Assembly: GCF_003289625.1 (NCBI RefSeq)
Contig: NZ_QMBN01000002.1
Span: 270,610 to 334,609 of the forward strand
DNA: 64,000 nucleotides
Direction of reading: 5' to 3'
Source: Microbacterium sp. SMR1
GTDB lineage: Bacteria; Actinomycetota; Actinomycetes; Actinomycetales; Microbacteriaceae
Shown here: positions 1 through 64,000 of the stretch, piece after piece
How positions within the stretch are numbered: the stretch's first letter is position 1
Layout: each line of letters begins with the position of its first letter
Notes under the pieces: generated by a model
Seen by the model: the letters and a program-made list of their open reading frames with translations, nothing else
The model's database searches: none
What the model was told of the DNA's origin: nothing
Program-made: the position numbers and the translations under genes

Positions 1-1
1 G

Positions 2-349
2 TCGATGAAGAAGCTCTTAATGGCGCGGGATCAGCACTGCCGGTTCCCCGGATGCCGGCGGGCCGCGATCCGCTGCGAGCTCGACCACACCATCGATTAC
101 GCCCTGGGTGGGCATACCCACATCTTCAATCTCGCCCATCTGTGCCAGCGGCACCACTCGATGAAGCAATTCACGAAGTGGGAAGTCCGGCAGGTCGGCG
201 GAGGGGTTCTCGAATGGACCTCACCCCTCGGCCGGGTCTACCGCGAAGACGTTCCCATACCGGCCGTCTGCTTCACGATAGACACCGCGGACCCGCCACC
301 GGATGCCGCACTCGGCGGACCACCGCCGGGTGAAGCAGCACTCTTCTGA
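2..349 (+). CDS. HNH endonuclease, DUF222/13E12 type (C-terminal end, partial)
   Basis: The reading frame is already open at the window edge, so only the C-terminal ~115 residues are visible. They contain an HNH nuclease fold: a CRFPGC segment, then CELDHTIDYALGG (the His of the ELDH motif) and NLAHLCQRHH, with paired Cys residues that would bind a structural zinc. This arrangement is typical of the HNH domain closing actinobacterial DUF222/13E12-repeat proteins, which are multicopy in Microbacteriaceae and of unknown biological role. The tail after the domain is Pro/Ala-rich and probably disordered. The internal ATG at 5 is not a likely start because it would cut into the domain. The downstream 109 bp up to the next start hold nothing I can identify. 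Confidence 0.85.
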   Translation, partial: SMKKLLMARDQHCRFPGCRRAAIRCELDHTIDYALGGHTHIFNLAHLCQRHHSMKQFTKWEVRQVGGGVLEWTSPLGRVYREDVPIPAVCFTIDTADPPPDAALGGPPPGEAALF

Positions 350-458
350 CGCCAGCCGCGCCAGCCGATCGGAACCGCGCAGCAGCACGTGCGGCGATAT
401 CCCCTGACGTGTGCGCGGGCGCTATGCGAGGGTGGAGTGGACGAAGGGGTGCTCCGAG

Positions 459-692
459 GTGACTGACCGGAATGCTGGTGGGTCGAATGCGGGAGAACGG
501 ACGGTCGCTCGACCTTCATACCGGCTGTGGCTCGCTGCCGCGGTCTTCGTCGGCGTCATCGCGCTCATTCCCGCGAGCATCATCAGCCTTACGGCGCCCA
601 ACCAGTCGGGTCCTCTTCGGTTCCTCGCCTACTCAGCCCTGTGGTTCGTGTGCGGGGGAGTGATCGGGGGGACTGCGATTCGAGTGCAATAA
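459..692 (+). CDS. small membrane protein, two predicted TM helices
   Basis: A 77-residue protein from a GTG start at 459, chosen because GAAGGGG lies about ten bases upstream. After a short polar N-terminus (TDRNAGGSNAGER) come two hydrophobic segments, about residues 20-42 and 52-72. I do not recognise the family. The TAA stop at 690-692 is followed in the same frame by another membrane ORF (723-959), so the two may be halves of one five-helix protein split by a nonsense codon. Function unknown. Confidence 0.5.
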   Translation: MTDRNAGGSNAGERTVARPSYRLWLAAAVFVGVIALIPASIISLTAPNQSGPLRFLAYSALWFVCGGVIGGTAIRVQ

Positions 693-722
693 GCCGTCGG
701 GTGGTCTCGAGCAACAGCGCCC

Positions 723-959
723 TTGGTGTCGGTCGTGCTCGTATCCGTGCTCTGCGGCGCGACCACCCTGATCCTCCAACTCTTCGATCCCGGCGGGCAT
801 CTCGTCCACGCTGTGCTCGTGATCGCTGCGTTCGCGATGGCGGCCATCGCGTGCGTCACACTCATCGCCGCGTTCATCCCGGTCCGGTTCCGGTCGGCAA
901 CCGTCGTCGCGGTGCTCGCGCTCACTGCGGGCCTCTTCGCGGTAAGCACCCTCAGCTAG
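723..959 (+). CDS. small membrane protein, three predicted TM helices
   Basis: A 78-residue, strongly hydrophobic ORF with TTG at 723 and GTG at 726 as candidate starts; no convincing ribosome binding site precedes either. Three TM segments are visible (about residues 3-22, 28-50 and 57-76). It continues the frame of the preceding small membrane ORF after 30 bases, which suggests either a two-gene pair or the 3' part of a single gene interrupted at the TAA at 690. No family recognised. It converges with the LysE-type exporter downstream. Confidence 0.45.
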   Translation: MVSVVLVSVLCGATTLILQLFDPGGHLVHAVLVIAAFAMAAIACVTLIAAFIPVRFRSATVVAVLALTAGLFAVSTLS

Positions 960-976
960 CGAGCCCCCCGACGTCG

Positions 977-1609
977 TCAGCTCTTCGCGCCCGCGAACGC
1001 GAGGGTTCCGCCGAGCCCGATCATCATCACGCCTCCCGCGCTCGCGAGCGTCGCCATGCGGCGCGGTGAGGTGGCGAACCACGCGCGCGCCGTTCCCGCC
1101 GCGAGCGCCCACAGGCTGTCGCTCACCACGGCGAGCACCTGGAAGATCAGGCCGAGCGCGAGGAGCTGCATCCAAATCGGACCAGCGCCGGGGGCGACGA
1201 ACTGCGGGAGAGCAGCCACGAAGAACGCGATCGTCTTCGGGTTCGTCACACCGACGACGAACCCCTGAGCAAGCAGGCGAATCGGCGACGTACGCACGTT
1301 CGAGGGCGTGCGCACGTGCGCGTGACGGTGGCGGATCGCCTGCACCCCGAGCCACACGAGATACGCGGCGCCGACGATCTTGATGACCGTGAAAGCGACG
1401 ACCGACGACGCGACGATCGCGCCGACCCCGAACGCCACCGCGAGCAGGGCAGGGACGTTCCCGAGCGCGTTTCCGAGCACGCTCAGCACGCCGGCGCGAC
1501 GCCCGAGGGCGATCGATCGGCCGATGACGAACAGCACACCGGGGCCTGGGATCACGATGATGACGACAGCCGCGAGGAGGAACGCCAGCAGGTTCTCGAA
1601 CGGGATCAC
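977..1609 (-). CDS. LysE/RhtB-family amino-acid exporter
   Basis: A 210-residue membrane protein, the usual length for LysE/RhtB translocators, with five to six TM helices. The N-terminal helix contains the family signature PGPGVLFVIGRSIALGRRAG (about residues 21-40), and the centre has GFVVGVTNPKTIAFF, another hallmark. Members export amino acids, homoserine lactones or related small metabolites; the substrate cannot be told from sequence. The GTG at 1609 is the only good start and lacks a clear Shine-Dalgarno sequence. The gene stands alone, convergent with the small membrane ORFs and divergent from the amino-acid ABC importer operon. Confidence 0.9.
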   Translation of the reverse strand: MIPFENLLAFLLAAVVIIVIPGPGVLFVIGRSIALGRRAGVLSVLGNALGNVPALLAVAFGVGAIVASSVVAFTVIKIVGAAYLVWLGVQAIRHRHAHVRTPSNVRTSPIRLLAQGFVVGVTNPKTIAFFVAALPQFVAPGAGPIWMQLLALGLIFQVLAVVSDSLWALAAGTARAWFATSPRRMATLASAGGVMMIGLGGTLAFAGAKS

Positions 1610-1686
1610 GAACGAACGCTATCGGCCCGACGAGTCGCCTGTATTACGCCATGTCTCCGTGCGTGTCGCCGTGTGTGACGGCACCG

Positions 1687-1715
1687 CGACAGCGGCGCCC
1701 GCGCCGCTCTACTGT
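1687..1715 (+). promoter_or_regulatory. candidate promoter of the amino-acid ABC operon
   Basis: CGACAG at 1687-1692 and TACTGT at 1710-1715 are 17 bp apart and stand about 50 bp before the permease start at 1766. The -10 is reasonable, the -35 only partly matches. Prediction by eye. Confidence 0.3.
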
Positions 1716-1765
1716 CGGGCGATCCGCAGCATCCGCTGCATCCGCGCCGTTCCGAGGAGATCCGC

Positions 1766-2779
1766 ATGACCGACACCGTCTCGCGCGTCGACCGCACCGT
1801 CGGCGACACTGCGCCGACCGCGCAGCGCGTCGACCTCGGCGACATCCCCGTCGTCCGCACGCGGCACTGGTTCCGCTGGGCGATCGCCGCGATCATCGTG
1901 TTCGTCGTCGCACAGTTCCTGTGGTCGCTCGTGACGAACGAGAACTACGAGTGGGGCTACTTCGCGCAGTACTTCTTCTCCGACCCGGTGCTGCAGGGAC
2001 TCGGCCTCACCCTCGTCTACACGGCAGTGTCGGCGACGATCGGATTCCTGCTCGGGACGGTGCTGGCGCTCGCGCGGCTCGCCAAGTCGCCGCTGCTGAA
2101 CGCGGCGGCGTGGAGCTTCATCTGGTTCTTCCGCTCGGTCCCCCTCGTCGTACAGCTGGTCGTCTGGTACAACCTCGGCTACCTGTATCCGACGCTCGGG
2201 CTGGGCACCCCCTTCACGACCGACTTCTGGATCGTCGAGTTCCCGACGGTGCAGCTCATCAGCGCGTTCGCGGCGGGCGTGCTCGGCCTGAGCCTGCACC
2301 AGGCGGCCTACTCCGCCGAGATCATCCGCGGCGGCCTGCTCTCGGTCGATCAGGGCCAACTCGAGGCGGCCGCGGCCCTCGGCATCCCGCCGCGTCGCCG
2401 ACTCAGCCGCATCGTGCTGCCGCAGGCCATGCGATCGATCATCCCCAACGCCACGAACGAGGTGATCGGCCTCGTCAAGGGCACGTCGGTGCTGTTCGTG
2501 ATCGCGATCCCCGAGCTGTTCTACGCGGTGCAGGTGATCTACAACCGCAACAGCCGCGTCATCCCGCTGCTGCTCGTCGCGGTGGTCTGGTACACGATCA
2601 TCACCACGGTGCTCAGCATCCTGCAGTACTACATTGAGCGTCACTACGCGCGGGGATCCGTACGAGTTCTGCCGCCCACGCCCGTCCAGCGCGCGCGCCG
2701 CTGGATCGCGGCGCAATGGGCTCGCCTCGGCGACGACGCGCCGGCACCCCGCCCCCTCGCACCCGGGGGAGAGTCATGA
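1766..2779 (+). CDS. polar amino-acid ABC transporter permease (HisM/GlnP type)
   Basis: A 337-residue inner-membrane permease with a ~45-residue cytoplasmic N-terminus, a first TM helix at about 33-52, and a block of helices typical of the His/Glu/Gln/Arg/opine permease family. The EAA loop that docks onto the ATPase is clear (LEAAAALGIPPRRRLSRIVL, roughly residues 208-227), and SFIWFFRSVPLVVQLV is the family's loop before it. GAGGAG lies before the ATG. It is the first gene of a permease-ATPase-binding-protein operon and overlaps the ATPase gene by 4 bp (ATGA). A single permease gene implies a homodimeric channel unless another subunit lies elsewhere. The C-terminus has an extra basic, Pro-rich tail. 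Confidence 0.93.
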   Translation: MTDTVSRVDRTVGDTAPTAQRVDLGDIPVVRTRHWFRWAIAAIIVFVVAQFLWSLVTNENYEWGYFAQYFFSDPVLQGLGLTLVYTAVSATIGFLLGTVLALARLAKSPLLNAAAWSFIWFFRSVPLVVQLVVWYNLGYLYPTLGLGTPFTTDFWIVEFPTVQLISAFAAGVLGLSLHQAAYSAEIIRGGLLSVDQGQLEAAAALGIPPRRRLSRIVLPQAMRSIIPNATNEVIGLVKGTSVLFVIAIPELFYAVQVIYNRNSRVIPLLLVAVVWYTIITTVLSILQYYIERHYARGSVRVLPPTPVQRARRWIAAQWARLGDDAPAPRPLAPGGES

Positions 2780-3543
2780 CCATCGGTCTCGTCGAGATCC
2801 ACAACGTCCACAAGAGCTACGCCGGAGTCGAGGTGCTCGGCGGCATCGACCTCACGGTCGAGCCGGGCGAGGTCGTCGCGATCCTCGGCGCGAGCGGCTC
2901 GGGCAAGTCGACGCTGCTGCGCACCATCAATCATCTCGAGTCGGTCGACCGCGGATCGGTCACGGTCGACGGCGAGTTCATCGGCTACGAGCAGCGGAAC
3001 GGCAAGCTCTACGAGCTGCGCGAGAAGGCGGTGCTCGAACGCCGCACCCAGATCGGGATCGTCTTCCAGAACTTCAACCTCTTTCCCCACCTCACCGCCC
3101 TCGAGAACGTCACCGAAGCGCCCATCGCGCTCGGCCGGCTGACGAAGGACGACGCCCGCGAGCTCGCGCTCGGACTGCTCGACCGCGTCGGGCTCGGCGA
3201 CAAGGCCGGTCACTATCCGCGCCAGCTCTCGGGCGGGCAGCAGCAGCGCGTCGCGATCGCGCGAGCGCTGGCTCTGAAGCCCAAGGTGATCCTGTTCGAC
3301 GAGCCGACGAGCGCGCTCGACCCCGAACTCGTCGGCGAGGTGCTCGACGTCATCCGCGACCTGGCGCAGCTCGGGACGACGCTCATCATCGTGACCCACG
3401 AGATCGGCTTCGCCCGCGAGGTCGCCGACCGCGTCGTCTTCCTCGACGGCGGCCGGATCATCGAGCAGGGCCCGCCCGCCGAGGTGCTCGTCGCGCCGAA
3501 GCACCCCCGCGTGCAGGAGTTCCTCGCCAAGGTCCTCGCCTGA
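2776..3543 (+). CDS. polar amino-acid ABC transporter ATP-binding protein (GlnQ type)
   Basis: A 255-residue ABC ATPase. Walker A is GASGSGKST (about residues 38-46), the signature motif is LSGGQQQRVAIARAL, Walker B is VILFDEPTSALDPE, and the H-loop His is in IVTHEIGF. It matches GlnQ/HisP/ArtP ATPases in length and in the segment IVFQNFNLFPHLTALENV. The start at 2776 overlaps the permease stop (ATGA), giving translational coupling; a longer upstream ORF would run into the permease gene. It energises import of the amino acid bound by the product of the next gene. Confidence 0.95.
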   Translation: MTIGLVEIHNVHKSYAGVEVLGGIDLTVEPGEVVAILGASGSGKSTLLRTINHLESVDRGSVTVDGEFIGYEQRNGKLYELREKAVLERRTQIGIVFQNFNLFPHLTALENVTEAPIALGRLTKDDARELALGLLDRVGLGDKAGHYPRQLSGGQQQRVAIARALALKPKVILFDEPTSALDPELVGEVLDVIRDLAQLGTTLIIVTHEIGFAREVADRVVFLDGGRIIEQGPPAEVLVAPKHPRVQEFLAKVLA

Positions 3544-3596
3544 CATCCCATCCCACCCCTCCACCCGCACCCCACTTTTCGAGAGAGACCCACAGC

Positions 3597-4589
3597 ATGG
3601 CCATCAGTAAGAAGCAGGGCATCGCCGCCGGACTCGGCGTCGTCGCGGTCGCGGCGATCGTCGGCGGCATCGTCACTGCCGTGAACCTCAACCGACCCGC
3701 CGAAGCCGAGGCCGCGGCGCCCGCACCCACCACGGCCAACGTCGCGACCGACGACATCCACTGGGTGCACCTCGACGAACCCGTCGCCGAGGCCGTCGCC
3801 GCTCTTGAGGCGAGCGGGTTCGAGCCCGTCGAAGAGGGTAAGCTGACGGTCGCGCACTCCGCATACCTGCCGCCGCTCGGCTACATCCCCGAGGGCGAGA
3901 CCCAGGCCGCGGGCACCGAGCCGAACATCGGCTCGCTCATCGCCGAAGCGCTCGGCCTCGAGTACAACCCGGTGGTCGTCGCGTGGGCCGACTGGCCTCT
4001 CGGCATCCAGTCGGGCAAGTACGACCTCATCACCTCGAACGTCACCGTCACGGAGGAGCGGAAGGAGCTCTACGACTTCGCGAGCTACCGCGAAGACCTC
4101 CTCGGCTTCTACGTCCGCGCCGACAGCGACATCGAGAAGATCGAGGAAGCCGCCGACATCTCGGGCCTGAAGATCGTGGTCGGCTCGGGCACCAACCAGG
4201 AGCAGGTGCTGCTCGCCTGGAACGAGGAGCTCGAAGCTGCCGGCGAGGCTCCCGCAGAGCTGCAGTACTACGACGACAACGCCGCCGCCGTCCTCGCGCT
4301 GCAGTCCGGCCGCGTCGACGCGACCTTCGGCCCCAACGCAACCTCGGCCTGGTCGGCCCGGGAGACCGGCGACACCAAGCTCGTCGGACTCGTGCCCGGC
4401 GGCTGGCCGCAGACCGCCAACATCGCCGCGGCGACCGCCAAGGGCAACGGCCTGATCGAGCCGGTGTCGATCGCGATCAACGCCATCATCGAGGGCGGCC
4501 AGTACGACGAGGTCCTCGAGACGTGGGGCCTCGAGTCGGAGCGCATCGAGAAGAGCGAGATCAACCCGCCCGGACTCCCCGCGTCGTGA
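3597..4589 (+). CDS. amino-acid ABC transporter substrate-binding protein, membrane-anchored
   Basis: A 330-residue periplasmic-type binding protein, SBP family 3. Residues ~8-30 form one TM helix with no lipobox Cys, so the protein is probably held by an uncleaved signal anchor and not as a lipoprotein, which is uncommon in this group. The mature domain shows a family-3 core: NIGSLIAEALGLEYNPVVVA, SGKYDLITSNVTVTEERKEL, LKIVVGSGTNQEQVL and LQSGRVDATFGPN. GAGAGAG stands ~10 bp before the ATG. It closes the importer operon 53 bp after the ATPase gene. Ligand class (polar amino acid) is inferred from its partners. Confidence 0.92.
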   Translation: MAISKKQGIAAGLGVVAVAAIVGGIVTAVNLNRPAEAEAAAPAPTTANVATDDIHWVHLDEPVAEAVAALEASGFEPVEEGKLTVAHSAYLPPLGYIPEGETQAAGTEPNIGSLIAEALGLEYNPVVVAWADWPLGIQSGKYDLITSNVTVTEERKELYDFASYREDLLGFYVRADSDIEKIEEAADISGLKIVVGSGTNQEQVLLAWNEELEAAGEAPAELQYYDDNAAAVLALQSGRVDATFGPNATSAWSARETGDTKLVGLVPGGWPQTANIAAATAKGNGLIEPVSIAINAIIEGGQYDEVLETWGLESERIEKSEINPPGLPAS

Positions 4590-4636
4590 ACGGGTATGCG
4601 TCGTGAACAGGTCGCGGTGAAAGGTAGCGTCGCCTC

Positions 4637-5689
4637 GTGACATCGACCGCGACAGCGCTCACCATCCGGCTCGTCCGCACCGAGGAATTCGCTCGGGCGG
4701 GCGAGCTGACCGCGCGCGCTTACCAGCACAGCTACGACCGGCTCTCGGAGCAGTACCTCGACTCGCTGAGGGACGTCGCCGCCCGCGTGCGGATCGGAGA
4801 TGTGTGGGTGGCGGTGGATGACGGCGAGATCCTCGGAACCGTCTGGGTCGCCCGTCCCAACCGTCCGCTCGCCGGCGTCGCGCAGCCCGGCGAGACGGAC
4901 TTCCGCCAGCTCGCCGTCGCCCCCGAAGCTCGTGGCCGAGGAGTCGGCGAGGCGCTCACCCGGCACGTCATCGAGCTGGCCCGGCAGCGCGGATCGCATC
5001 GCGTCGTCATGAACAGCGGGCCCGAGATGACCGCCGCGCACGCGCTGTACGCCAAGCTCGGCTTCACGCGCCTGCCCGAGCGGGAGGGCCGGATCGAGGT
5101 CGAGCCGGGCCGTTTCATCGACCTGCTCGCGTTCGGATACGACCTCGCACCGGAGCCCCGCGCGGCAACCCGCACCACCGCCGGCGTCTCGGGTACGACG
5201 TGGCTGTTCGAGCACATCGACTACGACGACCCGCGTGCCGCGGCCCTGCGCGCCGAGATGGACCGCGAGGTCGGTTCGCGCTACGCCGACCGCTTCGACG
5301 ACGCCGATCCCGAGGCCGCCGCCCGGTCCGCCCGCGCCTTCGCGATCGACCCCGCGACGATCGTCGCGACGGTGCTCGTGACGGATGCCGCGGGCGAGGC
5401 CGTGGGCCACGGCGCACTCCGCGACCTCGAGCACGACGGCATCCGGGATCTCGAGATCAAGCGCGTGTACGTCCACCCCCGTGCCCGCGGTCTCGGCGCG
5501 AGCCGGGCGCTGCTCGCCGAGCTCGAGCGCATCGCCCTCGATCGAGGCGCGGAACGCATCATCCTGCAGACCGGCGACCGCCAGCATGACGCCGTCGAGC
5601 TCTACGGACGCCTCGGCTACACGCCCATCCCGATCTACGCGCCGTACACCGAGTACGCGTTCTCCCGCTGCTTCGCCAAGCTCCTCTAG
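4637..5689 (+). CDS. double-GNAT N-acetyltransferase
   Basis: A 350-residue protein made of two GNAT folds. The N-terminal one (about residues 8-160) has the acetyl-CoA loop LAVAPEARGRGVGEALT; the C-terminal one (about 190-345) has VYVHPRARGLGASRALLAEL followed by GAERIILQTGDRQHDAVELY. Both pyrophosphate-binding R/G-x-x-G-x-G/A loops look intact, so both halves may be active. Two-domain GNATs include mycothiol synthase MshD, but I see nothing that assigns this protein to that enzyme, and length and loops differ. The GTG start 47 bp after the importer operon is the first in frame. Substrate unknown. Confidence 0.85.
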   Translation: MTSTATALTIRLVRTEEFARAGELTARAYQHSYDRLSEQYLDSLRDVAARVRIGDVWVAVDDGEILGTVWVARPNRPLAGVAQPGETDFRQLAVAPEARGRGVGEALTRHVIELARQRGSHRVVMNSGPEMTAAHALYAKLGFTRLPEREGRIEVEPGRFIDLLAFGYDLAPEPRAATRTTAGVSGTTWLFEHIDYDDPRAAALRAEMDREVGSRYADRFDDADPEAAARSARAFAIDPATIVATVLVTDAAGEAVGHGALRDLEHDGIRDLEIKRVYVHPRARGLGASRALLAELERIALDRGAERIILQTGDRQHDAVELYGRLGYTPIPIYAPYTEYAFSRCFAKLL

Positions 5690-5749
5690 CCCCCGCCCCA
5701 CCCCGTCCCCGCCGCCGAGCACGCACCATTTCCGCCGGATTTCCATCCG

Positions 5750-5778
5750 TTGCGGGTTCGGCGACGAAGAACTATGCA
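5750..5778 (+). promoter_or_regulatory. candidate promoter of the molybdopterin oxidoreductase gene
   Basis: TTGCGG at 5750-5755 and TATGCA at 5773-5778 are separated by exactly 17 bp, 36 bp upstream of the ATG at 5815. The fit to a housekeeping-type promoter is fair. The preceding 60 bp are C-rich and hold no gene. Confidence 0.45.
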
Positions 5779-5814
5779 CGGTACGAGTGATCTGCCGATC
5801 GAGAGGCGACAGCG

Positions 5815-7422
5815 ATGGCGAAATCGACCGCATCCGCGAACGAGGCGAAGACCCGGCGCTGGGTCTGGGGCCTCTGGAGCGCGCTCGCCGGCATCGTCAG
5901 CGCGGCCGCCTTCCTCGCCGTCGCCGAGCTGATCGCGCTCCTCGTCGCGCGCGAGAGCAGCCCCATCCTCGCGGTGGGTGCCTTCGTCATCGACATCGTG
6001 CCGCAGCCGCTGAAGGAGTTCGCGATCGCGACCTTCGGCTCGGCCGACAAGGTCGTCCTGCTCGGCAGTCTCGCGCTCGCCGTCGTGATCGCCGCCGCGG
6101 TCGCCGGCATCCTGCAGTTCTTCGTACGGCCGTTCGGCGTCATCGTCATCGCCCTCGCCGGGGTGATCTCGACCGCTGCCATCATCACCCGCACCGGAGC
6201 CAGCCCGCTGGCGTTCGTTCCGCCGGTGATCGGAACGCTGGTCGGGGTATTCGTCCTCGTTTTCCTCATCACGCGCCTCCGGCGCTGGGCGGGCGCTGCG
6301 GATGCCGCGGAGGCCGACACCCCGGCCGCGCCGGCCGCCGAGCAGCGCGGCCTCGGTCGTCGATCTTTCCTCGTCGCGACGGGCGGCGTGGGCCTCGCGG
6401 CCGTGATCGTCGGCGTCGGAGCCCGCCTGCTCAATGCGACGACGGCCTCGGTCGACGCGCTCCGCCGCGAGCTGCGCATTCCCGAGCCGCGGTCGACCGT
6501 CACCATCCCCGACGGCGCCGAGCTCGAGGTCGAGGGCATCTCACCGCTCATCACCCCGAACGCGGACTTCTACCGCGTCGACACGGCGCTCACCGTCCCC
6601 TCGGTCGACCCCACCACGTGGCGTCTCGTCATCGACGGCATGGTCGATCAGCGTGTCGAGCTGAGCTTCGACGACCTCGTCGGCATGGGCCTGGACGAGT
6701 ACGCCGTGACGCTCACCTGCGTCTCGAACGAGGTCGGCGGCGGTCTGGTGGGAAACGCCATCTGGCAGGGCGTCCCGATCCGCGACATCCTGCGCATGGC
6801 CGGCCCGCAGTCCGGCGCCGACATGGTGCTCTCGAAGAGCGTCGACGGCTACACGGCATCCACTCCGCTGGAAGCTCTGACCGACGATGCGCGGGACGCG
6901 ATCTTCGCCGTGAAGATGAACGGTGAGCCGCTGCCGCTCGAGCACGGATTCCCTGTGCGCATGGTCGTTCCCGGGCTGTACGGCTACGTCTCGGCGACGA
7001 AGTGGGTCACCGAGCTCAAGGTCACGACGTTCGAGGCCGATGAGGCGTACTGGACCCCGCGTGGGTACGCAGCCGAAGCGCCGATCAAGTTCTCCTCCCG
7101 CATCGACACGCCGCGCACCGGCACCCCGGTGGCGGCGGGAACCGTCGCGATCGCGGGAATGGCCTGGGCTCAGACCGTGGGCATCGAGCGTGTCGAGGTG
7201 CGCATCGACGACGGCGACTGGCAGGCTGCGACGCTCTCCAACCCGATCAACGCCGACACGTGGGTGCAGTGGATGCTCGAGTGGCAGGCCGAGGCGGGAA
7301 CCCATTACGTCGAGGTGCGCGCCGTCAACAAGGACGGCGACACGCAGATCGAGGAGCGCGCCCCGATCGCTCCCGACGGCTCGAGCGGCTGGCAGCGCGT
7401 CCTGGTGACGGTCTCGGCCTGA
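5815..7422 (+). CDS. membrane-anchored molybdopterin-dependent oxidoreductase (sulfite oxidase/YedY superfamily)
   Basis: A 535-residue fusion. The first ~215 residues hold four TM helices and then a fifth at about 185-210 that begins with RRSFLVATGG, a twin-arginine-like pair just before a helix. The remainder is an extracytoplasmic sulfite-oxidase-fold domain: the molybdenum-ligating Cys is residue 302 in TLTCVSNEVGG, followed by GNAIWQGVPIRDIL, GYTASTPLEAL and HGFPVRMVVPGLYG, then a C-terminal dimerisation-type Ig domain (GMAWAQTVGIERVEVRIDDG). This Oxidored_molyb plus TM architecture is common in actinobacteria; the physiological substrate is unknown and may be a sulfoxide or sulfite. No haem partner gene adjoins it. 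ATG follows GAGAGGCGACAGCG. Confidence 0.9.
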   Translation: MAKSTASANEAKTRRWVWGLWSALAGIVSAAAFLAVAELIALLVARESSPILAVGAFVIDIVPQPLKEFAIATFGSADKVVLLGSLALAVVIAAAVAGILQFFVRPFGVIVIALAGVISTAAIITRTGASPLAFVPPVIGTLVGVFVLVFLITRLRRWAGAADAAEADTPAAPAAEQRGLGRRSFLVATGGVGLAAVIVGVGARLLNATTASVDALRRELRIPEPRSTVTIPDGAELEVEGISPLITPNADFYRVDTALTVPSVDPTTWRLVIDGMVDQRVELSFDDLVGMGLDEYAVTLTCVSNEVGGGLVGNAIWQGVPIRDILRMAGPQSGADMVLSKSVDGYTASTPLEALTDDARDAIFAVKMNGEPLPLEHGFPVRMVVPGLYGYVSATKWVTELKVTTFEADEAYWTPRGYAAEAPIKFSSRIDTPRTGTPVAAGTVAIAGMAWAQTVGIERVEVRIDDGDWQAATLSNPINADTWVQWMLEWQAEAGTHYVEVRAVNKDGDTQIEERAPIAPDGSSGWQRVLVTVSA

Positions 7423-7436
7423 CGCGGGGCGTCAGG
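7418..7436. terminator. bidirectional hairpin spanning two convergent stop codons
   Basis: CCTGACGC (7418-7425), loop GGG, GCGTCAGG (7429-7436): a perfect 8-bp stem. The TGA of the oxidoreductase (7420-7422) lies in one arm and the stop of the minus-strand flavoprotein (7432-7434) in the other, so the two genes share one hairpin and are 9 bp apart. No T-tract follows on either strand. Confidence 0.6.
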
Positions 7437-9321
7437 GGAGTCGGACGAGCGGCACGGTGGCGCCCAGAACGGTGGCGACGATCGCGCCGGCGGTGCGGTC
7501 GGTCTGACGGATCGACAGAGCGTTCGAGTTCGGGCGCGTGAACGCCCCGCCCTCCGGAAGCGACGTGAAAGGGCCGAGCGCGAAGACGGATGCCGCAGGC
7601 ACGCCGTCCCGCTCCAGCACCCGGCCGTCGGCGTCGGTCAGCACCCGCAGCGCGGAGCCCTGCCGTTCCGCGAGCGCGCGGAGCACCGGATTGTCGCTGG
7701 CGGCAGCCCCCGGCCCGGGCAGCCACGCGTCGACGAGGCTGCGGGCGACCGTCTCGCCGGGAGCACGACGGCTCGACGCGATGAAGCCGCGCCCCGGCTC
7801 GACGCGCACGTCGACTCCCGGTCCGAGGAACCGCACGACGCCCGCATCCGCGAGGGCCAAGAGCTCCCGGAGGCGATGCGGGGGCGGGCCGCTGGCGACG
7901 TAGCTGAAGAAGGTGTGCCACCGCACCGGCAGCGACACCGTCCGCGAGTGCTCGTTCCATCGTTCCGCAGGGATCTCGGCAAGGGCGAGGAACGACAGCA
8001 GCGCGGCGAGGAAGACGCCCTGCGCGGCGCTGCGTTCCGGGGCCGTGCGCAGATGCAGGTCGGTGACGATGTGCTCGCGCACCCGCCCGTGAGCGTCGTC
8101 GCGGCCCGCGAAGGTCGCGTCGGCGAACGGCCGATCCAGCGACGCGACGTCGAAACGGTCGAGGGGGTCGGGAACCGCCGCCGCGATCGCGTCGAGCAGC
8201 GCGGGGTCGTCCCACGCGTGGGAATGCAGCACCACGCGGAACGACGCCCAGTCACCCACGACGCGGTCGGGGTGCCCCGTGAACAGCTCTCGGTAGTGCC
8301 CGTGCAGCAGCTCGCCCGCGATGAGCGGCCACACGTCCGCCTCGAAGTCGACCTCGCCGGGCCGCGCGAGCAGCGCCTCGATGGCCGTGGGCGTCAGCAC
8401 CTCGCGCTGGGGCGCCTCGCCCCGCAGCGTCGACGACACCTTTGAGCGGTAGGGCACGCCCCGCCGCGACCCGAGATGCAGGCGCGGCTCGCTTCCCGAC
8501 GGCACGTACCGCAGCTCGTCGCCCTCCTCGAGGAAGCGACCCCCGCGGCCCTGGGTCAGCAGCACGACGAGATCGACGGCAGCGAGTCCCATGCCCCGGA
8601 CGATCACGTCCTCGCCCGCCCCGAGGTGCGAGAGGTCGGCATCGGCGGTGAACGCGGGCGGGACGTACTGCAGCCCCGCGCGCCGTGTGGCGTCCGCGAG
8701 CTGCGCGGTCGCGGCATCCGGTTCGCGTCCGTTGTGACCGACCGCGAAGACGACCGCGTCGGCGTCGAGCTCGAGTCCGTTCGCCAGCGTGACCCGGTTC
8801 GCCTCGCTCACCCGCACCACCGTGTCGCGGCGCCATCGCACCGTGACGCCCGGGGGCGCCTCGGCGATCGTGCGGCGGGAGAACCACTCCAGGTAGTAGC
8901 TGTGCAGCCGCCGCGTGGGAAAGCTGTCGCCGCGCAGCCCGCGCGCCTCGGCCGCGGCGACCTCGTCGTCGATCTCGATGCCCCGGCCGGTCGCGGTCAG
9001 CTCGCCGCTGCGCCAGAGTTCGGCCCATTCGATGAGCGAGGGCCCCGGCCGGATCGGACCGTCGATCGTGCAGCTGTCGTCGGTGAAGACCGTCACGTCG
9101 CGCGCCATCGAATTGAGCTTCAGCAGCGGCGACTGCGCTCGCCGCCAGATCCGGCCGGCACCGGGGGGATGCGGGTCGATCAGCTCGACGTGCAGCCGCG
9201 GTGCACCCACGGTACGAGCGTCCGCCGTGCCCGCAGCGGCGTCGAACCGCGCGACGATCCGCTCGAGGAGCATGATCGCGCGCGGGCCGGCGCCCACGAA
9301 GACGAGCCGATGGACGCTCAC
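7432..9321 (-). CDS. FAD/NAD(P)-binding protein (PF13454-type)
   Basis: A 629-residue flavoprotein. The N-terminus has a dinucleotide-binding glycine motif, VFVGAGPRAIMLLERI, and a region shared with the FAD_NAD_binding_3 family (HPPGAGRIWR, SFPTRRLHSYYLEWF, DAVVFAVGHNGREPD). A second Rossmann-like element follows (DVIVRGMGLAAVDLVVLL). I chose the GTG at 9321, 13 bp after the preceding stop and preceded by GGCGG; longer versions overlap the upstream gene. Family members are poorly characterised and often sit in secondary-metabolism or degradation clusters. Here it is last in an operon with two FMN-dependent monooxygenase-like proteins, so it may act on the same substrate or handle electrons; that is inference. 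Confidence 0.8.
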   Translation of the reverse strand: MSVHRLVFVGAGPRAIMLLERIVARFDAAAGTADARTVGAPRLHVELIDPHPPGAGRIWRRAQSPLLKLNSMARDVTVFTDDSCTIDGPIRPGPSLIEWAELWRSGELTATGRGIEIDDEVAAAEARGLRGDSFPTRRLHSYYLEWFSRRTIAEAPPGVTVRWRRDTVVRVSEANRVTLANGLELDADAVVFAVGHNGREPDAATAQLADATRRAGLQYVPPAFTADADLSHLGAGEDVIVRGMGLAAVDLVVLLTQGRGGRFLEEGDELRYVPSGSEPRLHLGSRRGVPYRSKVSSTLRGEAPQREVLTPTAIEALLARPGEVDFEADVWPLIAGELLHGHYRELFTGHPDRVVGDWASFRVVLHSHAWDDPALLDAIAAAVPDPLDRFDVASLDRPFADATFAGRDDAHGRVREHIVTDLHLRTAPERSAAQGVFLAALLSFLALAEIPAERWNEHSRTVSLPVRWHTFFSYVASGPPPHRLRELLALADAGVVRFLGPGVDVRVEPGRGFIASSRRAPGETVARSLVDAWLPGPGAAASDNPVLRALAERQGSALRVLTDADGRVLERDGVPAASVFALGPFTSLPEGGAFTRPNSNALSIRQTDRTAGAIVATVLGATVPLVRLP

Positions 9322-9334
9322 GCGAACCGCCGCG

Positions 9335-10657
9335 TCATCGCACCGGCGCAGCGGCGGGCACCGCGGCCGGCAGCCCGAGCAGGTCGCGCAGCGTCGCGCC
9401 CTCGTCGTACGAGTCGCGGTACGACCCACGTTCCTGCAGCAGCGGCACCACGCGCGTGGCGAACTCGTCGAGGCCGTGGGGGGTCAGGTGGCCGACGACG
9501 GTGAAGCCGTCGGTCGCCCGCTCCTGCACGTAGCGGTCGATCTCGCCCGCGATGTGCTCGGGCGTGCCCACGAACGTGTGCTTCGCCGTCAGCCGGATGA
9601 CGAGCTCGCGCACGCTCAGCCCCTCGGCCTCCGACAGCTCCCGCAGCGACGCGATGCGCGCTTGAACGGCTCTGTGGCGATTCGCCCAGCCGCGCGCGGT
9701 CTCCGAGCCGGTGTCGGGCTCGACGTCGGGCAGCGGACCGTCGGGGTCGTAGTCGCTGAAGTCGCGACCCCACACCTGCTCGAGGTAGGTCAGCGCCTGC
9801 TCGGGCCGCACCTGCTGCAGAGCGATCTCACGCGACCGCTCGCGCGCCTCGGCATCCGTGTCGCCGATGACGAACGTCGCGGCGGGCAGGATCTTCAGCG
9901 AGTCCTCGTCGCGACCCCAGGCGGCGAGGCGCCCCTTGACGTCGTCGTAGAACACCCGGGCGGCGTCGAAGTCCTGGTGCAGCGAGAAGATGACCTCCGC
10001 GTGCTCGGCCCCGAAGTCGCGCCCGTCGGCGGAGTCGCCGGCCTGCACGATCACGGGGCGCCCCTGCGGCGAGCGGGGTACATCGAAGAGGGCGTCGACG
10101 TCGAACTGCGGGCCGGAATGACGGATGCGGCGCGGCAGCGCCTCGCCCTCGTCCCACGAGTCCCAGAGCTTCTTCGACAGCGCGGCGAACTCCTTCGCGC
10201 GCTCATAGCGATCGGCGTGGTCGAGGAACCCGCCGCGGCGGAAGTTCGCGCCGTGGAAGGCGTCTGAGCTCGTCACGGCGTTCCAGCCGGCGCGGCCGCC
10301 GGACAGGTGGTCGAGCGTCGCGAGCTGGCGGGCGAGCTCGTACGGCTCATTGAACGTCGTGCTCAGCGTGCCGACGAGACCCACGTGATCGGTGACCGCG
10401 GTGAGCGCGGCGAGGATCGCGAGGGTGTTGGGTCGTCCGAGCACGTCGAGCTCGTGCACACGGCCCTTGTGCTCGCGCAGCCGCAGGCCCTCGGCGAGGA
10501 AGACATAGTCGAAGAAGCCGCGCTCGGCCGTGCGGGCGAAGTACTCGAATGCCGCGAAGTCGATCTGGCTTCCCGAGGCGGCATCGGTCCAGACCGTCGT
10601 GCTGTTCACGCCGGGGAAGTGGGCGGCCAGGTGGATCTGGCGGGGCGAACGGCTCAC
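9335..10657 (-). CDS. FMN-dependent monooxygenase, NtaA/SnaA/DszA family
   Basis: A 440-residue bacterial-luciferase-fold enzyme of the group that uses free reduced flavin (nitrilotriacetate, pristinamycin IIA and dibenzothiophene-sulfone monooxygenases). Diagnostic segments: FPGVNSTTVWTD, FFDYVFLAEGLRL, HVGLVGTLSTTFNEPYELAR, LSGGRAGWNAVTSS, RPVIVQAGDSADGRDFGAEHAEVIF. Length is normal for the family. GTG start overlaps the stop of the upstream LLM gene by 4 bp (GTGA), and the FAD-binding gene follows 13 bp on. The enzyme needs an NAD(P)H:flavin reductase; none is recognisable in this window. Substrate unknown; oxidative cleavage of a C-S or C-N bond is typical. Confidence 0.9.
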   Translation of the reverse strand: MSRSPRQIHLAAHFPGVNSTTVWTDAASGSQIDFAAFEYFARTAERGFFDYVFLAEGLRLREHKGRVHELDVLGRPNTLAILAALTAVTDHVGLVGTLSTTFNEPYELARQLATLDHLSGGRAGWNAVTSSDAFHGANFRRGGFLDHADRYERAKEFAALSKKLWDSWDEGEALPRRIRHSGPQFDVDALFDVPRSPQGRPVIVQAGDSADGRDFGAEHAEVIFSLHQDFDAARVFYDDVKGRLAAWGRDEDSLKILPAATFVIGDTDAEARERSREIALQQVRPEQALTYLEQVWGRDFSDYDPDGPLPDVEPDTGSETARGWANRHRAVQARIASLRELSEAEGLSVRELVIRLTAKHTFVGTPEHIAGEIDRYVQERATDGFTVVGHLTPHGLDEFATRVVPLLQERGSYRDSYDEGATLRDLLGLPAAVPAAAPVR

Positions 10658-11844
10658 AGGGCGACCTTCTCTCGTGCCGGGGCGGAATCGTGCGTCGGGG
10701 CGGCGTACCGGCTGGCGGGCCGCGGCAGGCCGAGCCGGCCCCGCAGGGTGGCCGCGTCGTCGTCGCGCAGCACGCGGGTCGCGCGCAGCAGCGGGGCGAG
10801 GCGCTCCGCGATCGCGACGACGTCGTCGGGCTGACGTGCGGGACGCAACCGCACGCCGTCGACGCCGGTCTCGGCGAGGGCGCGGAGGTGCTCGGCGACC
10901 TCGGTCGGCGTGCCGGCGACGATGCGCGCGTCGGAGTGGAACTCGGCCCCGGCCAGGTCGTCGAGCCGCGCGAGCGCATCGCGCGCGGCGGCCGGAGTCT
11001 CCGCGACGAGCACGATCACGTCGGCGAACACGCGCAGCCGCTCGCGAGCGCGGCGGAGCTCGGCGGCTGCTCCGTCGAGCTCGGCGAGGATGCCGGTTGC
11101 CGCGGCCGCGTCGTGGGGCGTGATGAACACGACATCGGCGTGCTCGGCCGCGAGGCGGAACGGCACGGTCTGGTGCGCGAGCACCGAGATGATCGGGCGA
11201 CCCTGGGGCGAGCGGGGAACGATAGACGCGCCGGTGATCGAGAAGAACTCACCCGCGAACTCGATGTTGTGGATGCGGTCGGCGTCGACGAAGCGTCCGC
11301 TCGCGGCATCCCGGATGATGGCGTCGTCCTGCCACGAGTCCCAGAGGCGCCCGAGCGCGTCGGCGACCTCGCCCGCCTCGCGGAACCCGGTCTCGAGGTC
11401 GATCGCGTCGCGCCGTCCGAAGTTCGCACGCTCGGCGGTCGACCCGCCGACGACGAGGCACACGCCCGCGCGGCCGCGACTGGCGACGTCGAGCGTCTGG
11501 ATGCCGGTGGCGACGTGGAACGGCTCGGTGTGCGTCGTCGTGACCGTCGGGATCAGGCCGATCCGATGGGTGACCGGCGCGAGCGCCGAGGCCAGCAGCA
11601 CCGCGTCGATGCGCCCGTGCAGGCGCCGGGGGTCGGGGTCATCGGCGTTCTCGGAGCGCTCGGTCAGCGAGAGCGCGTCCTCGATGGTCGCGAAAGCGAC
11701 GCCCGCCCCGTCGAGGAGGCGCACCTGGTCCGCCCAGTGCCGCGGTGTCGTGAGTGACCGTGGCGAGAGGCCGGAATCACGCCATGCGCCGGGGTGCCAG
11801 CCGGCCCGCTCGAGGGCGACGGCGAGATGGATGCGGTGAGACAT
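10654..11844 (-). CDS. LLM-class flavin-dependent oxidoreductase
   Basis: A 396-residue luciferase-like protein starting MSHRIHLAVALERAGWHPGAW. It shares the TIM-barrel pattern of its neighbour (RIGLIPTVTTTHTEPFHVA, SRGRAGVCLVVGGS, RPIISVLAHQTVPFRLAAEHADVVFITP) but is divergent from it, so it is a distinct subgroup and not a recent duplicate. The C-terminal part contains an F420/FMN-type segment (IVAGTPTEVAEHLRALAETGVDGVRLRP). The ATG at 11844 is preferred to an upstream start because homology-like sequence begins there. First gene of the three-gene flavoprotein operon. Cofactor (FMN or F420) and substrate are not decidable from sequence. Confidence 0.87.
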   Translation of the reverse strand: MSHRIHLAVALERAGWHPGAWRDSGLSPRSLTTPRHWADQVRLLDGAGVAFATIEDALSLTERSENADDPDPRRLHGRIDAVLLASALAPVTHRIGLIPTVTTTHTEPFHVATGIQTLDVASRGRAGVCLVVGGSTAERANFGRRDAIDLETGFREAGEVADALGRLWDSWQDDAIIRDAASGRFVDADRIHNIEFAGEFFSITGASIVPRSPQGRPIISVLAHQTVPFRLAAEHADVVFITPHDAAAATGILAELDGAAAELRRARERLRVFADVIVLVAETPAAARDALARLDDLAGAEFHSDARIVAGTPTEVAEHLRALAETGVDGVRLRPARQPDDVVAIAERLAPLLRATRVLRDDDAATLRGRLGLPRPASRYAAPTHDSAPAREKVAL

Positions 11845-11936
11845 GAGCCCACTGTCGACCTCGGCCCGAGCGGTGCCAAGGCCGCGCGTCATCCGGCGAC
11901 ACCTGTCGTAACAGGGGTTCGCGTCGCGGGTTCAGG

Positions 11937-12500
11937 TCACGAGGTGCGCGGCCGGTAGCGCGTGGCCACGGCTCCCGAACGGAAGGCGGTGCGCTCGACC
12001 GGTTCGAGTCCGATCTGCTGATGCAGGCCCGCGAGCAGGGTCGGTGCCCGCCCCGCGATGACGGGCTGCACGAGGAACTCGAACTCGTCGATGAGGCCGA
12101 GGTTCGCCAGGGCGGTCGGCAGGGTGACGCCGCCGACCCAGAGCCCGGCGCCCGGCTCGGCCTTCAGCCGCCGCACCGCCGTCTCGAGGTCGCCCGAGAT
12201 CAGCTCGGCGTTCCAGTCGGGGTCCGCGAGGGTCGACGACACGACGAACTTCCGCGCGCCGTCGATGGCTTCGGCGAACCGGATCTCAGCGGCATCCATC
12301 CATTCGGGCCACTCGCCCGAAGCCGGCCGCCGCCAGGCAGCCGCCATCATCTCGTACGTCACCCGGCCGAGGAGCAGTGCATCGACTCCCGCCATCTGCG
12401 CCGTCCAGAAGTCCATCGACTCCTCGTCAGGCGGCAGCCCCGCTTCGTGGTGGCAGCAGCCGTCGAGCGTCACGTTGATCGAGTACCGGAGAGGTCTCAT
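11937..12500 (-). CDS. DHFR-like protein (RibD C-terminal domain family)
   Basis: A 187-residue protein of the dihydrofolate-reductase superfamily, RibD_C branch: MRPLRYSINVTLDGCCHHEAG at the start, ALLLGRVTYEMMAAAW, KFVVSSTLADPDWNAELI, and LWVGGVTLPTALANLGLIDEFEF near the end. Such stand-alone proteins are frequent and mostly uncharacterised NAD(P)H-dependent reductases; this is not the folate enzyme FolA. The ATG at 12500 overlaps the stop of the upstream membrane ORF (ATGA), so translation may be coupled to a gene that itself looks damaged. Conserved start and length argue the DHFR-like gene itself is intact. Confidence 0.87.
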   Translation of the reverse strand: MRPLRYSINVTLDGCCHHEAGLPPDEESMDFWTAQMAGVDALLLGRVTYEMMAAAWRRPASGEWPEWMDAAEIRFAEAIDGARKFVVSSTLADPDWNAELISGDLETAVRRLKAEPGAGLWVGGVTLPTALANLGLIDEFEFLVQPVIAGRAPTLLAGLHQQIGLEPVERTAFRSGAVATRYRPRTS

Positions 12501-13357
12501 GTCGCATCCCGCCTGCGGCGGATGACGCCGCGACGCCAGTCTGGACCTGCGGGCATCGATATGCGAGGAGTCCAGACCAAAAGGATGGCGAAGACGACGC
12601 GTGTCGCGAGCAGGACCGCCCAGATGGCCTCCGCCGAGCCGGAACGCGTGACCGCGAGCAGCGCCAACCCGGGGCCGGCCACCGCCCCGTACGCGATGAC
12701 GAGGGCGGGCAGCCCGGCCGCCGTCGACAGCGCGATCTTGCGGTAGGAGTAGAGGACGCCTGCCCACGGTTCGATGAGCAGCTGTACGGCCATCATCGCG
12801 ACGACCAGCCAGCCGAGCTGGTCGAAGACCGGCAGAGCGAGGCGCGAGATCGTGAGCGCCACCGCGATCGCCGCGAGCAGAACGAAGCAGTTCGCCTGGA
12901 CCGTCGACAGGCGCATGGCGTCCGCGCGCTCGTGACCGCGCTCAGCGATGACGGATCTCGCGCCCACCACGCCGAACTGCTTCAGCGGGACGATGACCGA
13001 GCGCATCACGGCCACCGAGAGCGCGACGACAGCACCGTCTGCGGGGGAGTGCGCTGTGGCCACCAGGATCGCCGCGGTGAAGGTCACCAGGAAGACCAGT
13101 CCGTCGACCGACGCCGCGGCACGCTCGCCGAGCGAGCGGACCACCGCGACGGGATGCGCGAGAGCTTCGCGCGTCGCCGCCGCGAACATGGGCCACGAGA
13201 TCATGTCCGCCCGCGCGAGCTGGAATCCGCGCACGACCGCTCCGAGGATCGACGCGATCGAAGTCGTGGCCCCCACTGCCGCGACGGCAGCAAGCGGTGA
13301 GACGCCGAGCACGACGACGACCGCCGCGACGGCCGCTTTCACGAGCGTCCCGGTCAC
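12497..13357 (-). pseudogene. MATE-like efflux transporter, C-terminal two thirds (probable remnant)
   Basis: A 286-residue ORF with about eight hydrophobic segments. Helix spacing and segments such as ASVDGLVFLVTFTAAILV, LKQFGVVGARSVIAERGH and LLIEPWAGVLYSYRKIALST suggest a MATE-type or polysaccharide-flippase transporter, but it lacks the N-terminal helices. The missing upstream sequence (FFAAYWIATIPATVLTPIGL, FNGAFQALRRDG) is found in another frame at 13354-13548, joined through a GTGA overlap, as if one base were lost. I therefore treat it as a frameshifted remnant. Alternatively the two pieces are made separately by coupled translation. Family call is tentative. Confidence 0.5.
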
Positions 13358-13660
13358 CGCGCGGTGATCAGGTTCGTGCCGTCGCGGCGCAGCGCCTGGA
13401 ACGCTCCGTTGAAGACGAGGCCGATCGGGGTGAGCACCGTCGCCGGGATGGTGGCGATCCAGTACGCGGCGAAGAACCCGCCCGCGTCCGAGCGGGAGAG
13501 CACCGGGCTGAGCAAGGCGATCGCGATCGATGCGAGCAGTAGGAGCATCGCGGCCCCGACGGCCCCGTCAGCTCGCCCTGGAGGGAGCGTCCCGCCGTGC
13601 GCGCACGAATGGTGGTGACCACGAAACCGAACTCGATACTGTCAGTGACCCGATGGATTC
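13354..13660 (-). pseudogene. MATE-like transporter, N-terminal fragment (frameshifted)
   Basis: The piece from ATG 13548 to 13354 encodes 64 residues with two TM helices and a loop, ALRRDGTNLITAR, that would continue into the next ORF if one base were restored. Upstream of 13560 plausible coding moves to a third frame (VTTIRARTAGRSLQGELTG, about 13622-13550), so a second frameshift is likely. No start codon with a ribosome binding site precedes it, and the expected first helices of a transporter are absent. This fits a decaying gene 5' end. Boundaries are approximate. Confidence 0.4.
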
Positions 13661-13726
13661 AGACAGCGGTGGAAACTGGTCCGCCGATTCCGGCATCTTC
13701 TCGCTGTCGGGCGCTGCGCAAGCTCG

Positions 13727-14707
13727 TCACTCGCTGACCGGCACGACGATCGGCAATTCGCGGACCGGCACGAGCACGATGTCCTGCACCTTCCAGTCGA
13801 GCTCGACGCAGCCTTCGCGCGCCGCTTCCAGCTCATCGAGGCTCGGCATCCGCCCGTCCCGCGGGACGACGAACGACTCGACGTGGAACACATGGCCCTC
13901 GTCGCGCACCCGACTGCCCGCGGCCGACACCCACGGCAGGCCGGCGAGGTACGCGTCGATCTCGCCCGCGAGAGGATGCGGCTCGGCGTCGTCGAAGGTC
14001 GTCGCGCGCGCATCCATGAGGTCGACGATCGCGGCCCGCAGGTTCTTCAGCCCGTCGCGCAGAATGCCCGCCGCGATGAACAGCGCCGCCGCCGCGTCGA
14101 GCCACCAGAGGCCGAGACCGATGCCGGTGACGCCGACGATCGAGCCGACGGCCGTCATCCAGTCGGCCTTGTTCATGTCGGCATCCGCGTAGAGCACCTT
14201 GTTGTGCAGCTCGCGCGCCAGCTTGAGCTTCGCGCGCCCGAGGAGGACGGGCGGCACGGCCGTCATCGCCATGACGCCGATCATGAGCCACCCGAGCCAG
14301 ATCGACGCGCCGAACAGCTCGACCGTCCCGATCGTCGGGTGCTCGCCGCTCAGCAGCCCGATCGCCGACTCGACGATCAGGTAGGTGCCCATCGTGGTCA
14401 GGGCGACGGCCGCCACCAGGTGGCCGACCCCGACCGAGCGGTGATAGCCGTACGGATGCTTGAGCGTCGGCCGGCGCCGGTTGACCCGGATCGCGATGAG
14501 GAACGCCAGCGGCGGGATGAACGACAGCAGATCCTCGATCCACGCCGCCTTCATCGCCTGGGAATTGCCGAGCACGAGGAAGACGAGGGTCACCGTCACC
14601 GCGAGGAATCCGATCGTGACCCATTCGAGCCGCACGGCGCGACGCAGCACCTCGACCTGACGCTGCGGCAGCTCCGTCTGCCCGAATCGCACCTCCGACC
14701 GGTTCAC
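13727..14707 (-). CDS. cation diffusion facilitator (CDF) transporter
   Basis: A 326-residue metal exporter-type protein with six TM helices (first at ~22-40) and a cytoplasmic C-terminal domain. The CDF pattern is visible in SFIPPLAFLIAIRVNRRRPT and HPYGYHRSVGVGHLVAAVAL, and in ADADMNKADWMTAVGSIVGV, which carries the A-D/N-x-x-K-A-D-W-M variant of the HxxxD metal site. That variant differs from the classic Zn site, so the ion is uncertain (Zn, Fe, Mn or Co). GTG at 14707 overlaps the stop of the preceding lipoprotein gene (GTGA), so the two are translationally coupled. Confidence 0.88.
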   Translation of the reverse strand: MNRSEVRFGQTELPQRQVEVLRRAVRLEWVTIGFLAVTVTLVFLVLGNSQAMKAAWIEDLLSFIPPLAFLIAIRVNRRRPTLKHPYGYHRSVGVGHLVAAVALTTMGTYLIVESAIGLLSGEHPTIGTVELFGASIWLGWLMIGVMAMTAVPPVLLGRAKLKLARELHNKVLYADADMNKADWMTAVGSIVGVTGIGLGLWWLDAAAALFIAAGILRDGLKNLRAAIVDLMDARATTFDDAEPHPLAGEIDAYLAGLPWVSAAGSRVRDEGHVFHVESFVVPRDGRMPSLDELEAAREGCVELDWKVQDIVLVPVRELPIVVPVSE

Positions 14708-15204
14708 AGCTCGCCCGCCTTCGCCCGCTCCGAGAGGAAGGTCTCGAGGCGCGAGAGGAACGCGTTCTCGCCGAGCGGCACGAGCATGACGACCTTGAGC
14801 GTGCTGCCGTCCTTCGCCGTGGCCTCGGCATATGGGCGCGTGACTCCCGCCTTGTCGGTCCAGGGCGTCTGGTCGGTGATGCCGCCCGCGATGAGGTCCA
14901 GACCGCCGTTCTCGAGTTCGCGCACCAGTGCCTCCTCCGAGCCGACCGTCCATTCCACGTCGGCGTCGAGCGAGTCGGCGAACGCTCGGATCGCATCGGG
15001 CTCGCTGCCCTGCGGTTCGTCGCCGTCGACGACCTGCACCCATTCACCGTCGGGGGAGACCCCGGCCCGCAGTGTGCCGCCCTCGACCGTGGCGAGCGTG
15101 CCCGACGGGTCGGTGGGGATCGACAGCCCGCACCCCGTGAGCGCGAACGACGATGTCAGCAGCAACAGGACCGCGCCGACCGCTGCGGCGAGCCGGTGGT
15201 GCAT
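14704..15204 (-). CDS. short lipoprotein related to family-3 substrate-binding proteins
   Basis: A 166-residue lipoprotein with a strong Shine-Dalgarno (AAGGAGGAGGG) before ATG 15204. Signal peptide ends at the lipobox LTGC (Cys 25). The mature part has SBP family-3 features: GTLRAGVSPDGEW, EPDAIRAFADSLDADVEW, VRELENGGLDLIAGGITDQTPW. It is only about half the usual length: the second-lobe strands that follow this motif in amino-acid binding proteins are missing, and the chain goes straight to a terminal helix. It heads a two-gene operon with a CDF exporter, with no ABC permease nearby, so a transport role is doubtful; sensing or delivering a ligand to the exporter is speculation. Confidence 0.75.
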   Translation of the reverse strand: MHHRLAAAVGAVLLLLTSSFALTGCGLSIPTDPSGTLATVEGGTLRAGVSPDGEWVQVVDGDEPQGSEPDAIRAFADSLDADVEWTVGSEEALVRELENGGLDLIAGGITDQTPWTDKAGVTRPYAEATAKDGSTLKVVMLVPLGENAFLSRLETFLSERAKAGEL

Positions 15205-15346
15205 GAGACCCTCCTCCTTGCGCGTTCGATCGATACATCCGATCTGCGCCATCACCCTGGCGCGCGCGCCGCGATCTCCGTAAGGGGGTTGCGTCCGTGT
15301 CGATAGGATGGGGTGCAATCCCTCCTCGACAGAAAGGGAGATCCGC

Positions 15347-16633
15347 ATGCCGGGAATCGTCATCGTCGGCGTCCAGTGGGGCGACGAGGGCAAGGGCAAG
15401 GCCACCGACCTGTTGGGCGACCGCACCGACTGGGTCGTCAAGTTCAACGGCGGCAACAACGCCGGGCACACCGTCGTCATCGGTGACGAGAAGTATGCCC
15501 TGCACCTGCTGCCGAGCGGCATCCTCTCGCCGGGCGTCAACGCCGTCATCGGCAACGGCGTCGTCGTCGACCTCGAGGTGCTGTTCGCCGAGCTCGAGGC
15601 GCTGTCGGCGCGCGGGCTCGACATCTCCCGGCTCAAGGTGAGCGCCAACGCGCACCTCATCACGCAGTATCACCGCACGCTCGACAAGGTGACCGAGCGC
15701 TTCCTCGGCAAGCGTCAGATCGGCACCACCGGCCGCGGCATCGGGCCGGCCTACGCCGACAAGATCAACCGCGTCGGCATCCGCGTGCAGGACCTGTTCG
15801 ACGAGAACATCCTGCGGCAGAAGGTCGAGGGCGCCCTCGACCAGAAGAACCACCTGCTGGTCAAGGTCTTCAACCGTCGCGCGATCACCGCCGACGAGAT
15901 CGTCGAAGATCTGCTCTCGTACGCCGAACGCCTGCGCCCGATGGTCTGCGACACCGGCCTGCTGCTGAGCGAGGCGCTCGACAACGGCGACGTGGTCGTA
16001 TTCGAGGGTGGGCAGGCCACCATGCTCGACGTCGACCACGGCACGTACCCCTTCGTCACCTCGTCGTCGGCCACCGCCGGTGGCGCCGCGACCGGATCGG
16101 GCGTCGGCCCCAATCGCCTCGACCGCATTGTCGGCATCGTCAAGGCGTACACGACGCGCGTCGGCTCGGGCCCGTTCCCGACCGAGCTGTTCGACGAGAA
16201 CGGCGACTTCCTGCGTTCTCGGGGCTTCGAGTTCGGCACGACGACCGGCCGTCCCCGACGGGTGGGCTGGTACGACGCCCCGATCACGCGGTACGCGACG
16301 CGCATCAACGGCATCACCGACCTGGTGCTCACGAAGCTCGACATCCTCACGGGCCTCGACCGCATCCCGGTCTGCGTCGCCTACGACGTCGACGGCCAGC
16401 GATTCGACGAGGTGCCGGTCAACCAGTCCGATTTCCACCACGCCGAGCCGGTCCTCGAGTACTTCCCCGGGTGGAAAGAGGACATCTCGACCGCGCGCAC
16501 GTTCGACGATCTCCCCACCGCGGCCCAGGAGTACGTCCTGGCGCTCGAGAAGATGAGCGGCACGCGCATCTCGGTGATCGGCGTCGGGCCCGCCCGCGAC
16601 GCCGTCATCGTCCGCCACGACCTCGTTGACTGA
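15347..16633 (+). CDS. purA: adenylosuccinate synthetase
   Basis: A 428-residue enzyme that joins IMP and aspartate using GTP, the first committed step from IMP to AMP. The P-loop GDEGKGK (residues 12-18, catalytic Asp13), His41 in [21 protein letters not shown], the loop [20 protein letters not shown] and [10 protein letters not shown] all match PurA. AAAGGGAG precedes the ATG at 15347; the in-frame ATG upstream has no such site and would add unrelated residues. It is a monocistronic-looking gene whose stop is overlapped by the next start. purL lies 9 kb further on, so purine genes are not clustered. Confidence 0.98.
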
Positions 16634-17810
16634 CGTGCGGCTGCTGCTCGGCGGCTACACCGCAGACATGGGCGGCGAAGCCGCGGGCATCGGCCTGCTG
16701 CACGCCGGCGATCCCGACGGCGGCACCGCCGATGGTCAGCTCTCGCTGCGGCCCGAGGTCGTCGCCGCGTCGTCGCCGTCGTGGGTGGCCCGCCATCCGC
16801 GCCGGGATGTCGTCTATGCCGCGCTCGAGTTCCGCGGCGAGGTGCAGGCCTACCGGCGCACCGGACCCGACGCGTGGGCGCCGCTCGGGCGTCCGGTCGC
16901 GGCCGGCGAGGCCGTGTGCCACGTGGCCGTCGCCCCCGACGGAGCCTCGCTCGTCGCGAGCTGCTGGAGCGACGGACGTGTCGTCCGCATGAGCCTCGAC
17001 GACGCCGGCATCCCGTCGGCTCCGGTGATCGCGCCAGCGGCCGTCGACCCGTATGGACCCGACGCCTCCGCCGAGCCGGCCGCGGAAGACCTCGACCTCG
17101 CCGCCGCCGCGCGGGCGCTTCGAGAGGCCGCCGGACCCGAGTTCGCGCATCTGGTGCCCGGCTCAGACGTGCCGGCGCCGCCGCATCCCGGTCCCGATCA
17201 GGATGCCGAGGCCGCACGCCCCTCGCGCTCGCACCAGGCGCGACACCTTCCGGGCGGTCTCATCGTGACGACCGACATGGGTCTCGACCTCGTGCGGTTC
17301 TGGCGTGACAGCCCGCGGGGGCTCCGGCTCGTCCAGCAGGTCGCCCTGCCGCTCGGGAGCGGCCCCCGTCACACCCTCTGGCACCCGAGCGGCCACCTGT
17401 ACGTGCTCACAGAGCTCTCTCGCGAGGTGTTCGTGCTGGGCGCCGACCGCGCCGGTGAATGGCGGATGCTTTCGGCGACGGGCCTCCTCGGAGCCCTCGA
17501 CGACGACACGGCGGCCGAGATCGCCATGACACCCGACGGCGAGACCGTTTACGCGGGCGTCCGCGGCAGCAACACCCTCGGGGTGCTCCGCGTCCGCGGT
17601 GCCGGTGATCGACTCGAGCAGCTCGCGCTCGTCGATGCGGGGGTCGATTGGCCGCGCCACCACGTGGTCGTGCGCGACACCCTGCTCGTCGCGGGACAGC
17701 TCTCGAGCGAGGTGGTCTCGATGACGCGCGACCCGCGCACCGGGGTTCCCGGCCGCGTGCGCCATCGTGTAGCGGCCCCGAGCCCGACCTGCATCCTGCC
17801 GGTCGCGTGA
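16626..17810 (+). CDS. lactonase-family seven-bladed beta-propeller protein (Pgl-like)
   Basis: A 394-residue protein of the YbhE/6-phosphogluconolactonase-like (Lactonase, PF10282) family: [20 protein letters not shown] at the start, [92 protein letters not shown]. An Ala/Pro/Arg-rich insert around residues 145-205 is unusual. TTG at 16626 overlaps the purA stop; GTG at 16635 is equally possible. Despite the family name, function as 6-phosphogluconolactonase is not assured, and no pentose-phosphate genes adjoin it. Confidence 0.85.
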
Positions 17811-17816
17811 TCGCGT

Positions 17817-17832
17817 GCCCCCACCGCGGGGC
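17817..17832. terminator. weak hairpin between convergent genes
   Basis: GCCCC (17817-17821), six-base loop, GGGGC (17828-17832), filling the gap between the propeller gene and the minus-strand permease gene. Short stem and no T-tract, so the call is tentative. Confidence 0.3.
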
Positions 17833-18981
17833 TCAGTGCGGCAGCTTCTTCGCGTCCTGACGCGGGATGACGATCTGGTTGATGATGAGCAGGATCGACG
17901 CCGTGACCGGGATCGCGACGAGCGCGCCCAGCAGGCCTAGCAGGGTGCCGCCGACAAGCGCTCCGATGACCACGAGCGACCCCGGCACCGACACCGTCCG
18001 GTTCATGACACGCGGCGTCAGGACGTATGCCTCGACCTGCATGTAGAGCAGGTAGGCCGCGGCGAAGATGATCGCCGGCAGCGGGGCGGTCGGGTTCGTC
18101 AGCAGCGTGATGACCGAGGCGCCCACCCAGAAGATGACGGTTCCGACGAGCGGGATGAGCGTGATCGCGAATGCGAGCACGGCCATCAGCGCCGCGAACG
18201 GAACCCCGAGGATCGTCAGCAGGATGAACGCGAAGGTCGCGTTCATGAGCGCGAGCACCACCATGCCCGAGAGATAGCCACCGATCGACTCGGTGATCTG
18301 CCGGGTCATGTCGGCGACGGTCGCACGGGAGCGCGCGGGCGAGATGCGAACGAGCGCGTTCTTCATGCGGGGCAGCGATGCGAGGAAGTACAGGCTCAGC
18401 ACCAGCACGATGATCGAACCCGAGATGGCCGTGACGACGTTCACGCCGACCTGCAGCAGGCCCCCGCCGATCGCCGCGATGTTCGACGGGTTGGTCACGA
18501 AGCTCTGCACCTCGTTGAGCACGTCGCTCAGGCTGTCGCCGAAGGTGCTCTCCAGCCAGCGCACGGTGTCGCTGCGCAACATGTCGTTGACGATCGACGG
18601 CACGTCCTTCGCGAACTGTTCGACCTGGCGGACGACCGGCGGCAGGACGACCCACAGGATGCCGGCGATGATGAGCGCGAGCGCGGCGAACGTGATGACG
18701 ATGCCCCAGGCGCGCGGGATGCCGCGCCGCACGAGGAACCGCACCACGGGGTCGAGCGCCAGGGCGACGAACAGTGCGATCGCGACGTAGATGAGAACCG
18801 TCGACAGGCTGGAGACCGCCAGCCCCAGGACGATCGCCGCGAGGGCTCCCAGCGCCAGGAAGAAGCCGGCCGCGAACGGCCGGGACAGCGCGCCCCAGAT
18901 GGGCTGATCACGCGTGGCCGGCCCGGCCACCGGAGCGGAGGGCGCCGCGGGAGCTGAGCTGTTCGAGCGAGGCTTCGTCAT
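17833..18981 (-). CDS. AI-2E/PerM-family transporter
   Basis: A 382-residue membrane protein with a Pro/Ala/Ser-rich cytoplasmic N-terminus (~35 residues) and about seven to eight TM helices. The family pattern is clear: LIYVAIALFVALALDPVVRFLVRRGIPR near the N-terminus, a long extracytoplasmic helical insert (QVEQFAKDVPSIVNDMLRS), SLYFLASLPRMKNAL, GGYLSGMVVLALMNATFAFI, and GSLVVIGALVGGTLLGLLGALVAIP. Members include TqsA, PerM and pH-dependent Na/Li-H antiporters, so the substrate is open. ATG 18981 preferred; GTG six bases upstream also possible. Monocistronic. Confidence 0.9.
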   Translation of the reverse strand: MTKPRSNSSAPAAPSAPVAGPATRDQPIWGALSRPFAAGFFLALGALAAIVLGLAVSSLSTVLIYVAIALFVALALDPVVRFLVRRGIPRAWGIVITFAALALIIAGILWVVLPPVVRQVEQFAKDVPSIVNDMLRSDTVRWLESTFGDSLSDVLNEVQSFVTNPSNIAAIGGGLLQVGVNVVTAISGSIIVLVLSLYFLASLPRMKNALVRISPARSRATVADMTRQITESIGGYLSGMVVLALMNATFAFILLTILGVPFAALMAVLAFAITLIPLVGTVIFWVGASVITLLTNPTAPLPAIIFAAAYLLYMQVEAYVLTPRVMNRTVSVPGSLVVIGALVGGTLLGLLGALVAIPVTASILLIINQIVIPRQDAKKLPH

Positions 18982-19069
18982 GGTCACACTCTAGGCGCGG
19001 GGTCCACGGCTCGCGGTGGGGTCGCGAGCCCATGCCGAGAAGATAGGGTCGGCGAGGGAAGGAGCCACC

Positions 19070-19366
19070 ATGACCGACGCCACGACCGAACTCCACCGAC
19101 TGCGGGCGAGCATCGACAACATCGACGCCGCGCTCGTCTTCATGCTGGCCGAGCGGTTCCGCTGCACGAAGCAGGTCGGTGAGCTCAAGGCGACTCACGG
19201 CATGCCCGCCTCGGACCCCGGCCGGGAGGAGTGGCAGATCGCTCGCCTGCGGCGTCTCGCCGAAGAGGCCGACCTCGACCCCGAGTTCGCCCAGAAGTGG
19301 TTCGGGTTCGTCGTCGCCGAGGTCATCCGGCATCACCGCATCGCGGCCGAGGACATCGCGGACTGA
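19070..19366 (+). CDS. chorismate mutase, AroQ type
   Basis: A 98-residue all-helical protein, the normal length of a stand-alone AroQ chorismate mutase, converting chorismate to prephenate for Phe and Tyr synthesis. The helix-1 signature ELHRLRASIDNIDAALVFML and the following AERFRCTKQVGELKA carry the Arg and Lys residues that bind the substrate; the C-terminal helix (ARLRRLAEEADLDPEFAQKW) carries further conserved positions. GGAAGGAG sits 6 bp before the ATG. No other aromatic pathway genes are near. Convergent with the TetR gene only 3 bp away. Confidence 0.93.
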   Translation: MTDATTELHRLRASIDNIDAALVFMLAERFRCTKQVGELKATHGMPASDPGREEWQIARLRRLAEEADLDPEFAQKWFGFVVAEVIRHHRIAAEDIAD

Positions 19367-19375
19367 GGCTCAGTC
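19361..19375. terminator. short palindrome holding both stop codons of a convergent pair
   Basis: GACTGA-GGC-TCAGTC at 19361-19375. The TGA at 19364-19366 ends chorismate mutase and the TCA at 19370-19372 is the reverse complement of the TetR stop. A 6-bp stem alone is weak as a terminator, but the arrangement parallels that at 7418-7436. Confidence 0.3.
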
Positions 19376-19891
19376 GCCGGTAGCCGCGAGGTCCCGGATC
19401 GAGCGGTCGACCGCGGCGCGCTGATCCTCGTCGAGGTCGAGGAATCCCGTAGCCCGGCTCACCCACAGCCCCAGCGCCGCCGCCACGGCCGTCAGCTGCG
19501 CGGGCGTCGCATCCTCCGGCTGCAGCCAGTATGCGCGGATGCCCTCCCACTCGTCATGCATCCGCCGGCCGCCGAGCGTCTCGACCGCGAGCCGGAGTTC
19601 GGCCGGTGTGGCGTCTCCTTCGAGCATGCCCGCCACGAAGGCCGAGAGCCGGTGCGGGGGATCGTCGGGATCACCGACAAGGTGGGATGCCGCTGACCCG
19701 GCCCAGCCGTCGATGAGGCGACCCGCCACCGCCTCGAGGATCAGCTGCCGGGTGGCGAAGTGGTAGACGATGCCGCTTTTGGTGAGACCCGTCCGTGCGG
19801 CGAGGTCGTCGTACGTGACCGACTCGGCACCGGAATCCGCGAAGAGCGCGACGGCTGCGTCGAGGATCAGCTCGCGATTACTCGGCCGCAT
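19370..19891 (-). CDS. TetR-family transcriptional regulator
   Basis: A 173-residue regulator with a standard TetR helix-turn-helix at residues ~8-50 (ILDAAVALFADSGAESVTYD, TGLTKSGIVYHFATRQ) and a C-terminal ligand-binding helical domain of the TetR_C_6/17-like kind (HLVGDPDDPPHRLSAFVAGM). The ATG at 19891 lies inside the end of the GNAT gene, overlapping it by 14 bp, so the two form an operon read from the promoter near 20.53 kb. It probably represses its own operon through the inverted repeat there; the inducer is unknown. Confidence 0.9.
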   Translation of the reverse strand: MRPSNRELILDAAVALFADSGAESVTYDDLAARTGLTKSGIVYHFATRQLILEAVAGRLIDGWAGSAASHLVGDPDDPPHRLSAFVAGMLEGDATPAELRLAVETLGGRRMHDEWEGIRAYWLQPEDATPAQLTAVAAALGLWVSRATGFLDLDEDQRAAVDRSIRDLAATGD

Positions 19892-20522
19892 GACGGGCTC
19901 CCCTCGACGGCGTGCCGCCGGTGCGCCACATGGCGGTCGGGCCGGCGCCGTCGGGCCAGGGCAGGCGCGTGAGCGGCACGAAGCCGTGCCGGCGATACAG
20001 CGCCGTCGTGCGGTCATTGGACGATTCCAGATAAGCGGGCGAGCCGGTCGCGTCGATGAGCTCGAGTCGCGACGACAGCAGGGTTCCCCCGATGCCCCCG
20101 CCGACCGCATCCGGCGCGACACCGACCGCCTTCAGGTACCAGTGCGGCACGGCGGGGCGGTGCGCGTCGATCGCGTCCGATACGCGCAGAGCACGGGACA
20201 GGCCGCCGATGCCGATCGCGCGGACGTACTCCGGAAGTGCTGCCGTGCGCATCCCGGTCTCGCCCGGTCGAGACCACACCGCCACGCCGAGGAGCCTCCC
20301 GGTATCGAGATCGCGCACGCCGTCGACCGTCCCGTTCTGCAACGGTCCGCCCAGGAGCACGGCCCGGAACAGTCGATGACGCGCCCGCACGTCATCACCC
20401 CGCTCCTGCAGCAGTGCCCGCGTCGGGGCGTCGTCGGCGAAAGCGAGCGTCAGGAGTTCTGCGGCCGCGTCGATCTCCCCGCGCGTGACCGGAGTGACCT
20501 GTGTGAGCGTCGTGCGAGTCAT
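19878..20522 (-). CDS. GNAT-family N-acetyltransferase
   Basis: A 214-residue acetyltransferase. The acetyl-CoA loop is degenerate but recognisable in VGVAPDAVGGGIGGTLLSSR (about residues 136-155), followed by AYLESSNDRTTALYRRHGF, the usual GNAT C-terminal motif. The arrangement (GEIDAAAELLTLAFADD at the start, HWYLKAVGVAPD in the middle) is like acetyltransferases that modify small amines or antibiotics and are co-transcribed with TetR repressors. It is first in the GNAT-TetR operon. No ribosome binding site is evident before the ATG, and the likely promoter places transcription start at or near it, so a leaderless mRNA is possible. Substrate unknown. Confidence 0.88.
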   Translation of the reverse strand: MTRTTLTQVTPVTRGEIDAAAELLTLAFADDAPTRALLQERGDDVRARHRLFRAVLLGGPLQNGTVDGVRDLDTGRLLGVAVWSRPGETGMRTAALPEYVRAIGIGGLSRALRVSDAIDAHRPAVPHWYLKAVGVAPDAVGGGIGGTLLSSRLELIDATGSPAYLESSNDRTTALYRRHGFVPLTRLPWPDGAGPTAMWRTGGTPSRGARHAAE

Positions 20523-20527
20523 GGAGT

Positions 20528-20554
20528 AACTGTATGTCTACTGCAGAAACAGTT
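20528..20554 (-). promoter_or_regulatory. inverted repeat, candidate TetR operator
   Basis: AACTGT (20528-20533) and ACAGTT (20549-20554) are exact reverse complements 15 bp apart, starting 6 bp upstream of the GNAT start codon. The 27-bp span suits a TetR dimer. A TACAGT -10-like element on the minus strand lies within it, placing transcription start close to the ATG. Binding by the co-transcribed TetR is inference. Confidence 0.45.
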
Positions 20555-20602
20555 TGCTGTGAGTCGGCGCAGAAGTCGCAGCGCCCGCGCGCGTGATATC
20601 GG

Positions 20603-20760
20603 AATGGCCGATCAGAGGTCAAATCCCGAATCCGATTTGCGACTGACCCCCGAACGTGAAACGTTGGATGAGGCCCGCCGCGGGCCACTACCCGACCAGT
20701 CCGCGGTCGCTGGTGGCAACCCTGGGGGTGCCAGACCGGCGAACGTATGGTCGGCGGCCT
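20603..20760 (+). other. structured leader region before the compatible-solute importer
   Basis: The 347-bp gap 20523-20869 has no credible gene. It contains nested inverted repeats: GGTCA/TGACC (20616-20620 with 20643-20647) around CAAATC/GATTTG (20620-20625, 20634-20639); AACGT/ACGTT (about 20653-20665); and a cluster where AGGCCCGCCG (20670-20679) could pair with CGGCGGCCT (20752-20760), enclosing ACCAG/CTGGT, GGCAACC/GGTGCC (20715-20732) and GACC/GGTC hairpins. That would be a four-way junction. The GGCAACC...GGTGCC helix recalls the P3 core of SAM riboswitches, but other consensus parts are not evident. A regulatory RNA is possible, not shown. Confidence 0.3.
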
Positions 20761-20869
20761 GTGCTCGTGGATCCGACATCCGCAGCCGAGACGCCGTCGC
20801 GAGACGCGCGCCAGGAGGTCGCCACCCGGGCGTAACCGATGCAGCCTGCACCGGCTGCCGAGGTGACCT

Positions 20870-22195
20870 GTGACCAGTCCGTCTTCTCCGGGGGAAGCGA
20901 CTTCCCCCGCTCTGGAAGCCAAGAATCTGTACAAGGTCTTCGGGCGCAACCCGAAGTCCGTCGTCGAGAAGCTCCGGGCCGGAGCCCAGCGCAACGAGAT
21001 CGCCGACGCCGGGACCGCCGCCGTCATCGATGCCTCCTTCACCGTCCAGCCCGGTGAGATCTTCGTCATCATGGGCCTCTCCGGCTCGGGCAAGTCGACT
21101 CTGATCCGCATGCTCAACGGGCTGCACGACGCCACCGCCGGAACGATCACGGTGAAGGGCGACTCGATCACCGACGTCGCGCCCGCCCGTCTGCGCAGCA
21201 TCCGTCGAGAGCGCATCGCGATGGTCTTCCAGCACTTCGCGCTGCTTCCCCATCGCAGCGTCGCCGCGAACGTCGCCTACCCGCTCGAGCTGCGCGGCGT
21301 CGCGAAGACCGAGCGCCTCGCGAAGGCCGAGGAGATCCTCTCCCTCGTCGGACTCGAGGGCTGGGGCGACAAGCTCCCGTCCGCCCTCTCCGGCGGCATG
21401 CAGCAGCGTGTCGGCATCGCTCGCGCGCTCGCCGCCGACAGCGACATCCTTCTCATGGACGAGGCGTTCAGCGCACTCGACCCGCTCATCCGCCGCGAGA
21501 TGCAGGAGCAGCTGCTCGAACTGCAGCAGAAGCTTCAGAAGACGATCATCTTCATCACGCACGACCTCAACGAGGCCATGTTCCTCGGCGACCGCATCGC
21601 GGTCATGCGTGACGGCCGCATCGTGCAGATCGGCACGCCCGAAGACATCCTCACCGACCCGGCCAACGACTACGTCGAGCAGTTCGTGCAGGACGTAGAC
21701 CGTGCCCGTGTGCTGACGGCCGCGAACGTCATGGAGCGGCCGCGCCCCGTCGTCGCCGAGTCCGCCGGACCGCGCGTCGCCCTCAAGCAGATGCGGGATG
21801 CCTTCATGTCGGCCGCCTACGTCGTGGGCCGCGACCGCAAGCTGCTCGGTGTCGTCACCGACCGCGACGCCGTCAAGCTCGTCCGCCGCGGCGAGTCGGC
21901 GCTGTCGTCGGTCATCAAGCCCGCGCCGCAGACCGTGAGCCAGGACGAGGTTCTCATGAACCTCTTCGTCCCGGCCGTCGAGTCGCCGCTGCCGCTCGCC
22001 GTCACCGATGCGGACGGGCGCCTCGTCGGCGTCATCCCCCGCATCACCCTGCTCGCCGCCCTCGGCCCCGGCCCCGGCGCGACGGAGGAGATCACGATCC
22101 CGCTGCAGCCGATGCCGCAGGCCGCGATCGACGAGGTGCTCGCGGAGGCGACCGCCGTCGACGGCGCCGCTCTCCAGAACGGGGAGGTGCGCTGA
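20870..22195 (+). CDS. proV: glycine betaine/proline-type ABC transporter ATPase with CBS domains (ProV/OpuAA)
   Basis: A 441-residue ATPase of the osmolyte importer family. The ABC domain has MGLSGSGKST (Walker A, about residues 68-77), LSGGMQQRVGIARAL, ILLMDEAFSALDP and THDLNEAM, all diagnostic of ProV. After residue ~285 two CBS-like modules follow (ALKQMRDAFMSAAYVVGRDR, LLGVVTDRDAV, LPLAVTDADGRLVGVIPR), which in OpuA-type transporters sense ionic strength or c-di-AMP. The start is GTG at 20870 with GAGG just upstream. First gene of the three-gene importer; it overlaps the permease start by one base (TGATG). Confidence 0.94.
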   Translation: MTSPSSPGEATSPALEAKNLYKVFGRNPKSVVEKLRAGAQRNEIADAGTAAVIDASFTVQPGEIFVIMGLSGSGKSTLIRMLNGLHDATAGTITVKGDSITDVAPARLRSIRRERIAMVFQHFALLPHRSVAANVAYPLELRGVAKTERLAKAEEILSLVGLEGWGDKLPSALSGGMQQRVGIARALAADSDILLMDEAFSALDPLIRREMQEQLLELQQKLQKTIIFITHDLNEAMFLGDRIAVMRDGRIVQIGTPEDILTDPANDYVEQFVQDVDRARVLTAANVMERPRPVVAESAGPRVALKQMRDAFMSAAYVVGRDRKLLGVVTDRDAVKLVRRGESALSSVIKPAPQTVSQDEVLMNLFVPAVESPLPLAVTDADGRLVGVIPRITLLAALGPGPGATEEITIPLQPMPQAAIDEVLAEATAVDGAALQNGEVR

Positions 22196-23118
22196 TGGAT
22201 GGTTTCCGCATTCCGCTCGGCCAGTGGGCCGAGGTCGCGGTCGACTGGATCCGCGACAACGTCTCGTGGCTGCTCGGCGCGATCTCCACCGCCGTCGGCT
22301 GGCTCGTCGGCTCGCTCGCCGACCTGCTGCTGAGCGCCCCGATCGCCGTCGTCATCGTCGTCGCAGCACTGCTCGGCTGGTTCCTGCGGTCGTGGAAGTT
22401 CGCGATCGGCACCGCGATCTCGTTCGCGATCATCCTCGGCGTCGGACAGTGGGTCACCGCGATGCAGACGCTCGCGCTCGTCGTCATCGCGACGGTCATC
22501 GCCGTCGTCATCGCTGTGCCGCTCGGCATCCTCGCCGCCCGCAGCGACCGCTTCAGCGCGGTGATCAAGCCCGTGCTCGACCTCATGCAGGCGATGCCCG
22601 GGTTCGTGTACCTGATCCCCGCGATCGTGTTCTTCAGCATCGGCTTCGTACCGGGTCTGGTCGCGACCGTGATCTTCGCGCTTCCCCCGGGCGTGCGCCT
22701 GACCGAGCTCGGTATCCGCAGCGTCGATTCCGAGACGGTCGAGGCCGGGCACGCATTCGGCGCCACGCCGGGGCAGATCCTGCGCGGCGTGCAGCTGCCG
22801 CTCGCCATGCCGACGATCATGACCGGTGTCAACCAGGTGATCATGCTCGCGCTCTCGATGGCCGTCATCGCCGGTATCGCCGGTGCGCCCGGGCTCGGCA
22901 AGGAGATCGTCCAGGCGATGTCGACCGTCAACATCGGCACCGGTGTCGAGGCGGGCCTCAGCGTCGTCATCCTCGCGATCTATCTCGATCGCCTGACCTC
23001 CGCCCTCGGCGACATGAAGGGCCAGAAGGGGTCGATCCTCGGCGTGATCGGCCGTCGCCGGACAGCCGCGGCCGCCGCCACCGCCGCGGAGAAGCGCGAG
23101 CTCGCCCCCGCCGCCTGA
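22195..23118 (+). CDS. proW: glycine betaine/proline-type ABC transporter permease (ProW/OpuAB)
   Basis: A 307-residue permease with a helical N-terminal stretch and about seven TM helices. Family hallmarks are PVLDLMQAMPGFVYLIPAIV, FSIGFVPGLVATVIFALPPG, and the EAA loop VEAGHAFGATPGQILRGVQL that contacts ProV, followed by PTIMTGVNQVIMLALSMAVI. In the membrane it forms the translocation path for quaternary ammonium osmolytes such as glycine betaine. Translationally coupled to proV. The C-terminus ends in an Ala/Arg-rich tail. Confidence 0.94.
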   Translation: MDGFRIPLGQWAEVAVDWIRDNVSWLLGAISTAVGWLVGSLADLLLSAPIAVVIVVAALLGWFLRSWKFAIGTAISFAIILGVGQWVTAMQTLALVVIATVIAVVIAVPLGILAARSDRFSAVIKPVLDLMQAMPGFVYLIPAIVFFSIGFVPGLVATVIFALPPGVRLTELGIRSVDSETVEAGHAFGATPGQILRGVQLPLAMPTIMTGVNQVIMLALSMAVIAGIAGAPGLGKEIVQAMSTVNIGTGVEAGLSVVILAIYLDRLTSALGDMKGQKGSILGVIGRRRTAAAAATAAEKRELAPAA

Positions 23119-23191
23119 CCCCGCGGCATCCGAACGTATCCTCCCTGCACCACCCATACGGAACGAAATGAATCCATACGGAAGGCACACG

Positions 23192-24103
23192 ATGAACAAG
23201 CGACACCTCACCGGGATCGTGGCGCTCGGCGCCGCGGCATCCCTCGCCCTCGCCGGCTGCGCGAGCGGTAACCAGGCCGAAGGCGGCTCTGGCGAGAACG
23301 GCGACAGCAAGGGAACCATCACGCTGGGTTACCTGCCCTCGTGGACCGACGGCCTCAGCACCGCGTACCTGCTCGAGAACCAGCTCGAGCAGCTCGGCTA
23401 CACCGTCGAGATGCAGGAGCTCACCGAGGCGGGCCCGCTATACGCCGGTCTCGCGCAGGGCGACGTCGACATCTACCCGTCGGCCTGGCCCGAGCTCACC
23501 CACGCCTCGTACATGGAGCGCTACGGCGACCAGATCGACGACCTCGGCGCGTACTACGACAACGCCAAGCTCACGATCGCGGTGCCCGAGTACGTCGACA
23601 TCACCTCGATCGAGGACCTCGCCGCCAACGCCGACCGCTTCGGCGGCCAGATCTACGGCATCGAGCCGGGCGCGGGTCTGACCAAGCAGACGCAGGAGTC
23701 GATGATCCCCGAGTACGGCCTCGACGGCACGTACGAGCTCGTCACCTCGTCGACCGCGGCGATGCTCACCGAGCTCGATACCGCGATCGCGGCGCAGCGC
23801 GACATCGTCGTGACCTCGTGGCGTCCGTTCTGGGCCAACGAGCGCTACGGCCTCAAGGACCTCGAAGACCCGCGCGGTGCGATGGGCGACACCGAGGCGC
23901 TGCACTTCCTCGCCACGTCCGGCTTCGCCGACGAGCACCCCGAGGCGGCCGAGCTGATCGGAAAGATCAAGCTGGACGACGAGCAGTACGCAGCGCTCGA
24001 GGACATGGTCGTCAACCAGTACGGCGAGGGCAAGGAAGCCGAGGCGATCACCGCCTGGCTCGAGGAGTACGGCAGCAAGGTCGACGGTCTGCAGACCAGC
24101 TGA
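23192..24103 (+). CDS. proX: compatible-solute substrate-binding lipoprotein (ProX/OpuAC family)
   Basis: A 303-residue lipoprotein: signal peptide MNKRHLTGIVALGAAASLAL, lipobox LAGC, then a Ser/Gly-rich linker and an OpuAC domain (TLGYLPSWTDGLSTAYLLEN, GDVDIYPSAWPELTHASYME, TSWRPFWANERYGLKDLED). The Trp-rich positions in these segments are where betaine-type ligands sit in an aromatic cage. I chose ATG 23192, preceded by GGAAGG; an in-frame ATG at 23168 has no such site. It closes the operon and is followed by a strong hairpin. Glycine betaine is the likeliest ligand; choline, proline betaine or ectoine are alternatives. Confidence 0.92.
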   Translation: MNKRHLTGIVALGAAASLALAGCASGNQAEGGSGENGDSKGTITLGYLPSWTDGLSTAYLLENQLEQLGYTVEMQELTEAGPLYAGLAQGDVDIYPSAWPELTHASYMERYGDQIDDLGAYYDNAKLTIAVPEYVDITSIEDLAANADRFGGQIYGIEPGAGLTKQTQESMIPEYGLDGTYELVTSSTAAMLTELDTAIAAQRDIVVTSWRPFWANERYGLKDLEDPRGAMGDTEALHFLATSGFADEHPEAAELIGKIKLDDEQYAALEDMVVNQYGEGKEAEAITAWLEEYGSKVDGLQTS

Positions 24104-24121
24104 TCCTCTCTGACGCAGAAC

Positions 24122-24152
24122 GAAACCCCCGGGAGCTGCTCCCGGGGGTTTC
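24122..24152. terminator. strong hairpin terminator after the osmolyte importer
   Basis: GAAACCCCCGGGAG (24122-24135), loop CTG, CTCCCGGGGGTTTC (24139-24152): a perfect 14-bp stem. On either strand the outer arm ends in A/T runs of three. It sits between convergent genes and ends 1 bp before the stop codon of the minus-strand gene, so it can serve both directions. Confidence 0.85.
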
Positions 24153-24153
24153 G

Positions 24154-24987
24154 TCACTCCGGCCGGTCCGAGCGCTCGCCGCGGGACGGGCGGTCGCGCC
24201 GCATCCGGTTCCACATCTCGGTCGACCGGGTGATCGCGCGCTGCGCGTTGTCGAGAAGGTCCTGCGCGACCTCCGCCCAGTCGGGCGAACGGTCGTCGGG
24301 CTCGGGAAGCGCGCGCGGCGTACCCTGCCGGGCGGCGCGCTCCGCCGCATCGAAGGCGTGGGTCGCCCGACGGACCGCTTCACGGTAGGCGCTGTAATCG
24401 GCCGGGGACATGCGGACATCGCGCGAGGCGGGTCGCAGCCACGACGCCTGCTGGTGCTCGCGGAGGAAGAGGTCCATCGGCGGCCAGCGGGCATCGAGCA
24501 TCATGGGGAACCCGATCGCCTTCGCGGCATCCGTCTCGTAGTCCATCCACCGCGCCAGAAGCACGTCGTGCTCGGCCATCAGCCGGGCCAGCGGCATCCG
24601 GTCGATCTCCTTGCGCGAGGTCGGCATCATCGCCCGCGCCGCCTGCACGCCCGCGCGGCGCGCCTTCAGCTCGGCCACGGCGGCGCGTGCCTGACGCTCG
24701 GCGATCTGCAGGCGGCGACGGGCCTCCGGCACCGCTCCGGCTGTCGCGCGCGGGGTCGCCTTCTCGGCCTGGGCGCGCATCAGTTCCGCGCGGGCCACCT
24801 TCAGCTGCGCGCGAGCGTGCGTCACAGCCTGTTGCGCCCGGCGCAGGTCGAGCTGCGCGGCATCGAGCTCGAGGCGACGCTGCGACGGTCGTCCCCGGCG
24901 CAGGCCGGCCCAGCCGAGGGCGCCCGCGCTGGCTCCCGCCGGCGCGATCCACCACCACTCGGCCGCGAGCATGAGGATCGGATCCAC
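24154..24987 (-). CDS. hypothetical membrane-anchored coiled-coil protein
   Basis: A 277-residue protein I do not recognise. Residues ~4-28 form one hydrophobic, Trp-rich anchor (AAEWWWIAPAGASAGALGWA). Residues ~35-125 are an Ala/Arg/Gln-rich heptad-like helix, probably a coiled coil. The C-terminal half is more globular, with PTSRKEIDRMPLARLMAEHD, FPMMLDARWPPMDLFLREHQ and SPADYSAYREAVRRATHAFD, and ends in a charged tail. Codon use resembles its neighbours, so it is probably a genuine lineage-specific gene. It is single, bounded by the terminator on one side and a palindromic repeat on the other. Confidence 0.7.
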   Translation of the reverse strand: MDPILMLAAEWWWIAPAGASAGALGWAGLRRGRPSQRRLELDAAQLDLRRAQQAVTHARAQLKVARAELMRAQAEKATPRATAGAVPEARRRLQIAERQARAAVAELKARRAGVQAARAMMPTSRKEIDRMPLARLMAEHDVLLARWMDYETDAAKAIGFPMMLDARWPPMDLFLREHQQASWLRPASRDVRMSPADYSAYREAVRRATHAFDAAERAARQGTPRALPEPDDRSPDWAEVAQDLLDNAQRAITRSTEMWNRMRRDRPSRGERSDRPE

Positions 24988-25035
24988 CCCTTCAGCCTAC
25001 GCACCTCGCCGCGTCCAGTCTTCGTGCCGGCTGGG

Positions 25036-25120
25036 GATACACCTGTCGGATCGGTGGTGCTGGTGCGCGGTCGAACCGGCTGTGAGGCCACACCAGCCCC
25101 ACAAGTCCTGCGGATGTATC
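25036..25120. repeat. 85-bp imperfect palindromic repeat, copy 1
   Basis: Begins GATACACCTGTCGGAT and ends TCCTGCGGATGTATC. The first ~30 bases (through GGTGCTGGTG) are nearly the reverse complement of the last ~30 (from CACACCAGCCCCAC), around a variable ~20-base centre. A second copy of identical length is at 52865-52949; by hand alignment about 61 of 85 positions agree, most differences falling in the centre. The 3' arm edge supplies the stop codon of the small minus-strand gene at 25119. Confidence 0.85.
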
Positions 25121-25277
25121 AGCCGAAGAGCAGCGCGAAGACGGTGGAGCCACCGCCGACGAGGATGAGCGAGACGATCGCGACCCACGCGGTCACGCGC
25201 ATGCGACGCGAGCGTCCGCGCGCGAAGCCGGCGTACTCGTCGTCCTCACCCTGCGGCGTCAGGTCGCGCCCGCTCAT
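25119..25277 (-). CDS. small single-pass membrane protein
   Basis: A 52-residue protein starting MSGRDLTPQGEDDEYAGFAR, with a basic patch (RGRSRRMR) and one C-terminal TM helix (about 29-50, TAWVAIVSLILVGGGSTVFA). The basic residues before the helix predict the N-terminus is cytoplasmic. It lies 7 bp after purL on the same strand and is probably co-transcribed. Its stop codon is formed by the outer edge of the 85-bp palindrome, so the repeat may have trimmed or replaced the original 3' end. Function unknown. Confidence 0.7.
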   Translation of the reverse strand: MSGRDLTPQGEDDEYAGFARGRSRRMRVTAWVAIVSLILVGGGSTVFALLFG

Positions 25278-25284
25278 GACGCGC

Positions 25285-27606
25285 TCATGACGTCGGTACC
25301 TCGTCGACGATCTCGCCGAAGGCGGCGGGCAGCGTCGCGCGCGACGTGGCGCGGATCTCGGCGACGGGCACCGAGAACAGACCCTGGATGTCGAGCACGG
25401 ACTCGACGCCCTCGGCGGCATCCGTCACGCCGATGCGGATGACGGGGTAGTTGCGTCCCTCGCAGAGCCCGCGGAACTTGACGTCCTCCTCGCGCGGCAC
25501 CGACACGATCACGCGGCCGGTCGACTCGCTGAACAGCGCGGTCGCGACGTCGACGCCGTCGCGCTCGACGATCTCGCTGAGCCAGACGCGTGCGCCGACG
25601 CCGAAGCGGGTCGTCGCTTCGGCGAGGGCTTGGCCGAGGCCGCCGGTCGACAGGTCGTGCGCGGCCGAGATGAGTCCCTGCTGCGAGGCGGCCTGGATGA
25701 GGCCGGCCAGACGCTTCTCGGCGGCGAGGTCGACCTTCGGGGGCCGTCCGCCGAGGTGGCCGTGGATGGTGTCGGCCCACGCCGAGCCGTCGAGCTCCTC
25801 GGCGGTCGTGCCGAGCAGGTAGATGTTCTCGCCGGCGTCCTGCCAGCCCGACGGGATGCGGCGGGCGACATCGTCGACGATGCCGAGCACACCGACCACC
25901 GGGGTCGGGAAGATCGGCTGGTCGCCGGTCTGGTTGTAGAACGAGACGTTGCCGCCCGTGACGGGCACGCCGAGCTCGAGGCAGGCGTCGGAGAGGCCGT
26001 CGACGGCCTGACCGAACTGCCACATCACCTCGGGGTTCTCGGGGCTGCCGAAGTTGAGGCAGTCGGTGACGGCGGTGGGGTTCGCGCCGGTGACGGCGAC
26101 GTTGCGGTACGCCTCGGCGAGGGCGAGCTGGGCGCCGGCGTACGGGTCGAGCTGGCAGTAGCGGCCGTTGCAGTCGGTCGCGATCGCGAAGCCGAGGCCC
26201 GACTCTTCGTCGACGCGGATCATGCCGGCGTCGTCGGGGAAGCTCAGGGCGGTGTTGCCCAGCACGTAGTAGTCGTACTGGTTGGTGATCCACGACGTGT
26301 CGGCGAGGTTCGGGCTCGCCACGAGCTGGAGGAACTGATCGCGCAGCGCGTCGCCGTCGGTGGCGCGGGGGAGGGATGCCGCCGAGTCGGCCTGCAGGCC
26401 ATCGATCCAGGTCGGGTAGGCGACCGGGCGGTCGTAGACCGGGCCGTCGACCGCGACGGTCGAGGGGTCGACGTCGACGATCTGCTCGCCGTGCCAGAAG
26501 ATCTGCAGGCGGCCGTCGCCGGTCACCTCGCCGAGCACGCTCGTCTCGACATCCCACTTGCCGACGACGGCGAGGAACGCATCGAGCTTCTCGGGGGCGA
26601 CGATCGCCATCATGCGCTCCTGGCTCTCGCTCATGAGGATCTCCTCGGGCGTGAGCGAGGGGTCGCGCAGCAGCACGTTCTCGAGGTCGACGCGCATTCC
26701 CGAGCCGCCGTTCGCGGCGAGCTCGCTCGTGGCGCACGAGATGCCCGCGGCGCCGAGGTCCTGGATTGCCTCGACGAGTTCGCCCGCGTACAGCTCGAGG
26801 CAGCACTCGATCAGCACCTTCTCGGCGAACGGGTCACCGACCTGCACGGCGGGGCGCTTGGTGGGCCCGCCGTCGGCGAAGGTGTCGGAGGCCAGGATCG
26901 AGGCGCCGCCGATGCCGTCGCCGCCCGTGCGCGCGCCGAACAGCACGACCTTGTTGCCGGCGCCGGTGGCGTTCGCCAGCTTGATGTCCTCGTGGCGCAT
27001 GACGCCCACCGCGAGGGCGTTGACGAGCGGGTTGCCCTGGTAGACCGAGTCGAACACCGTCTCGCCGCCGATGTTCGGCAGGCCCAGGCAGTTGCCGTAG
27101 AACGAGATGCCGCTCACGACGCCGTGCACCACGCGGGCGGTGTCCGGGTGGTCGATGGCGCCGAAGCGGAGCTGGTCCATGACCGCGACGGGGCGCGCGC
27201 CCATCGAGATGATGTCGCGGACGATTCCGCCGACGCCGGTCGCGGCGCCCTGGAACGGCTCGATGTAGCTCGGGTGGTTGTGCGACTCGACCTTGAAGGT
27301 CACCGCCCATCCTTCGCCGACGTCGACGACGCCCGCGTTCTGGCCCATGCCCACCATGAGGCGGGTCTTCATCTCGTCGGAGACCTTCTGGCCGAAGCGG
27401 CGTAGGTAGTTCTTGCTCGACTTGTAGGAGCAGTGCTCGCTCCACATGACCGAGTACATCGCCAGCTCGCCCGAGGTGGGACGGCGGCCGAGGATCTCGC
27501 GGATCTTCGCGTATTCGTCGGGCTTGAGGCCCAGGGCTCCGTAGGGCTGCTCACGCTCCGGAGTGGCGGTGGCGTTCTCGACGGTATCTGCGACAGGGGT
27601 GCTCAC
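25285..27606 (-). CDS. purL: phosphoribosylformylglycinamidine synthase subunit PurL
   Basis: A 773-residue small-type PurL, which with PurQ and PurS converts FGAR to FGAM in purine synthesis using ATP and glutamine-derived ammonia. Recognisable segments: [18 protein letters not shown] with the catalytic His, [66 protein letters not shown], and the C-terminal second AIRS-like domain ([40 protein letters not shown]). Start is GTG 27606. purQ and purS are not adjacent, as in other actinobacteria where they lie apart. Confidence 0.98.
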
Positions 27607-27730
27607 GCGGCTGGACTCCAGGACTCGGGATGCCGGACGCGATCAGTCTAGTTGGCGGGAGGAACCGTCGAGTCGCCAGGAAAAGCGGATGCGGGCGGTC
27701 CGGTACCCGCGCTTTCTGGCGAGTCGACGC

Positions 27731-29488
27731 TCAGGAGGGCGCGTTGTACGCGCCGAAGAGGCCGGTGCCGTGCTCGACCAGGGCGTCGTAGGCCTCGCCG
27801 TATGTGGAGGGCAACGTGCTGCCGGGATCGAATCGGGCGGCCAGGAGCCCGAGCAGCCCGCGCGCCGGCGGGGTGAGCGGGCGCTTGTGGTGCTTCTCGT
27901 CGGGGGCCTTGGCCGTGCCCTTCTCGGGATTGGGCGGCACGTACAGCGACTGCGGCTGCGGCCAGGTGTAGGGCTGGCGCGGCGTCGTGAGGTTGACCGC
28001 GTTGAAGATCGGGTTGGCGGTCTCGTCGCGGACGTTGAGCGGCCGCAGCCCGTGCAGCCGGCACAGGGTGTTGGTCACCGAGCCGTGGTGCATCTCGTCG
28101 TGGATCACGGTTCCGGCCGCGGTGTACGCGCTCACCACGATGGCCGGCACCCGGAGACCGAGGCGATCGAACGTGAAGCCCATCTCGCCGGGACCGCTCG
28201 CGTCGGGCGGCGCTGCCGACGGCGGGGCGACGTGATCGAAGGTGCCGCCGTGCTCGTCGAAGGTGATGACGAGCGCGGTGTTCATGGCGTTCGAACCGGA
28301 GGTCGACGCACTCGTGCGGATCGCGTCGTAGACCTCCTGCGCGAGCTTGTCGCCGGCGCGGACATCGCTGTCGGCGCTGTTGGCGATGCGGATGCGGCTG
28401 CCGTCGGGCAGCTCGAGCTCGCCCTCGCGGGTCGCGCCCCACGGCGGATGCATGTCGTTGTGGTTGAAGACCATGCGCGGTTCGATGAAGGCGTAGTCGG
28501 GCAGCTCGCCGTTCGCGGCATCCTCGTAGAACTGCTCCATGACGCGGAAGTTCGTCTTCCAGTACCGCTCGAGCACCGGCGCGTGGAGCATGCCGGTGAG
28601 TGAGACGAGCTGCGTCGCGTCGTAGTAGACGCGCCATGACAGGCCGGCGTCTTCGAGGCGGTTGAAGATCGTGGGCGCCGCGGGGGCGTCGATCCACTTG
28701 TCGTAGTTGTCGCCGGTGTGGTTGACGACGTAGCCGTGCGAGGTCGAGGCGTGGAAGAAGCTGCGGTTGCAGAACGTCTGTGACGGCACCCCGGCGAACC
28801 AGCGGTCGTAGACCGCGAACTCGCGGGCGAGGGTCGATACCACCGGCAGCATCTCGGGCGCGAAGCCGCCCATCGCGGTCGCGTACTCATCGGCGGTCGG
28901 CTCGCGCTTCTTCGCGAGGCGGTAGTTGACGATGTAGTCGTGCACGAAGCCGTCGTTACGCGGTGCGCTCCCGCCCGCGGGTGCGTTGTACGGCGGCTGC
29001 AGTCCGTTGCGGGCGATGTCGGCGTTGGCGGGCGGATCGATCGTCCCGAACAGCTGCGTGTTGACGTGCGGGTAGGTCTCGCCGGGGTCGGGCTGCGGCT
29101 GCTGCATGATGTGGTCGGTCGCGCCCGTGTAGACGTGCGCGGGCACGACCGTGCCGTCGGGTGCGGTGTTGGCGTAGTCACCCTGCAGGATGCCGTCGAA
29201 GTCGGCCGCGCTCTTCTCATCGGCCGTGTAGAGGTGGCCGAGCAGGTTGTCGAAGCTGCGGTTCTCGAACATGAGCACCACGACGTGGTCGAACCCGGCG
29301 ACGCTGCGCGCCGCGAGGGGCGCGAACTCGGGAGGATGCGCCGTCATCGCCGCCGTCACCGCAGCCCCGGCCGAGCCGCCGACGGCGAGGCCGGCGGCGC
29401 CTAGGCCCGCACGTCGGAGGAAGTCGCGCCGCGATGGTCGGCGGCTGGCCCAGGAGGCGTCCGTCTCGTCGCGATCGGCGTCGGCCAT
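27731..29488 (-). CDS. Tat-exported phosphoesterase (phospholipase C/acid phosphatase family)
   Basis: A 585-residue extracytoplasmic enzyme of the PF04185 family, which includes bacterial phospholipases C and AcpA-type acid phosphatases. The N-terminus has a classic twin-arginine signal, SRRDFLRRAGLGAAGLAVGG, so it is exported folded. Catalytic-core segments: FDHVVVLMFENRSFDNLLGH (metal-binding E-N-R-S), HNDMHPPWG, LVITFDEHGGTFDHVAPP. The overall length and the Asp/His-rich motifs suit a phosphodiesterase or phosphatase; PLC activity on phospholipids is possible but not assured. Single gene, divergent from the membrane protein at 29537. Confidence 0.9.
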   Translation of the reverse strand: MADADRDETDASWASRRPSRRDFLRRAGLGAAGLAVGGSAGAAVTAAMTAHPPEFAPLAARSVAGFDHVVVLMFENRSFDNLLGHLYTADEKSAADFDGILQGDYANTAPDGTVVPAHVYTGATDHIMQQPQPDPGETYPHVNTQLFGTIDPPANADIARNGLQPPYNAPAGGSAPRNDGFVHDYIVNYRLAKKREPTADEYATAMGGFAPEMLPVVSTLAREFAVYDRWFAGVPSQTFCNRSFFHASTSHGYVVNHTGDNYDKWIDAPAAPTIFNRLEDAGLSWRVYYDATQLVSLTGMLHAPVLERYWKTNFRVMEQFYEDAANGELPDYAFIEPRMVFNHNDMHPPWGATREGELELPDGSRIRIANSADSDVRAGDKLAQEVYDAIRTSASTSGSNAMNTALVITFDEHGGTFDHVAPPSAAPPDASGPGEMGFTFDRLGLRVPAIVVSAYTAAGTVIHDEMHHGSVTNTLCRLHGLRPLNVRDETANPIFNAVNLTTPRQPYTWPQPQSLYVPPNPEKGTAKAPDEKHHKRPLTPPARGLLGLLAARFDPGSTLPSTYGEAYDALVEHGTGLFGAYNAPS

Positions 29489-29536
29489 GGGTCCCCTCCC
29501 TCGCTCAGTGCTCGGCGATCAGGCTACTCTCGCACC

Positions 29537-30187
29537 ATGGACGACGGCCCGCGTTTCGATCGAGGAGCCCGCTACGGTGCCGCGGTCGTCGCGGCGATGT
29601 TCGCGACCTACCTCGCCGTCGCTTCCGATTTCTCCGCGATCGTGCAGGCCGAGATGTACGCCGGCACCATCACGAACGACATGCCGTACGTCGACACGCT
29701 CCAGTTCGTGCTCGTGGTCGCGACCCTCGTCGCCGCGCTCGCCGTGCTGCCCACCTCGCCGATGCGTCGCGTGGGCGGCGTGACCCTCGCGTGCGTCGCG
29801 CTGTTCCTGTGGGCCACCTTCGGGTTGCTGCGCGGTGCGGGCCACCTCGCGCACCTCGACCCGCTGTGGGAGGTCGTGCTCAACCAGGGGTTCATCGCGC
29901 TGCTCGCCGGGGTGGGCGGCTGGGTGATCGCACGGGGGCGGCATCCGCTGTCGTGGGTCGTCGTAATCGTCGCTCTGGTGCCGCCGATCGTCGGTCCGCG
30001 ACTGGTCGAGGCGAACGTCACGAGCGGCGGGTACGCGTTGGCGATGCAGGGCATCGTCATCGTCGGAGGGCTCGCCGCCGTGTGGGCGTCGGTCGCCATC
30101 GACCGGTGGGCGCGACGGCGCTTCAGTGATCGGGATGCAGCGACGCGTCGGCGGGCGCGCTCCGCCACGACACGAAGCGAACCGTGA
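29537..30187 (+). CDS. hypothetical multi-pass membrane protein
   Basis: A 216-residue protein with about six TM helices (approximately 12-32, 52-72, 80-102, 113-132, 137-156, 162-182) and a basic C-terminal tail. No family recognised. The first loop holds a small polar segment (QAEMYAGTITNDMPYVD). It is divergent from the phosphoesterase gene with ~48 bp between starts. Its 3' end overlaps the convergent DUF1349 gene by 65 bp; the overlap codes for the Arg-rich tail, so the tail may not be functionally important. Confidence 0.65.
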   Translation: MDDGPRFDRGARYGAAVVAAMFATYLAVASDFSAIVQAEMYAGTITNDMPYVDTLQFVLVVATLVAALAVLPTSPMRRVGGVTLACVALFLWATFGLLRGAGHLAHLDPLWEVVLNQGFIALLAGVGGWVIARGRHPLSWVVVIVALVPPIVGPRLVEANVTSGGYALAMQGIVIVGGLAAVWASVAIDRWARRRFSDRDAATRRRARSATTRSEP

Positions 30188-30710
30188 GCCCGGTGCGCGT
30201 CGGCGCGCAGCAGAACGGTCCGGCCGCGACGTCCGCATCGGGGTCGAGAGGCGCCACCCGCACGAGACGCCAGTCCTCGTCGTCGACGCGGGCCCTGATC
30301 GTGACGGCGTCGCCCGACCTGCTCGCGCGCACGGTGACGATGCGACCAGCCCAGTCGGCGACGGGCGCGAGCGACCAGTCCGACACCCCGCGGGTCACCA
30401 CCGCGCCCAGGCTGTCGGCGCCGTCACTGTGCTCGATGCCGGCCTTGATCCACGTCTCGTCGTCGACGCGCAGGAAGACTCCCGCCTGATCGAACTGCGC
30501 GGCGAAGTCGAGCACGAACGAGACTTCGACCGCGGTGTCGGGCCGCATCGGTGCGAGCAGAGCGTGCTCGTCGTCGTGGACGAACCCGTACGAGGTCACG
30601 CGCCAGGCATCGCTGCCCTCGCGTGCCGTGACGAGCAGGTCGTCACCGTCGAGCACGGCCTCCGCGGGTTCGTTGGTCCATGATCCTACGGACCAGTCGA
30701 TGTCGGTCAT
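30123..30710 (-). CDS. DUF1349 (concanavalin-like) protein
   Basis: A 195-residue beta-sandwich protein of the DUF1349 family, related to concanavalin-A-like lectin folds: FVLDFAAQFDQAGVFLRVDD, WIKAGIEHSDGADSLGAVVT, GVSDWSLAPV, VTIRARVDDEDWRLVRVAPL, GPFCCAPTRTGLTVRFVSW. These proteins are cytoplasmic, widespread and of unknown function, sometimes proposed to bind carbohydrates. The gene follows the SnoaL-like gene on the same strand by 15 bp and is likely co-transcribed with it. It overlaps the convergent membrane gene by 65 bp. Confidence 0.88.
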   Translation of the reverse strand: MTDIDWSVGSWTNEPAEAVLDGDDLLVTAREGSDAWRVTSYGFVHDDEHALLAPMRPDTAVEVSFVLDFAAQFDQAGVFLRVDDETWIKAGIEHSDGADSLGAVVTRGVSDWSLAPVADWAGRIVTVRASRSGDAVTIRARVDDEDWRLVRVAPLDPDADVAAGPFCCAPTRTGLTVRFVSWRSAPADASLHPDH

Positions 30711-30725
30711 GTGGTTCCTTCCGGT

Positions 30726-31118
30726 TCAGTCGCGCAACTGGGTCAGCAGGGCCGCGTGGTCGGTGGTGCCCGCGAAATCGACGATCCGACCTCCCGCCAG
30801 CCGCAGGAAGCCGAACTCCGCGACATTGACGTGACGTCGGGTGGGCCGGATACCGCGGAACGGCCCGATGTGCGTGCCGCTGGCGCGCACATGCGCGGCG
30901 ATGCGGTCGTCCTCCACGACGAGCTGGATGCGGCGCACCTGCCAATCGGGAAAGGCATCGAGCACCTCGACGACGTCGGTCATCCAGGCGTCGGCTCCGC
31001 CGGGGAGGTGCGCTCGCCGGACGTTCGGGTCGATGAACGAGCGAATGGCGTCGAGGTCGTGGCGGTTGCAGGCCTCCAGGTAATCGGCGTACCAGGCGTG
31101 CATCTCCCACGGCTCCAT
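30726..31118 (-). CDS. SnoaL-like/ester-cyclase family protein (NTF2 fold)
   Basis: A 130-residue NTF2-fold protein. The pattern WYADYLEACNRHDLDAIRSF, then DVVEVLDAFPDWQVRRIQLV, FRGIRPTRRHVNVAEFGFLR and GGRIVDFAGTTDHAALLTQL matches SnoaL-type polyketide cyclases and the large set of uncharacterised relatives. No polyketide genes are nearby, so a cyclase role is unlikely to be literal. First of a two-gene unit with the DUF1349 gene. The small size and complete fold suggest an intact protein. Confidence 0.85.
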   Translation of the reverse strand: MEPWEMHAWYADYLEACNRHDLDAIRSFIDPNVRRAHLPGGADAWMTDVVEVLDAFPDWQVRRIQLVVEDDRIAAHVRASGTHIGPFRGIRPTRRHVNVAEFGFLRLAGGRIVDFAGTTDHAALLTQLRD

Positions 31119-31139
31119 CCGCCCATTATCGGTGCGAGG

Positions 31140-31343
31140 CTACGGATTGTCCGTGGGAGGCGAGGAGACCCAGTCGAGAAGGGCCGCGCGGATCGCTTCC
31201 GACAGAACCAGGCCCTCCTGCCAGCCGCGCGCGACGACCGCATCCCGTTCCTCGGGTGTCAGGCGCACGGTGACCGGGATGCTTGCCGAAGCACTGCGTC
31301 TGGGGCGACCGCGCCTCGGTTCGTCAGACGGTGACGTGTGCAT
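31140..31343 (-). CDS. small RHH-like DNA-binding protein (paralog 2)
   Basis: A 67-residue protein from ATG 31343 with AAGGGGGG upstream. An N-terminal AT-hook-like RRGRPRR is followed by a ribbon-helix-helix-like segment, IPVTVRLTPEERDAVVARGW and VLSEAIRAALLDWV. The beta-strand plus two-helix layout is that of CopG/MetJ-type repressors or antitoxins. It is a tandem paralog of the gene at 31455-31664: the two agree at about three quarters of the positions in the folded part. A perfect palindrome lies 28 bp upstream of its start. No toxin gene is evident beside it. Confidence 0.65.
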   Translation of the reverse strand: MHTSPSDEPRRGRPRRSASASIPVTVRLTPEERDAVVARGWQEGLVLSEAIRAALLDWVSSPPTDNP

Positions 31344-31371
31344 GCGAGGTCCCCCCTTGGACGCGCGCGCG

Positions 31372-31393
31372 GGGCGCCGCATATGCGGCGCCC
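31372..31393. promoter_or_regulatory. 22-bp perfect palindrome between the two RHH-like genes
   Basis: GGGCGCCGCAT (31372-31382) followed immediately by its exact reverse complement ATGCGGCGCCC (31383-31393). It stands 28 bp upstream of the second RHH-like gene and 61 bp after the first one's stop. It could be an operator for these repressor-like proteins or the stem of a terminator without a T-tract. Confidence 0.55.
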
Positions 31394-31454
31394 GCTCTGA
31401 GCGTGTTCGGAGCCCGGCGCATTCTGGATTGCCTCGGCACGATCCGGATAAGGG

Positions 31455-31664
31455 TCAAGGTCGACGCTCGTCGCGTGGTGCTGACATCCAGTAGAGGAGA
31501 GCCGCGCGGATCGTCTCGGACAGAACCATCCCCTCTTCCCAGCCGCGCCGAACGGCGGCGTCGCGCTCTTCACGCGTGAGGCGCACGGTCACGGGCGTGC
31601 TGGGCGATGCGCCGCGGGTGGGGCGTCCGCGTTTCGGTTCGTCGGCGATCATCATGGTGCTCAT
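31455..31664 (-). CDS. small RHH-like DNA-binding protein (paralog 1)
   Basis: A 69-residue protein, ATG 31664 (a start six bases further in at MIADEPK is also possible). It has KRGRPTRG near the N-terminus, then TPVTVRLTREERDAAVRRGW and VLSETIRAALLYWM, the same RHH-like layout as the following paralog. It lies 73 bp downstream of the sugar-binding lipoprotein gene on the same strand with no obvious terminator between, so it could be part of that transcript. Likely a DNA-binding repressor; targets unknown. Confidence 0.6.
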   Translation of the reverse strand: MSTMMIADEPKRGRPTRGASPSTPVTVRLTREERDAAVRRGWEEGMVLSETIRAALLYWMSAPRDERRP

Positions 31665-31737
31665 GCATGTGAGACGCCGTTCGACGCGGAACGTGACGCG
31701 ATACGTCGATATTTGTCCGGAGCGGTCTGCGTACTTC

Positions 31738-33099
31738 TCAGCGCGCCGCTGTGGCGTTCTCGTAGGCCCGCATGGCGGCATCCTGTGCGTCCGCGAGCGC
31801 TTCCTCGGCGGTCTTGTCGCCGAGGAGGGCCGCCGTCACCGCGTTGTTCAGCTCGTTCTGGATGTCCTGCCCGGCGGGGGACGACCCGAACGAGGTGCCG
31901 TAATCGACCACGTCGTAGTAGGTCGCGACGACCTGGTCGAAGCCCTCGTTGCCCGACGGCGTGACCCACTTCTCGCGGATCTCCTGGTCGGGCTGCGGCG
32001 ATCCCGTGAACAGGCCGGTGTTGGCGCCGCCGTCGGAAGCGCGCGTCGCGGCTCGTGCTTCGCCCGCCGCGTTCCACGCTTCGCCGCTCGTCAGAGCCGA
32101 GACCCACGCGCAGGCCGCGCCGGGGTTCTTCGCTCCGGCCGGGATGACGAAGGCCTGGCCGCCGGACACCGAGAACGGCTCACCGTCGCTGTCGCGGAAC
32201 GGCACCGCCTCGATGTCGATCTGCTCGAGGTAGGGCGAGAGGACGTTCGGGTACCACTGCGCGTTGACCTGCGCACCGACCTGATCGGTGACGTACTGGT
32301 TCGCATCGCCGAACGTGTCGAACGCGTCGGTGAAGCTCTTCACCTGCGCGAACCCGCCCTGCGCGTCGTTGATCCGCTGCAGCAACTCCATGCCCGCGAG
32401 GTTGCTCGGGTCGTCGAGGGTCGGCACGCCGTCGTCATCGGTGAGCTGGCCGCCCGCACCGAGGATCCACAGCGCGGACTGACCGGTCGACACCGGGTCG
32501 AGGCCCAGCCGCGTCGGAACGCCGCCGGATTCCTGGTACATCTTCTCGATGGCGGCCAGCAGGACGTCAGGTTGCGAGGTGTCGATCTCGTCCGCCGTCA
32601 CGCCCGCGGCATCCATCACCCGCTTGTTCAGGATGATGGCCGGCGGCTGGTAGAACTGCGGCGCTCCCCACACCTGATCCTCGTAGCGCACATCGTCGAC
32701 GACCGACTCGTACCACCGGTCGTCCGCGTCGACGTCCTGTGCCTCGAAGCAGCTGTCGAGGGGCATGATGAGGCCCTGTGCCGCGTACTGCGTGACGTAG
32801 CGGCGGTCCATCTGCACGACGTCGGGCACGTCGCCGCTCGCGATGCGGGTCGTGAACTTCTGCGAGTCGAAGGCCGTGGCATCCAGCTGCACCTCGACAT
32901 CCGACAGCTGCTCCGCCGCGTAGTCGAGTCGCGCGGTGCCGACGTCGTCGGCGTTCTCGAAGCCCCACGCCGCGAGGGTTCCGGTGGGCGTCGCCGAGAA
33001 GTCGACGTCTTCCGCGGTGCCGGCGTCGTTGCTGCATCCCGCCAGCACGATGACGGATGCCGCGGCCACCGCGGTCGTTCCGATCAGTCGATTGCGCAT
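31738..33099 (-). CDS. CUT1 sugar ABC transporter substrate-binding lipoprotein (importer A)
   Basis: A 453-residue lipoprotein: MRNRLIGTTAVAAASVIVLA, lipobox LAGC (Cys 22), then an SBP family-1 fold (GTLAAWGFENADDVG, TRIASGDVPDVVQMDRRYVT, QVWGAPQFYQPPAIILNKRV, QSALWILGAGGQLTDDDGVP, FSVSGGQAFVIPAGAKNPGA). AGGAGGAA precedes the ATG. It is the third gene after two permeases. Placement in the mannan locus suggests an alpha-mannooligosaccharide ligand, but the two binding proteins of the locus are dissimilar, so they may take different chain lengths or branched pieces. No ATPase is encoded here. Confidence 0.92.
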   Translation of the reverse strand: MRNRLIGTTAVAAASVIVLAGCSNDAGTAEDVDFSATPTGTLAAWGFENADDVGTARLDYAAEQLSDVEVQLDATAFDSQKFTTRIASGDVPDVVQMDRRYVTQYAAQGLIMPLDSCFEAQDVDADDRWYESVVDDVRYEDQVWGAPQFYQPPAIILNKRVMDAAGVTADEIDTSQPDVLLAAIEKMYQESGGVPTRLGLDPVSTGQSALWILGAGGQLTDDDGVPTLDDPSNLAGMELLQRINDAQGGFAQVKSFTDAFDTFGDANQYVTDQVGAQVNAQWYPNVLSPYLEQIDIEAVPFRDSDGEPFSVSGGQAFVIPAGAKNPGAACAWVSALTSGEAWNAAGEARAATRASDGGANTGLFTGSPQPDQEIREKWVTPSGNEGFDQVVATYYDVVDYGTSFGSSPAGQDIQNELNNAVTAALLGDKTAEEALADAQDAAMRAYENATAAR

Positions 33100-33137
33100 G
33101 TGATTCCTCCTGTCGTGGTCCCGCGCGAGCACGCGGA

Positions 33138-34001
33138 TCATCCCTTTCGGCCCTGGGTGGCGACACCTTCGATGAAGTAGCGCTGCCCGAAGGCGAAGAG
33201 GATGAGCATGGGCAGCGTGACGATGAGCGAGGCCACCATCACGTACTGGTAGTCGCCCTGGCCGCCGGCGGTCGGGCTGTACTTGGTCATCGCGTAGGCG
33301 ATGCCGAGCGGTGCGGTGAACTCGTCGACCGACCCGGCGTTGAGGTAGATGAGCGCGGACTGCAGGTTGTTCCAGCTCGCCTGGAACTCGAACAGGAACA
33401 CGATCACGAACGAGGGCACCGACAGCGGCATCGCGATGCGCCAGAAGAGCCCCCAGTAGCTCGCGCCATCGATGCGCGCCGCCTCGAAGAGCTCGCGCGG
33501 CAGGCCGAGGAAGAACTGGCGCTGCAGGAAGATGTAGAACGCCGACCCGAAGAGGTTCGCGCCCCACAGCGGGACCCACGTGCCGAGCAGGCCCGTCTCT
33601 TTCCAGATCAGGTAGACCGGGATCATCGTCACGGCGCCGGGCAGCATCATCGTCGCGAGCACCAGTCCGAACAGGAGCTTGCGCCCGGGGAACGAGAAGT
33701 ACGCGAACCCGAATGCGACGATCGAGCTCGAGATCGACACCGCTGTCGCCGCCAGCAGCGCGATCGCGACGCTGTTGAACATCCAGCTGAGCAGGGGGAG
33801 CTGGTTCCACACCTCGGCGTAGTTCTCGGGCACGAAGGTCTGCGGGATGAGGCGGTTGTCGAACACCTCGCCGCGGGGCTTGAAGCTCGCCGCGAGCAGC
33901 CACGCGAACGGGTACAGGAACAGCAGGGCGAAGCCCGTCGAGATCGCCGCGAGCGTGACGCGGCCGGCGACGGTCTTCGGGGCGCGAAACTTCGTCGCCA
34001 T
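33138..34001 (-). CDS. CUT1 sugar ABC transporter permease, MalG type (importer A)
   Basis: A 287-residue permease with six TM helices, of the MalG/UgpE class. The N-terminal pattern LYPFAWLLAASFKPRGEVF and the EAA loop ELFEAARIDGASYWGLFWRI are clear, followed by SWNNLQSALIYLNA and the C-terminal GQRYFIEGVATQGRKG typical of this subunit. ATG 34001 overlaps the stop of the partner permease by one base (TGATG). Together they form the channel for the binding protein encoded next, powered by a shared MsiK-like ATPase encoded elsewhere (inferred). Confidence 0.94.
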   Translation of the reverse strand: MATKFRAPKTVAGRVTLAAISTGFALLFLYPFAWLLAASFKPRGEVFDNRLIPQTFVPENYAEVWNQLPLLSWMFNSVAIALLAATAVSISSSIVAFGFAYFSFPGRKLLFGLVLATMMLPGAVTMIPVYLIWKETGLLGTWVPLWGANLFGSAFYIFLQRQFFLGLPRELFEAARIDGASYWGLFWRIAMPLSVPSFVIVFLFEFQASWNNLQSALIYLNAGSVDEFTAPLGIAYAMTKYSPTAGGQGDYQYVMVASLIVTLPMLILFAFGQRYFIEGVATQGRKG

Positions 34002-34960
34002 CAGCGGTCGCCCTCGTAGTAGACGAAGCGGTTGCCGAACTTCACCTGGATGACCGTGACGGCCATGATGATGACGAACAGCAGCCAGGCCATGGCCGCC
34101 GCGAACCCGAAATTGAACTGCCGGAACGCCTGCTGGAACAGATAGATGGCATAGAACAGCGACGCCTCGGGCGACGCGTTGCTCTGATCCCGCCAGAACA
34201 GCAGGTAGGCCTGGTCGAAGACCTGGAATGCTGCGATCGACAGGACGATGACGTTGAAGAACATCGCGCCCGAGATCATCGGCAGCGTGATGGAGAAGAA
34301 CTTCCGCACCGGGCCGGCGCCGTCGAGGGATGCCACCTCGTACAACTCGACGGGGACGTTCTTCAGCGCGGCGAGGAAGATCACCATCGTGCCGCTGACG
34401 GTCCACAGTGCCATGATCACGATGCTGGGTTTCACCCACGCCGGGTCGACGAGCCACTGCGGACCCTGGATGCCGATGGCCGCGAGCCCCTGGTTGATCG
34501 CGCCGGAGTTGCCGTTGAGCAGGAGGAAGAACACCGCGGCAGTTGCGACCGCCGGCGTCATCTTCGGCAGGTAGTAGAGCGTGCGGAAGATCCCCGCGCC
34601 GCGACCCATCCGGTTCAGCAGCAGCGCCAGCACGAGCGCGAATATGATCTCGAGCGGCACGGCCATGACGGCATAGAACAGCGTGTTGGCCAGCGATACG
34701 GCCACGCGGGGGTCTTCGAACAGCCGGGCGTAGTTGTCGAAGCCGATCGGTCGCGACGAGTTCGTGGCGAGGTTGTAGCTGCTGAACGAGATGTACAGAC
34801 TGTAGATCATCGCCCCGACGGTGAAGACGAGGAAGCCGATGATCCACGGCGTCAGGAAGAGGTAGCCCGCCAGCGCTTCGCGCTTGTTGTACTTCTGCCG
34901 GATGCGCCCCGGCCGTGTGGCGCCGACCGTCGTCGGTCGCGCGCGAGCGGTACTGCTTAT
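34001..34960 (-). CDS. CUT1 sugar ABC transporter permease, MalF type (importer A), non-AUG start
   Basis: A 319-residue permease if translation begins at ATA 34958-34960. No ATG, GTG or TTG lies between the Shine-Dalgarno GGAGGA (four bases before the ATA) and residue 51 (ATG 34810). The frame from ATA reads xSSTARARPTTVGATRPGRI and then KREALAGYLFLTPWIIGFLV, the normal N-terminus and first TM helix of a MalF-type permease, so the ATG at 34810 would cut off helix 1. Downstream features are normal: RTLYYLPKMTPAVATAAVFF, the EAA loop ELYEVASLDGAGPVRKFFSI, and FQVFDQAYLL. ATA may be a mutated ATG or a genuine weak start. Confidence 0.85.
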   Translation of the reverse strand: MSSTARARPTTVGATRPGRIRQKYNKREALAGYLFLTPWIIGFLVFTVGAMIYSLYISFSSYNLATNSSRPIGFDNYARLFEDPRVAVSLANTLFYAVMAVPLEIIFALVLALLLNRMGRGAGIFRTLYYLPKMTPAVATAAVFFLLLNGNSGAINQGLAAIGIQGPQWLVDPAWVKPSIVIMALWTVSGTMVIFLAALKNVPVELYEVASLDGAGPVRKFFSITLPMISGAMFFNVIVLSIAAFQVFDQAYLLFWRDQSNASPEASLFYAIYLFQQAFRQFNFGFAAAMAWLLFVIIMAVTVIQVKFGNRFVYYEGDR

Positions 34961-35110
34961 GTCGTCCTCCAGGCCTCGACCCCGCAGGACCTGATGGATG
35001 CCGTCCTGTGAGGCCGAAGCTAGAAGAGGTGAGAAGCGGTTCCCCAGTGGCTTGACACGGCGGCATCCCTCGGGCAGTGCTCGCCGGGTGTCCCGATCAG
35101 ACTGGCGTGG

Positions 35111-35551
35111 TCACAGCGACGAGGAGATGCCTGCGTGCTGGTTCATCTCCGCGACGAAGCTGGTCCCCGTTGCGACCACCTCGACCTTGAAGCCCGCCGC
35201 ATTCTCGAGCCAGCCGGCGTAGTGCTGCGGGCCGCCGGCGTGCGGGTAGCGCTCCTGGTACAGCGGCATCCAGCCCGCGGCCGGGGCGTCGGCCATGATC
35301 GCATCGACCTCGGCGGGGGAGCGGCCGTGGAAGGCCAGATGATTCAGGCCCGGCCGCCGACGGTCGTGCTCGGCGCCGACCGTGTTCGGTGAGGTGGTGA
35401 GCGTCAGGTAGGCCCCGCCCGCCGCCCACGACTCGCCCTGCGCCCACGTGCTCTCGAGGTCGAAGCCGACCCGCCGAAGCAGCCAGCCCCAGTCGGAGCG
35501 TGCGCTCTCGATGTCGCTGACCCAGAGCTCGACGTGATGGAAACCTGCCAT
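35111..35551 (-). CDS. VOC (glyoxalase/bleomycin-resistance) family protein
   Basis: A 146-residue vicinal-oxygen-chelate protein: FHHVELWVSDIESARSDWGW with the metal-binding His, GGAYLTLTTSP, LNHLAFHGRSPAEVDAIMAD with the second metal His, and GGPQHYAGWLENAAGFKVEV with a final Glu. Metal ligands appear complete, so it may be an active lyase, isomerase or resistance protein. It lies between the secreted GH76 gene and the importer A operon, all on the same strand; whether it belongs to the mannan pathway is unclear. Start ATG 35551. Confidence 0.85.
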   Translation of the reverse strand: MAGFHHVELWVSDIESARSDWGWLLRRVGFDLESTWAQGESWAAGGAYLTLTTSPNTVGAEHDRRRPGLNHLAFHGRSPAEVDAIMADAPAAGWMPLYQERYPHAGGPQHYAGWLENAAGFKVEVVATGTSFVAEMNQHAGISSSL

Positions 35552-35658
35552 GGGTCCAGTCTCGCGCGTGCAGTAAGTGACTCGTTTCGCCTCGTTGTCC
35601 AGCCCCGCCGTAGCCGCCGGCGACCCGGGGCGTGATGCCCCGAGTCGCCGGCCGCCGG

Positions 35659-37176
35659 TCAATCCGCGACTGTCATCCGATCGAGGTTGACGTAGTTCGC
35701 GCTGCCCGCCGCGCTGTCGACGCGCAGGTCCACGCGGTTGTACCCCTCATCGAGCGAAACGGTCACCGTACGCGTCTGCCAGTCACCCCAGCCGGACGTC
35801 GCGGGGAACGACAGCGGGGTCGTCGCACCGTTGACGGTCAGAGCCCGTGAGGCGACACCAGCCGCGGCGGCGTAGTGGAACTGCAGCTCGTAAGTGCCGG
35901 CGGACGCGACGTTGACGTGGAAGGTCGCCCCGGTGCCGTCGCCGATCCAACCGCCGATGTATCCGCGCCCGCTGTATCCCGACTGCCCGCTCTCGGAGAT
36001 CACTCCCGAGCGCTCGGTGTTCTCGGCCTCGTAGACACGGGTTCCCTCGACCGGCCCCGTGTAGCCGTCGGGCGTCGCCTGGCTCATGACGGCAACGCTG
36101 GCCGCTGCGGCGAGACTCTGAATGGCGGTCGTGCCGAGCTCGGGTGCCGGGGCGGTCCAGTCGTATGCCCCGATGCCTGCGGAGTTGAGGTGGTTGGCCG
36201 CCTGGGTCGCGTTGTCGGTGAGCAGCTGCTCATACTGCGTCTGCCCGGCCTCGTCGATGAGCGCGCGGATGTTGCGCGTGAGGATGGCCTTGAACCCGCC
36301 CGTGTCGTCGACGCCCTCGAAGAGGAAGGTGCCCGATGAGGTCAGGTTCGCCACGGCCCAGTCGACCGCCGCAACCGCGCGCGAAAGCTCAGCGGGATCG
36401 CCCGAGTCGAGATACATCTCGAGGGCGGCGCCGGCGTAGTTGCCCTGGTTGTAGGTCCAGTCCCAGTCGACGAACTGGCCGGTGCCCTCGATGTGGTCGC
36501 GCAGCTTGCCGCTGACGTAGAAGTTCGCGTCGAGCCAGGAGAAGATGCTCCGCGCCCGGTCGCGGTACGAGACGTCGCCCGTCGCGGCATAGATGCGCAT
36601 CGCCGTGTAGACGGCCGTCGCGTTCGTGGCGACGTTCTTCTCGTTGCGCTCGCCGTCGCCGATGTCGACGTTCTTCCACCAGATGCCGCCGCCGTAGGTC
36701 GTGTCGGCGTACTGGGCGATGAAATCGAACATCTCGATCGCGTCGTCGCGGTACTCGACGTCGCCGGTGAGCTCGTACGCGCGGATGGCGCCGCGGGCCC
36801 ACCATCCGATGTCGTCGTTCCAGTCGTTGTCGCGGAAGTCGGGATACTGCGTCTGAAAACCATCGTAGATGTCATCGATCATCTGGCGGGCGTCGGTGCT
36901 GCCGGTGCGCTCGTAGACATCCATGACCGTCTCCCACAGCTGCGCCTCCCACCAGTAGTCCGTGTAGAGGCCGCCCTGGGGGCCGTGCGCGTGTTCGGGG
37001 TGGATCTGATGGTCGCTGTACGTGAAGAAGTAGTTCGCGGAGTCGTCCCAGAAGACGTCGACGAAGTCGTCGAAGGCCGTCTCGGGCTCGGCCGCGGTCA
37101 GCGCGTGCGCCGGTTGCGGGACCAGGAGGGCCGCCGCGAGCAGCGTGGCCCCGAGGATGGGCAGGGATCTCTTCAT
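35659..37176 (-). CDS. secreted GH76 endo-alpha-1,6-mannanase with C-terminal carbohydrate-binding module
   Basis: A 505-residue exported enzyme. Signal peptide residues 1-25 (cleavage after AHA). The GH76 (alpha/alpha)6-barrel spans about 30-365, with the family's catalytic Asp pair at 121-122 in NDWNDDIGWWARGA, plus YTDYWWEAQLWETVMDVYER and DWDWTYNQGNYAGAALEMYL. Residues ~385-505 are a CBM6/35-like beta-sandwich (YEAENTERSGVISESGQSGY, VNVASAGTYELQFHYA, GYNRVDLRVDSAAGSANYVN). GH76 enzymes cut alpha-1,6-linked mannan backbones of yeast and fungal cell walls. GAGGAGAG precedes the ATG. Divergent from the GH125 operon. Confidence 0.93.
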   Translation of the reverse strand: MKRSLPILGATLLAAALLVPQPAHALTAAEPETAFDDFVDVFWDDSANYFFTYSDHQIHPEHAHGPQGGLYTDYWWEAQLWETVMDVYERTGSTDARQMIDDIYDGFQTQYPDFRDNDWNDDIGWWARGAIRAYELTGDVEYRDDAIEMFDFIAQYADTTYGGGIWWKNVDIGDGERNEKNVATNATAVYTAMRIYAATGDVSYRDRARSIFSWLDANFYVSGKLRDHIEGTGQFVDWDWTYNQGNYAGAALEMYLDSGDPAELSRAVAAVDWAVANLTSSGTFLFEGVDDTGGFKAILTRNIRALIDEAGQTQYEQLLTDNATQAANHLNSAGIGAYDWTAPAPELGTTAIQSLAAAASVAVMSQATPDGYTGPVEGTRVYEAENTERSGVISESGQSGYSGRGYIGGWIGDGTGATFHVNVASAGTYELQFHYAAAAGVASRALTVNGATTPLSFPATSGWGDWQTRTVTVSLDEGYNRVDLRVDSAAGSANYVNLDRMTVAD

Positions 37177-37276
37177 CGTTCTCTCCTCAGTGAAAAAACA
37201 TATTGATTGCCGACCGATCGACGCCGCCTTTCAGTGGCTTCAGCGTCTCGGGCTGCGCGAAACACAGCGTTGCACA

Positions 37277-37294
37277 TATTTATACGTTTTAATA
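37277..37294. promoter_or_regulatory. candidate operator of the GntR/LacI (AraR-type) regulator
   Basis: TATTTATACGTTTTAATA at 37277-37294 is an 18-bp near-palindrome centred on ACGT; 14 of 18 positions are symmetric. In a ~70% GC region this A/T block stands out. It resembles the ATTTGTACGTACAAAT box bound by AraR, which has the same GntR-plus-LacI-type architecture as the regulator encoded at 43137. It lies between the divergent GH76 and GH125 genes and directly upstream of the GH125 promoter. Confidence 0.65.
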
Positions 37295-37321
37295 GACGGA
37301 TTGCTCGATCCGTCCTATACT
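37293..37321 (+). promoter_or_regulatory. candidate promoter of the GH125-importer B operon
   Basis: TAGACG (37293-37298) and TATACT (37316-37321) are 17 bp apart. The -35 abuts the AraR-like palindrome, so a bound repressor would block RNA polymerase. The spacer holds a second inverted repeat, GACGGAT (37295-37301) with ATCCGTC (37308-37314). Transcription would begin about 45 bp before the GTG at 37372. Confidence 0.5.
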
Positions 37322-37371
37322 CGGGCCTACCGTCCACCGCTGGGCGGGTCCGACACCACCCGAGGAGCAAC

Positions 37372-38697
37372 GTGGCTCACGTGCATTCGGCCTTCATCCG
37401 TTCCGTCTCCGGTCGTGTGCGGGAACGTCTCGACGACGAGGTCGCCGACATCTTCGAGCGCTGCTTCGAGAACACTCTCGGCACGACGCTCACGGCGATG
37501 CCCGACGGGACGCTCTTCATGCTCACCGGCGACATCCCCGCCATGTGGCTGCGCGACTCCACAGCGCAGCTCGCGCCCTACCTGCATTTCGCCGCCGAGG
37601 ATCAGGCGATCTCCGACATGATCGCCGCCGTCTCGCGGAGACAGGTCGCCTTCGTCCTCATCGACGCTTACGCCAACGCCTTCAACGCCGCTCCCGACGG
37701 CAGGGGCCACCAGGACGACCTCACCGACGGCTCACCGTGGGTCTGGGAGCGCAAGTACGAGGTCGACTCGCTCTGCTACCCGATCCAGCTCGCCCATGAC
37801 CTGTGGACGGTGACCGGTCGGACGGATCACCTCGGGCCCGACTTCGCCGAGGCCGCACGTCGGATCATCGCGCTGTGGCGCGTCGAGCAGGATCACGAGG
37901 CGTCCTCGCCCTACCGGTTCCAGCGCTTCGACTGCCCCCCGAGCGACACGCTCGTTCGCGACGGCCGTGGTCCCGAGACCGCGCCGACCGGCATGACGTG
38001 GTCGGCCTTCCGCCCGAGCGACGACGCGTGCGCATACGGCTACAACGTGCCCGGCAACATGTTCGCGGCCGTCGAGCTCGGCCACATCGCCGACATCGCC
38101 GAGACCGTGCTCGGCGATCCCGAGCTCGCCCGCACCGCGCGCGACCTGAGGGACGATATCGAGCGCGGGGTCGCCGAGCACGGTCTCGTCGTCGACTCCG
38201 ATCACGGCGAGCTGTACGCCTACGAGGTCGACGGTCGCGGCGGTGTCCTGCTCCTCGACGACGCCAACGTGCCGAGTCTGCTCTCCCTGCCGCTCATCGG
38301 GTGGTGCGGAACGGACGACGACCGGTACCTCGCGACCCGACGCTTCATCCTCAGCGACGCGAACCCGACCTTCGTCCGTGGCGTTCTGCCGGACGGCGGC
38401 GACGTGCGCGGCCTCGGCAGCCCTCACACCCCTGCCGGTCACATCTGGCCCATCGGCCTGTGCATCGAAGGTCTCACGACCTCGGACGAGGACGAGCGGC
38501 GCCGCATCCTGCGTCTGCTCCTCGACACCGACGCCGGCACCGGGCTCATGCACGAGTCGTTCCTCGCGACCGACCCCGAGACGTTCACGCGCGAATGGTT
38601 CTCGTGGGCGAACGCCATGTTCTGCGAGTTCGTGCTCGACCTCGCGGGCCTCCGCGTGCTCGTCCGCGACGCGGTCACCGAGGCGCGGCCGTCATGA
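37372..38697 (+). CDS. GH125 exo-alpha-1,6-mannosidase
   Basis: A 441-residue cytoplasmic enzyme of the metal-independent alpha-mannosidase family GH125: MLTGDIPAMWLRDSTAQLAP, SPWVWERKYEVDSLCYPIQL, GMTWSAFRPSDDACAYGYNV, LLLDDANVPSLLSLPLIGW, GLGSPHTPAGHIWPIGLCIE, and HESFLATDPETFTREWFSWA near the end. No signal peptide. It would release mannose from alpha-1,6-mannooligosaccharides imported by the locus. The GTG at 37372 follows AGGAG; an upstream in-frame start would run through the promoter. First gene of a five-gene operon; ATGA overlap with the next permease gene. Confidence 0.94.
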   Translation: MAHVHSAFIRSVSGRVRERLDDEVADIFERCFENTLGTTLTAMPDGTLFMLTGDIPAMWLRDSTAQLAPYLHFAAEDQAISDMIAAVSRRQVAFVLIDAYANAFNAAPDGRGHQDDLTDGSPWVWERKYEVDSLCYPIQLAHDLWTVTGRTDHLGPDFAEAARRIIALWRVEQDHEASSPYRFQRFDCPPSDTLVRDGRGPETAPTGMTWSAFRPSDDACAYGYNVPGNMFAAVELGHIADIAETVLGDPELARTARDLRDDIERGVAEHGLVVDSDHGELYAYEVDGRGGVLLLDDANVPSLLSLPLIGWCGTDDDRYLATRRFILSDANPTFVRGVLPDGGDVRGLGSPHTPAGHIWPIGLCIEGLTTSDEDERRRILRLLLDTDAGTGLMHESFLATDPETFTREWFSWANAMFCEFVLDLAGLRVLVRDAVTEARPS

Positions 38698-39641
38698 GCG
38701 CGTCGACCGCGGTGCGTCCGGGCTCGGCCGAGCAGACGCCGCGTGCGCAGCGGACGCATCGACCGGGGAACCCCTCGGCCCGGCAGATGACCCGGAGTGC
38801 CTGGCTGTTCCTGCTGGTGCCGGGCGTGCTGTTCCTCGTCTTCATGGCGCTGCCGATCGCGATCGCGCTCGTGCTGAGCCTGACGGACTACGCCATCGTC
38901 GGAGACTTCGACTGGCTCGGGCTGCAGAACTACGCCGAGATCGCCGTCGACCCGTTCTTCTGGATCGCGCTTCGCAACACCGCCTACTACACGGTGCTCT
39001 ACGTCCCGGCCGGACTCGTCGTCGCGCTCGGCACGGCGCTGCTCCTCAATCGTCGGCAACGGGCCGTCCGTATCTTCCGCACGCTCTTCTACATCCCCGT
39101 CGTGGCTTCGACTGTGGCGACGGCGACGATCTGGTTCTGGATGCTGAACCCGCAGAACGGCCTGCTCAACGTCGTGCTGAGCTGGTTCGGCATCGACGGC
39201 CCCGCGTGGCTGTACGAATCGCAGTGGGCGATGATCGCGATCGTCATGATGAGCGTCTGGGCCGGCTTCGGCGCCAACATGATCATCTTCCTCGGGGGTC
39301 TGCAGGGCGTTCCCGGCGAGCTCTACGAAGCCGCCCGCCTCGACGGGGCGAATGCCTGGCAGCAGTTCCGCTACGTCACCCTGCCATCGCTCACGCGCAC
39401 GACGTTCCTCGTCTCAACGCTGCTCATCATCGGCGCGTTCCAGGTCTTCGACCAGGCCTACGTCCTCACCAAGGGCGGGCCGGGCAACTCCACCGTGACG
39501 ATGGTCTACTACATCTACAACAAGGGCTTCGGCGCCCTCGAGATGGGCTACGCCTCGGCGCTGTCGTTCATCCTCTTCCTCATCATCCTCGTGTTCTCGC
39601 TGGTGAACGCACGACTCACGAATCGGGGAGGCGTCCGATGA
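38694..39641 (+). CDS. CUT1 sugar ABC transporter permease, MalF type (importer B)
   Basis: A 315-residue permease with a polar N-terminus of ~35 residues and six TM helices. Motifs: WLFLLVPGVLFLVFMALPIA, RIFRTLFYIPVVASTVATAT, EAA loop ELYEAARLDGANAWQQFRYV, FQVFDQAYVLTKGGPGNSTV and MGYASALSFILFLIILVFSL. It is coupled by ATGA overlaps to both the GH125 gene before it and the MalG-type gene after it. It pairs with the following permease and binding protein as a complete import channel except for the ATPase. Confidence 0.95.
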   Translation: MSASTAVRPGSAEQTPRAQRTHRPGNPSARQMTRSAWLFLLVPGVLFLVFMALPIAIALVLSLTDYAIVGDFDWLGLQNYAEIAVDPFFWIALRNTAYYTVLYVPAGLVVALGTALLLNRRQRAVRIFRTLFYIPVVASTVATATIWFWMLNPQNGLLNVVLSWFGIDGPAWLYESQWAMIAIVMMSVWAGFGANMIIFLGGLQGVPGELYEAARLDGANAWQQFRYVTLPSLTRTTFLVSTLLIIGAFQVFDQAYVLTKGGPGNSTVTMVYYIYNKGFGALEMGYASALSFILFLIILVFSLVNARLTNRGGVR

Positions 39642-40603
39642 CGAACACCCTCAACGGCTCCGTCGACGGCGGCAGTGCCGTCCAGACCGCGCTCGTGGCG
39701 CGGACGCCGGTGGCGGCAGCCCCCACCGCCCGTCCGCGCACGCCGCGGCAGCGCGCGGGGACGATCGCCTGGTACGTCGGCGTGATCCTCGTGAGCATCG
39801 TCACGGTCGCACCGCTCGTGTGGACGATCTCGACGTCGATCAAGCCGGCCACCGAAATCCTCTCCGGCGCCCTGTCGCTCATCCCCGACAACCCCACGAT
39901 CGAGAACTACGTGCGGGTGTTCGACGAGGTGCCCTTCGGCCGGTACTTCGTGAACTCGCTCGTGCTCGGCATCGGCGGCGCGGCGACCAACATCTTCTTC
40001 GGTGCGCTGGGCGGCTACGCCCTCGCCAAGCTGCGGTTCCGCGGCCGCACGGCGGTGTTCGCCGTCTTCCTGTCGTCGCTCATGATCCCCGGCATCATCA
40101 CGATGATCCCGTCGTTCCTGATCCTGCGGTCGATCCCGTTCGCGGGCGGCAACGACATCCTGGGGCAGGGCGGCCTCGGCCTGATCAACACCTACTGGGC
40201 CGTCATCATCCCGGGCGCCGCCGGTGCATTCGCGGTCTTCTTCATGAAGCAGTTCTTCGAGACTCTGCCCGACGAGCTCGGCGAGGCGGCGCGCATCGAC
40301 GGCGCCGGCGAGTTCCGCATCTTCGCGCTCATTTACTTCCCGCTCGCGAAGGCCGGGCTCGCCGTGCTCGGCATCATCAGCTTCCAGGCCGGATGGAACA
40401 ACTTCCTGTGGCCGCTCATCGTCCTGAACAGCCAGGACATGATGACGGTCCAGGTCGGGCTCGCGTCGTTCGTCAACAACTACGAGACGGCATTCGGCCC
40501 GCTCATGGCCGGGACCGTGGTCGCGAGCCTCCCCGTGCTGCTCGTGTTCCTCTTCGCCCAGCGATACATCATCGAGGGCGTCGCGCACGTCGGCACCAAG
40601 TAG
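39638..40603 (+). CDS. CUT1 sugar ABC transporter permease, MalG type (importer B)
   Basis: A 321-residue permease with a long Ala/Pro/Thr-rich N-terminus (~42 residues) before the first TM helix. Family features: APLVWTISTSIKPATEILSG, GALGGYALAKLRFRGR, FFMKQFFETLPDELGEAARI (EAA loop), FQAGWNNFLWPLIVLNSQD and FAQRYIIEGVAHVGTK at the end. Starts at ATG 39638 inside the preceding stop (ATGA). Partner of the MalF-type gene just upstream. Confidence 0.95.
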   Translation: MTNTLNGSVDGGSAVQTALVARTPVAAAPTARPRTPRQRAGTIAWYVGVILVSIVTVAPLVWTISTSIKPATEILSGALSLIPDNPTIENYVRVFDEVPFGRYFVNSLVLGIGGAATNIFFGALGGYALAKLRFRGRTAVFAVFLSSLMIPGIITMIPSFLILRSIPFAGGNDILGQGGLGLINTYWAVIIPGAAGAFAVFFMKQFFETLPDELGEAARIDGAGEFRIFALIYFPLAKAGLAVLGIISFQAGWNNFLWPLIVLNSQDMMTVQVGLASFVNNYETAFGPLMAGTVVASLPVLLVFLFAQRYIIEGVAHVGTK

Positions 40604-40652
40604 TCCTCGCTCTCCCACCCGCAACCACACCATCCGATCACAGGAGATTCCG

Positions 40653-41903
40653 ATGAAGAACACCGTGCGCTCGCTCGCCCTGCTGGGCGTCGCGACCCTG
40701 ACCGTCACCCTCGCCGGCTGCGGCGGCTCCGATGCCGGCAACGGCGGCGACGGACCCGAGCCCGTCGTCATGTGGGGGTCGTGGTCGGGCGATCAGGTCG
40801 CCCAGCTCGAGGCCCAGGCCGCCCGCTTCAACGAGTCGCAGGACGACTACGAGGTCAGCTATGTGCCGCAGGAGCTCGTCGAGGAGAAGCTGCTCACCGC
40901 GCTCGCCGGCGGCCAGGTGCCCGACATCGTGCTGTGGGACCGCTATCAGACCTCGCTCTACGCCCCGAAGGGAGCGCTCGCTCCCATCGACGACTTCATC
41001 GCCGAGGACTCCGTCGACACCGGCGTCTTCTACGAGCCGGCGCTCGGCGAGATGGAGGTCGACGACAAGCTCTACGGCCTTCCCCTGCTCGTCGACAACC
41101 GTTCGCTCGTCTACAACCGGGCACTGCTCGACGAAGCCGGCGTCGCGGCGCCGACGAACTGGGACGAGCTCCAGGCGGCCGCCCAGGCGCTGACCAAGCG
41201 CGACGGCAGCAAGCTCGTGCAGTCGGGCTTCGATCTGAGCGACCCCGGTCTGTTCAGCATGTACCTCGCGCAAGCGGGGGGTCAGCTGCTCAACGACGAC
41301 GAGACGAAGACCGCCTTCAACAGCCCGGAGGGCCTCGAGGTGCTCGAGTTCTGGCAGAGCCTGCTCGACGACGGCGTGTACTCGCAGGGCTTCGGCGATA
41401 CGGGTGACGCCTTCGCCGAGGGGCGCACCGCGATGAAGCTCGACGGCCCCTGGGCGCTCTCGACGCTCGACAAGGTCGACGGCCTGACCTACGGCGTCGC
41501 GCAGCCGCCCGTCGGTCCCGACGGCGACTCCGGCGCGTACATGGGCGGCTTCGGGCTCGTCATCCCCGAGGGCGCCAAGAACGCAGAGGGCGCCTGGGAG
41601 TTCATGAAGTGGTGGACGACCGAGGCGGAGAACGGTGTCGCTTTCGGTGAGATCTCCGGCTGGATCCCCGCGAACATCGAGGCCGCGAACGACCCCTACT
41701 TCACCGACGACGAGCACTACGCGGCCTTCATCGAGACCATGAACTACGCCGGGGCCCGGCCGAACGTGCAGGGCTTCTCGGACGTCGAGGGCAAGGCGCT
41801 GGTGCCTGCTCTCGAGCGGTTCATGTCCGGCGAGATCTCCGCCGAGCAGGCGCTCAAGGACGCGCAGGAGCAGGGCGATCAGATCCTCGCGAAGAACCGA
41901 TGA
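40653..41903 (+). CDS. CUT1 sugar ABC transporter substrate-binding lipoprotein (importer B)
   Basis: A 416-residue lipoprotein: signal peptide ending LAGC, then SBP family 1 (VMWGSWSGDQVAQLEAQAAR, LTALAGGQVPDIVLWDRYQT, YGLPLLVDNRSLVYNRALLD, FAEGRTAMKLDGPWALSTLD, SGAYMGGFGLVIPEGAKNAE). CAGGAGA precedes the ATG. It is encoded between its permeases and a cytoplasmic GH76 gene, which argues for an alpha-mannooligosaccharide ligand. It is not closely similar to the importer A binding protein. Confidence 0.94.
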   Translation: MKNTVRSLALLGVATLTVTLAGCGGSDAGNGGDGPEPVVMWGSWSGDQVAQLEAQAARFNESQDDYEVSYVPQELVEEKLLTALAGGQVPDIVLWDRYQTSLYAPKGALAPIDDFIAEDSVDTGVFYEPALGEMEVDDKLYGLPLLVDNRSLVYNRALLDEAGVAAPTNWDELQAAAQALTKRDGSKLVQSGFDLSDPGLFSMYLAQAGGQLLNDDETKTAFNSPEGLEVLEFWQSLLDDGVYSQGFGDTGDAFAEGRTAMKLDGPWALSTLDKVDGLTYGVAQPPVGPDGDSGAYMGGFGLVIPEGAKNAEGAWEFMKWWTTEAENGVAFGEISGWIPANIEAANDPYFTDDEHYAAFIETMNYAGARPNVQGFSDVEGKALVPALERFMSGEISAEQALKDAQEQGDQILAKNR

Positions 41904-41967
41904 CGCGACCGACCCTCGTCTCGGCCCGCGAGGCCGCCGACATCCCCATCCAGAGAGAAGAGCACGC

Positions 41968-43095
41968 ATGACCCGTCCCGCAGCGATCGTCTGGTCGTCC
42001 CGAGCGGATGTCGCCCAGGAGAGCCTCGACCACTTCTTCGGCGTCCCCGACATCCAGTTCCTCGCGAACAGCCACCCGCATGACCGCGGCGACACCGAGG
42101 TGTTCAACTACTGGTGGCTGGCGCATGTCGTCGACGCCCGCCTCGACGCCTGGCTGCGGACGGGGGAGGCCCGCTGGCTCGATGCGGCCGTCGCCGCCCG
42201 CGACAACATCGTCGAACGCAACGGTGGCTCGCTGTTCAACGACTACTTCGACGACATGCTCTGGTTCGGCCTAGCGCTCGAACGGCTCCACGCCGCGACG
42301 GGCGACCAGCGCCATCTGGACGACGCCCGTGCGATCTGGGACCACGTCGTCGAGCACGGGTGGAACGAGACGCTCGGGTGGAGCCTCGCGTGGCGGAAGC
42401 AGCAGCTGGCCTACAAGAACACGCCGGCCAACGGGCCGCTCGTGATCCTCGGCGCGCGGCTGAGCGCGCTCGACGCGTCCGGTGACCACCTCGACTACGC
42501 CCATCGGGCGTTCGACTGGCTGACGGCGAACCTCGTCGGACCCGACGGGTTCGTCGAGGACGGTGTCAATCGCAACGGTGACGGCGCCGTCGACACGCAG
42601 TGGCGCTTCACCTACAACCAGGGGCTCTACGCGGGAGCGGCGGTCGAGCTGTTCCGGCTGACGGGCGACCGCGCGTTCCTCGAGCGTGCCGTGCAGACGG
42701 CCGTCACCGCCGTCCGCGAGCTGAGCGACGGTTCGGTGTTCCGCGACGAGGGCGACGGCGGCGACGAGGGCCTGTTCAAGGGCGTCTACTACCGCTACCT
42801 GGGCGAGGTGCTCGCGGTCCTCGCCGATGAGCCGGGCTTCGCCGACGAGCGGGCGCTGCTCGAGGCGTTCCTGCGGGCGAGCACCGACGAGCTCTGGCGA
42901 ACCGGCGTCGTCGACGGTCGGCTGCGTCCCGGCAACGACTGGTCGGAGCCGGCGGGGGAGTGGATCCCGTACTCCACCGCTGTCAGCGCGATCTTCGCGA
43001 TCGAGCAGCGCGCACGACGGGAGAGCGCCGAGTCCGCGGGTGAGACGGTGGGCGCGGGTTCCGCCGCGGCAGCCGGTACGGTCGTCGGCGCCTAG
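41968..43095 (+). CDS. cytoplasmic GH76-family alpha-mannan hydrolase
   Basis: A 375-residue GH76 protein without a signal peptide or binding module. The catalytic Asp pair is at 95-96 in NDYFDDMLWFGLALERL; other family segments are FNYWWLAHVVDARLDAWLRT, GWSLAWRKQQLAYKNTPANG, DTQWRFTYNQGLYAGAAVEL and GLFKGVYYRYLGEVL. A cytoplasmic GH76 enzyme could shorten imported alpha-1,6-mannooligosaccharides before GH125 acts. It is the last gene of the plus-strand operon, about 65 bp after the binding-protein gene, and ends in an Ala-rich tail. GAGAGAAGAG lies before the ATG. Confidence 0.9.
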   Translation: MTRPAAIVWSSRADVAQESLDHFFGVPDIQFLANSHPHDRGDTEVFNYWWLAHVVDARLDAWLRTGEARWLDAAVAARDNIVERNGGSLFNDYFDDMLWFGLALERLHAATGDQRHLDDARAIWDHVVEHGWNETLGWSLAWRKQQLAYKNTPANGPLVILGARLSALDASGDHLDYAHRAFDWLTANLVGPDGFVEDGVNRNGDGAVDTQWRFTYNQGLYAGAAVELFRLTGDRAFLERAVQTAVTAVRELSDGSVFRDEGDGGDEGLFKGVYYRYLGEVLAVLADEPGFADERALLEAFLRASTDELWRTGVVDGRLRPGNDWSEPAGEWIPYSTAVSAIFAIEQRARRESAESAGETVGAGSAAAAGTVVGA

Positions 43096-43123
43096 GCCGC
43101 GCCGCCTCGTTCTGCTCCGCGCC

Positions 43124-43159
43124 CGACGGCGCCTCCTCAGCTGCGAGGGGGCGCCGTCG
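43124..43159. terminator. strong bidirectional hairpin overlapping the regulator's 3' end
   Basis: CGACGGCGCCTCCTC (43124-43138), loop AGCTGC, GAGGGGGCGCCGTCG (43145-43159): 15 paired positions including one T-G wobble. It lies just after the plus-strand GH76 gene and includes the stop codon (43137-43139) and last codons of the convergent regulator gene, so one element can end both transcripts. No T-tract. Confidence 0.7.
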
Positions 43160-44237
43160 ACGCGCCCGGCACGAGCTCGGTGGGCAGCACGACCTTGTCG
43201 ACCGTGAGCGGGTGGGCGATCTGCTGCTGCAACGACGCGATGCCACGGCCGCCGAGCTCGGTCTGCGCCTGCCGGATGTGGGTGAAGCGGAACAGGCCCG
43301 TGTCGAAGAACGCGTCGGGATGGTCGAAGCAGACGACCGACACGTCGCGCGGGATGCTGAGCCCGAGCCGCGAGCAGGCCTCGCGCAGCATGAGCGCGAT
43401 GTTGTACTCGGCCGCCACGTAGCCGGTGATGTCGGGATGCTCGCCGACGAACGCGATGAGCCGCTCGATGTCGTCCTCGACGGTGTCGGTGCTGCCGGGC
43501 ACCGTCGACTCGAGCGTCTGCAGCTCCGCACGGTTCTCCAGGGGCAGATGGTTCATGGCGTGGGCGTGGATGTACCCGTTGCGACGGTCGTCGCTCGACG
43601 ACACGTGGCTCGACGGTCCCACGAACCCGACGGTGCGGTGCCCGAGCTCGAGCAGGTGCTCCGTTGCCGCGCGCCCCCCGCCGAGGTTGTCGGAGCAGAC
43701 GGCCGAGACGGGGATGCCGTCGAACAGGCGGTCGAGGATCACGAGCGGGAACCGGCGCGCGACGAGCTCGAGGGCGGCGGGCGGGATGTACTCCGACGAG
43801 CTCGGGAGCAGCACGAGCCCCTCGACGCCGGCGTCGACGAGGGATCGGATGCACGCGTCCTCCTCGGCCAGGTCGCCGCCTGACCGTTTGAAGATGACGT
43901 GGGTGTCGGCGCCCGCCGCGGCGAGGATCCCCTCGATGATCTTGTTGCCGAACGTGTCGTCGAAGCTCGTGAGGACGCAGCCCAGCAGGCGGGTCGAGAC
44001 CTCCGACCCCGCGGCCGGGACGGTCGTCGCGGTCGCGCTCGTCACCACCGTGCCGATGCGCGGACGACGCATGATCATCCCCTCGCTGCGCAGCAGCTCG
44101 AGTGCCCGCTTGACCGTGATGGCGCTCACGTCGAACTGCTTGGACAGCTCGGCCTCGGAGGGCAGGCGCTCGCCGACCGGGTAGGTGCCGTTGGTGATCG
44201 CCAGACGCAACGACTCGTACACCCGCTTGTACAGCAT
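43137..44237 (-). CDS. GntR/LacI-type (AraR-like) transcriptional regulator of the mannan locus
   Basis: A 366-residue regulator with a GntR winged helix at residues ~1-70 (VYESLRLAITNGTYPVGERL, LSKQFDVSAITVKRALELLR) fused to a LacI/PurR-type sugar-binding domain (LVDAGVEGLVLLPSSSEYIP, RAATEHLLELGHRTVGFVGP, ISVVCFDHPDAFF-like region). This is the AraR architecture. It ends 41 bp after the mannan operon on the opposite strand and likely represses the divergent promoters around 37.28 kb until an imported mannan fragment binds. GGAGGAGG precedes the ATG, and an A/T-rich -10-like TATAAG lies just upstream. Confidence 0.92.
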   Translation of the reverse strand: MLYKRVYESLRLAITNGTYPVGERLPSEAELSKQFDVSAITVKRALELLRSEGMIMRRPRIGTVVTSATATTVPAAGSEVSTRLLGCVLTSFDDTFGNKIIEGILAAAGADTHVIFKRSGGDLAEEDACIRSLVDAGVEGLVLLPSSSEYIPPAALELVARRFPLVILDRLFDGIPVSAVCSDNLGGGRAATEHLLELGHRTVGFVGPSSHVSSSDDRRNGYIHAHAMNHLPLENRAELQTLESTVPGSTDTVEDDIERLIAFVGEHPDITGYVAAEYNIALMLREACSRLGLSIPRDVSVVCFDHPDAFFDTGLFRFTHIRQAQTELGGRGIASLQQQIAHPLTVDKVVLPTELVPGASTAPPRS

Positions 44238-44317
44238 CCCGATCCTCCTCCGGCTGGAATTCTTATATTTAATCTACAGGGTTGGTGGTCGAAATCCGCC
44301 GGTCGTGGCGCGGCTCG

Positions 44318-44824
44318 CTACGACCGCAGATCCGCGGTCATCTGGACGCGCGGGCCGAGGGCGTCGAGTCCCATGCGCTCCTCGGTCTCGACGAGCATGA
44401 GCTCGAACTCCGAACGCGGTTCGGTGACGACGAAGCCGAGGCGCTCGTAGAACGGGGCGTTCCAGGGCACGTCGGCGAAGGTGCGGAGCGACATCCGATC
44501 GTGGCCGCGGTCGCGCGCGTACGCCATCGCCGCCTCGACGAGCTTGCGGCCGTACCCGCGGCGAGCGTGCTCGGGCGACACCGACAGCTGTTCGAGGTGG
44601 GCATGACCCTCGAGCTCGAGCACATGAACGAACCCCGCGACCACCCCGTCACCGACGTGGGCGACCAGCAGGAAGCCGGCCTCGTCGGCACGCGACGCGC
44701 CGGTCGGCGCCGGCCACCAGGTGGGCGGGTCGAGCAGATCGCGCAGCAGCGCGTCGGCGTCGTTCTCGATGTCTTCGAGGAGATCCAGCTCGCCGGGGCT
44801 GGGCGGGCGGATGTCGAGCGGCAC
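44318..44824 (-). CDS. GNAT-family N-acetyltransferase
   Basis: A 168-residue acetyltransferase with the acetyl-CoA loop LSVSPEHARRGYGRKLVEAA (about residues 78-97) and the terminal APFYERLGFVVTEPR. Start GTG 44824, chosen because upstream in-frame sequence runs into the kdpE gene and does not resemble GNAT sequence. It lies 23 bp after kdpE on the same strand and could be read through from the kdp operon, though a functional link is unlikely. Substrate unknown. Confidence 0.88.
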   Translation of the reverse strand: MPLDIRPPSPGELDLLEDIENDADALLRDLLDPPTWWPAPTGASRADEAGFLLVAHVGDGVVAGFVHVLELEGHAHLEQLSVSPEHARRGYGRKLVEAAMAYARDRGHDRMSLRTFADVPWNAPFYERLGFVVTEPRSEFELMLVETEERMGLDALGPRVQMTADLRS

Positions 44825-44847
44825 GGCCCGATCGTATCGAGCGGCGT

Positions 44848-45522
44848 TCAGTCGACGATGAGCCGGTAGCCCATGCCGGACTCGGTGAGCAGGTGCTCGG
44901 GATGCGCGGGATCGGCCTCGAGCTTCTTCCGCAGCTGCGAGACGTAGAGACGCAGGTACCCGGTGTCGTTGACCTGCTCGGTGCCCCACAGCTCCTTCAG
45001 CAGGTCCTGCCGGGTCACGAGTGCCCCGGGGGTTCGGGCGAGGAAGTCGAGCATCCGCCACTCGGTCGGCGTGAGGTGCACGCGCTCGCCGCCACGCGTG
45101 ACGGTCTTGGCGGCCCGGTCGATCTCGACATCGGCGAACCGCACGACGGCGACGGATGCGGCACCGCCGGCCCGCCGGGTCAGCGCGCGCAGTCTCGCGA
45201 GCAGCTCGTCGATCTGGAAGGGCTTGGTGACGTAGTCGTCAGCCCCGGCGTCGAGCGCCGCCACCTTGTCTGCCGACCCGGTGCGCCCCGAGACGACGAT
45301 GATCGGCACGGCGCTCCATCCCCTCACGGCCTCGATGACGGCGACGCCGTCGAGGCGCGGCATCCCCAGATCGAGCACGATCACATCGGGATGCTCGGAC
45401 GCGGCCGCGGCGATCGCCGCCGCCCCGTCGGCGGCCGCCACGACGTCGTACCCGTGGGCCGCTAGCGTGATGCGCAGCGCCCGCACGAGCTGCGGGTCGT
45501 CGTCGGCGAGGAGGACCTTCAC
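44848..45522 (-). CDS. kdpE: KdpE response regulator
   Basis: A 224-residue OmpR/PhoB-family regulator. Receiver domain 1-115 with acidic cluster ADDDP and phosphoacceptor Asp51 in VIVLDLGMPRLDG, Lys in VTKPF; winged-helix output domain about 130-222 with TPTEWRMLDFLARTPGALVT and VSQLRKKLEADPAHP. Paired with KdpD by a 4-bp ATGA overlap and with the KdpFABC pump genes upstream. When phosphorylated it should activate the kdp promoter, probably at the CGTGAGG direct repeats near 52.81 kb. Confidence 0.96.
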   Translation of the reverse strand: MKVLLADDDPQLVRALRITLAAHGYDVVAAADGAAAIAAAASEHPDVIVLDLGMPRLDGVAVIEAVRGWSAVPIIVVSGRTGSADKVAALDAGADDYVTKPFQIDELLARLRALTRRAGGAASVAVVRFADVEIDRAAKTVTRGGERVHLTPTEWRMLDFLARTPGALVTRQDLLKELWGTEQVNDTGYLRLYVSQLRKKLEADPAHPEHLLTESGMGYRLIVD

Positions 45523-48038
45523 CCCTCGATCCTGCCCTCTTGCGCCGCCGCCGATGCCAGGGGCAGCTCGATCACCATGGTGAGGCCGCCGCCAGGGGTC
45601 TGCTCGGGCACGAGCTGGCCCCGCATTCCCTCGGTGAAACCCTTCGACAGCGCGAGCCCGAGCCCGAGTCCGGTCGTGTTGTCGGTGTCGCCGAGTCGCT
45701 GGAAGGGCGTGAACACGTCGCCGTGACGCTCGGGCGGGATGCCGGGTCCGTGGTCGATCACGCGGACCTGGGCCTGCCCGCCCAGCGAGCTCGTGCTGAT
45801 GCGCACCGGCGTTCCGGCAGGCGAATGGCGGTGGGCGTTGGCCAGCACGTTGACCAGCACCCGCTGCAACAGCACCGCATCGGCGAGCACCGGCCCGATC
45901 GCCTCGTCCAGCGCCAGCTCCACCGCAGCGGGCCCGAGACCGAGCTCGTCGACCGCGGCGAGCACGGCATCGGCCGTGTCGACCGGTCGCAGGGCGACGG
46001 CGAGAGCGCCGGCCTCGATGCGGCTCACATCGAGCAGGTCGGTCACGAGCGAGGTCAGCGTGCCGAGGCTCTCGTCGGCGGTCGCGAGCAGCTCGTCGCG
46101 GTCGGCGTCGTCGAGCGCGGGGCCGGCCGCGCGGAGCCCCCCGAGTGCCGCGACGGCAGCGGCCAGAGGGCGCCGCAGGTCATGGCTCGCCGCCGAGAGG
46201 AGGGCGCTGCGTACCCGGTCGGTCTCGGCGAGCACCGACGCCGAGCTCGCCGCCCGCTGCAGGTCGGCCTGCTCGAGCGCGGCGGCGAGCTGTGCGACGA
46301 CGACATCCAGCAGGCGGCGTTCCGAGCCGTCGAGCTGCTCCGACTCGCTGCCGTGGAGCTCGAGCACGGCCTCGCGTCCGACCTCGACGCGCAGGTGGCG
46401 GTCGTCGCGCACGGGCTCGCCGTCGGCGGCGATCACGGTCCCGTCCGACGCGACCAAGCGCGCACCCGACATCCCGAAGGCCTCGCGCGCCCGCGCGACG
46501 AGGGCCGGAATAGAGCCATCGCCCCGCAGCACGCTGCCGGCGACCGCCGCAAGCAGCTCGGCCTCGGCGGCTGCTCGCCGGGCCGACCGCGTGCCCCGGG
46601 CCGCGCGGTCGACGATGACGCTCACGAGGAGCGCGATGACGACGTACAGGATCAGCGCCCACGCGTGCAGCGGATCGGAGACCGTGACGGTGTACAGCGG
46701 AGCCACGAAGAAAAAGTCGAGCGTCACCCCGGACATCACCGCGGCGAAGACGGCCGGCCACAGTCCGCCGACGAGCGCGACCACGACGACGAGCAGCTGG
46801 TACGCGAGCACGTCGCTCGTGATCGACTCGGGGCTCTGCAGCGCGACGAGCAGCCACGTGAGCAGCGGACCGCCGGTCAGCGCGACGACGAAACCGAGGA
46901 TCCGGCGCCGCACGCTGAGAGCGCCGCCGGCGACACGGGGCAGGGTGAAGCGGCCGCCGGCGGCGGCGTGCGTCACGACGTGCACGTCGATATCGCCCGA
47001 CTCGCGGATGACGGTGGCGCCGATGCCCGGACCGCTGAGGGCCGCAGCGAGCCGGCCGCGACGGCTGACGCCGACGACGAGCTGCGACGCGTTGACCGAC
47101 CGCGCGAACTCGACGAGGGCGGCGGGGATGTCGTCGCCGACGACCTGGTGGTAGCTGCCGCCGAGCGATTCGACGAGAGCCCGTTGAGCGGCGAGGGCCG
47201 CCGGGTCGGCGGTGCGCAGCCCGTCCTGGCCCGACACGTGGACGGCCAGCAGCTCGCCGCCGGCCGAACGGTCGACGATGCGGGCCCCGCGCCGGATGAG
47301 AGTCTCGCCCTCGGGCCCGCCGGTCAGCGCGACCACGACGCGCTCGCGAGCCTGCCACGTGCCCCGGATGCCGTGCTCGGCACGGTAGTCCTGCAGGGCG
47401 CTGTCGACCTCGTCCGCGAGCCAGAGCAGTGCCAGTTCGCGGAGCGCCGTCAGGTTGCCGAGCCGGAAGTAGTTCGACAGGGCGGCGTCGATGCGCTCGG
47501 CGGGGTAGACGAGACCGGCAGCGAGGCGGTCGCGCAGCGACGGCGGTGCGAGGTCGACCAGCTCGATCGGGTCGGCCGAGCGCACGACGGCATCCGGCAC
47601 CGTCTCGCGCTGCGCGACGCCGGTGATCTGCTCGACGACGTCGCCGAGCGACTCGATGTGCTGGACGTTGACGGTCGTGATGACGTCGATGCCGGCATCC
47701 CGGAGCTCCTCGACGTCCTGCCAGCGCTTCTCGTTGCGCGACCCGCCGACGTTGGTGTGGGCGAGCTCGTCGACGAGGGCGACGCGCGGGGCTCGGGCGA
47801 GCACGCCCTCGAGGTCCATCTCGTCGAGCGTGACGCCGCGGTGCTCGAGGCGGCGGCGCGGAACGATCGGCAGTCCGGCGGTCATCGCGGCGGTCGCGGC
47901 GCGGCCGTGGGTCTCGACGATCGCGACGACGACGTCGATCCCGGCATCCTGAAGCCGGCGTCCTTCCTCGAGCATCTCGTAGGTCTTGCCCACGCCCGGC
48001 GCCGCACCCAGCAGCACCCGCAGCCGTCCCCGCTTCAC
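45519..48038 (-). CDS. kdpD: KdpD sensor histidine kinase
   Basis: An 839-residue full-length KdpD. Order: N-terminal KdpD domain with Walker A GAAPGVGKT (11-19) and VDELAHTNVGGSRNEKRWQD, a universal-stress-protein domain (VVVALTGGPEGETLIRRGAR), four TM helices around 375-480, a GAF-like region, HisKA with SAASHDLRRPLAAAV (phosphoacceptor His near 622), and HATPase (NVLANAHRHSPAGTPV, DHGPGIPPERHGDVFTPF, GLGLGLALSKGF). It senses low potassium or salt stress and phosphorylates KdpE. Follows kdpC by ~35 bp. Confidence 0.97.
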   Translation of the reverse strand: MKRGRLRVLLGAAPGVGKTYEMLEEGRRLQDAGIDVVVAIVETHGRAATAAMTAGLPIVPRRRLEHRGVTLDEMDLEGVLARAPRVALVDELAHTNVGGSRNEKRWQDVEELRDAGIDVITTVNVQHIESLGDVVEQITGVAQRETVPDAVVRSADPIELVDLAPPSLRDRLAAGLVYPAERIDAALSNYFRLGNLTALRELALLWLADEVDSALQDYRAEHGIRGTWQARERVVVALTGGPEGETLIRRGARIVDRSAGGELLAVHVSGQDGLRTADPAALAAQRALVESLGGSYHQVVGDDIPAALVEFARSVNASQLVVGVSRRGRLAAALSGPGIGATVIRESGDIDVHVVTHAAAGGRFTLPRVAGGALSVRRRILGFVVALTGGPLLTWLLVALQSPESITSDVLAYQLLVVVVALVGGLWPAVFAAVMSGVTLDFFFVAPLYTVTVSDPLHAWALILYVVIALLVSVIVDRAARGTRSARRAAAEAELLAAVAGSVLRGDGSIPALVARAREAFGMSGARLVASDGTVIAADGEPVRDDRHLRVEVGREAVLELHGSESEQLDGSERRLLDVVVAQLAAALEQADLQRAASSASVLAETDRVRSALLSAASHDLRRPLAAAVAALGGLRAAGPALDDADRDELLATADESLGTLTSLVTDLLDVSRIEAGALAVALRPVDTADAVLAAVDELGLGPAAVELALDEAIGPVLADAVLLQRVLVNVLANAHRHSPAGTPVRISTSSLGGQAQVRVIDHGPGIPPERHGDVFTPFQRLGDTDNTTGLGLGLALSKGFTEGMRGQLVPEQTPGGGLTMVIELPLASAAAQEGRIEG

Positions 48039-48073
48039 GGCATCACCCTAGTTCTCTCCGCGCCCGGGAGAGC

Positions 48074-48682
48074 TCATGGCGCGAGGCCGTCCAGGGCGGC
48101 ATTGAGCTCGACGACGTTCACCCGCGGCTCGCCGAGGAACCCGAGGTCGCGGCCGGCCGTGTGCGAGGCGACGAGATCGCGCACCTCGGCATCCGACAGC
48201 CCGCGTTCCGCGGCGACGCGGTCGACCTGCAGCTCGGCGTACGCCGGCGAGATGTGCGGGTCGAGGCCCGACGCCGAGGCGGTGACGGCGTCAGCGGGGA
48301 CATCCGAGACGTCGACGCCCTCGCGATCGGCGATCGCCGTGCGCCGCTGCTCGATTGCGGCGACGAGGTCCGCGTTGTTGGGACCGAGATTCGACCCGCT
48401 CGAGGCGGCCGCGTCGTAGCCGTCGCCGGCCGCCGAGGGGCGTGACTGGAAGTACTGCGGCAGCGCTGTGCCGTCGGCATCCGTGAACGACTGGCCGATG
48501 AGCGACGAGCCGACGAGCTGGCCCTCGGCGTCGCGCAGCAGCGATCCGTTCGCCTGCGCCGGCAGCGCGAGGCCGACGAGCGAGATCAGCAGGGTGTATC
48601 CGACGCCGAGGACGAGGGTGAGGACGATCATCGCGCGGACGGCGACGGCGGAGGTGCGCAGCGAGGCGCGGGCGGTGGACAT
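48074..48682 (-). CDS. kdpC: KdpC subunit of the K+-transporting ATPase
   Basis: A 202-residue accessory subunit with one N-terminal TM helix (about 13-38, [20 protein letters not shown]) and an extracytoplasmic domain: [70 protein letters not shown], and the final [15 protein letters not shown]. All KdpC hallmarks are present. It stabilises the KdpFABC complex and is thought to help couple ATP hydrolysis to transport. Starts 20 bp after kdpB. Confidence 0.97.
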
Positions 48683-48702
48683 GACAGGTCTCCAGTCGGG
48701 GC

Positions 48703-50880
48703 TCAGAAGCCCGGGATGAGGCTGACGGCGAGGTCGATCAGCTTGATGCCGACGAACGGCGCGATGACGCCGCCGAGCCCGTACACGACGAGGTTGCGGC
48801 TCAGGATCGACGAGGCGCTCGCCGCGCGGTACTTCACGCCGCGCAGTGCCAGCGGGATGAGCACGATGATGACGATCGCGTTGAACACGATCGCGCTCGT
48901 GACAGCGGAGGCCGGCGACGACAGCTGCATGACGTTGAGCGCCGCGAGCCCCGGGAACACCCCCATGAACATCGCCGGGATGATCGCGAAGTACTTGGCG
49001 ATGTCGTTCGCGAGCGAGAACGTCGTGAGGGCGCCGCGCGTGATGAGCAGCTGCTTTCCGATCCGGACGATGTCGATGAGCTTGGTCGGGTCCGAGTCGA
49101 GGTCGACCATGTTGCCGGCCTCCTTCGCCGCCGACGTGCCCGTGTTCATCGCCACGCCGACGTCGGCCTGCGCGAGGGCGGGTGCGTCGTTCGTGCCGTC
49201 GCCGGTCATCGCGACGAGGTGACCGCCCTCCTGCTCCTTGCGGATCAGGGCGAGCTTGTCTTCGGGCGTCGCCTCCGCGAGGAAGTCGTCGACACCCGCC
49301 TCTCTCGCGATCGCGGCAGCGGTCAGCGGGTTGTCGCCGGTGATCATGACGGTGCGGATGCCCATCGAGCGCAGCTCGTCGAAGCGCTCGCGCAGCCCGT
49401 CCTTGACGACATCCTTCAGGTGGATGACCCCGAGCAGCGTCCCGGCACCGGATGGGTCGAGGGTCGCGACGGCGAGCGGCGTGCCGCCGGACTGCGCGAT
49501 CGCGTCGGCGTGGTGCAGCAGCTCGGCGCGGGCCTCGGCCGAGACCGGTCGTGCCGATGCGTCGGGCCAGGCGAGCACCGACCCCGACGCGCCCTTGCGC
49601 ACCTGCGTGCCGTCGGGCAGGTCGACCCCGCTCATGCGCGTCTGCGCCGTGAAGGCGACCGCCACGGCGTCGCGCGGCAGCTCGCCCACCACGTGCTGCG
49701 AGGCCGCGAGCTCGACGACCGAGGTGCCCTCGGGTGTCGGGTCCGACAGCGACGACAGGGATGCCGCGCGGGCGAGCTCGGCGCCGTCGACGCCGGTCAT
49801 CGCGACGAACTCCGACGCGCGGCGGTTGCCGTAGGTGATCGTGCCGGTCTTGTCGAGCAGCAGCGTCGTCACGTCGCCGGCCGCCTCGACCGCGCGGCCC
49901 GACATGGCCAGGACGTTCCGCTGCACGAGACGGTCCATGCCCGCGATGCCGATGGCCGACAGCAGCGCGCCGATCGTGGTCGGGATCAGGCAGACGAGCA
50001 GCGCGACGAGCACCGGGATGCTGACGGGCGAGGCGCTGTACGACGCGATCGGGTTCATCGCCAGCACGACCACGACGAAGACGATCGACAGGCTCGCGAG
50101 CAGGATATTGAGGGCGATCTCGTTGGGCGTCCGCTGACGCGCAGCGCCCTCGACGAGGGCGATCATCCGGTCGACGAAGGTCTCGCCGGGCTTCGACGTG
50201 ATCCTCACGACGATGCGGTCGGAGAGCACCCGGGTGCCGCCCGTGACGGCGCTGCGGTCGCCGCCGGACTCGCGGACGACGGGAGCCGACTCGCCCGTGA
50301 TGGCCGACTCGTCGACCGTCGCGATGCCGTCGACGATGTCGCCGTCGCCCGGGATGAGCTCACCGGCCTCGACGAGCACGACATCCCCGAGCCGCAGGTC
50401 GGCCGAGGGCACCTCCTCGGTCGCGGAGCCCCGGGCCGCGGCATCCGTCCGCTCGTCCCACGAGACCACCCGGCGCGCGGTCGTCGTCGTGCGGGTCTTG
50501 CGCAGCGCCTGGGCCTGCGCCTTGCCGCGGCCCTCGGCGACGGACTCCGCCACGTTCGCGAAGAGGACCGTGAGCCACAGCCAGACCGCGATGCCCCAGG
50601 TGAAGCCCGCCGGAACCGTCGTGCCGCCCGAGGTCTCGGGACCGCCGAGGAACGGCTCCGCGATCGCGATCGCCGTCGTCAGGGCCGCGCCGACCCAGAC
50701 GAGGAACATGACGGGGTTCCGCCACTGGGCGGCGGGGTTGAGCTTGCGGACCGCGCCGGGGAGGGCGGCACCGACCTGCTCGAGGCTGAACGCGCTGCGC
50801 CGGCGCGGTGCCGGGCTGGCGTCCGGGTCCGCGGACGACGGGCCGGATGAGGGCCGGGTTTCGGTCAGAGGGGCAGACAT
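48703..50880 (-). CDS. kdpB: KdpB, ATPase subunit of the K+-transporting P-type ATPase
   Basis: A 725-residue P-type ATPase, slightly long because of a Pro/Ser/Ala-rich N-terminal extension of ~35 residues before [20 protein letters not shown]. Phosphorylation site [11 protein letters not shown], actuator motif ITGESAPV (TGES), nucleotide-binding [10 protein letters not shown], hinge [20 protein letters not shown]. Membrane helices match KdpB. ATG 50880 overlaps the kdpA stop by one base. It drives high-affinity potassium import through KdpA under potassium limitation. Confidence 0.98.
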
Positions 50881-52562
50881 CAGGAGAGTCCTTCGGCGAG
50901 GGGGCCCAGGGTGAGGACCGGGAAATAGGTGAGCGCGGTGATGATGACGACGACGCCGGCGAGCAGGCCCGCGAACTGCGGGCGGTGCGTCGGGAGGGTG
51001 CCGGCGCTCGACGGCACGGTGTCTTGAGCGGCGAGCGATCCGGCGAGGGCGAGGACGAGCACGATCGGGATGAACCGGCCGAGCAGCATCGCGACGCCGA
51101 GCGCCGTGTTGAGCCACGGGGTGTTGGCGGTGAGGCCGGCGAAAGCCGAGCCGTTGTTGTTCGCCGCGGAGGTGAACGCGTAGAGGACTTCGCTCAGGCC
51201 GTGGACGCCCGGGTTCCAGATCGAGGTGCCCTCGACGTCGGCGCGCACGGCCGGGATCGCGAAGCTCAGCGCCGTCCCCGCGAGCACGAGCGTCGGCGTC
51301 ACGAGGATGTACAGGCTCGCGAGCTTGATCTCGCGGGGCCCGATCTTCTTGCCGAGGTACTCGGGCGTACGCCCGATCAGCAGGCCACCGACGAACACCG
51401 CGAGGATCGCGAGCACCAGCATCCCGTACAGCCCTGAACCGACCCCGCCGGGAGCGATCTCGCCGAGCATCATGTTGAGCATCGGCATCATGCCGCCGAG
51501 CGGTGTGAAGCTGTCGTGCATCGCGTTGACCGCGCCGGTCGAGGTGAGCGTCGAAGCGCCGCCGAACAGCGCCGATGCGGCGATTCCGAACCGGGTCTCC
51601 TTGCCCTCCATCGCGGCGCCGGCGAGCTGCGTCGCCGTGCCGCCGCCCGACGCCTCGGCCCACGAGCCGAGGGCGATCGAGGCCAGGAAGATCCCGCCCA
51701 TGACCGCGACGATCGCGTAGCCCTGGCGATCGTCGCCGACGATCCGGCCGAAGGCGCGCGGCATGGCGAACGGGATGACGAGCAGCAGCAGGATCTCGAA
51801 CAGGTTCGTCCACGGCGTCGGGTTCTCGAACGGATGGGCCGAGTTCGCGTTGAAGAACCCGCCGCCGTTCGTGCCGAGCAGCTTGATGGCCTCCTGGCTG
51901 GCGACCGGTCCGCCGGGGATCGACTGCGCCCCGCCGGCGATCGTCTGCACGTCGGTGAAGCCCGCGAAGTTCTGGATCACGCCGCCTGCGAGCAGCACGA
52001 CGGCCGCGACGATCGCCATCGGGAGGAGGATGCGGCCGAGGCCGCGCACGAGGTCGACCCAGAAGTTGCCGATCGTCCCCGAGCGGCGATACGCGAAGCC
52101 CCGGACGAGGGCGATGGCGACGGCCATGCCGACCGCGGCCGAGACGAAGTTCTGCACGGCCAGACCCGCGAACTGCACGGTGTAGCCGAGCGTCGTGTCG
52201 GGGGAGTACGACTGCCAGTTCGTGTTGGCCACGAACGAGATGGCGGTGTTGAACGCGAGGTGCTCGCTCGGTGCGGGCAGACCGAGGCTGAACGGCAGGA
52301 TCGGCTGGAGGCGCTGCAGTCCGTAGACGATCACGACGCCGACGAGCGAGAACAGCAGCACGCCGCGGGCGTAGGCCTGCCAGGTCTGCTCGGCGCGTGG
52401 ATCGACGCCGATCAGGCGGTAGACGCCCCGTTCGACGGCGAGGTCGCGCGGCGACGTGTAGACGCGAGCGATGTAGTCGCCGACGGGCCGGTACAGCAGG
52501 ACGAGGATGAGGACGAGGGTCGCGATCTGCAACGACGCGAACCCGATCTGCGCGGCATCCAC
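50880..52562 (-). CDS. kdpA: KdpA, K+-translocating subunit
   Basis: A 560-residue membrane protein with about ten TM helices, the potassium channel-like subunit of the Kdp pump. Selectivity-filter and family segments are clear: [80 protein letters not shown]. Start is GTG 52562, one base after the end of kdpF. It binds K+ in the membrane and is coupled to KdpB. Confidence 0.98.
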
Positions 52563-52563
52563 G

Positions 52564-52650
52564 TCAGAACCGTTCGGGCCGCACGAGGGCGACGACGAGG
52601 TAGACGATGGCGGCGACGGCCAGCACCGCCGCGAGGAGCGAGAAGACCAT
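52564..52650 (-). CDS. kdpF: KdpF, small subunit of the Kdp complex
   Basis: A 28-residue single-helix peptide, [20 protein letters not shown] followed by ALVRPERF. The C-terminal R-P-E-R-F is the usual KdpF ending. It lies directly before kdpA (stop 52564-52566, kdpA start 52562) and its ATG overlaps the stop of a second tiny ORF upstream by one base. It is a stabilising subunit of KdpFABC and is easily missed because of its length. Confidence 0.9.
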
Positions 52651-52733
52651 CACAGCTTCTCGACCCCCCGGGCGATGAGGCCGGCGACGGCGAAGAGCGC
52701 GAGGATCGCGGCGAGATAGATGAGGTCGAGCAC
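52650..52733 (-). CDS. 27-residue single-helix membrane peptide at the head of the kdp operon
   Basis: GTG 52733 opens a 27-residue ORF reading VLDLIYLAAILALFAVAGLI then ARGVEKL, ending TGATG on the kdpF start. One hydrophobic helix followed by a basic, Glu-Lys ending is a composition expected of a real small membrane protein. It comes first in the operon and is translationally coupled to kdpF. I recall similar short ORFs before kdpF in other actinobacteria, but its role is unknown. The ribosome binding site is weak (GGAT). Confidence 0.65.
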   Translation of the reverse strand: MLDLIYLAAILALFAVAGLIARGVEKL

Positions 52734-52774
52734 GAGATCCGATGCAACACCCCGCCGGGTGCCGCGCCCGCTGT

Positions 52775-52824
52775 CCTCACGGAATCCATACGGCCTCGCG
52801 CCCGCTCCTCACGCCGCCCTCACG
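52775..52824 (-). promoter_or_regulatory. candidate KdpE-binding direct repeats and kdp promoter
   Basis: Read on the minus strand, CGTGAGG occurs at 52824-52818 and 52813-52807, i.e. 7 bp, a 4-bp spacer, 7 bp, the 11-bp period typical of OmpR/PhoB-family sites. A -10-like TATGGA (52790-52785) lies 16 bp downstream, so the boxes cover the -35 position as at activator-dependent promoters. A third CGTGAGG (52781-52775) lies near the expected transcription start, about 45 bp from the first ORF of the operon. Confidence 0.6.
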
Positions 52825-52864
52825 GTTTTGGTGCCGGTTCGGCGCCGGCTCGGCGCCCGGTGGC

Positions 52865-52949
52865 GATACATCCGTCGGACGGCCGGTGCTGGTGTCGCCT
52901 CCAACGTGCGCCAAGACGACACCAGCACCACCGGTCCTGCAGATGTATC
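52865..52949. repeat. 85-bp imperfect palindromic repeat, copy 2
   Basis: Starts GATACATCCGTCGGAC and ends GGTCCTGCAGATGTATC. The arms are nearly reverse complements (GGTGCTGGTGTCG in one, CGACACCAGCACC in the other) around a ~20-base centre. Same length as, and about 72% identical to, copy 1 at 25036-25120. It lies in the gap between the kdp promoter and a small acidic-protein gene. No coding capacity. Confidence 0.85.
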
Positions 52950-52984
52950 GCAAGCCCGGCCTTCCGGCCGGATCAGGGGCGGGG

Positions 52985-53200
52985 TCAGGGCGCGAGGGGC
53001 GAGGACTCGTCGTCGATGACCCCGATGCCGACGGCGTGGTGGCTCGGCTCCTCGTCCTTCTGCTCCGGAGCCTTGGGCTCTTCGCCCGGCTCCTTCGCGA
53101 CGCTGGGCTCTTCGAGCTCCTCCGTCGAGGGGTTCTCGTCGGGGGCGTGCTGGGCACCCTCGTCGGCGTGCTCGGCCTCGTTGTCGTGGTGATCGGTCAT
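52985..53200 (-). CDS. small, highly acidic hydrophilic protein
   Basis: A 71-residue protein with GGAAGGGAG before ATG 53200. It is dominated by Glu, Asp, His, Pro and Lys (MTDHHDNEAEHADEGAQHAP, STEELEEPSVAKEPGEEPKA) and ends HHAVGIGVIDDESSPLAP, the only part with hydrophobic residues. It has no predicted helix bundle or TM segment and is probably disordered. The His-rich start might bind metal ions, but this is a guess. I do not recognise a family. It lies upstream of the kdp operon on the same strand, separated from it by the 85-bp palindrome. Confidence 0.6.
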   Translation of the reverse strand: MTDHHDNEAEHADEGAQHAPDENPSTEELEEPSVAKEPGEEPKAPEQKDEEPSHHAVGIGVIDDESSPLAP

Positions 53201-53359
53201 GTCGTTCTCCCTTCCACTCCCAGCGTGCGCCGATCAATCCGCCGGTGTCACCGGCTTGACGTAGCGACTCGTGTGGCCGAAGGGACCCATACCGCGCGGG
53301 GCCCATCGGTAGGGTTCCCGCATGACGTCCCGGACCGGGGCACCCGCGCGCTGAAACTG

Positions 53360-53713
53360 TTGTTCGCCTTCGTGGCTGCGGTGCTGTGGGCTGGAGCCCT
53401 GCTGGCAGCGATGCCCCCCGGCATCAATGACGGGCCGAGCGGCGCCTGCGCGCACGCTGTGGGCAACCGTCTCGTGTTCGACTCATCCGTGGTGCCCGAA
53501 TCCGTCGCGGCCCAGGGCGCCTGGCAACTCTTTCCCCTCGGCGTCGGATGCCGCTACACGGCCCCCACCGGAGAGTCGGTGTTCGTTGCGCCGAGTTTCG
53601 GGCCGTCGATCATCGCCCTCCACGCGCTCGCCGTCACCGTCTTCCTGGCCGGTGTCGTCCTGAGAGACAGGTGGCGCGAGCCGCGTCGCCACGACGACCT
53701 CCTGCGGGCGTAG
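53360..53713 (+). CDS. hypothetical small membrane protein, start unclear
   Basis: The frame encodes two TM helices (FAFVAAVLWAGALLAAMPPG near the N-terminus, and SIIALHALAVTVFLAGVVLR near the C-terminus) flanking an extracytoplasmic loop with two Cys residues (SGACAHAVG, VGCRYTAP) that could form a disulfide. The TTG at 53360 is the nearest start; GTG 53273 is further upstream. A better initiation signal, ATG 53322 with TAGGG before it, is in another frame and stops after ten codons (MTSRTGAPAR), as if one base had been lost. Either a frameshift or coupled translation of a short leader is possible. Family unknown. Confidence 0.45.
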   Translation: MFAFVAAVLWAGALLAAMPPGINDGPSGACAHAVGNRLVFDSSVVPESVAAQGAWQLFPLGVGCRYTAPTGESVFVAPSFGPSIIALHALAVTVFLAGVVLRDRWREPRRHDDLLRA

Positions 53714-53722
53714 GGTCGCGGG

Positions 53723-54058
53723 ATGGACCCGGAAGCGCGACTGCACGAGCGCAAGCGTGAGCTCACCGTGCAGCTCGACCGGCTGGATGCCGACGACGAC
53801 AGCCTTCGTCACGACCGCGCCGACGCCACCGCCGATGACGAGCACGACCCCGAGGGGTCGACGCTGTCGGGGGAGTGGCAGCGGGTTGAGGCTCTACGTC
53901 GAGCCGCGCGGGCAGAGCTCGCCGAGGTCGAGGCCTCCCTCGCCCGCGTCGCCGCAGGCACCTACGGTGTGTGCGCGAGCTGCGGCCGCGACATCCCGGT
54001 CGAGCGCCTCGAGGTCCGCCCCCACGCGACCATGTGCGTCGCCTGCGCTTCGCGCTAG
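53723..54058 (+). CDS. TraR/DksA-family zinc-finger protein
   Basis: A 111-residue protein: N-terminal coiled-coil helices (ERKRELTVQLDRLDADDDSL, EALRRAARAELAEVEASLAR) and a C-terminal C4 zinc finger with Cys 84, 87, 105 and 108 (CASCGRDIPVERLEVRPHAT). DksA-type proteins enter the RNA polymerase secondary channel; actinobacterial members of this size are mostly uncharacterised and may be related to RbpA-independent stress control. Start ATG 53723, ten bases after the preceding stop. Single-gene unit. Confidence 0.88.
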   Translation: MDPEARLHERKRELTVQLDRLDADDDSLRHDRADATADDEHDPEGSTLSGEWQRVEALRRAARAELAEVEASLARVAAGTYGVCASCGRDIPVERLEVRPHATMCVACASR

Positions 54059-54185
54059 CCGCGCCCGTAGCTGTCCACGCCGCCCGCATCCAGCCGAACC
54101 TCGGAGAATCGCGCGAGATTCGGGCGGATGCGGCATCCCGGTACGAGTTTCGCGCCGATCTCCGAAATTCGTTCCGCCGCGGGTG

Positions 54186-54229
54186 TTGACACCCACCACC
54201 CCGAGCCCTAACGTACAACCAAATGGTTG
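54186..54229 (+). promoter_or_regulatory. promoter and palindromic operator of the ArsR-SRPBCC operon
   Basis: TTGACA (54186-54191), a 17-bp spacer and TAACGT (54209-54214) form a good promoter. Immediately after it CAACCA-AA-TGGTTG (54216-54229) is a perfect 14-bp inverted repeat that contains the ATG start (54223-54225) of the ArsR gene. Transcription should start at about 54221-54223, so the mRNA is probably leaderless. The position suggests autorepression by the encoded regulator. Confidence 0.7.
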
Positions 54230-54588
54230 CACGAAACGATCCCCGGGCGAGTGAGCGGAGCGAGCTGAGCGATGACGACATCGACCGTCTCTTCCACGCG
54301 CTCGCGACGGCGACGCGTCGCGACATCCTCCGCCGCACGATCGAGCACGAGCAGTCGGTGTCGGCGCTCGCGGCCGACTACGACATGTCGTTCGCCGCGG
54401 TGCAGAAACACGTCGGCGTCCTCGAGACGGCCGGCCTCATCGTCAAGCGGGCCGAGGGGCGCGAGCGCCTCGTCCGCGCCGACCCCGCCATGATCGCCCG
54501 CGCGCGGGCCCTGCTCGCCCGCTACGAAGACCTCTGGCGTGCCCGCGTCGACCGGCTCGACGCCCTGCTCGCCGAGCCCGAAGACTGA
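54223..54588 (+). CDS. ArsR/SmtB-family transcriptional regulator
   Basis: A 121-residue winged-helix regulator: DIDRLFHALATATRRDILRR, VSALAADYDMSFAAVQKHVG as recognition helix, then VLETAGLIVKRAEGRERLVR as the wing and a C-terminal helix (ALLARYEDLWRARVDRLDAL). The metal-binding Cys/His of classic ArsR/SmtB are absent; this subgroup is usually paired with SRPBCC/AHSA1 genes and is not metal-responsive. The gene starts within its own presumed operator and leads the double AHSA1 gene 80 bp downstream. Confidence 0.92.
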   Translation: MVARNDPRASERSELSDDDIDRLFHALATATRRDILRRTIEHEQSVSALAADYDMSFAAVQKHVGVLETAGLIVKRAEGRERLVRADPAMIARARALLARYEDLWRARVDRLDALLAEPED

Positions 54589-54592
54589 CCCC

Positions 54593-54624
54593 CGCAGACC
54601 CGCAGACCCGCAGACCCGCAAGTC
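54593..54624. repeat. 8-bp tandem repeat between arsR and the AHSA1 gene
   Basis: CGCAGACC repeated three times and a decayed fourth unit (CGCAAGTC) just after the arsR-type stop codon. Short slippage-type repeat in a non-coding spacer, upstream of the ribosome binding site GAAGGAGAA. Confidence 0.7.
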
Positions 54625-54668
54625 CGCACACCCACCCCGCGCGCACCATCCGTTCGAAGGAGAATCCG

Positions 54669-55646
54669 ATGCCCGTCACCGACATCACCACCGATGCCGA
54701 GAACCTCACGATGACGCTCGTGGCGGATGTCGCCGCGCCCGTCGACCGCCTCTGGCGCGCGTTCACGCAGCCCGCGCAGCTCGAGCGCTTCTGGGGCCCT
54801 CCCGGCTGGCCCGCGACCTTCACGCGGTTCGACTTCACCCCGGGCGGACGAGCGCAGTACGCCATGTCGAGCCCGCAGGGCGAGAAGTCGCGCGGCACGT
54901 GGGAGTTCATCGCGATCGACGAGGGACGCAGCTTCGAGGTGCTCGACGCGTTCGCCGACGAGAACGGCGAGCCGATGGAGCAGTTCCCGGCGATGCGCAT
55001 GCTGTTCTCGTTCGAGACGACCGAGACCGGCTCGCGCCTGACGAACGTCACCTACTTCACCTCGGCCGAGGGGCTCGAGCAGGTCATCGCGATGGGCGCG
55101 ATCGAGGGCTCGCGCCTCGCGATGGGCCAGCTCGACGCGGTCGTGCAGGACCTCCGCGCCTACGCGCAGGGGCAGGGCACGCGCGTCGAACTGCTCGACG
55201 ACACGCATGTGCGCATCACCCGGTTCATCGACGGTCCGCGTGAGCTCGTCTGGCGCGCGCACCATGAGACCGAGCTGCTGAAGAAGTGGATGCTGGGTCC
55301 GGACGGCTGGTCGATGACGGTCGCCGAGCCCGCCACTGAGGTGGGCGGGACGTTCCGGTACGCGTGGGAGCAGGAGGGCGCCCCCGAGACGGCGTTCGGT
55401 TTCGAGGGCGAGTTGCTGCAGCTCGACGCGCCGCGCCGCGAGGTGACGACCGAGCGGATGTCGGGAGTCGACGGGCCCGGCACGGTCAACGACCTCCAGC
55501 TCTACGAAGAGGACGGCGCCACCCTCCTCACGCTCCTCATCGAGTATCCCGACAAGGAGACGCGCGACACGGTCCTCGCTACCGGCATGGCCGACGGCAT
55601 GGAAGACTCCTACGCCCGCCTCGAGGCGGAGGTGCTGTCAAAATGA
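54669..55646 (+). CDS. SRPBCC (AHSA1-like) protein, two domains
   Basis: A 325-residue fusion of two START-like hydrophobic-pocket domains: residues ~8-155 (VAAPVDRLWRAFTQPAQLER, FWGPPGWPATFTRFDFTPGG) and ~165-325 (FIDGPRELVWRAHHETELLK, KWMLGPDGWSMTVAEPATEV, LLIEYPDKETRDTVLATGMA). Each has the W-P-G-W/GPDGW loop of the AHSA1 family. These proteins bind hydrophobic ligands and are commonly controlled by the ArsR-type gene next to them. GAAGGAGAA lies before ATG 54669. The specific ligand is unknown. Confidence 0.9.
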   Translation: MPVTDITTDAENLTMTLVADVAAPVDRLWRAFTQPAQLERFWGPPGWPATFTRFDFTPGGRAQYAMSSPQGEKSRGTWEFIAIDEGRSFEVLDAFADENGEPMEQFPAMRMLFSFETTETGSRLTNVTYFTSAEGLEQVIAMGAIEGSRLAMGQLDAVVQDLRAYAQGQGTRVELLDDTHVRITRFIDGPRELVWRAHHETELLKKWMLGPDGWSMTVAEPATEVGGTFRYAWEQEGAPETAFGFEGELLQLDAPRREVTTERMSGVDGPGTVNDLQLYEEDGATLLTLLIEYPDKETRDTVLATGMADGMEDSYARLEAEVLSK

Positions 55647-55650
55647 TGGG

Positions 55651-56685
55651 GTGACGGAACCCGTGATCGCCCTCCAGAACCATCCCGGCGACGTGGAGTT
55701 CCCCGTCCGCCCTCGGCGGCGGTACACGCGGATGCTGGACGCGCGGCGCAAGGCCGACCCGAAGGCCATGCGCAAGCGGGCCCTCCCCGTGACGGCGATC
55801 GCGGTGCCGATCGGCATCCTGGGCTTCGTGCTGTCGTACGTGTGGGTGGGCAGCGAGGATTTCGGGAACAACCTGTTCGGTCTCTTCCTCGGGATGTGCG
55901 CGGGCCTGCTCGTCGCCTCGATCGTCCTCGCTGTGCGCGACGCCCGCGCTCCGCGCAACGCGCAGCGGCAGTACCTCGCGCTCGCGGCGCGGAGTCCGCT
56001 CACGCCGCGGCAGCAGCAGATCCTGGCGCTCGACGCGGCGAGCGACTTCGCGATGCGCGGGTGGAACTCGTCGCTCGCATTCACGCCGACGTTCGCCGAG
56101 CTGCCGCAGGACCTGCGCGCCAAGCACCGTGACGGCGCCGACGGATCGCCGTGGTTCGCGATGCCGCTGCCCGGCATGCAGCAGCTCCGCGCTGCGCTCG
56201 ACGAGCAGTTCAAGATCGTGTCGCGCTCCGACGCCGAGCTGCTGGTGGCCGACACGCTCGCCCGCGGCGTGCTCTCGACGCGGTTCGCGGAGGTCGCGCA
56301 GAGCGATGCGGCGGAGCACATGATGTCGCGCATCGCCGCGCTCACCGACCTGCCGGTCTTCGACATCCACGACCTCGCTCGCGGAGACGAGGGACGTGCG
56401 CCCCGGCTGCTGCTGGCGGCCGACATCGAGCGCGCGATCGGCGGCGTCCGCTACGCCTACGTCGCGGGGTACCTGACCGCCGACGAGGGGTGGGCGCTGC
56501 TCGAGCCGTTGGCGACGCGCGCCTTCACCACGTACCAGGGTCGCGACGAGTACTGGCGCGAGGTCGTCATCGCGACGGCGTTCCGCACGGATTCGCTCGA
56601 GTCGGTGCAGCGCCAGCGCGAGACGCTCGCGGAACTGCAGCGATCGGACTGGCCCGCGGCATCCGTCGCCTGGCCCTCGGCCTGA
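55651..56685 (+). CDS. DUF1266-domain membrane protein
   Basis: A 344-residue protein with two TM helices at about 45-67 and 75-95 and a C-terminal DUF1266 domain: LALDAASDFAMRGWNSSLAF at the domain start, FDIHDLARGDEGRAPRLLLA, GVRYAYVAGYLTADEGWALL and the W/Y-rich YQGRDEYWREVVIATAF. The domain has no assigned function; related proteins occur in E. coli YbeR/YbeU-like families. GTG start 55651, four bases after the AHSA1 stop, so it may be co-transcribed. The last codons include one copy of a 14-bp direct repeat (see findings). Confidence 0.82.
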   Translation: MTEPVIALQNHPGDVEFPVRPRRRYTRMLDARRKADPKAMRKRALPVTAIAVPIGILGFVLSYVWVGSEDFGNNLFGLFLGMCAGLLVASIVLAVRDARAPRNAQRQYLALAARSPLTPRQQQILALDAASDFAMRGWNSSLAFTPTFAELPQDLRAKHRDGADGSPWFAMPLPGMQQLRAALDEQFKIVSRSDAELLVADTLARGVLSTRFAEVAQSDAAEHMMSRIAALTDLPVFDIHDLARGDEGRAPRLLLAADIERAIGGVRYAYVAGYLTADEGWALLEPLATRAFTTYQGRDEYWREVVIATAFRTDSLESVQRQRETLAELQRSDWPAASVAWPSA

Positions 56686-56744
56686 CCGGCGCGCGGCCCT
56701 CGGCCTGAACCGACCTCTGCGGCCGATCCGCGGTGAGTCGGGGC

Positions 56745-57203
56745 TCAGGCCCGCCCGAGGCCGTCTTCGAGGGCGACCCAGGCGAGCATCGCACACTTGA
56801 CGCGCGCCGAGAACTTCGAGACGCCCGACAGCGCCGCGGCATCGCCGAACGTCTCCTCGTCCAGAGGGATGCTGCCGCGCGAGCGCAGCGCCTCGCGGAA
56901 GCGTTCGATGAGGGCGGCCGCGTCGGCCCGCGTCATCCCGTCGCCCTCGACCTCTTCCTCGACCAGCGAGGCGAGCATCGACGCCGAGGCCTGCGAGATC
57001 GAGCAGCCGGTGCCCTCCCACGAGACCTCGGTGATGCGGTCGCCGTCGACGGCGACGCGCAGCGTGATCTCGTCGCCGCAGACGGGGTTCTTCTGGTGCG
57101 AGTCGGCGTGCGCCGCGTCGCCGACGTCGTGGAGCGGGTTGCCGACCGGGTGCTTGGAGTGGTCGAGGATGAGCTCCTGGTACAGCGAGTCGAGCCCGGT
57201 CAT
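56745..57203 (-). CDS. sufU: SufU iron-sulfur/sulfur-relay protein
   Basis: A 152-residue SufU: LYQELILDHSKHPVGNPLHD, Cys42 with Asp44 in NPVCGDEI, Cys67 in GTGCSISQAS, and Cys137 in FSARVKCAMLAW. The spacing between Cys67 and Cys137 includes the insertion that separates SufU from IscU. It accepts persulfide sulfur from SufS via its zinc site. ATG 57203 overlaps the sufS stop (ATGA). sufBCD are not visible in this window, so the operon is split or continues elsewhere. Confidence 0.96.
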   Translation of the reverse strand: MTGLDSLYQELILDHSKHPVGNPLHDVGDAAHADSHQKNPVCGDEITLRVAVDGDRITEVSWEGTGCSISQASASMLASLVEEEVEGDGMTRADAAALIERFREALRSRGSIPLDEETFGDAAALSGVSKFSARVKCAMLAWVALEDGLGRA

Positions 57204-58528
57204 GCGTGTGCCCCTTCGGCCGCGTCGGTGACGCCGAAAAAGCCGCGGATGCCGCGCACCGCGTCGAGGAACAGGTCGACGTCGTCCTCGGTGTTGTACA
57301 GCGCCGTCGAGGCGCGGACGGATGCCGTCATCCCGAACTGCCGGTGCAGCGGCGCGGCGCAGTGGTGTCCGACCCGCACGGCGATGCCCTGGGCGTCGAG
57401 GAACTGTCCCGCGTCGTGCGCGTGCACGCCGGTGACGTCGAACGACCACAGGCCGACGCGCTCCGCGCCCGGGGCGTCGCCCAGCAGGCGGACGCCGGGG
57501 ATCTCGCGGAGGCCCGCGCCCATGCGCTCGGCCAGGGCGACCTCGTGCGCGTGGATGTTCTCGGGTCCGACGTCCTGCAGGTAGCGCACCGCCGCGGCGA
57601 GACCGATCGCGGGTCCGACCGCCTGCGTTCCGGCCTCGAACTTCTGGGGAGCCGGCAAGTACTCGGCGTGGTCGAGCGTCACAGTGGTGATCATCGATCC
57701 GCCGGTGAGGAACGGCGGCAGCGCGTCGAGCACCTCGGCGCGGCCGTACAGTCCGCCGATCGCGTAGGGACCGAGCATCTTGTGACCGCTGAAGACAGCG
57801 AGGTCGACGCCGAGCGCCGGCAGGTCGAGCGGCAGGTGCGGGGCCGACTGGCACGCGTCGAGCACGGTCGTAGCTCCCACCGCCTGCGCGAGGGCGACGA
57901 TCTCGGCGACCGGGTTGACGATGCCGAGCACGTTCGAGACGTGGGTGAAGGCGACGATCCGGGTGCGTTCGCCGATGATGGATGCCGCGGCATCCAGGTC
58001 GAGCGTGCCGTCGGCCCGCGCCGGGATGTGGCGGAGCACTGCGCCGGTGCGGGCGGCGAGCTCCTGCCACGGGATGAGGTTGGCGTGGTGCTCGATCGCC
58101 GTCGTGACGATCTCATCGCCCGGGGTCAGCGCGTACGGTGCGGATGCGGGCGCGCCGCGGCCCAGCGTGGCGTTGCCGATCGCGTAGGCGACGAGGTTCA
58201 GGCCGGCTGTCGCGCCGCTCGTCCAGACGAGCTGCTCGGGCTGGGCGCCGACGAAACCGGCGACGGCGGCGCGGGCATCCTCGAAGAGATCGGTCGCCTC
58301 GGCCGCGAGGGTGTGGGCACCGCGGTGGACGGCGGAGTTGGCGTGCGTGAGAAAGTCGCGTTCGGCGTCGAGGACCGCCGTGGGCTTCTGGCTCGTCGCG
58401 GCGGAGTCGAGGTAGACCAGCCGGTGCCCGTTGACCTCTTCCGAGAGGATTGGGAAGTCGGCGCGCAACGACACCGCGTCGAGCGGACTGACGCGCGGCG
58501 AAGCGGCGGGAACGACGGGAGAGCTCAC
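57200..58528 (-). CDS. sufS: cysteine desulfurase SufS
   Basis: A 442-residue PLP enzyme that takes sulfur from L-cysteine. PLP-Lys is residue 250 in SGHKMLGPYAIGGLYG; catalytic Cys390 is in RVGHHCAAPLHRQFG; TSGATAGLNLVAYAIGN and FTHVSNVLGIVNPVAEIV are conserved. Class II (SufS-type) by length and Cys-loop form. Translationally coupled to sufU, its sulfur acceptor. No clear promoter seen in the 48 bp to the preceding gene. Confidence 0.97.
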   Translation of the reverse strand: MSSPVVPAASPRVSPLDAVSLRADFPILSEEVNGHRLVYLDSAATSQKPTAVLDAERDFLTHANSAVHRGAHTLAAEATDLFEDARAAVAGFVGAQPEQLVWTSGATAGLNLVAYAIGNATLGRGAPASAPYALTPGDEIVTTAIEHHANLIPWQELAARTGAVLRHIPARADGTLDLDAAASIIGERTRIVAFTHVSNVLGIVNPVAEIVALAQAVGATTVLDACQSAPHLPLDLPALGVDLAVFSGHKMLGPYAIGGLYGRAEVLDALPPFLTGGSMITTVTLDHAEYLPAPQKFEAGTQAVGPAIGLAAAVRYLQDVGPENIHAHEVALAERMGAGLREIPGVRLLGDAPGAERVGLWSFDVTGVHAHDAGQFLDAQGIAVRVGHHCAAPLHRQFGMTASVRASTALYNTEDDVDLFLDAVRGIRGFFGVTDAAEGAHA

Positions 58529-58576
58529 CCCTCTAGGCTACGCCCGCGCGCCGGCCCGAGCTCGGGCGCGCCGGGC

Positions 58577-60640
58577 TCAGCGCTCGTCGGGCGAATCGGT
58601 GTGGGCCACCAGGCCGTAGGTCGCGGAGGCCCGGCCGGCGCGGTCGTCGCCGGGCATCGGGCGGGAGCGGCGGCCGTAGACGATCTCGGACGAATCGAGC
58701 AGCCACGGCACGAGGGTGATCTGCACGCCGTGCACCATCATCAGCTGCTGAGCGATGCGGCGGGCGCGTCGGTTGTGCAGGAAGGTCTCCCACCAGTGTC
58801 CGACGATGTACTGCGGCAGGTACACCGTGACGACGGATGAGCCGTGCTTCTCGCGGTACTTGCGGATGAACGCCGCGAGGGGAGCCGCATATTGGCGGTA
58901 GGGCGACTCGATGATCACGAGCGGCACCGGCATCCGGTGCACCTCCCAGTCGGTCTGCACATCCTGCGCCGACTCCTTCGACACCGCCACGTGCACGGCG
59001 ATGGTCTTGTCGTGCTTGGCCGAGAGGGCGTAGTCGACGGCCTTCGCGACGGGCTTCTGCAGGCGGTTCACGAGGACGAGGGCGACGTCGCCCGTCGAGC
59101 CGTAGTGCACGTCGTCATCCATCGCGATCTCGTGCTCGACGTCGCGGTAGTAGCGGCTCACCCCGACCATGAGGAACGCCAGGATCGGGATCGCGATGAA
59201 CACGAGCCAGGCGCCGTGGGTGAACTTCGTCACGGTGACGATGAGGAGCACCGCGACGGTGAAGGTCGCCCCGATCCCGTTGATGATCAGTCCGCGGCGG
59301 GCCTCCGCGCGGTCGTCGGCGGCGGTCGGATGCAGCAGCCGCAGCTCACGCCGCCAGTGCTTGACCATCCCGACCTGACCGAGCGAGAACGACACGAACA
59401 CGCCGATGATGTACAGCTGGATGAGGGTGGTCAGGTCGGCTTGGAACACGACGAGCACGAGGATCGCGGCGAGCCCCAGGATGATCATGCCGTTGGAGAA
59501 GACGAGCCGGTCACCGCGGGTGTTCAGCGACTTAGGCGCGTACCCGTCGCGGGCGAGCACGGCGCCCAGCAGCGGGAACCCGTTGAACGCCGTGTTCGCG
59601 GCGAGCAGCAGCACGCAGGCGGTCGCGGCCTGGATGATGAAGAACGGGATCGACCCCATGCCGAACGTCGCGGCGGCGATCTGCGCCATGAGGCTCGGCT
59701 GCGGCTGGTTGACGCAGTCGAAGCCGACGAGGGCGCAGGGATCTTCGGCGTAGTGGACGCCGGCGATGAGGCCGAGCGCCGTCAGGCCCGAGAACAGCAG
59801 GATGGCGATCGTGCCCATCATGACGAGGGTCTTCTGCGCGTTCGCGATCTTCGGGGCGCGGAAGGCCGGCACACCGTTCGAGACCGCCTCGACGCCGGTC
59901 AGGGCCGAGCAGCCGCTCGAGAACGCGCGCAGGATCAGCAGGATGAGCGCGACCTGGCTGAGGCTCTCGGCCTCCATCGCGAACTGCGCGCTCGAGGCGA
60001 CGGGGGCGTCGCCGAGCAGCGTGCGGATGAGCCCGGTCGCCACCATGACGCCGACCGAGCCGATGAAGATGTAGGTCGGCACCGCGAATGCCGACGAGGC
60101 CTCGCGCACCCCGCGGAGGTTGACGATGATGATGAGGACGACGAACCCGACCGCCAGCTCGACCCGCCAGGGGGCGAGGCCGGGCAACGCCGAGATGATG
60201 TTGTCGACGCCGGATGCCACCGACACGGCCACCGTGAGGATGTAGTCGACGAGCAGCGCCGCGGCCACGACGACCCCGGCCTTCTCGCCCAGGTTGGTGC
60301 GCGCGACCTCGTAGTCGCCGCCGCCGGAGGGATAGGCCTTGATCAGCTGTCGGTAGCTCAGCACGACGACGATGAGCAGGGCCACCACCGCCAGCGCGAC
60401 CCACGGGCTGAAGGCGAGCATCGCCGTGCCGCCGATCGCCAGGATCATCAGCAGTTCCTGCGGCGCGTACGCGACCGACGACAGGGCGTCGGAGGCGAAG
60501 ATCGGCAGGGCCCGGCGCTTGGGGAGGAGCTGGTCGTCGAGCTTCTCGGAATCGAGCGGGTCGCCGATGAGGATGCGCTTCGCGATCGGCGTGGTTTCCT
60601 CGCCCGGTTCGCGACTGTCAGTGGTCACGGCGGGCGACAT
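58577..60640 (-). CDS. kimA: KimA-type potassium importer (APC superfamily)
   Basis: A 687-residue transporter with 12 TM helices and a C-terminal USP-like cytoplasmic domain (from ~470). Segments agree closely, from memory, with Bacillus KimA: ASDALSSVAYAPQELLMILA, LLVDYILTVAVSVASGVDNI, LRAFSSGCSALTGVEAVSNG, RDGYAPKSLNTRGDRLVFSN. KimA is a high-affinity, proton-coupled K+ importer inhibited by c-di-AMP at its C-terminal domain (HVAVSKESAQDVQTDWEVHR, LPQYIVGHWWETFLHNRRAR here). The closest alternative call is a general amino-acid APC permease, less likely given these motifs. Single gene, ATG 60640. Confidence 0.82.
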   Translation of the reverse strand: MSPAVTTDSREPGEETTPIAKRILIGDPLDSEKLDDQLLPKRRALPIFASDALSSVAYAPQELLMILAIGGTAMLAFSPWVALAVVALLIVVVLSYRQLIKAYPSGGGDYEVARTNLGEKAGVVVAAALLVDYILTVAVSVASGVDNIISALPGLAPWRVELAVGFVVLIIIVNLRGVREASSAFAVPTYIFIGSVGVMVATGLIRTLLGDAPVASSAQFAMEAESLSQVALILLILRAFSSGCSALTGVEAVSNGVPAFRAPKIANAQKTLVMMGTIAILLFSGLTALGLIAGVHYAEDPCALVGFDCVNQPQPSLMAQIAAATFGMGSIPFFIIQAATACVLLLAANTAFNGFPLLGAVLARDGYAPKSLNTRGDRLVFSNGMIILGLAAILVLVVFQADLTTLIQLYIIGVFVSFSLGQVGMVKHWRRELRLLHPTAADDRAEARRGLIINGIGATFTVAVLLIVTVTKFTHGAWLVFIAIPILAFLMVGVSRYYRDVEHEIAMDDDVHYGSTGDVALVLVNRLQKPVAKAVDYALSAKHDKTIAVHVAVSKESAQDVQTDWEVHRMPVPLVIIESPYRQYAAPLAAFIRKYREKHGSSVVTVYLPQYIVGHWWETFLHNRRARRIAQQLMMVHGVQITLVPWLLDSSEIVYGRRSRPMPGDDRAGRASATYGLVAHTDSPDER

Positions 60641-60721
60641 TACGCCTGGCGCGGCATCCTGCGCAATCTCGCCGCGCCGAGCGTCACCGGAGCGTTGTCG
60701 AACCGTGTTTCCGCGTTCGGT

Positions 60722-61483
60722 TCAGAGCCCGCTGTAGGGGCGGTACAGGATGTCGGTGACGCCGAGGCCTTCGGTCGCGTCCGCGAAGACGCTGTACGAG
60801 AGGTCTCGCACCGGACCGTCGGGAGAGAGGAAATCAGTTCGGTCGATGTCGAAGACAAAGCGCAGCTCGCCGTCGCCGGGCATCGCCCATTCGTCGTCGG
60901 GACCGTTCGAGCGCACCGCATCCGCGGCCGAGCCGATGGTAAGCGCGAATTCGGGTGTGATGGGCACTTCCTGCACCTCGTTCGCCCCGATGCTCACCCA
61001 CGTCGGGATGCCGTACTCGTCCCGCGGCTTGTTGCCGTCGACGAAGATCATGTCGTACAGCGCGAAGCCGGCCCAGTCGTAGATCGTGTAGTCGGGAAAG
61101 TGGGTGCCGTCTCCGGTCTGGACGCCGAGCTCGGGCTCCGTTCCGAACGCCTCGGTCAGTGCGGCGACGGCCGGCCCGACCTCATCGCGCCAGCGGAATT
61201 CGAGCAGCGTCGATCCGTCATCGGCGACGATCGTGAAACCGGTCGCCGCCATGACGATCTCGGCCGCCACGGGTGCGGCATCCGCCGGTGTGGGTGTCGG
61301 CGTGGGCGTCGGGGTCGGCCCCGATGCCGCGCTGGTCTGAGTCGGGGCCGCGGACGACGGCGCAGCCGCGGGTGCGGCATCGCGCTGCGCGAGCAGGAAC
61401 ACGACCACCGCCGCCACGATCAGCAGCACCCCCGCCACGATCGAGAGCACGATGAGGGGCCGCCGCGATGTCGCTGTGGTCAT
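60722..61483 (-). CDS. membrane-anchored Pro-rich protein, tandem paralog A
   Basis: A 253-residue protein: short cytoplasmic N-terminus, one TM helix (about 9-31, PLIVLSIVAGVLLIVAAVVV), a Thr-Pro repeat linker (GPTPTPTPTPTPADA) and an extracytoplasmic domain of ~170 residues (ATGFTIVADDGSTLLEFRWR, DEVGPAVAALTEAFG, YTIYDWAGFALYDMIFVDGN). I do not recognise the domain. It is a paralog of the following gene (61545-62513), sharing the pattern of DGxTxF, PAVAALTE-FG, and WxGF-LYD. Not secreted as lipoprotein. Function unknown. Confidence 0.7.
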   Translation of the reverse strand: MTTATSRRPLIVLSIVAGVLLIVAAVVVFLLAQRDAAPAAAPSSAAPTQTSAASGPTPTPTPTPTPADAAPVAAEIVMAATGFTIVADDGSTLLEFRWRDEVGPAVAALTEAFGTEPELGVQTGDGTHFPDYTIYDWAGFALYDMIFVDGNKPRDEYGIPTWVSIGANEVQEVPITPEFALTIGSAADAVRSNGPDDEWAMPGDGELRFVFDIDRTDFLSPDGPVRDLSYSVFADATEGLGVTDILYRPYSGL

Positions 61484-61544
61484 ACCCGCCATCCTGGCAG
61501 GGGAGTCACCGCCGGCGGCACCCCGGCCTGGCACGGAGACCCTC

Positions 61545-62513
61545 TCAGCGCCCGGCGCGGAAGGTGTAGGTGACCGTGACCTTGCTGCCCTCGACCCTCA
61601 CGGCTGCTCCGAAGCGGCGCTGACCGTCCTGGTAGAAGGTGTTGCGGTCCGAGCCGAACACGAACGAACCGCCCTGGCCGGAGTCGGGACCGAGCGCCGC
61701 GACCTCATCGGCCGACATGTCGAGCTCGACCCCGAAGTCGTCTGTCACGGGTACGTCGATGTCCGAGTCGTAGGAGACGTAGGTCGGTGCGGGAACCTCG
61801 GCTCGCGGGCGGTTGCTCTCGCTGAGATACACGTCGTAGAGCCGGAAACCCTCCCAGACGTAGATCCGATACGCATAGTTCTCGGCGTCGCCGTTCTGGA
61901 AGTCCTCCGTCGGAGCCGCGCCGAAGAGCTCGGTGAGTGCCGCCACGGCCGGAGCCGCGTCATCCGCCCACGCGTGGGTGAAGGTCGTCGATCCGCCGGC
62001 ATCGGTGATCGTGAACCCGTCCGCGGTCACCGCGACGCCCGCGGCCGCGGCCGGGGCGCTCGGGCTCTCCGAAGGCTGCGGAGTGCCGGACGGCTGCGGG
62101 ATCGACTGCGTCGCCGGAGCCGTCGGCACCGGGCCGGCCGCGGGCTCCTGCCGCTGCGACTGCTGCGTCAGATAGATCGCGAACACCACGATGACGGCGA
62201 CCACGAGCAAGCCGGCGATGCTCGACAGGATGACGAGCAGGCGACGATCGCCGCCGCCGCCGTCGTCGCTCCGCTCGGCAGGACGCGGCGCGAGGGGCTC
62301 GTCGGGCCAGTCCGCCATGACGGACGGCATCCCCGACGCCTTCTCTCGCTTGGGTCCGGGCTCACGCGACGCGCGGGGCTTCTTCTCGCGAGGCTCGCGC
62401 GGCTGACGCGCTTCACGCGGTTCACGCGGCGCCTTTTCGCGCTTCGCGCGCTCGGGCTTGGCCGGCGGCTCGTAGGGCTCGAAATCGGCGAACGGGTCGT
62501 TGGGGTCGCTCAT
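61545..62513 (-). CDS. membrane-anchored Pro-rich protein, tandem paralog B
   Basis: A 322-residue protein. A long cytoplasmic, basic and Pro-rich N-terminus (PREPREARQPREPREKKPRA, ~90 residues) precedes one TM helix (about 92-114), a Pro/Thr/Ser linker, and a C-terminal extracytoplasmic domain like that of the neighbour (ADGFTITDAGGSTTFTHAWA, APAVAALTELFG, YRIYVWEGFRLYDVYLSESN). ATG 62513 overlaps the stop of the upstream amidohydrolase gene (ATGA). Duplicated extracytoplasmic domain of unknown function; the basic cytoplasmic region is unique to this copy. Confidence 0.7.
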   Translation of the reverse strand: MSDPNDPFADFEPYEPPAKPERAKREKAPREPREARQPREPREKKPRASREPGPKREKASGMPSVMADWPDEPLAPRPAERSDDGGGGDRRLLVILSSIAGLLVVAVIVVFAIYLTQQSQRQEPAAGPVPTAPATQSIPQPSGTPQPSESPSAPAAAAGVAVTADGFTITDAGGSTTFTHAWADDAAPAVAALTELFGAAPTEDFQNGDAENYAYRIYVWEGFRLYDVYLSESNRPRAEVPAPTYVSYDSDIDVPVTDDFGVELDMSADEVAALGPDSGQGGSFVFGSDRNTFYQDGQRRFGAAVRVEGSKVTVTYTFRAGR

Positions 62514-63724
62514 GCGAGGAACTCCTTGGCTGCCACGACGAGGTTCTCGACACCGCGCTCGATCGTCGGGTGCATGACCGGCGCGAAGAACGGGGAGTGG
62601 TTGGTGGGGATGTCGCGCTCGACGGTGCCGGCCGCGACGGCATCCGCGAACTTCTGCGGGTCGACGCCGCCCCAGAACCAGAACACGAGGGGAACGCCGG
62701 CCTCGCGCGCGAACCACGAGACGTCCTCGCTGCCGGTGAACATGCCGGGGTCGACGACGCTGCCCTCACCGAAGGCGCGCTCGAATGCGGCGGTCAGGCG
62801 GGCGGTCGCGGTGTGGTCGTTGATCGTCGGGGGCAGGGTGTGGTCGACCGTGATCGTGGGCTCGGTCTCGGCGCCGGATGCGGCGGCTTCGGCGCGCACG
62901 ATGCGCTCCACCTTCGCCATGACGCGCTCCCGCGCGGCGTCGTCGGGGTAGCGCAGGCTGAGCTCGAGCTTCGCCTCGGCGGGGATGATGTTGTTCTTCA
63001 GGCCGGCGTGGATCGAGCCGACCGTCACGACGGCCACATCGCGCGGGTCGACCTCGCGCGACACGATCGTCTGCAGGCGCATGACCGTCGCCGCCGCCAT
63101 CACGACGGGATCGATCGTGGAGTGCGGGCGAGAGCCGTGGCCACCGCGACCGTGCAGCACGACGCTGAGGCCGTCGGATGCCGCCATCTGGGTGCCCGGT
63201 CGCACGCCGATGACGCCGGCGGGGAGGGGCGTGACGTGCTGCCCCAGCACGATGTCGGGCTTCGGGAAGCGGTCGAGCACGCCGTCGGCGATCATCGCCT
63301 GCGAGCCCGCGCCGTACTCCTCAGCGGGCTGGAAGACGGCGACCACGGTTCCCGACCACTCGTGCTGCGTGGCGATGAGCTGCTCGAGGGCTCCGAGCAG
63401 CGCGGTGACGTGCATGTCGTGGCCGCAGGCGTGCATGACGGGCACGTCGTTGCCCGCGGGGTCGACGCCGCGCGCCGTCGAGGCGTACTCGAGGCCGGTC
63501 TGCTCGGGTACCGGGAGGCCGTCCATGTCGGCGCGGAGCCACACGACGGGACCGTCTCCGTTGCGGATCGCGGTCACGACACCGGTGCGGCCGATGCCCT
63601 CCTCGTACTCGAGACCGAGCTCGCTGAGCCGAGCCGCGATGACGGCGGCCGTCCGCGTCTCCTGGAACGACAGTTCCGGGTGCCGGTGCAGGTCGGTGTA
63701 GAGGGCGTCGAGGTCCAAGGCCAT
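62510..63724 (-). CDS. M20D-family amidohydrolase (N-acyl-amino-acid/peptide hydrolase)
   Basis: A 404-residue zinc-type peptidase/amidohydrolase. DLHRHPELSFQETRTA is the family's N-terminal signature; metal-binding residues are Cys100/His102 in HACGHDMHVTALLG and Glu135-Glu136 in FQPAEEYGAGSQAM, with a further His in GRGGHGSRPHSTIDP. The central lid (VGSIHAGLKNNIIPAEAKLE) is normal. Enzymes of this type hydrolyse N-acyl amino acids, hippurate, IAA conjugates or N-acetyl-diaminopimelate. It shares an ATGA junction with paralog B, so the three genes form one operon. Confidence 0.92.
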   Translation of the reverse strand: MALDLDALYTDLHRHPELSFQETRTAAVIAARLSELGLEYEEGIGRTGVVTAIRNGDGPVVWLRADMDGLPVPEQTGLEYASTARGVDPAGNDVPVMHACGHDMHVTALLGALEQLIATQHEWSGTVVAVFQPAEEYGAGSQAMIADGVLDRFPKPDIVLGQHVTPLPAGVIGVRPGTQMAASDGLSVVLHGRGGHGSRPHSTIDPVVMAAATVMRLQTIVSREVDPRDVAVVTVGSIHAGLKNNIIPAEAKLELSLRYPDDAARERVMAKVERIVRAEAAASGAETEPTITVDHTLPPTINDHTATARLTAAFERAFGEGSVVDPGMFTGSEDVSWFAREAGVPLVFWFWGGVDPQKFADAVAAGTVERDIPTNHSPFFAPVMHPTIERGVENLVVAAKEFLA

Positions 63725-63779
63725 GCTCCGAGCCTACGGGAGGGCGCCTGCGCGCTGCCCGGGGGTCGCTGCGCCGGTT

Positions 63780-64000
63780 TCAGGCCGGCGGGGCCGTGCT
63801 CGACCGCTCGACGAGCGCGAAGTCGAGGTCGGCCGGGGGCTCGGACGCCATCCCGCGAAGCGCCGCGATCATGGCCGAGGCCACGCGCTCGCCCTGTCGG
63901 CCCGGGAACTGGTCGACCGTCGTGAGGCCGAAGAACTCGCCGAGGTCGTGGCCGTCGACCCCGATGATCGACACGTCCTCCGGAACGCGCAGCCCGAGCT
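63780..64000 (-). CDS. LacI-family transcriptional regulator (C-terminal part)
   Basis: The C-terminal ~73 residues of a regulator that begins beyond the window edge. LGLRVPEDVSIIGVDGHDLG and the following LTTVDQFPGRQGERVASAMI are the last strands of a LacI/PurR-type sugar-binding domain. The DNA-binding domain is not visible. 55 bp separate it from the M20 hydrolase gene downstream on the same strand. Ligand unknown. Confidence 0.85.
   Translation of the reverse strand, partial: LGLRVPEDVSIIGVDGHDLGEFFGLTTVDQFPGRQGERVASAMIAALRGMASEPPADLDFALVERSSTAPPA

Follow-up and report, generated by a model that had tools for sequence, protein, structure and literature searches.

A four-part direct repeat upstream of the Microbacterium kdp operon as a probable KdpE operator

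Results

The kdp locus and a small ORF that precedes kdpF

The window, a 64,000-nucleotide stretch of DNA from Microbacterium sp. SMR1, carries on its minus strand, in this order, a small ORF, kdpF, kdpA, kdpB, kdpC, kdpD and kdpE. The host is a close relative of M. arborescens DSM 20754, whose KdpA is 99% identical to that of the window. Pfam identified kdpF (52564..52653; PF09604, E 9.7e-08), kdpA (50880..52562; PF03814, E 1.8e-233) and kdpB (an E1-E2 ATPase match), while kdpC was named from sequence and gene order alone, and kdpD, the sensor kinase ORF at 45519..48038, from sequence and place alone. The product of kdpE (44848..45522), the proposed binder of the repeats described below, contains Pfam Response_reg and Trans_reg_C domains and has the KdpE structure 4kny as its top PDB match (E 6.2e-62); its top NCBIfam model is likewise KdpE, at a score under the cut-off of that model. 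A regulator of the OmpR/PhoB family is accordingly encoded near the repeats.

For comparison, 183 kdp loci were assembled: 30 from genus searches (L001-L030), the best 80 matches of a genome collection (L031-L110) and 73 same-genus upstream stretches. One of them (L072) came without upstream DNA, and 182 were scanned. Between the repeats and kdpF of the window lies an unannotated 27-codon membrane-peptide ORF (52650..52733, minus strand) that begins with GTG, ends in GVEKL and overlaps the kdpF start with its stop codon (GTGA). A similar 27-codon ORF stands before kdpF in 179 of the 182 loci, mostly with ERL or EKL at the C-terminus. Its first codon is GTG in all 149 ORFs that begin with Val, ATG in 19 and TTG in 5; in 6 loci the aligned codon is not a start codon. 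The ORFs have a median score of 80.8 as compared to 11.6 for the best reverse-strand control, and their differences fall on codon positions 1, 2 and 3 at 32, 23 and 45%, which is a modest coding signal. In the window kdpF begins one base ahead of the small-ORF stop codon, and this arrangement recurs in 146 of 158 loci. The analysis thus exposes a conserved small ORF that has no name in Pfam or NCBIfam, neither of which gave a match above cut-off, and of which no account was found in a literature search that included the accessible portions of PMC10117811, PMC5741613 and PMC10903887. Like ORFs, ending in DRL or DNL, were also seen upstream of kdpA on plasmids of Deinococcus, Rhizobium and Azospirillum (L188, L189 and L190), at places where the incomplete plasmid gene tables hold no gene; these score 12, 15 and 19, and the control maximum of 11.6 comes from another set.

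The repeats form two pairs of half-sites

The original prediction had described three CGTGAGG boxes upstream of kdp, and all three are exact matches on the minus strand, at 52818..52824 (half-site 1), 52807..52813 (half-site 2) and 52775..52781 (half-site 4, also recovered by the matrix described below). Boxes 1 and 2 start 11 bp apart with a 4-bp spacer, the third box starts 32 bp after the second, and the hexamer TATGGA (52790-52785) starts 16 bp after box 2, all as predicted. The matrix and a pattern scan added a further half-site, CGTATGG at 52786..52792 (half-site 3), which changes the reading of the last two of these features. The third box is not an extra site but one half of a second, proximal pair, in which its partner is half-site 3, and the bases of TATGGA, which had been taken for a -10 with the boxes replacing the -35, belong to this half-site. 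Half-sites 1 and 2 form the distal pair. In each pair the half-sites repeat in the same direction every 11 bp, as in operators of the OmpR/PhoB type.

A single CGTGAGG is uninformative, as the window holds 19 where 19.6 are expected. The 11-bp tandem of CGTGAGG occurs once in the window and in 0 of 100 shuffles. The same holds for the four-half-site pattern, defined as two CGTnnGG-N4-CGTnAGGA pairs with a 32-bp offset, which is found once, with 0 mismatches where 3 were allowed, and in 0 of 100 shuffles. Chance was rejected as the origin of the repeats on both counts; the CGTGAGG boxes are genuine.

The proximal pair is conserved in Microbacterium and its relatives

The exact CGTGAGG tandem is present in only 10 of the 182 loci, and a looser form of the tandem is near-universal, its best-kept copy being CGTATGG-N4-CGTGAGGA or a close variant. 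Four loci were set aside, three for want of a clear small ORF and one (L042) for its short flank, which left 178; removal of near-duplicates reduced these to 160. The proximal pair reached a score of at least 8 in 159 of these 160 upstream regions, as compared to 0.75% of 800 dinucleotide shuffles, with an iterated matrix that had been trained on the same set. The matrix was therefore retrained on 92 Microbacterium promoters, and in this form it reached at least 10 in 53 of the 68 other loci, some of which are also Microbacterium, whereas only 4 of the 68 reverse strands and 3 of 68 best-of-20 shuffles did so. The boxes are thus conserved in Microbacterium and its relatives, in the looser form, when searched for upstream of related kdp operons.

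Across the phylum (34 loci plus 4 plasmid loci) the Microbacterium matrix reached at least 10 in 2 of 38, no better than the controls (1 of 38 reverse strands and 1 of 38 shuffle sets), and the Microbacterium form is therefore limited to its lineage. In several of these loci a related 11-bp repeat can be made out by eye (CGTATGG-N4-CGTCAAG, CGTAAAG-N4-CGTAAAG). The second pair, scored as present when at least 8 of 11 key letters matched, lies exactly at -32 bp from the proximal pair in 105 of 158 promoters and between -34 and -30 in 110 of 158, as compared to 2.4 within -34 to -30 in shuffled sequences. Further peaks at -11, -21 and -43 were discounted, as they reflect overlap with the pairs at 0 and -32. 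In the mycobacterial loci L105 and L201 a second pair appears, by eye, 32 bp downstream.

A hexamer at a fixed distance marks a likely -10 element

When the 158 promoters with a score of at least 11 were anchored on the proximal pair, T was found in 90% of them at offset 45 and in 89% at offset 50, within a consensus TTGnAT 27 bp downstream of the last half-site. In the window this is TTGCAT (52742..52747, minus strand), at the same distance from half-site 4. Measured from the start of the site, the small ORF begins at 57-59 bp in 39 of the 158 promoters and at 83-232 bp in 119, and the place of TTGnAT relative to the operator is the same in both groups; the hexamer is therefore part of the promoter. 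Counting against its assignment as a -10, the second base is T, rather than the usual A, in 75% of kdp promoters. No ordinary sigma-70 promoter or intrinsic terminator was found by consensus in 52600-53300.

The GTG of the small ORF stands eight bases after TTGCAT, and the transcript is therefore probably leaderless or nearly so, with a start predicted at 52733..52736 from the usual distance to a -10. The window shares this layout, with a start codon about 6-8 bp past the -10 and no room for a Shine-Dalgarno sequence, with the other members of the group of 39, and the remaining 119 kdp promoters have a leader. Taken together, the -10 assignment and the leaderless start are likely. At the predicted 5' end of several of the 119 leaders (L021 and L122, for example) stands a hairpin of the GTGCC...GGCAC type; as a general feature this hairpin was dropped as weak (mean -14.5 as compared to -12.6 kcal/mol for shuffled sequences, sd 4.6).

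Occurrence of the motif follows that of KdpE

The strict pattern was run over 149 Microbacterium genomes, in which KdpE was scored as present when a relative was found at E 1e-60 or better. By this measure KdpE is present in 114 genomes, KdpA in 105 and both in 102, so that 102 of the 105 genomes with KdpA also encode the regulator proposed to bind the site upstream of kdpFABC. The 114 genomes with KdpE hold 262 strict matches and the 35 without it hold 19, or 2.30 as compared to 0.54 per genome (Mann-Whitney p 2e-12, with the relatedness of the genomes ignored). A reversed control pattern gave 36 and 13 matches, or 0.32 and 0.37 per genome.

Twelve genomes have KdpE and no KdpA. In 8 of them a site scoring at least 12 precedes kdpD, a KdpDE-like pair or kimA-kdpDE; none was seen in the other 4, in two of which (G010 and G106) the kimA start falls outside the stretch scanned. 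In four loci without KdpA (L236, L237, L240 and L241) the site lies 59-168 bp upstream of a kdpD match, and TTGnAT occupies the -10 slot, or a place one base off it, in all but L241, as if the kdp promoter now drove kdpDE.

The site also precedes genes for other potassium transporters

In a number of the 149 genomes the strict motif also forms clusters, spaced by 11 and 32 bp as at kdp, about 3-10 kb upstream of that operon, judging from those places that were listed. The clusters examined precede a gene for a protein like KimA, a K+ transporter unrelated to Kdp (PDB 6s3k, E 2.4e-117). With the kdp-trained matrix, 26 of 30 kimA loci scored at least 12, a score that one of the 30 reverse strands and none of 600 shuffles reached. 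These 30 loci are those most similar to the query, out of 117 of the 149 genomes with kimA, and the query itself has the site; the sample is therefore biased. Among the 26 sites the second pair is at -32 in 23, TAnnnT fills the -10 slot in 24, and the start codon is at offset 59-60 in all 26. In this way kimA is tied to KdpE by sequence.

Several observations at such genes count against the proposed model. The kimA of this genome, the ORF at window positions 58577-60640, is preceded by TAATGT and no boxes (best score -10.4, with one shuffle there reaching 14.0). A ktrB-like gene (PDB 7zp9, E 1.4e-82) has the site in only 5 of 28 loci, 28 of 30 having enough flank, and some strict matches lie near an ABC-transporter gene. 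In this genome the strict motif is found twice at kdp and once inside another ORF, which by eye resembles an acyl-CoA ligase gene; the last match was set aside as chance. In L244, L246 and L249 (at about 1510-1600) a KdpE-like pair and then a TTCAC...GTGAA palindrome precede the gene for an ABC-transporter ATPase.

Discussion

From the boxes, their spacing and conservation, the fixed place of the -10, the co-occurrence with KdpE and the layout at kimA, all of which are read from the DNA itself, we infer KdpE binding and activation, the start site, leaderless translation and production of the peptide. Very probably the repeats form one binding site of four parts for KdpE, and a tandem KdpE operator is very likely. 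We hold with considerable confidence that the element as a whole combines the operator and the core promoter of the kdp operon, with two KdpE dimer pairs, a weak -10 and a start at the GTG of the small ORF. In such a promoter, phosphorylated KdpE, whose gene closes the kdp cluster, would bind as two dimers. One dimer would occupy a pair of CGTnnGG-like half-sites that face the same side of the helix at an 11-bp distance, and the second would do likewise 32 bp, or three helical turns, away. From the end of the proximal pair to a weak -10, which has no -35, there are 27 bp; the inner half-site thus falls at about -46 to -40, a position from which the bound dimer could take over the role of a -35 in recruiting RNA polymerase. 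Transcription would begin at the GTG or no more than about 3 bases from it, and the overlap of the small-ORF stop with the kdpF start may couple translation into kdpFABC. The model thus gives predictions of start sites.

How far the design extends is finely balanced. On the broader reading, one rigid arrangement of two dimer sites 32 bp apart, with 27 bp to the -10, would let the KdpE of Microbacterium control Kdp, KimA and, in some species, KtrB. The kdp promoter would then first serve a conserved 27-residue membrane peptide, leaderless in some species and with a leader in others, which may be a further small Kdp subunit or regulator.

The site can be compared with those of known systems. The KdpE of M. 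smegmatis has been shown by footprint and EMSA to bind ahead of kdpFABC, with CCGTAAAGAAACCATCAAGGCC as the minimal 22-bp sequence (PMC5401905). By eye this holds an 11-bp direct repeat like that of the window, CGTAAAG-N4-CATCAAG, and it aligns, again by eye, with the distal pair of the mycobacterial locus L201; the exact 22-mer occurs in 0 of 346 genomes. For M. smegmatis kdpFABC a single such motif is described, together with a promoter of the SigF type and a leader of 120 nt (PMC5401905). In the window there are two pairs 32 bp apart, of the form CGTnnGG-N4-CGTnAGGA, the -10 differs, and the transcript probably starts without a leader. Two findings from mycobacteria count against the present model. 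The start mapped in M. smegmatis is 120 nt upstream of kdpF, at a promoter assigned to SigF (PMC5401905), and in M. tuberculosis no sequence resembling the motif is reported by these authors, who cite a study in which binding was not observed there (PMC5401905). The E. coli site, which is bound by the DNA-binding domain of KdpE (PMC3264566), is likewise a direct repeat of two half-sites, 11 bp from one to the next (6 + 5 bp), but its half-sites are AT-rich (TTTATA, TTTACA), those of the window being GC-rich and arranged in two pairs. Within the limited depth of our literature search, and of the sources accessible to it, no described KdpE site was found for this actinobacterial group, to which the element gives a readable candidate.

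The likeness extends to other members of the family, and a real site bound by another OmpR/PhoB-family regulator, of the PhoP, RegX3 or MtrA type, is an improbable though arguable explanation. M. tuberculosis PhoP uses 7-bp direct repeats with a 4-bp spacer (PMC4832192), a likeness of repeat layout to the site of a different regulator, and the KdpE of the window also matches the MtrA and PhoB models, under their cut-offs. Yet the motif counts track the presence of KdpE, in genomes that lack KdpA the site precedes kdpDE or kimA-kdpDE, and the further genes that carry the element include those for K+ transporters (kimA and some ktrB). Nor do we give much credence, and slightly less than to another binder, to the view that TTGnAT is a -35 resembling TTGACA, with the start further downstream, inside the small ORF of the window. 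TTGACT-like forms in some loci (L050, L056 and L077) would suit a -35, as would the frequent T at a second base that is usually A in a -10. But no second conserved AT-rich block was seen downstream of TTGnAT, TAnnnT fills the same slot at 24 of the 26 kimA promoters, and a transcript that began inside the ORF would lack its start codon, which is invariably GTG where the ORF begins with Val.

The layout first proposed, with TATGGA as the -10, boxes 1 and 2 in the place of its -35 and box 3 as an independent site near the start, is very hard to sustain. What is conserved is CGTnnGG with its 11-bp partner, the half-site reads CGTAGGG or CGTTCGG in many loci, and the would-be last base of the -10 (offset 7) is A in 71%, G in 29% and T in 0%, even though TATGGA does stand 16 bp past box 2. 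Chance repeats in GC-rich DNA are the least credible source of all: the unremarkable frequency of single boxes agrees with it, but it is contradicted by the shuffles, the conservation in 159 of 160 regions, the pairs at -32, the held-out loci and the kimA sites. We therefore retain from the original prediction its regulator, an OmpR/PhoB-family direct-repeat operator with KdpE as the most likely binder, which is conserved in Microbacterium and relatives and tracks KdpE across the 149 genomes, and not its placing of the -10 at TATGGA.

A further feature is a long near-perfect inverted repeat at 52862-52950, in the gap that separates the kdp promoter from the next gene. A known RNA element was rejected here, the one match being sub-threshold (mir-21, E 0.19). 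The predicted fold spans 106 nt (-74.3 kcal/mol, z -7.3), and the repeat belongs to a dispersed family with 26 matches in this genome, several of which are both strands of one place.
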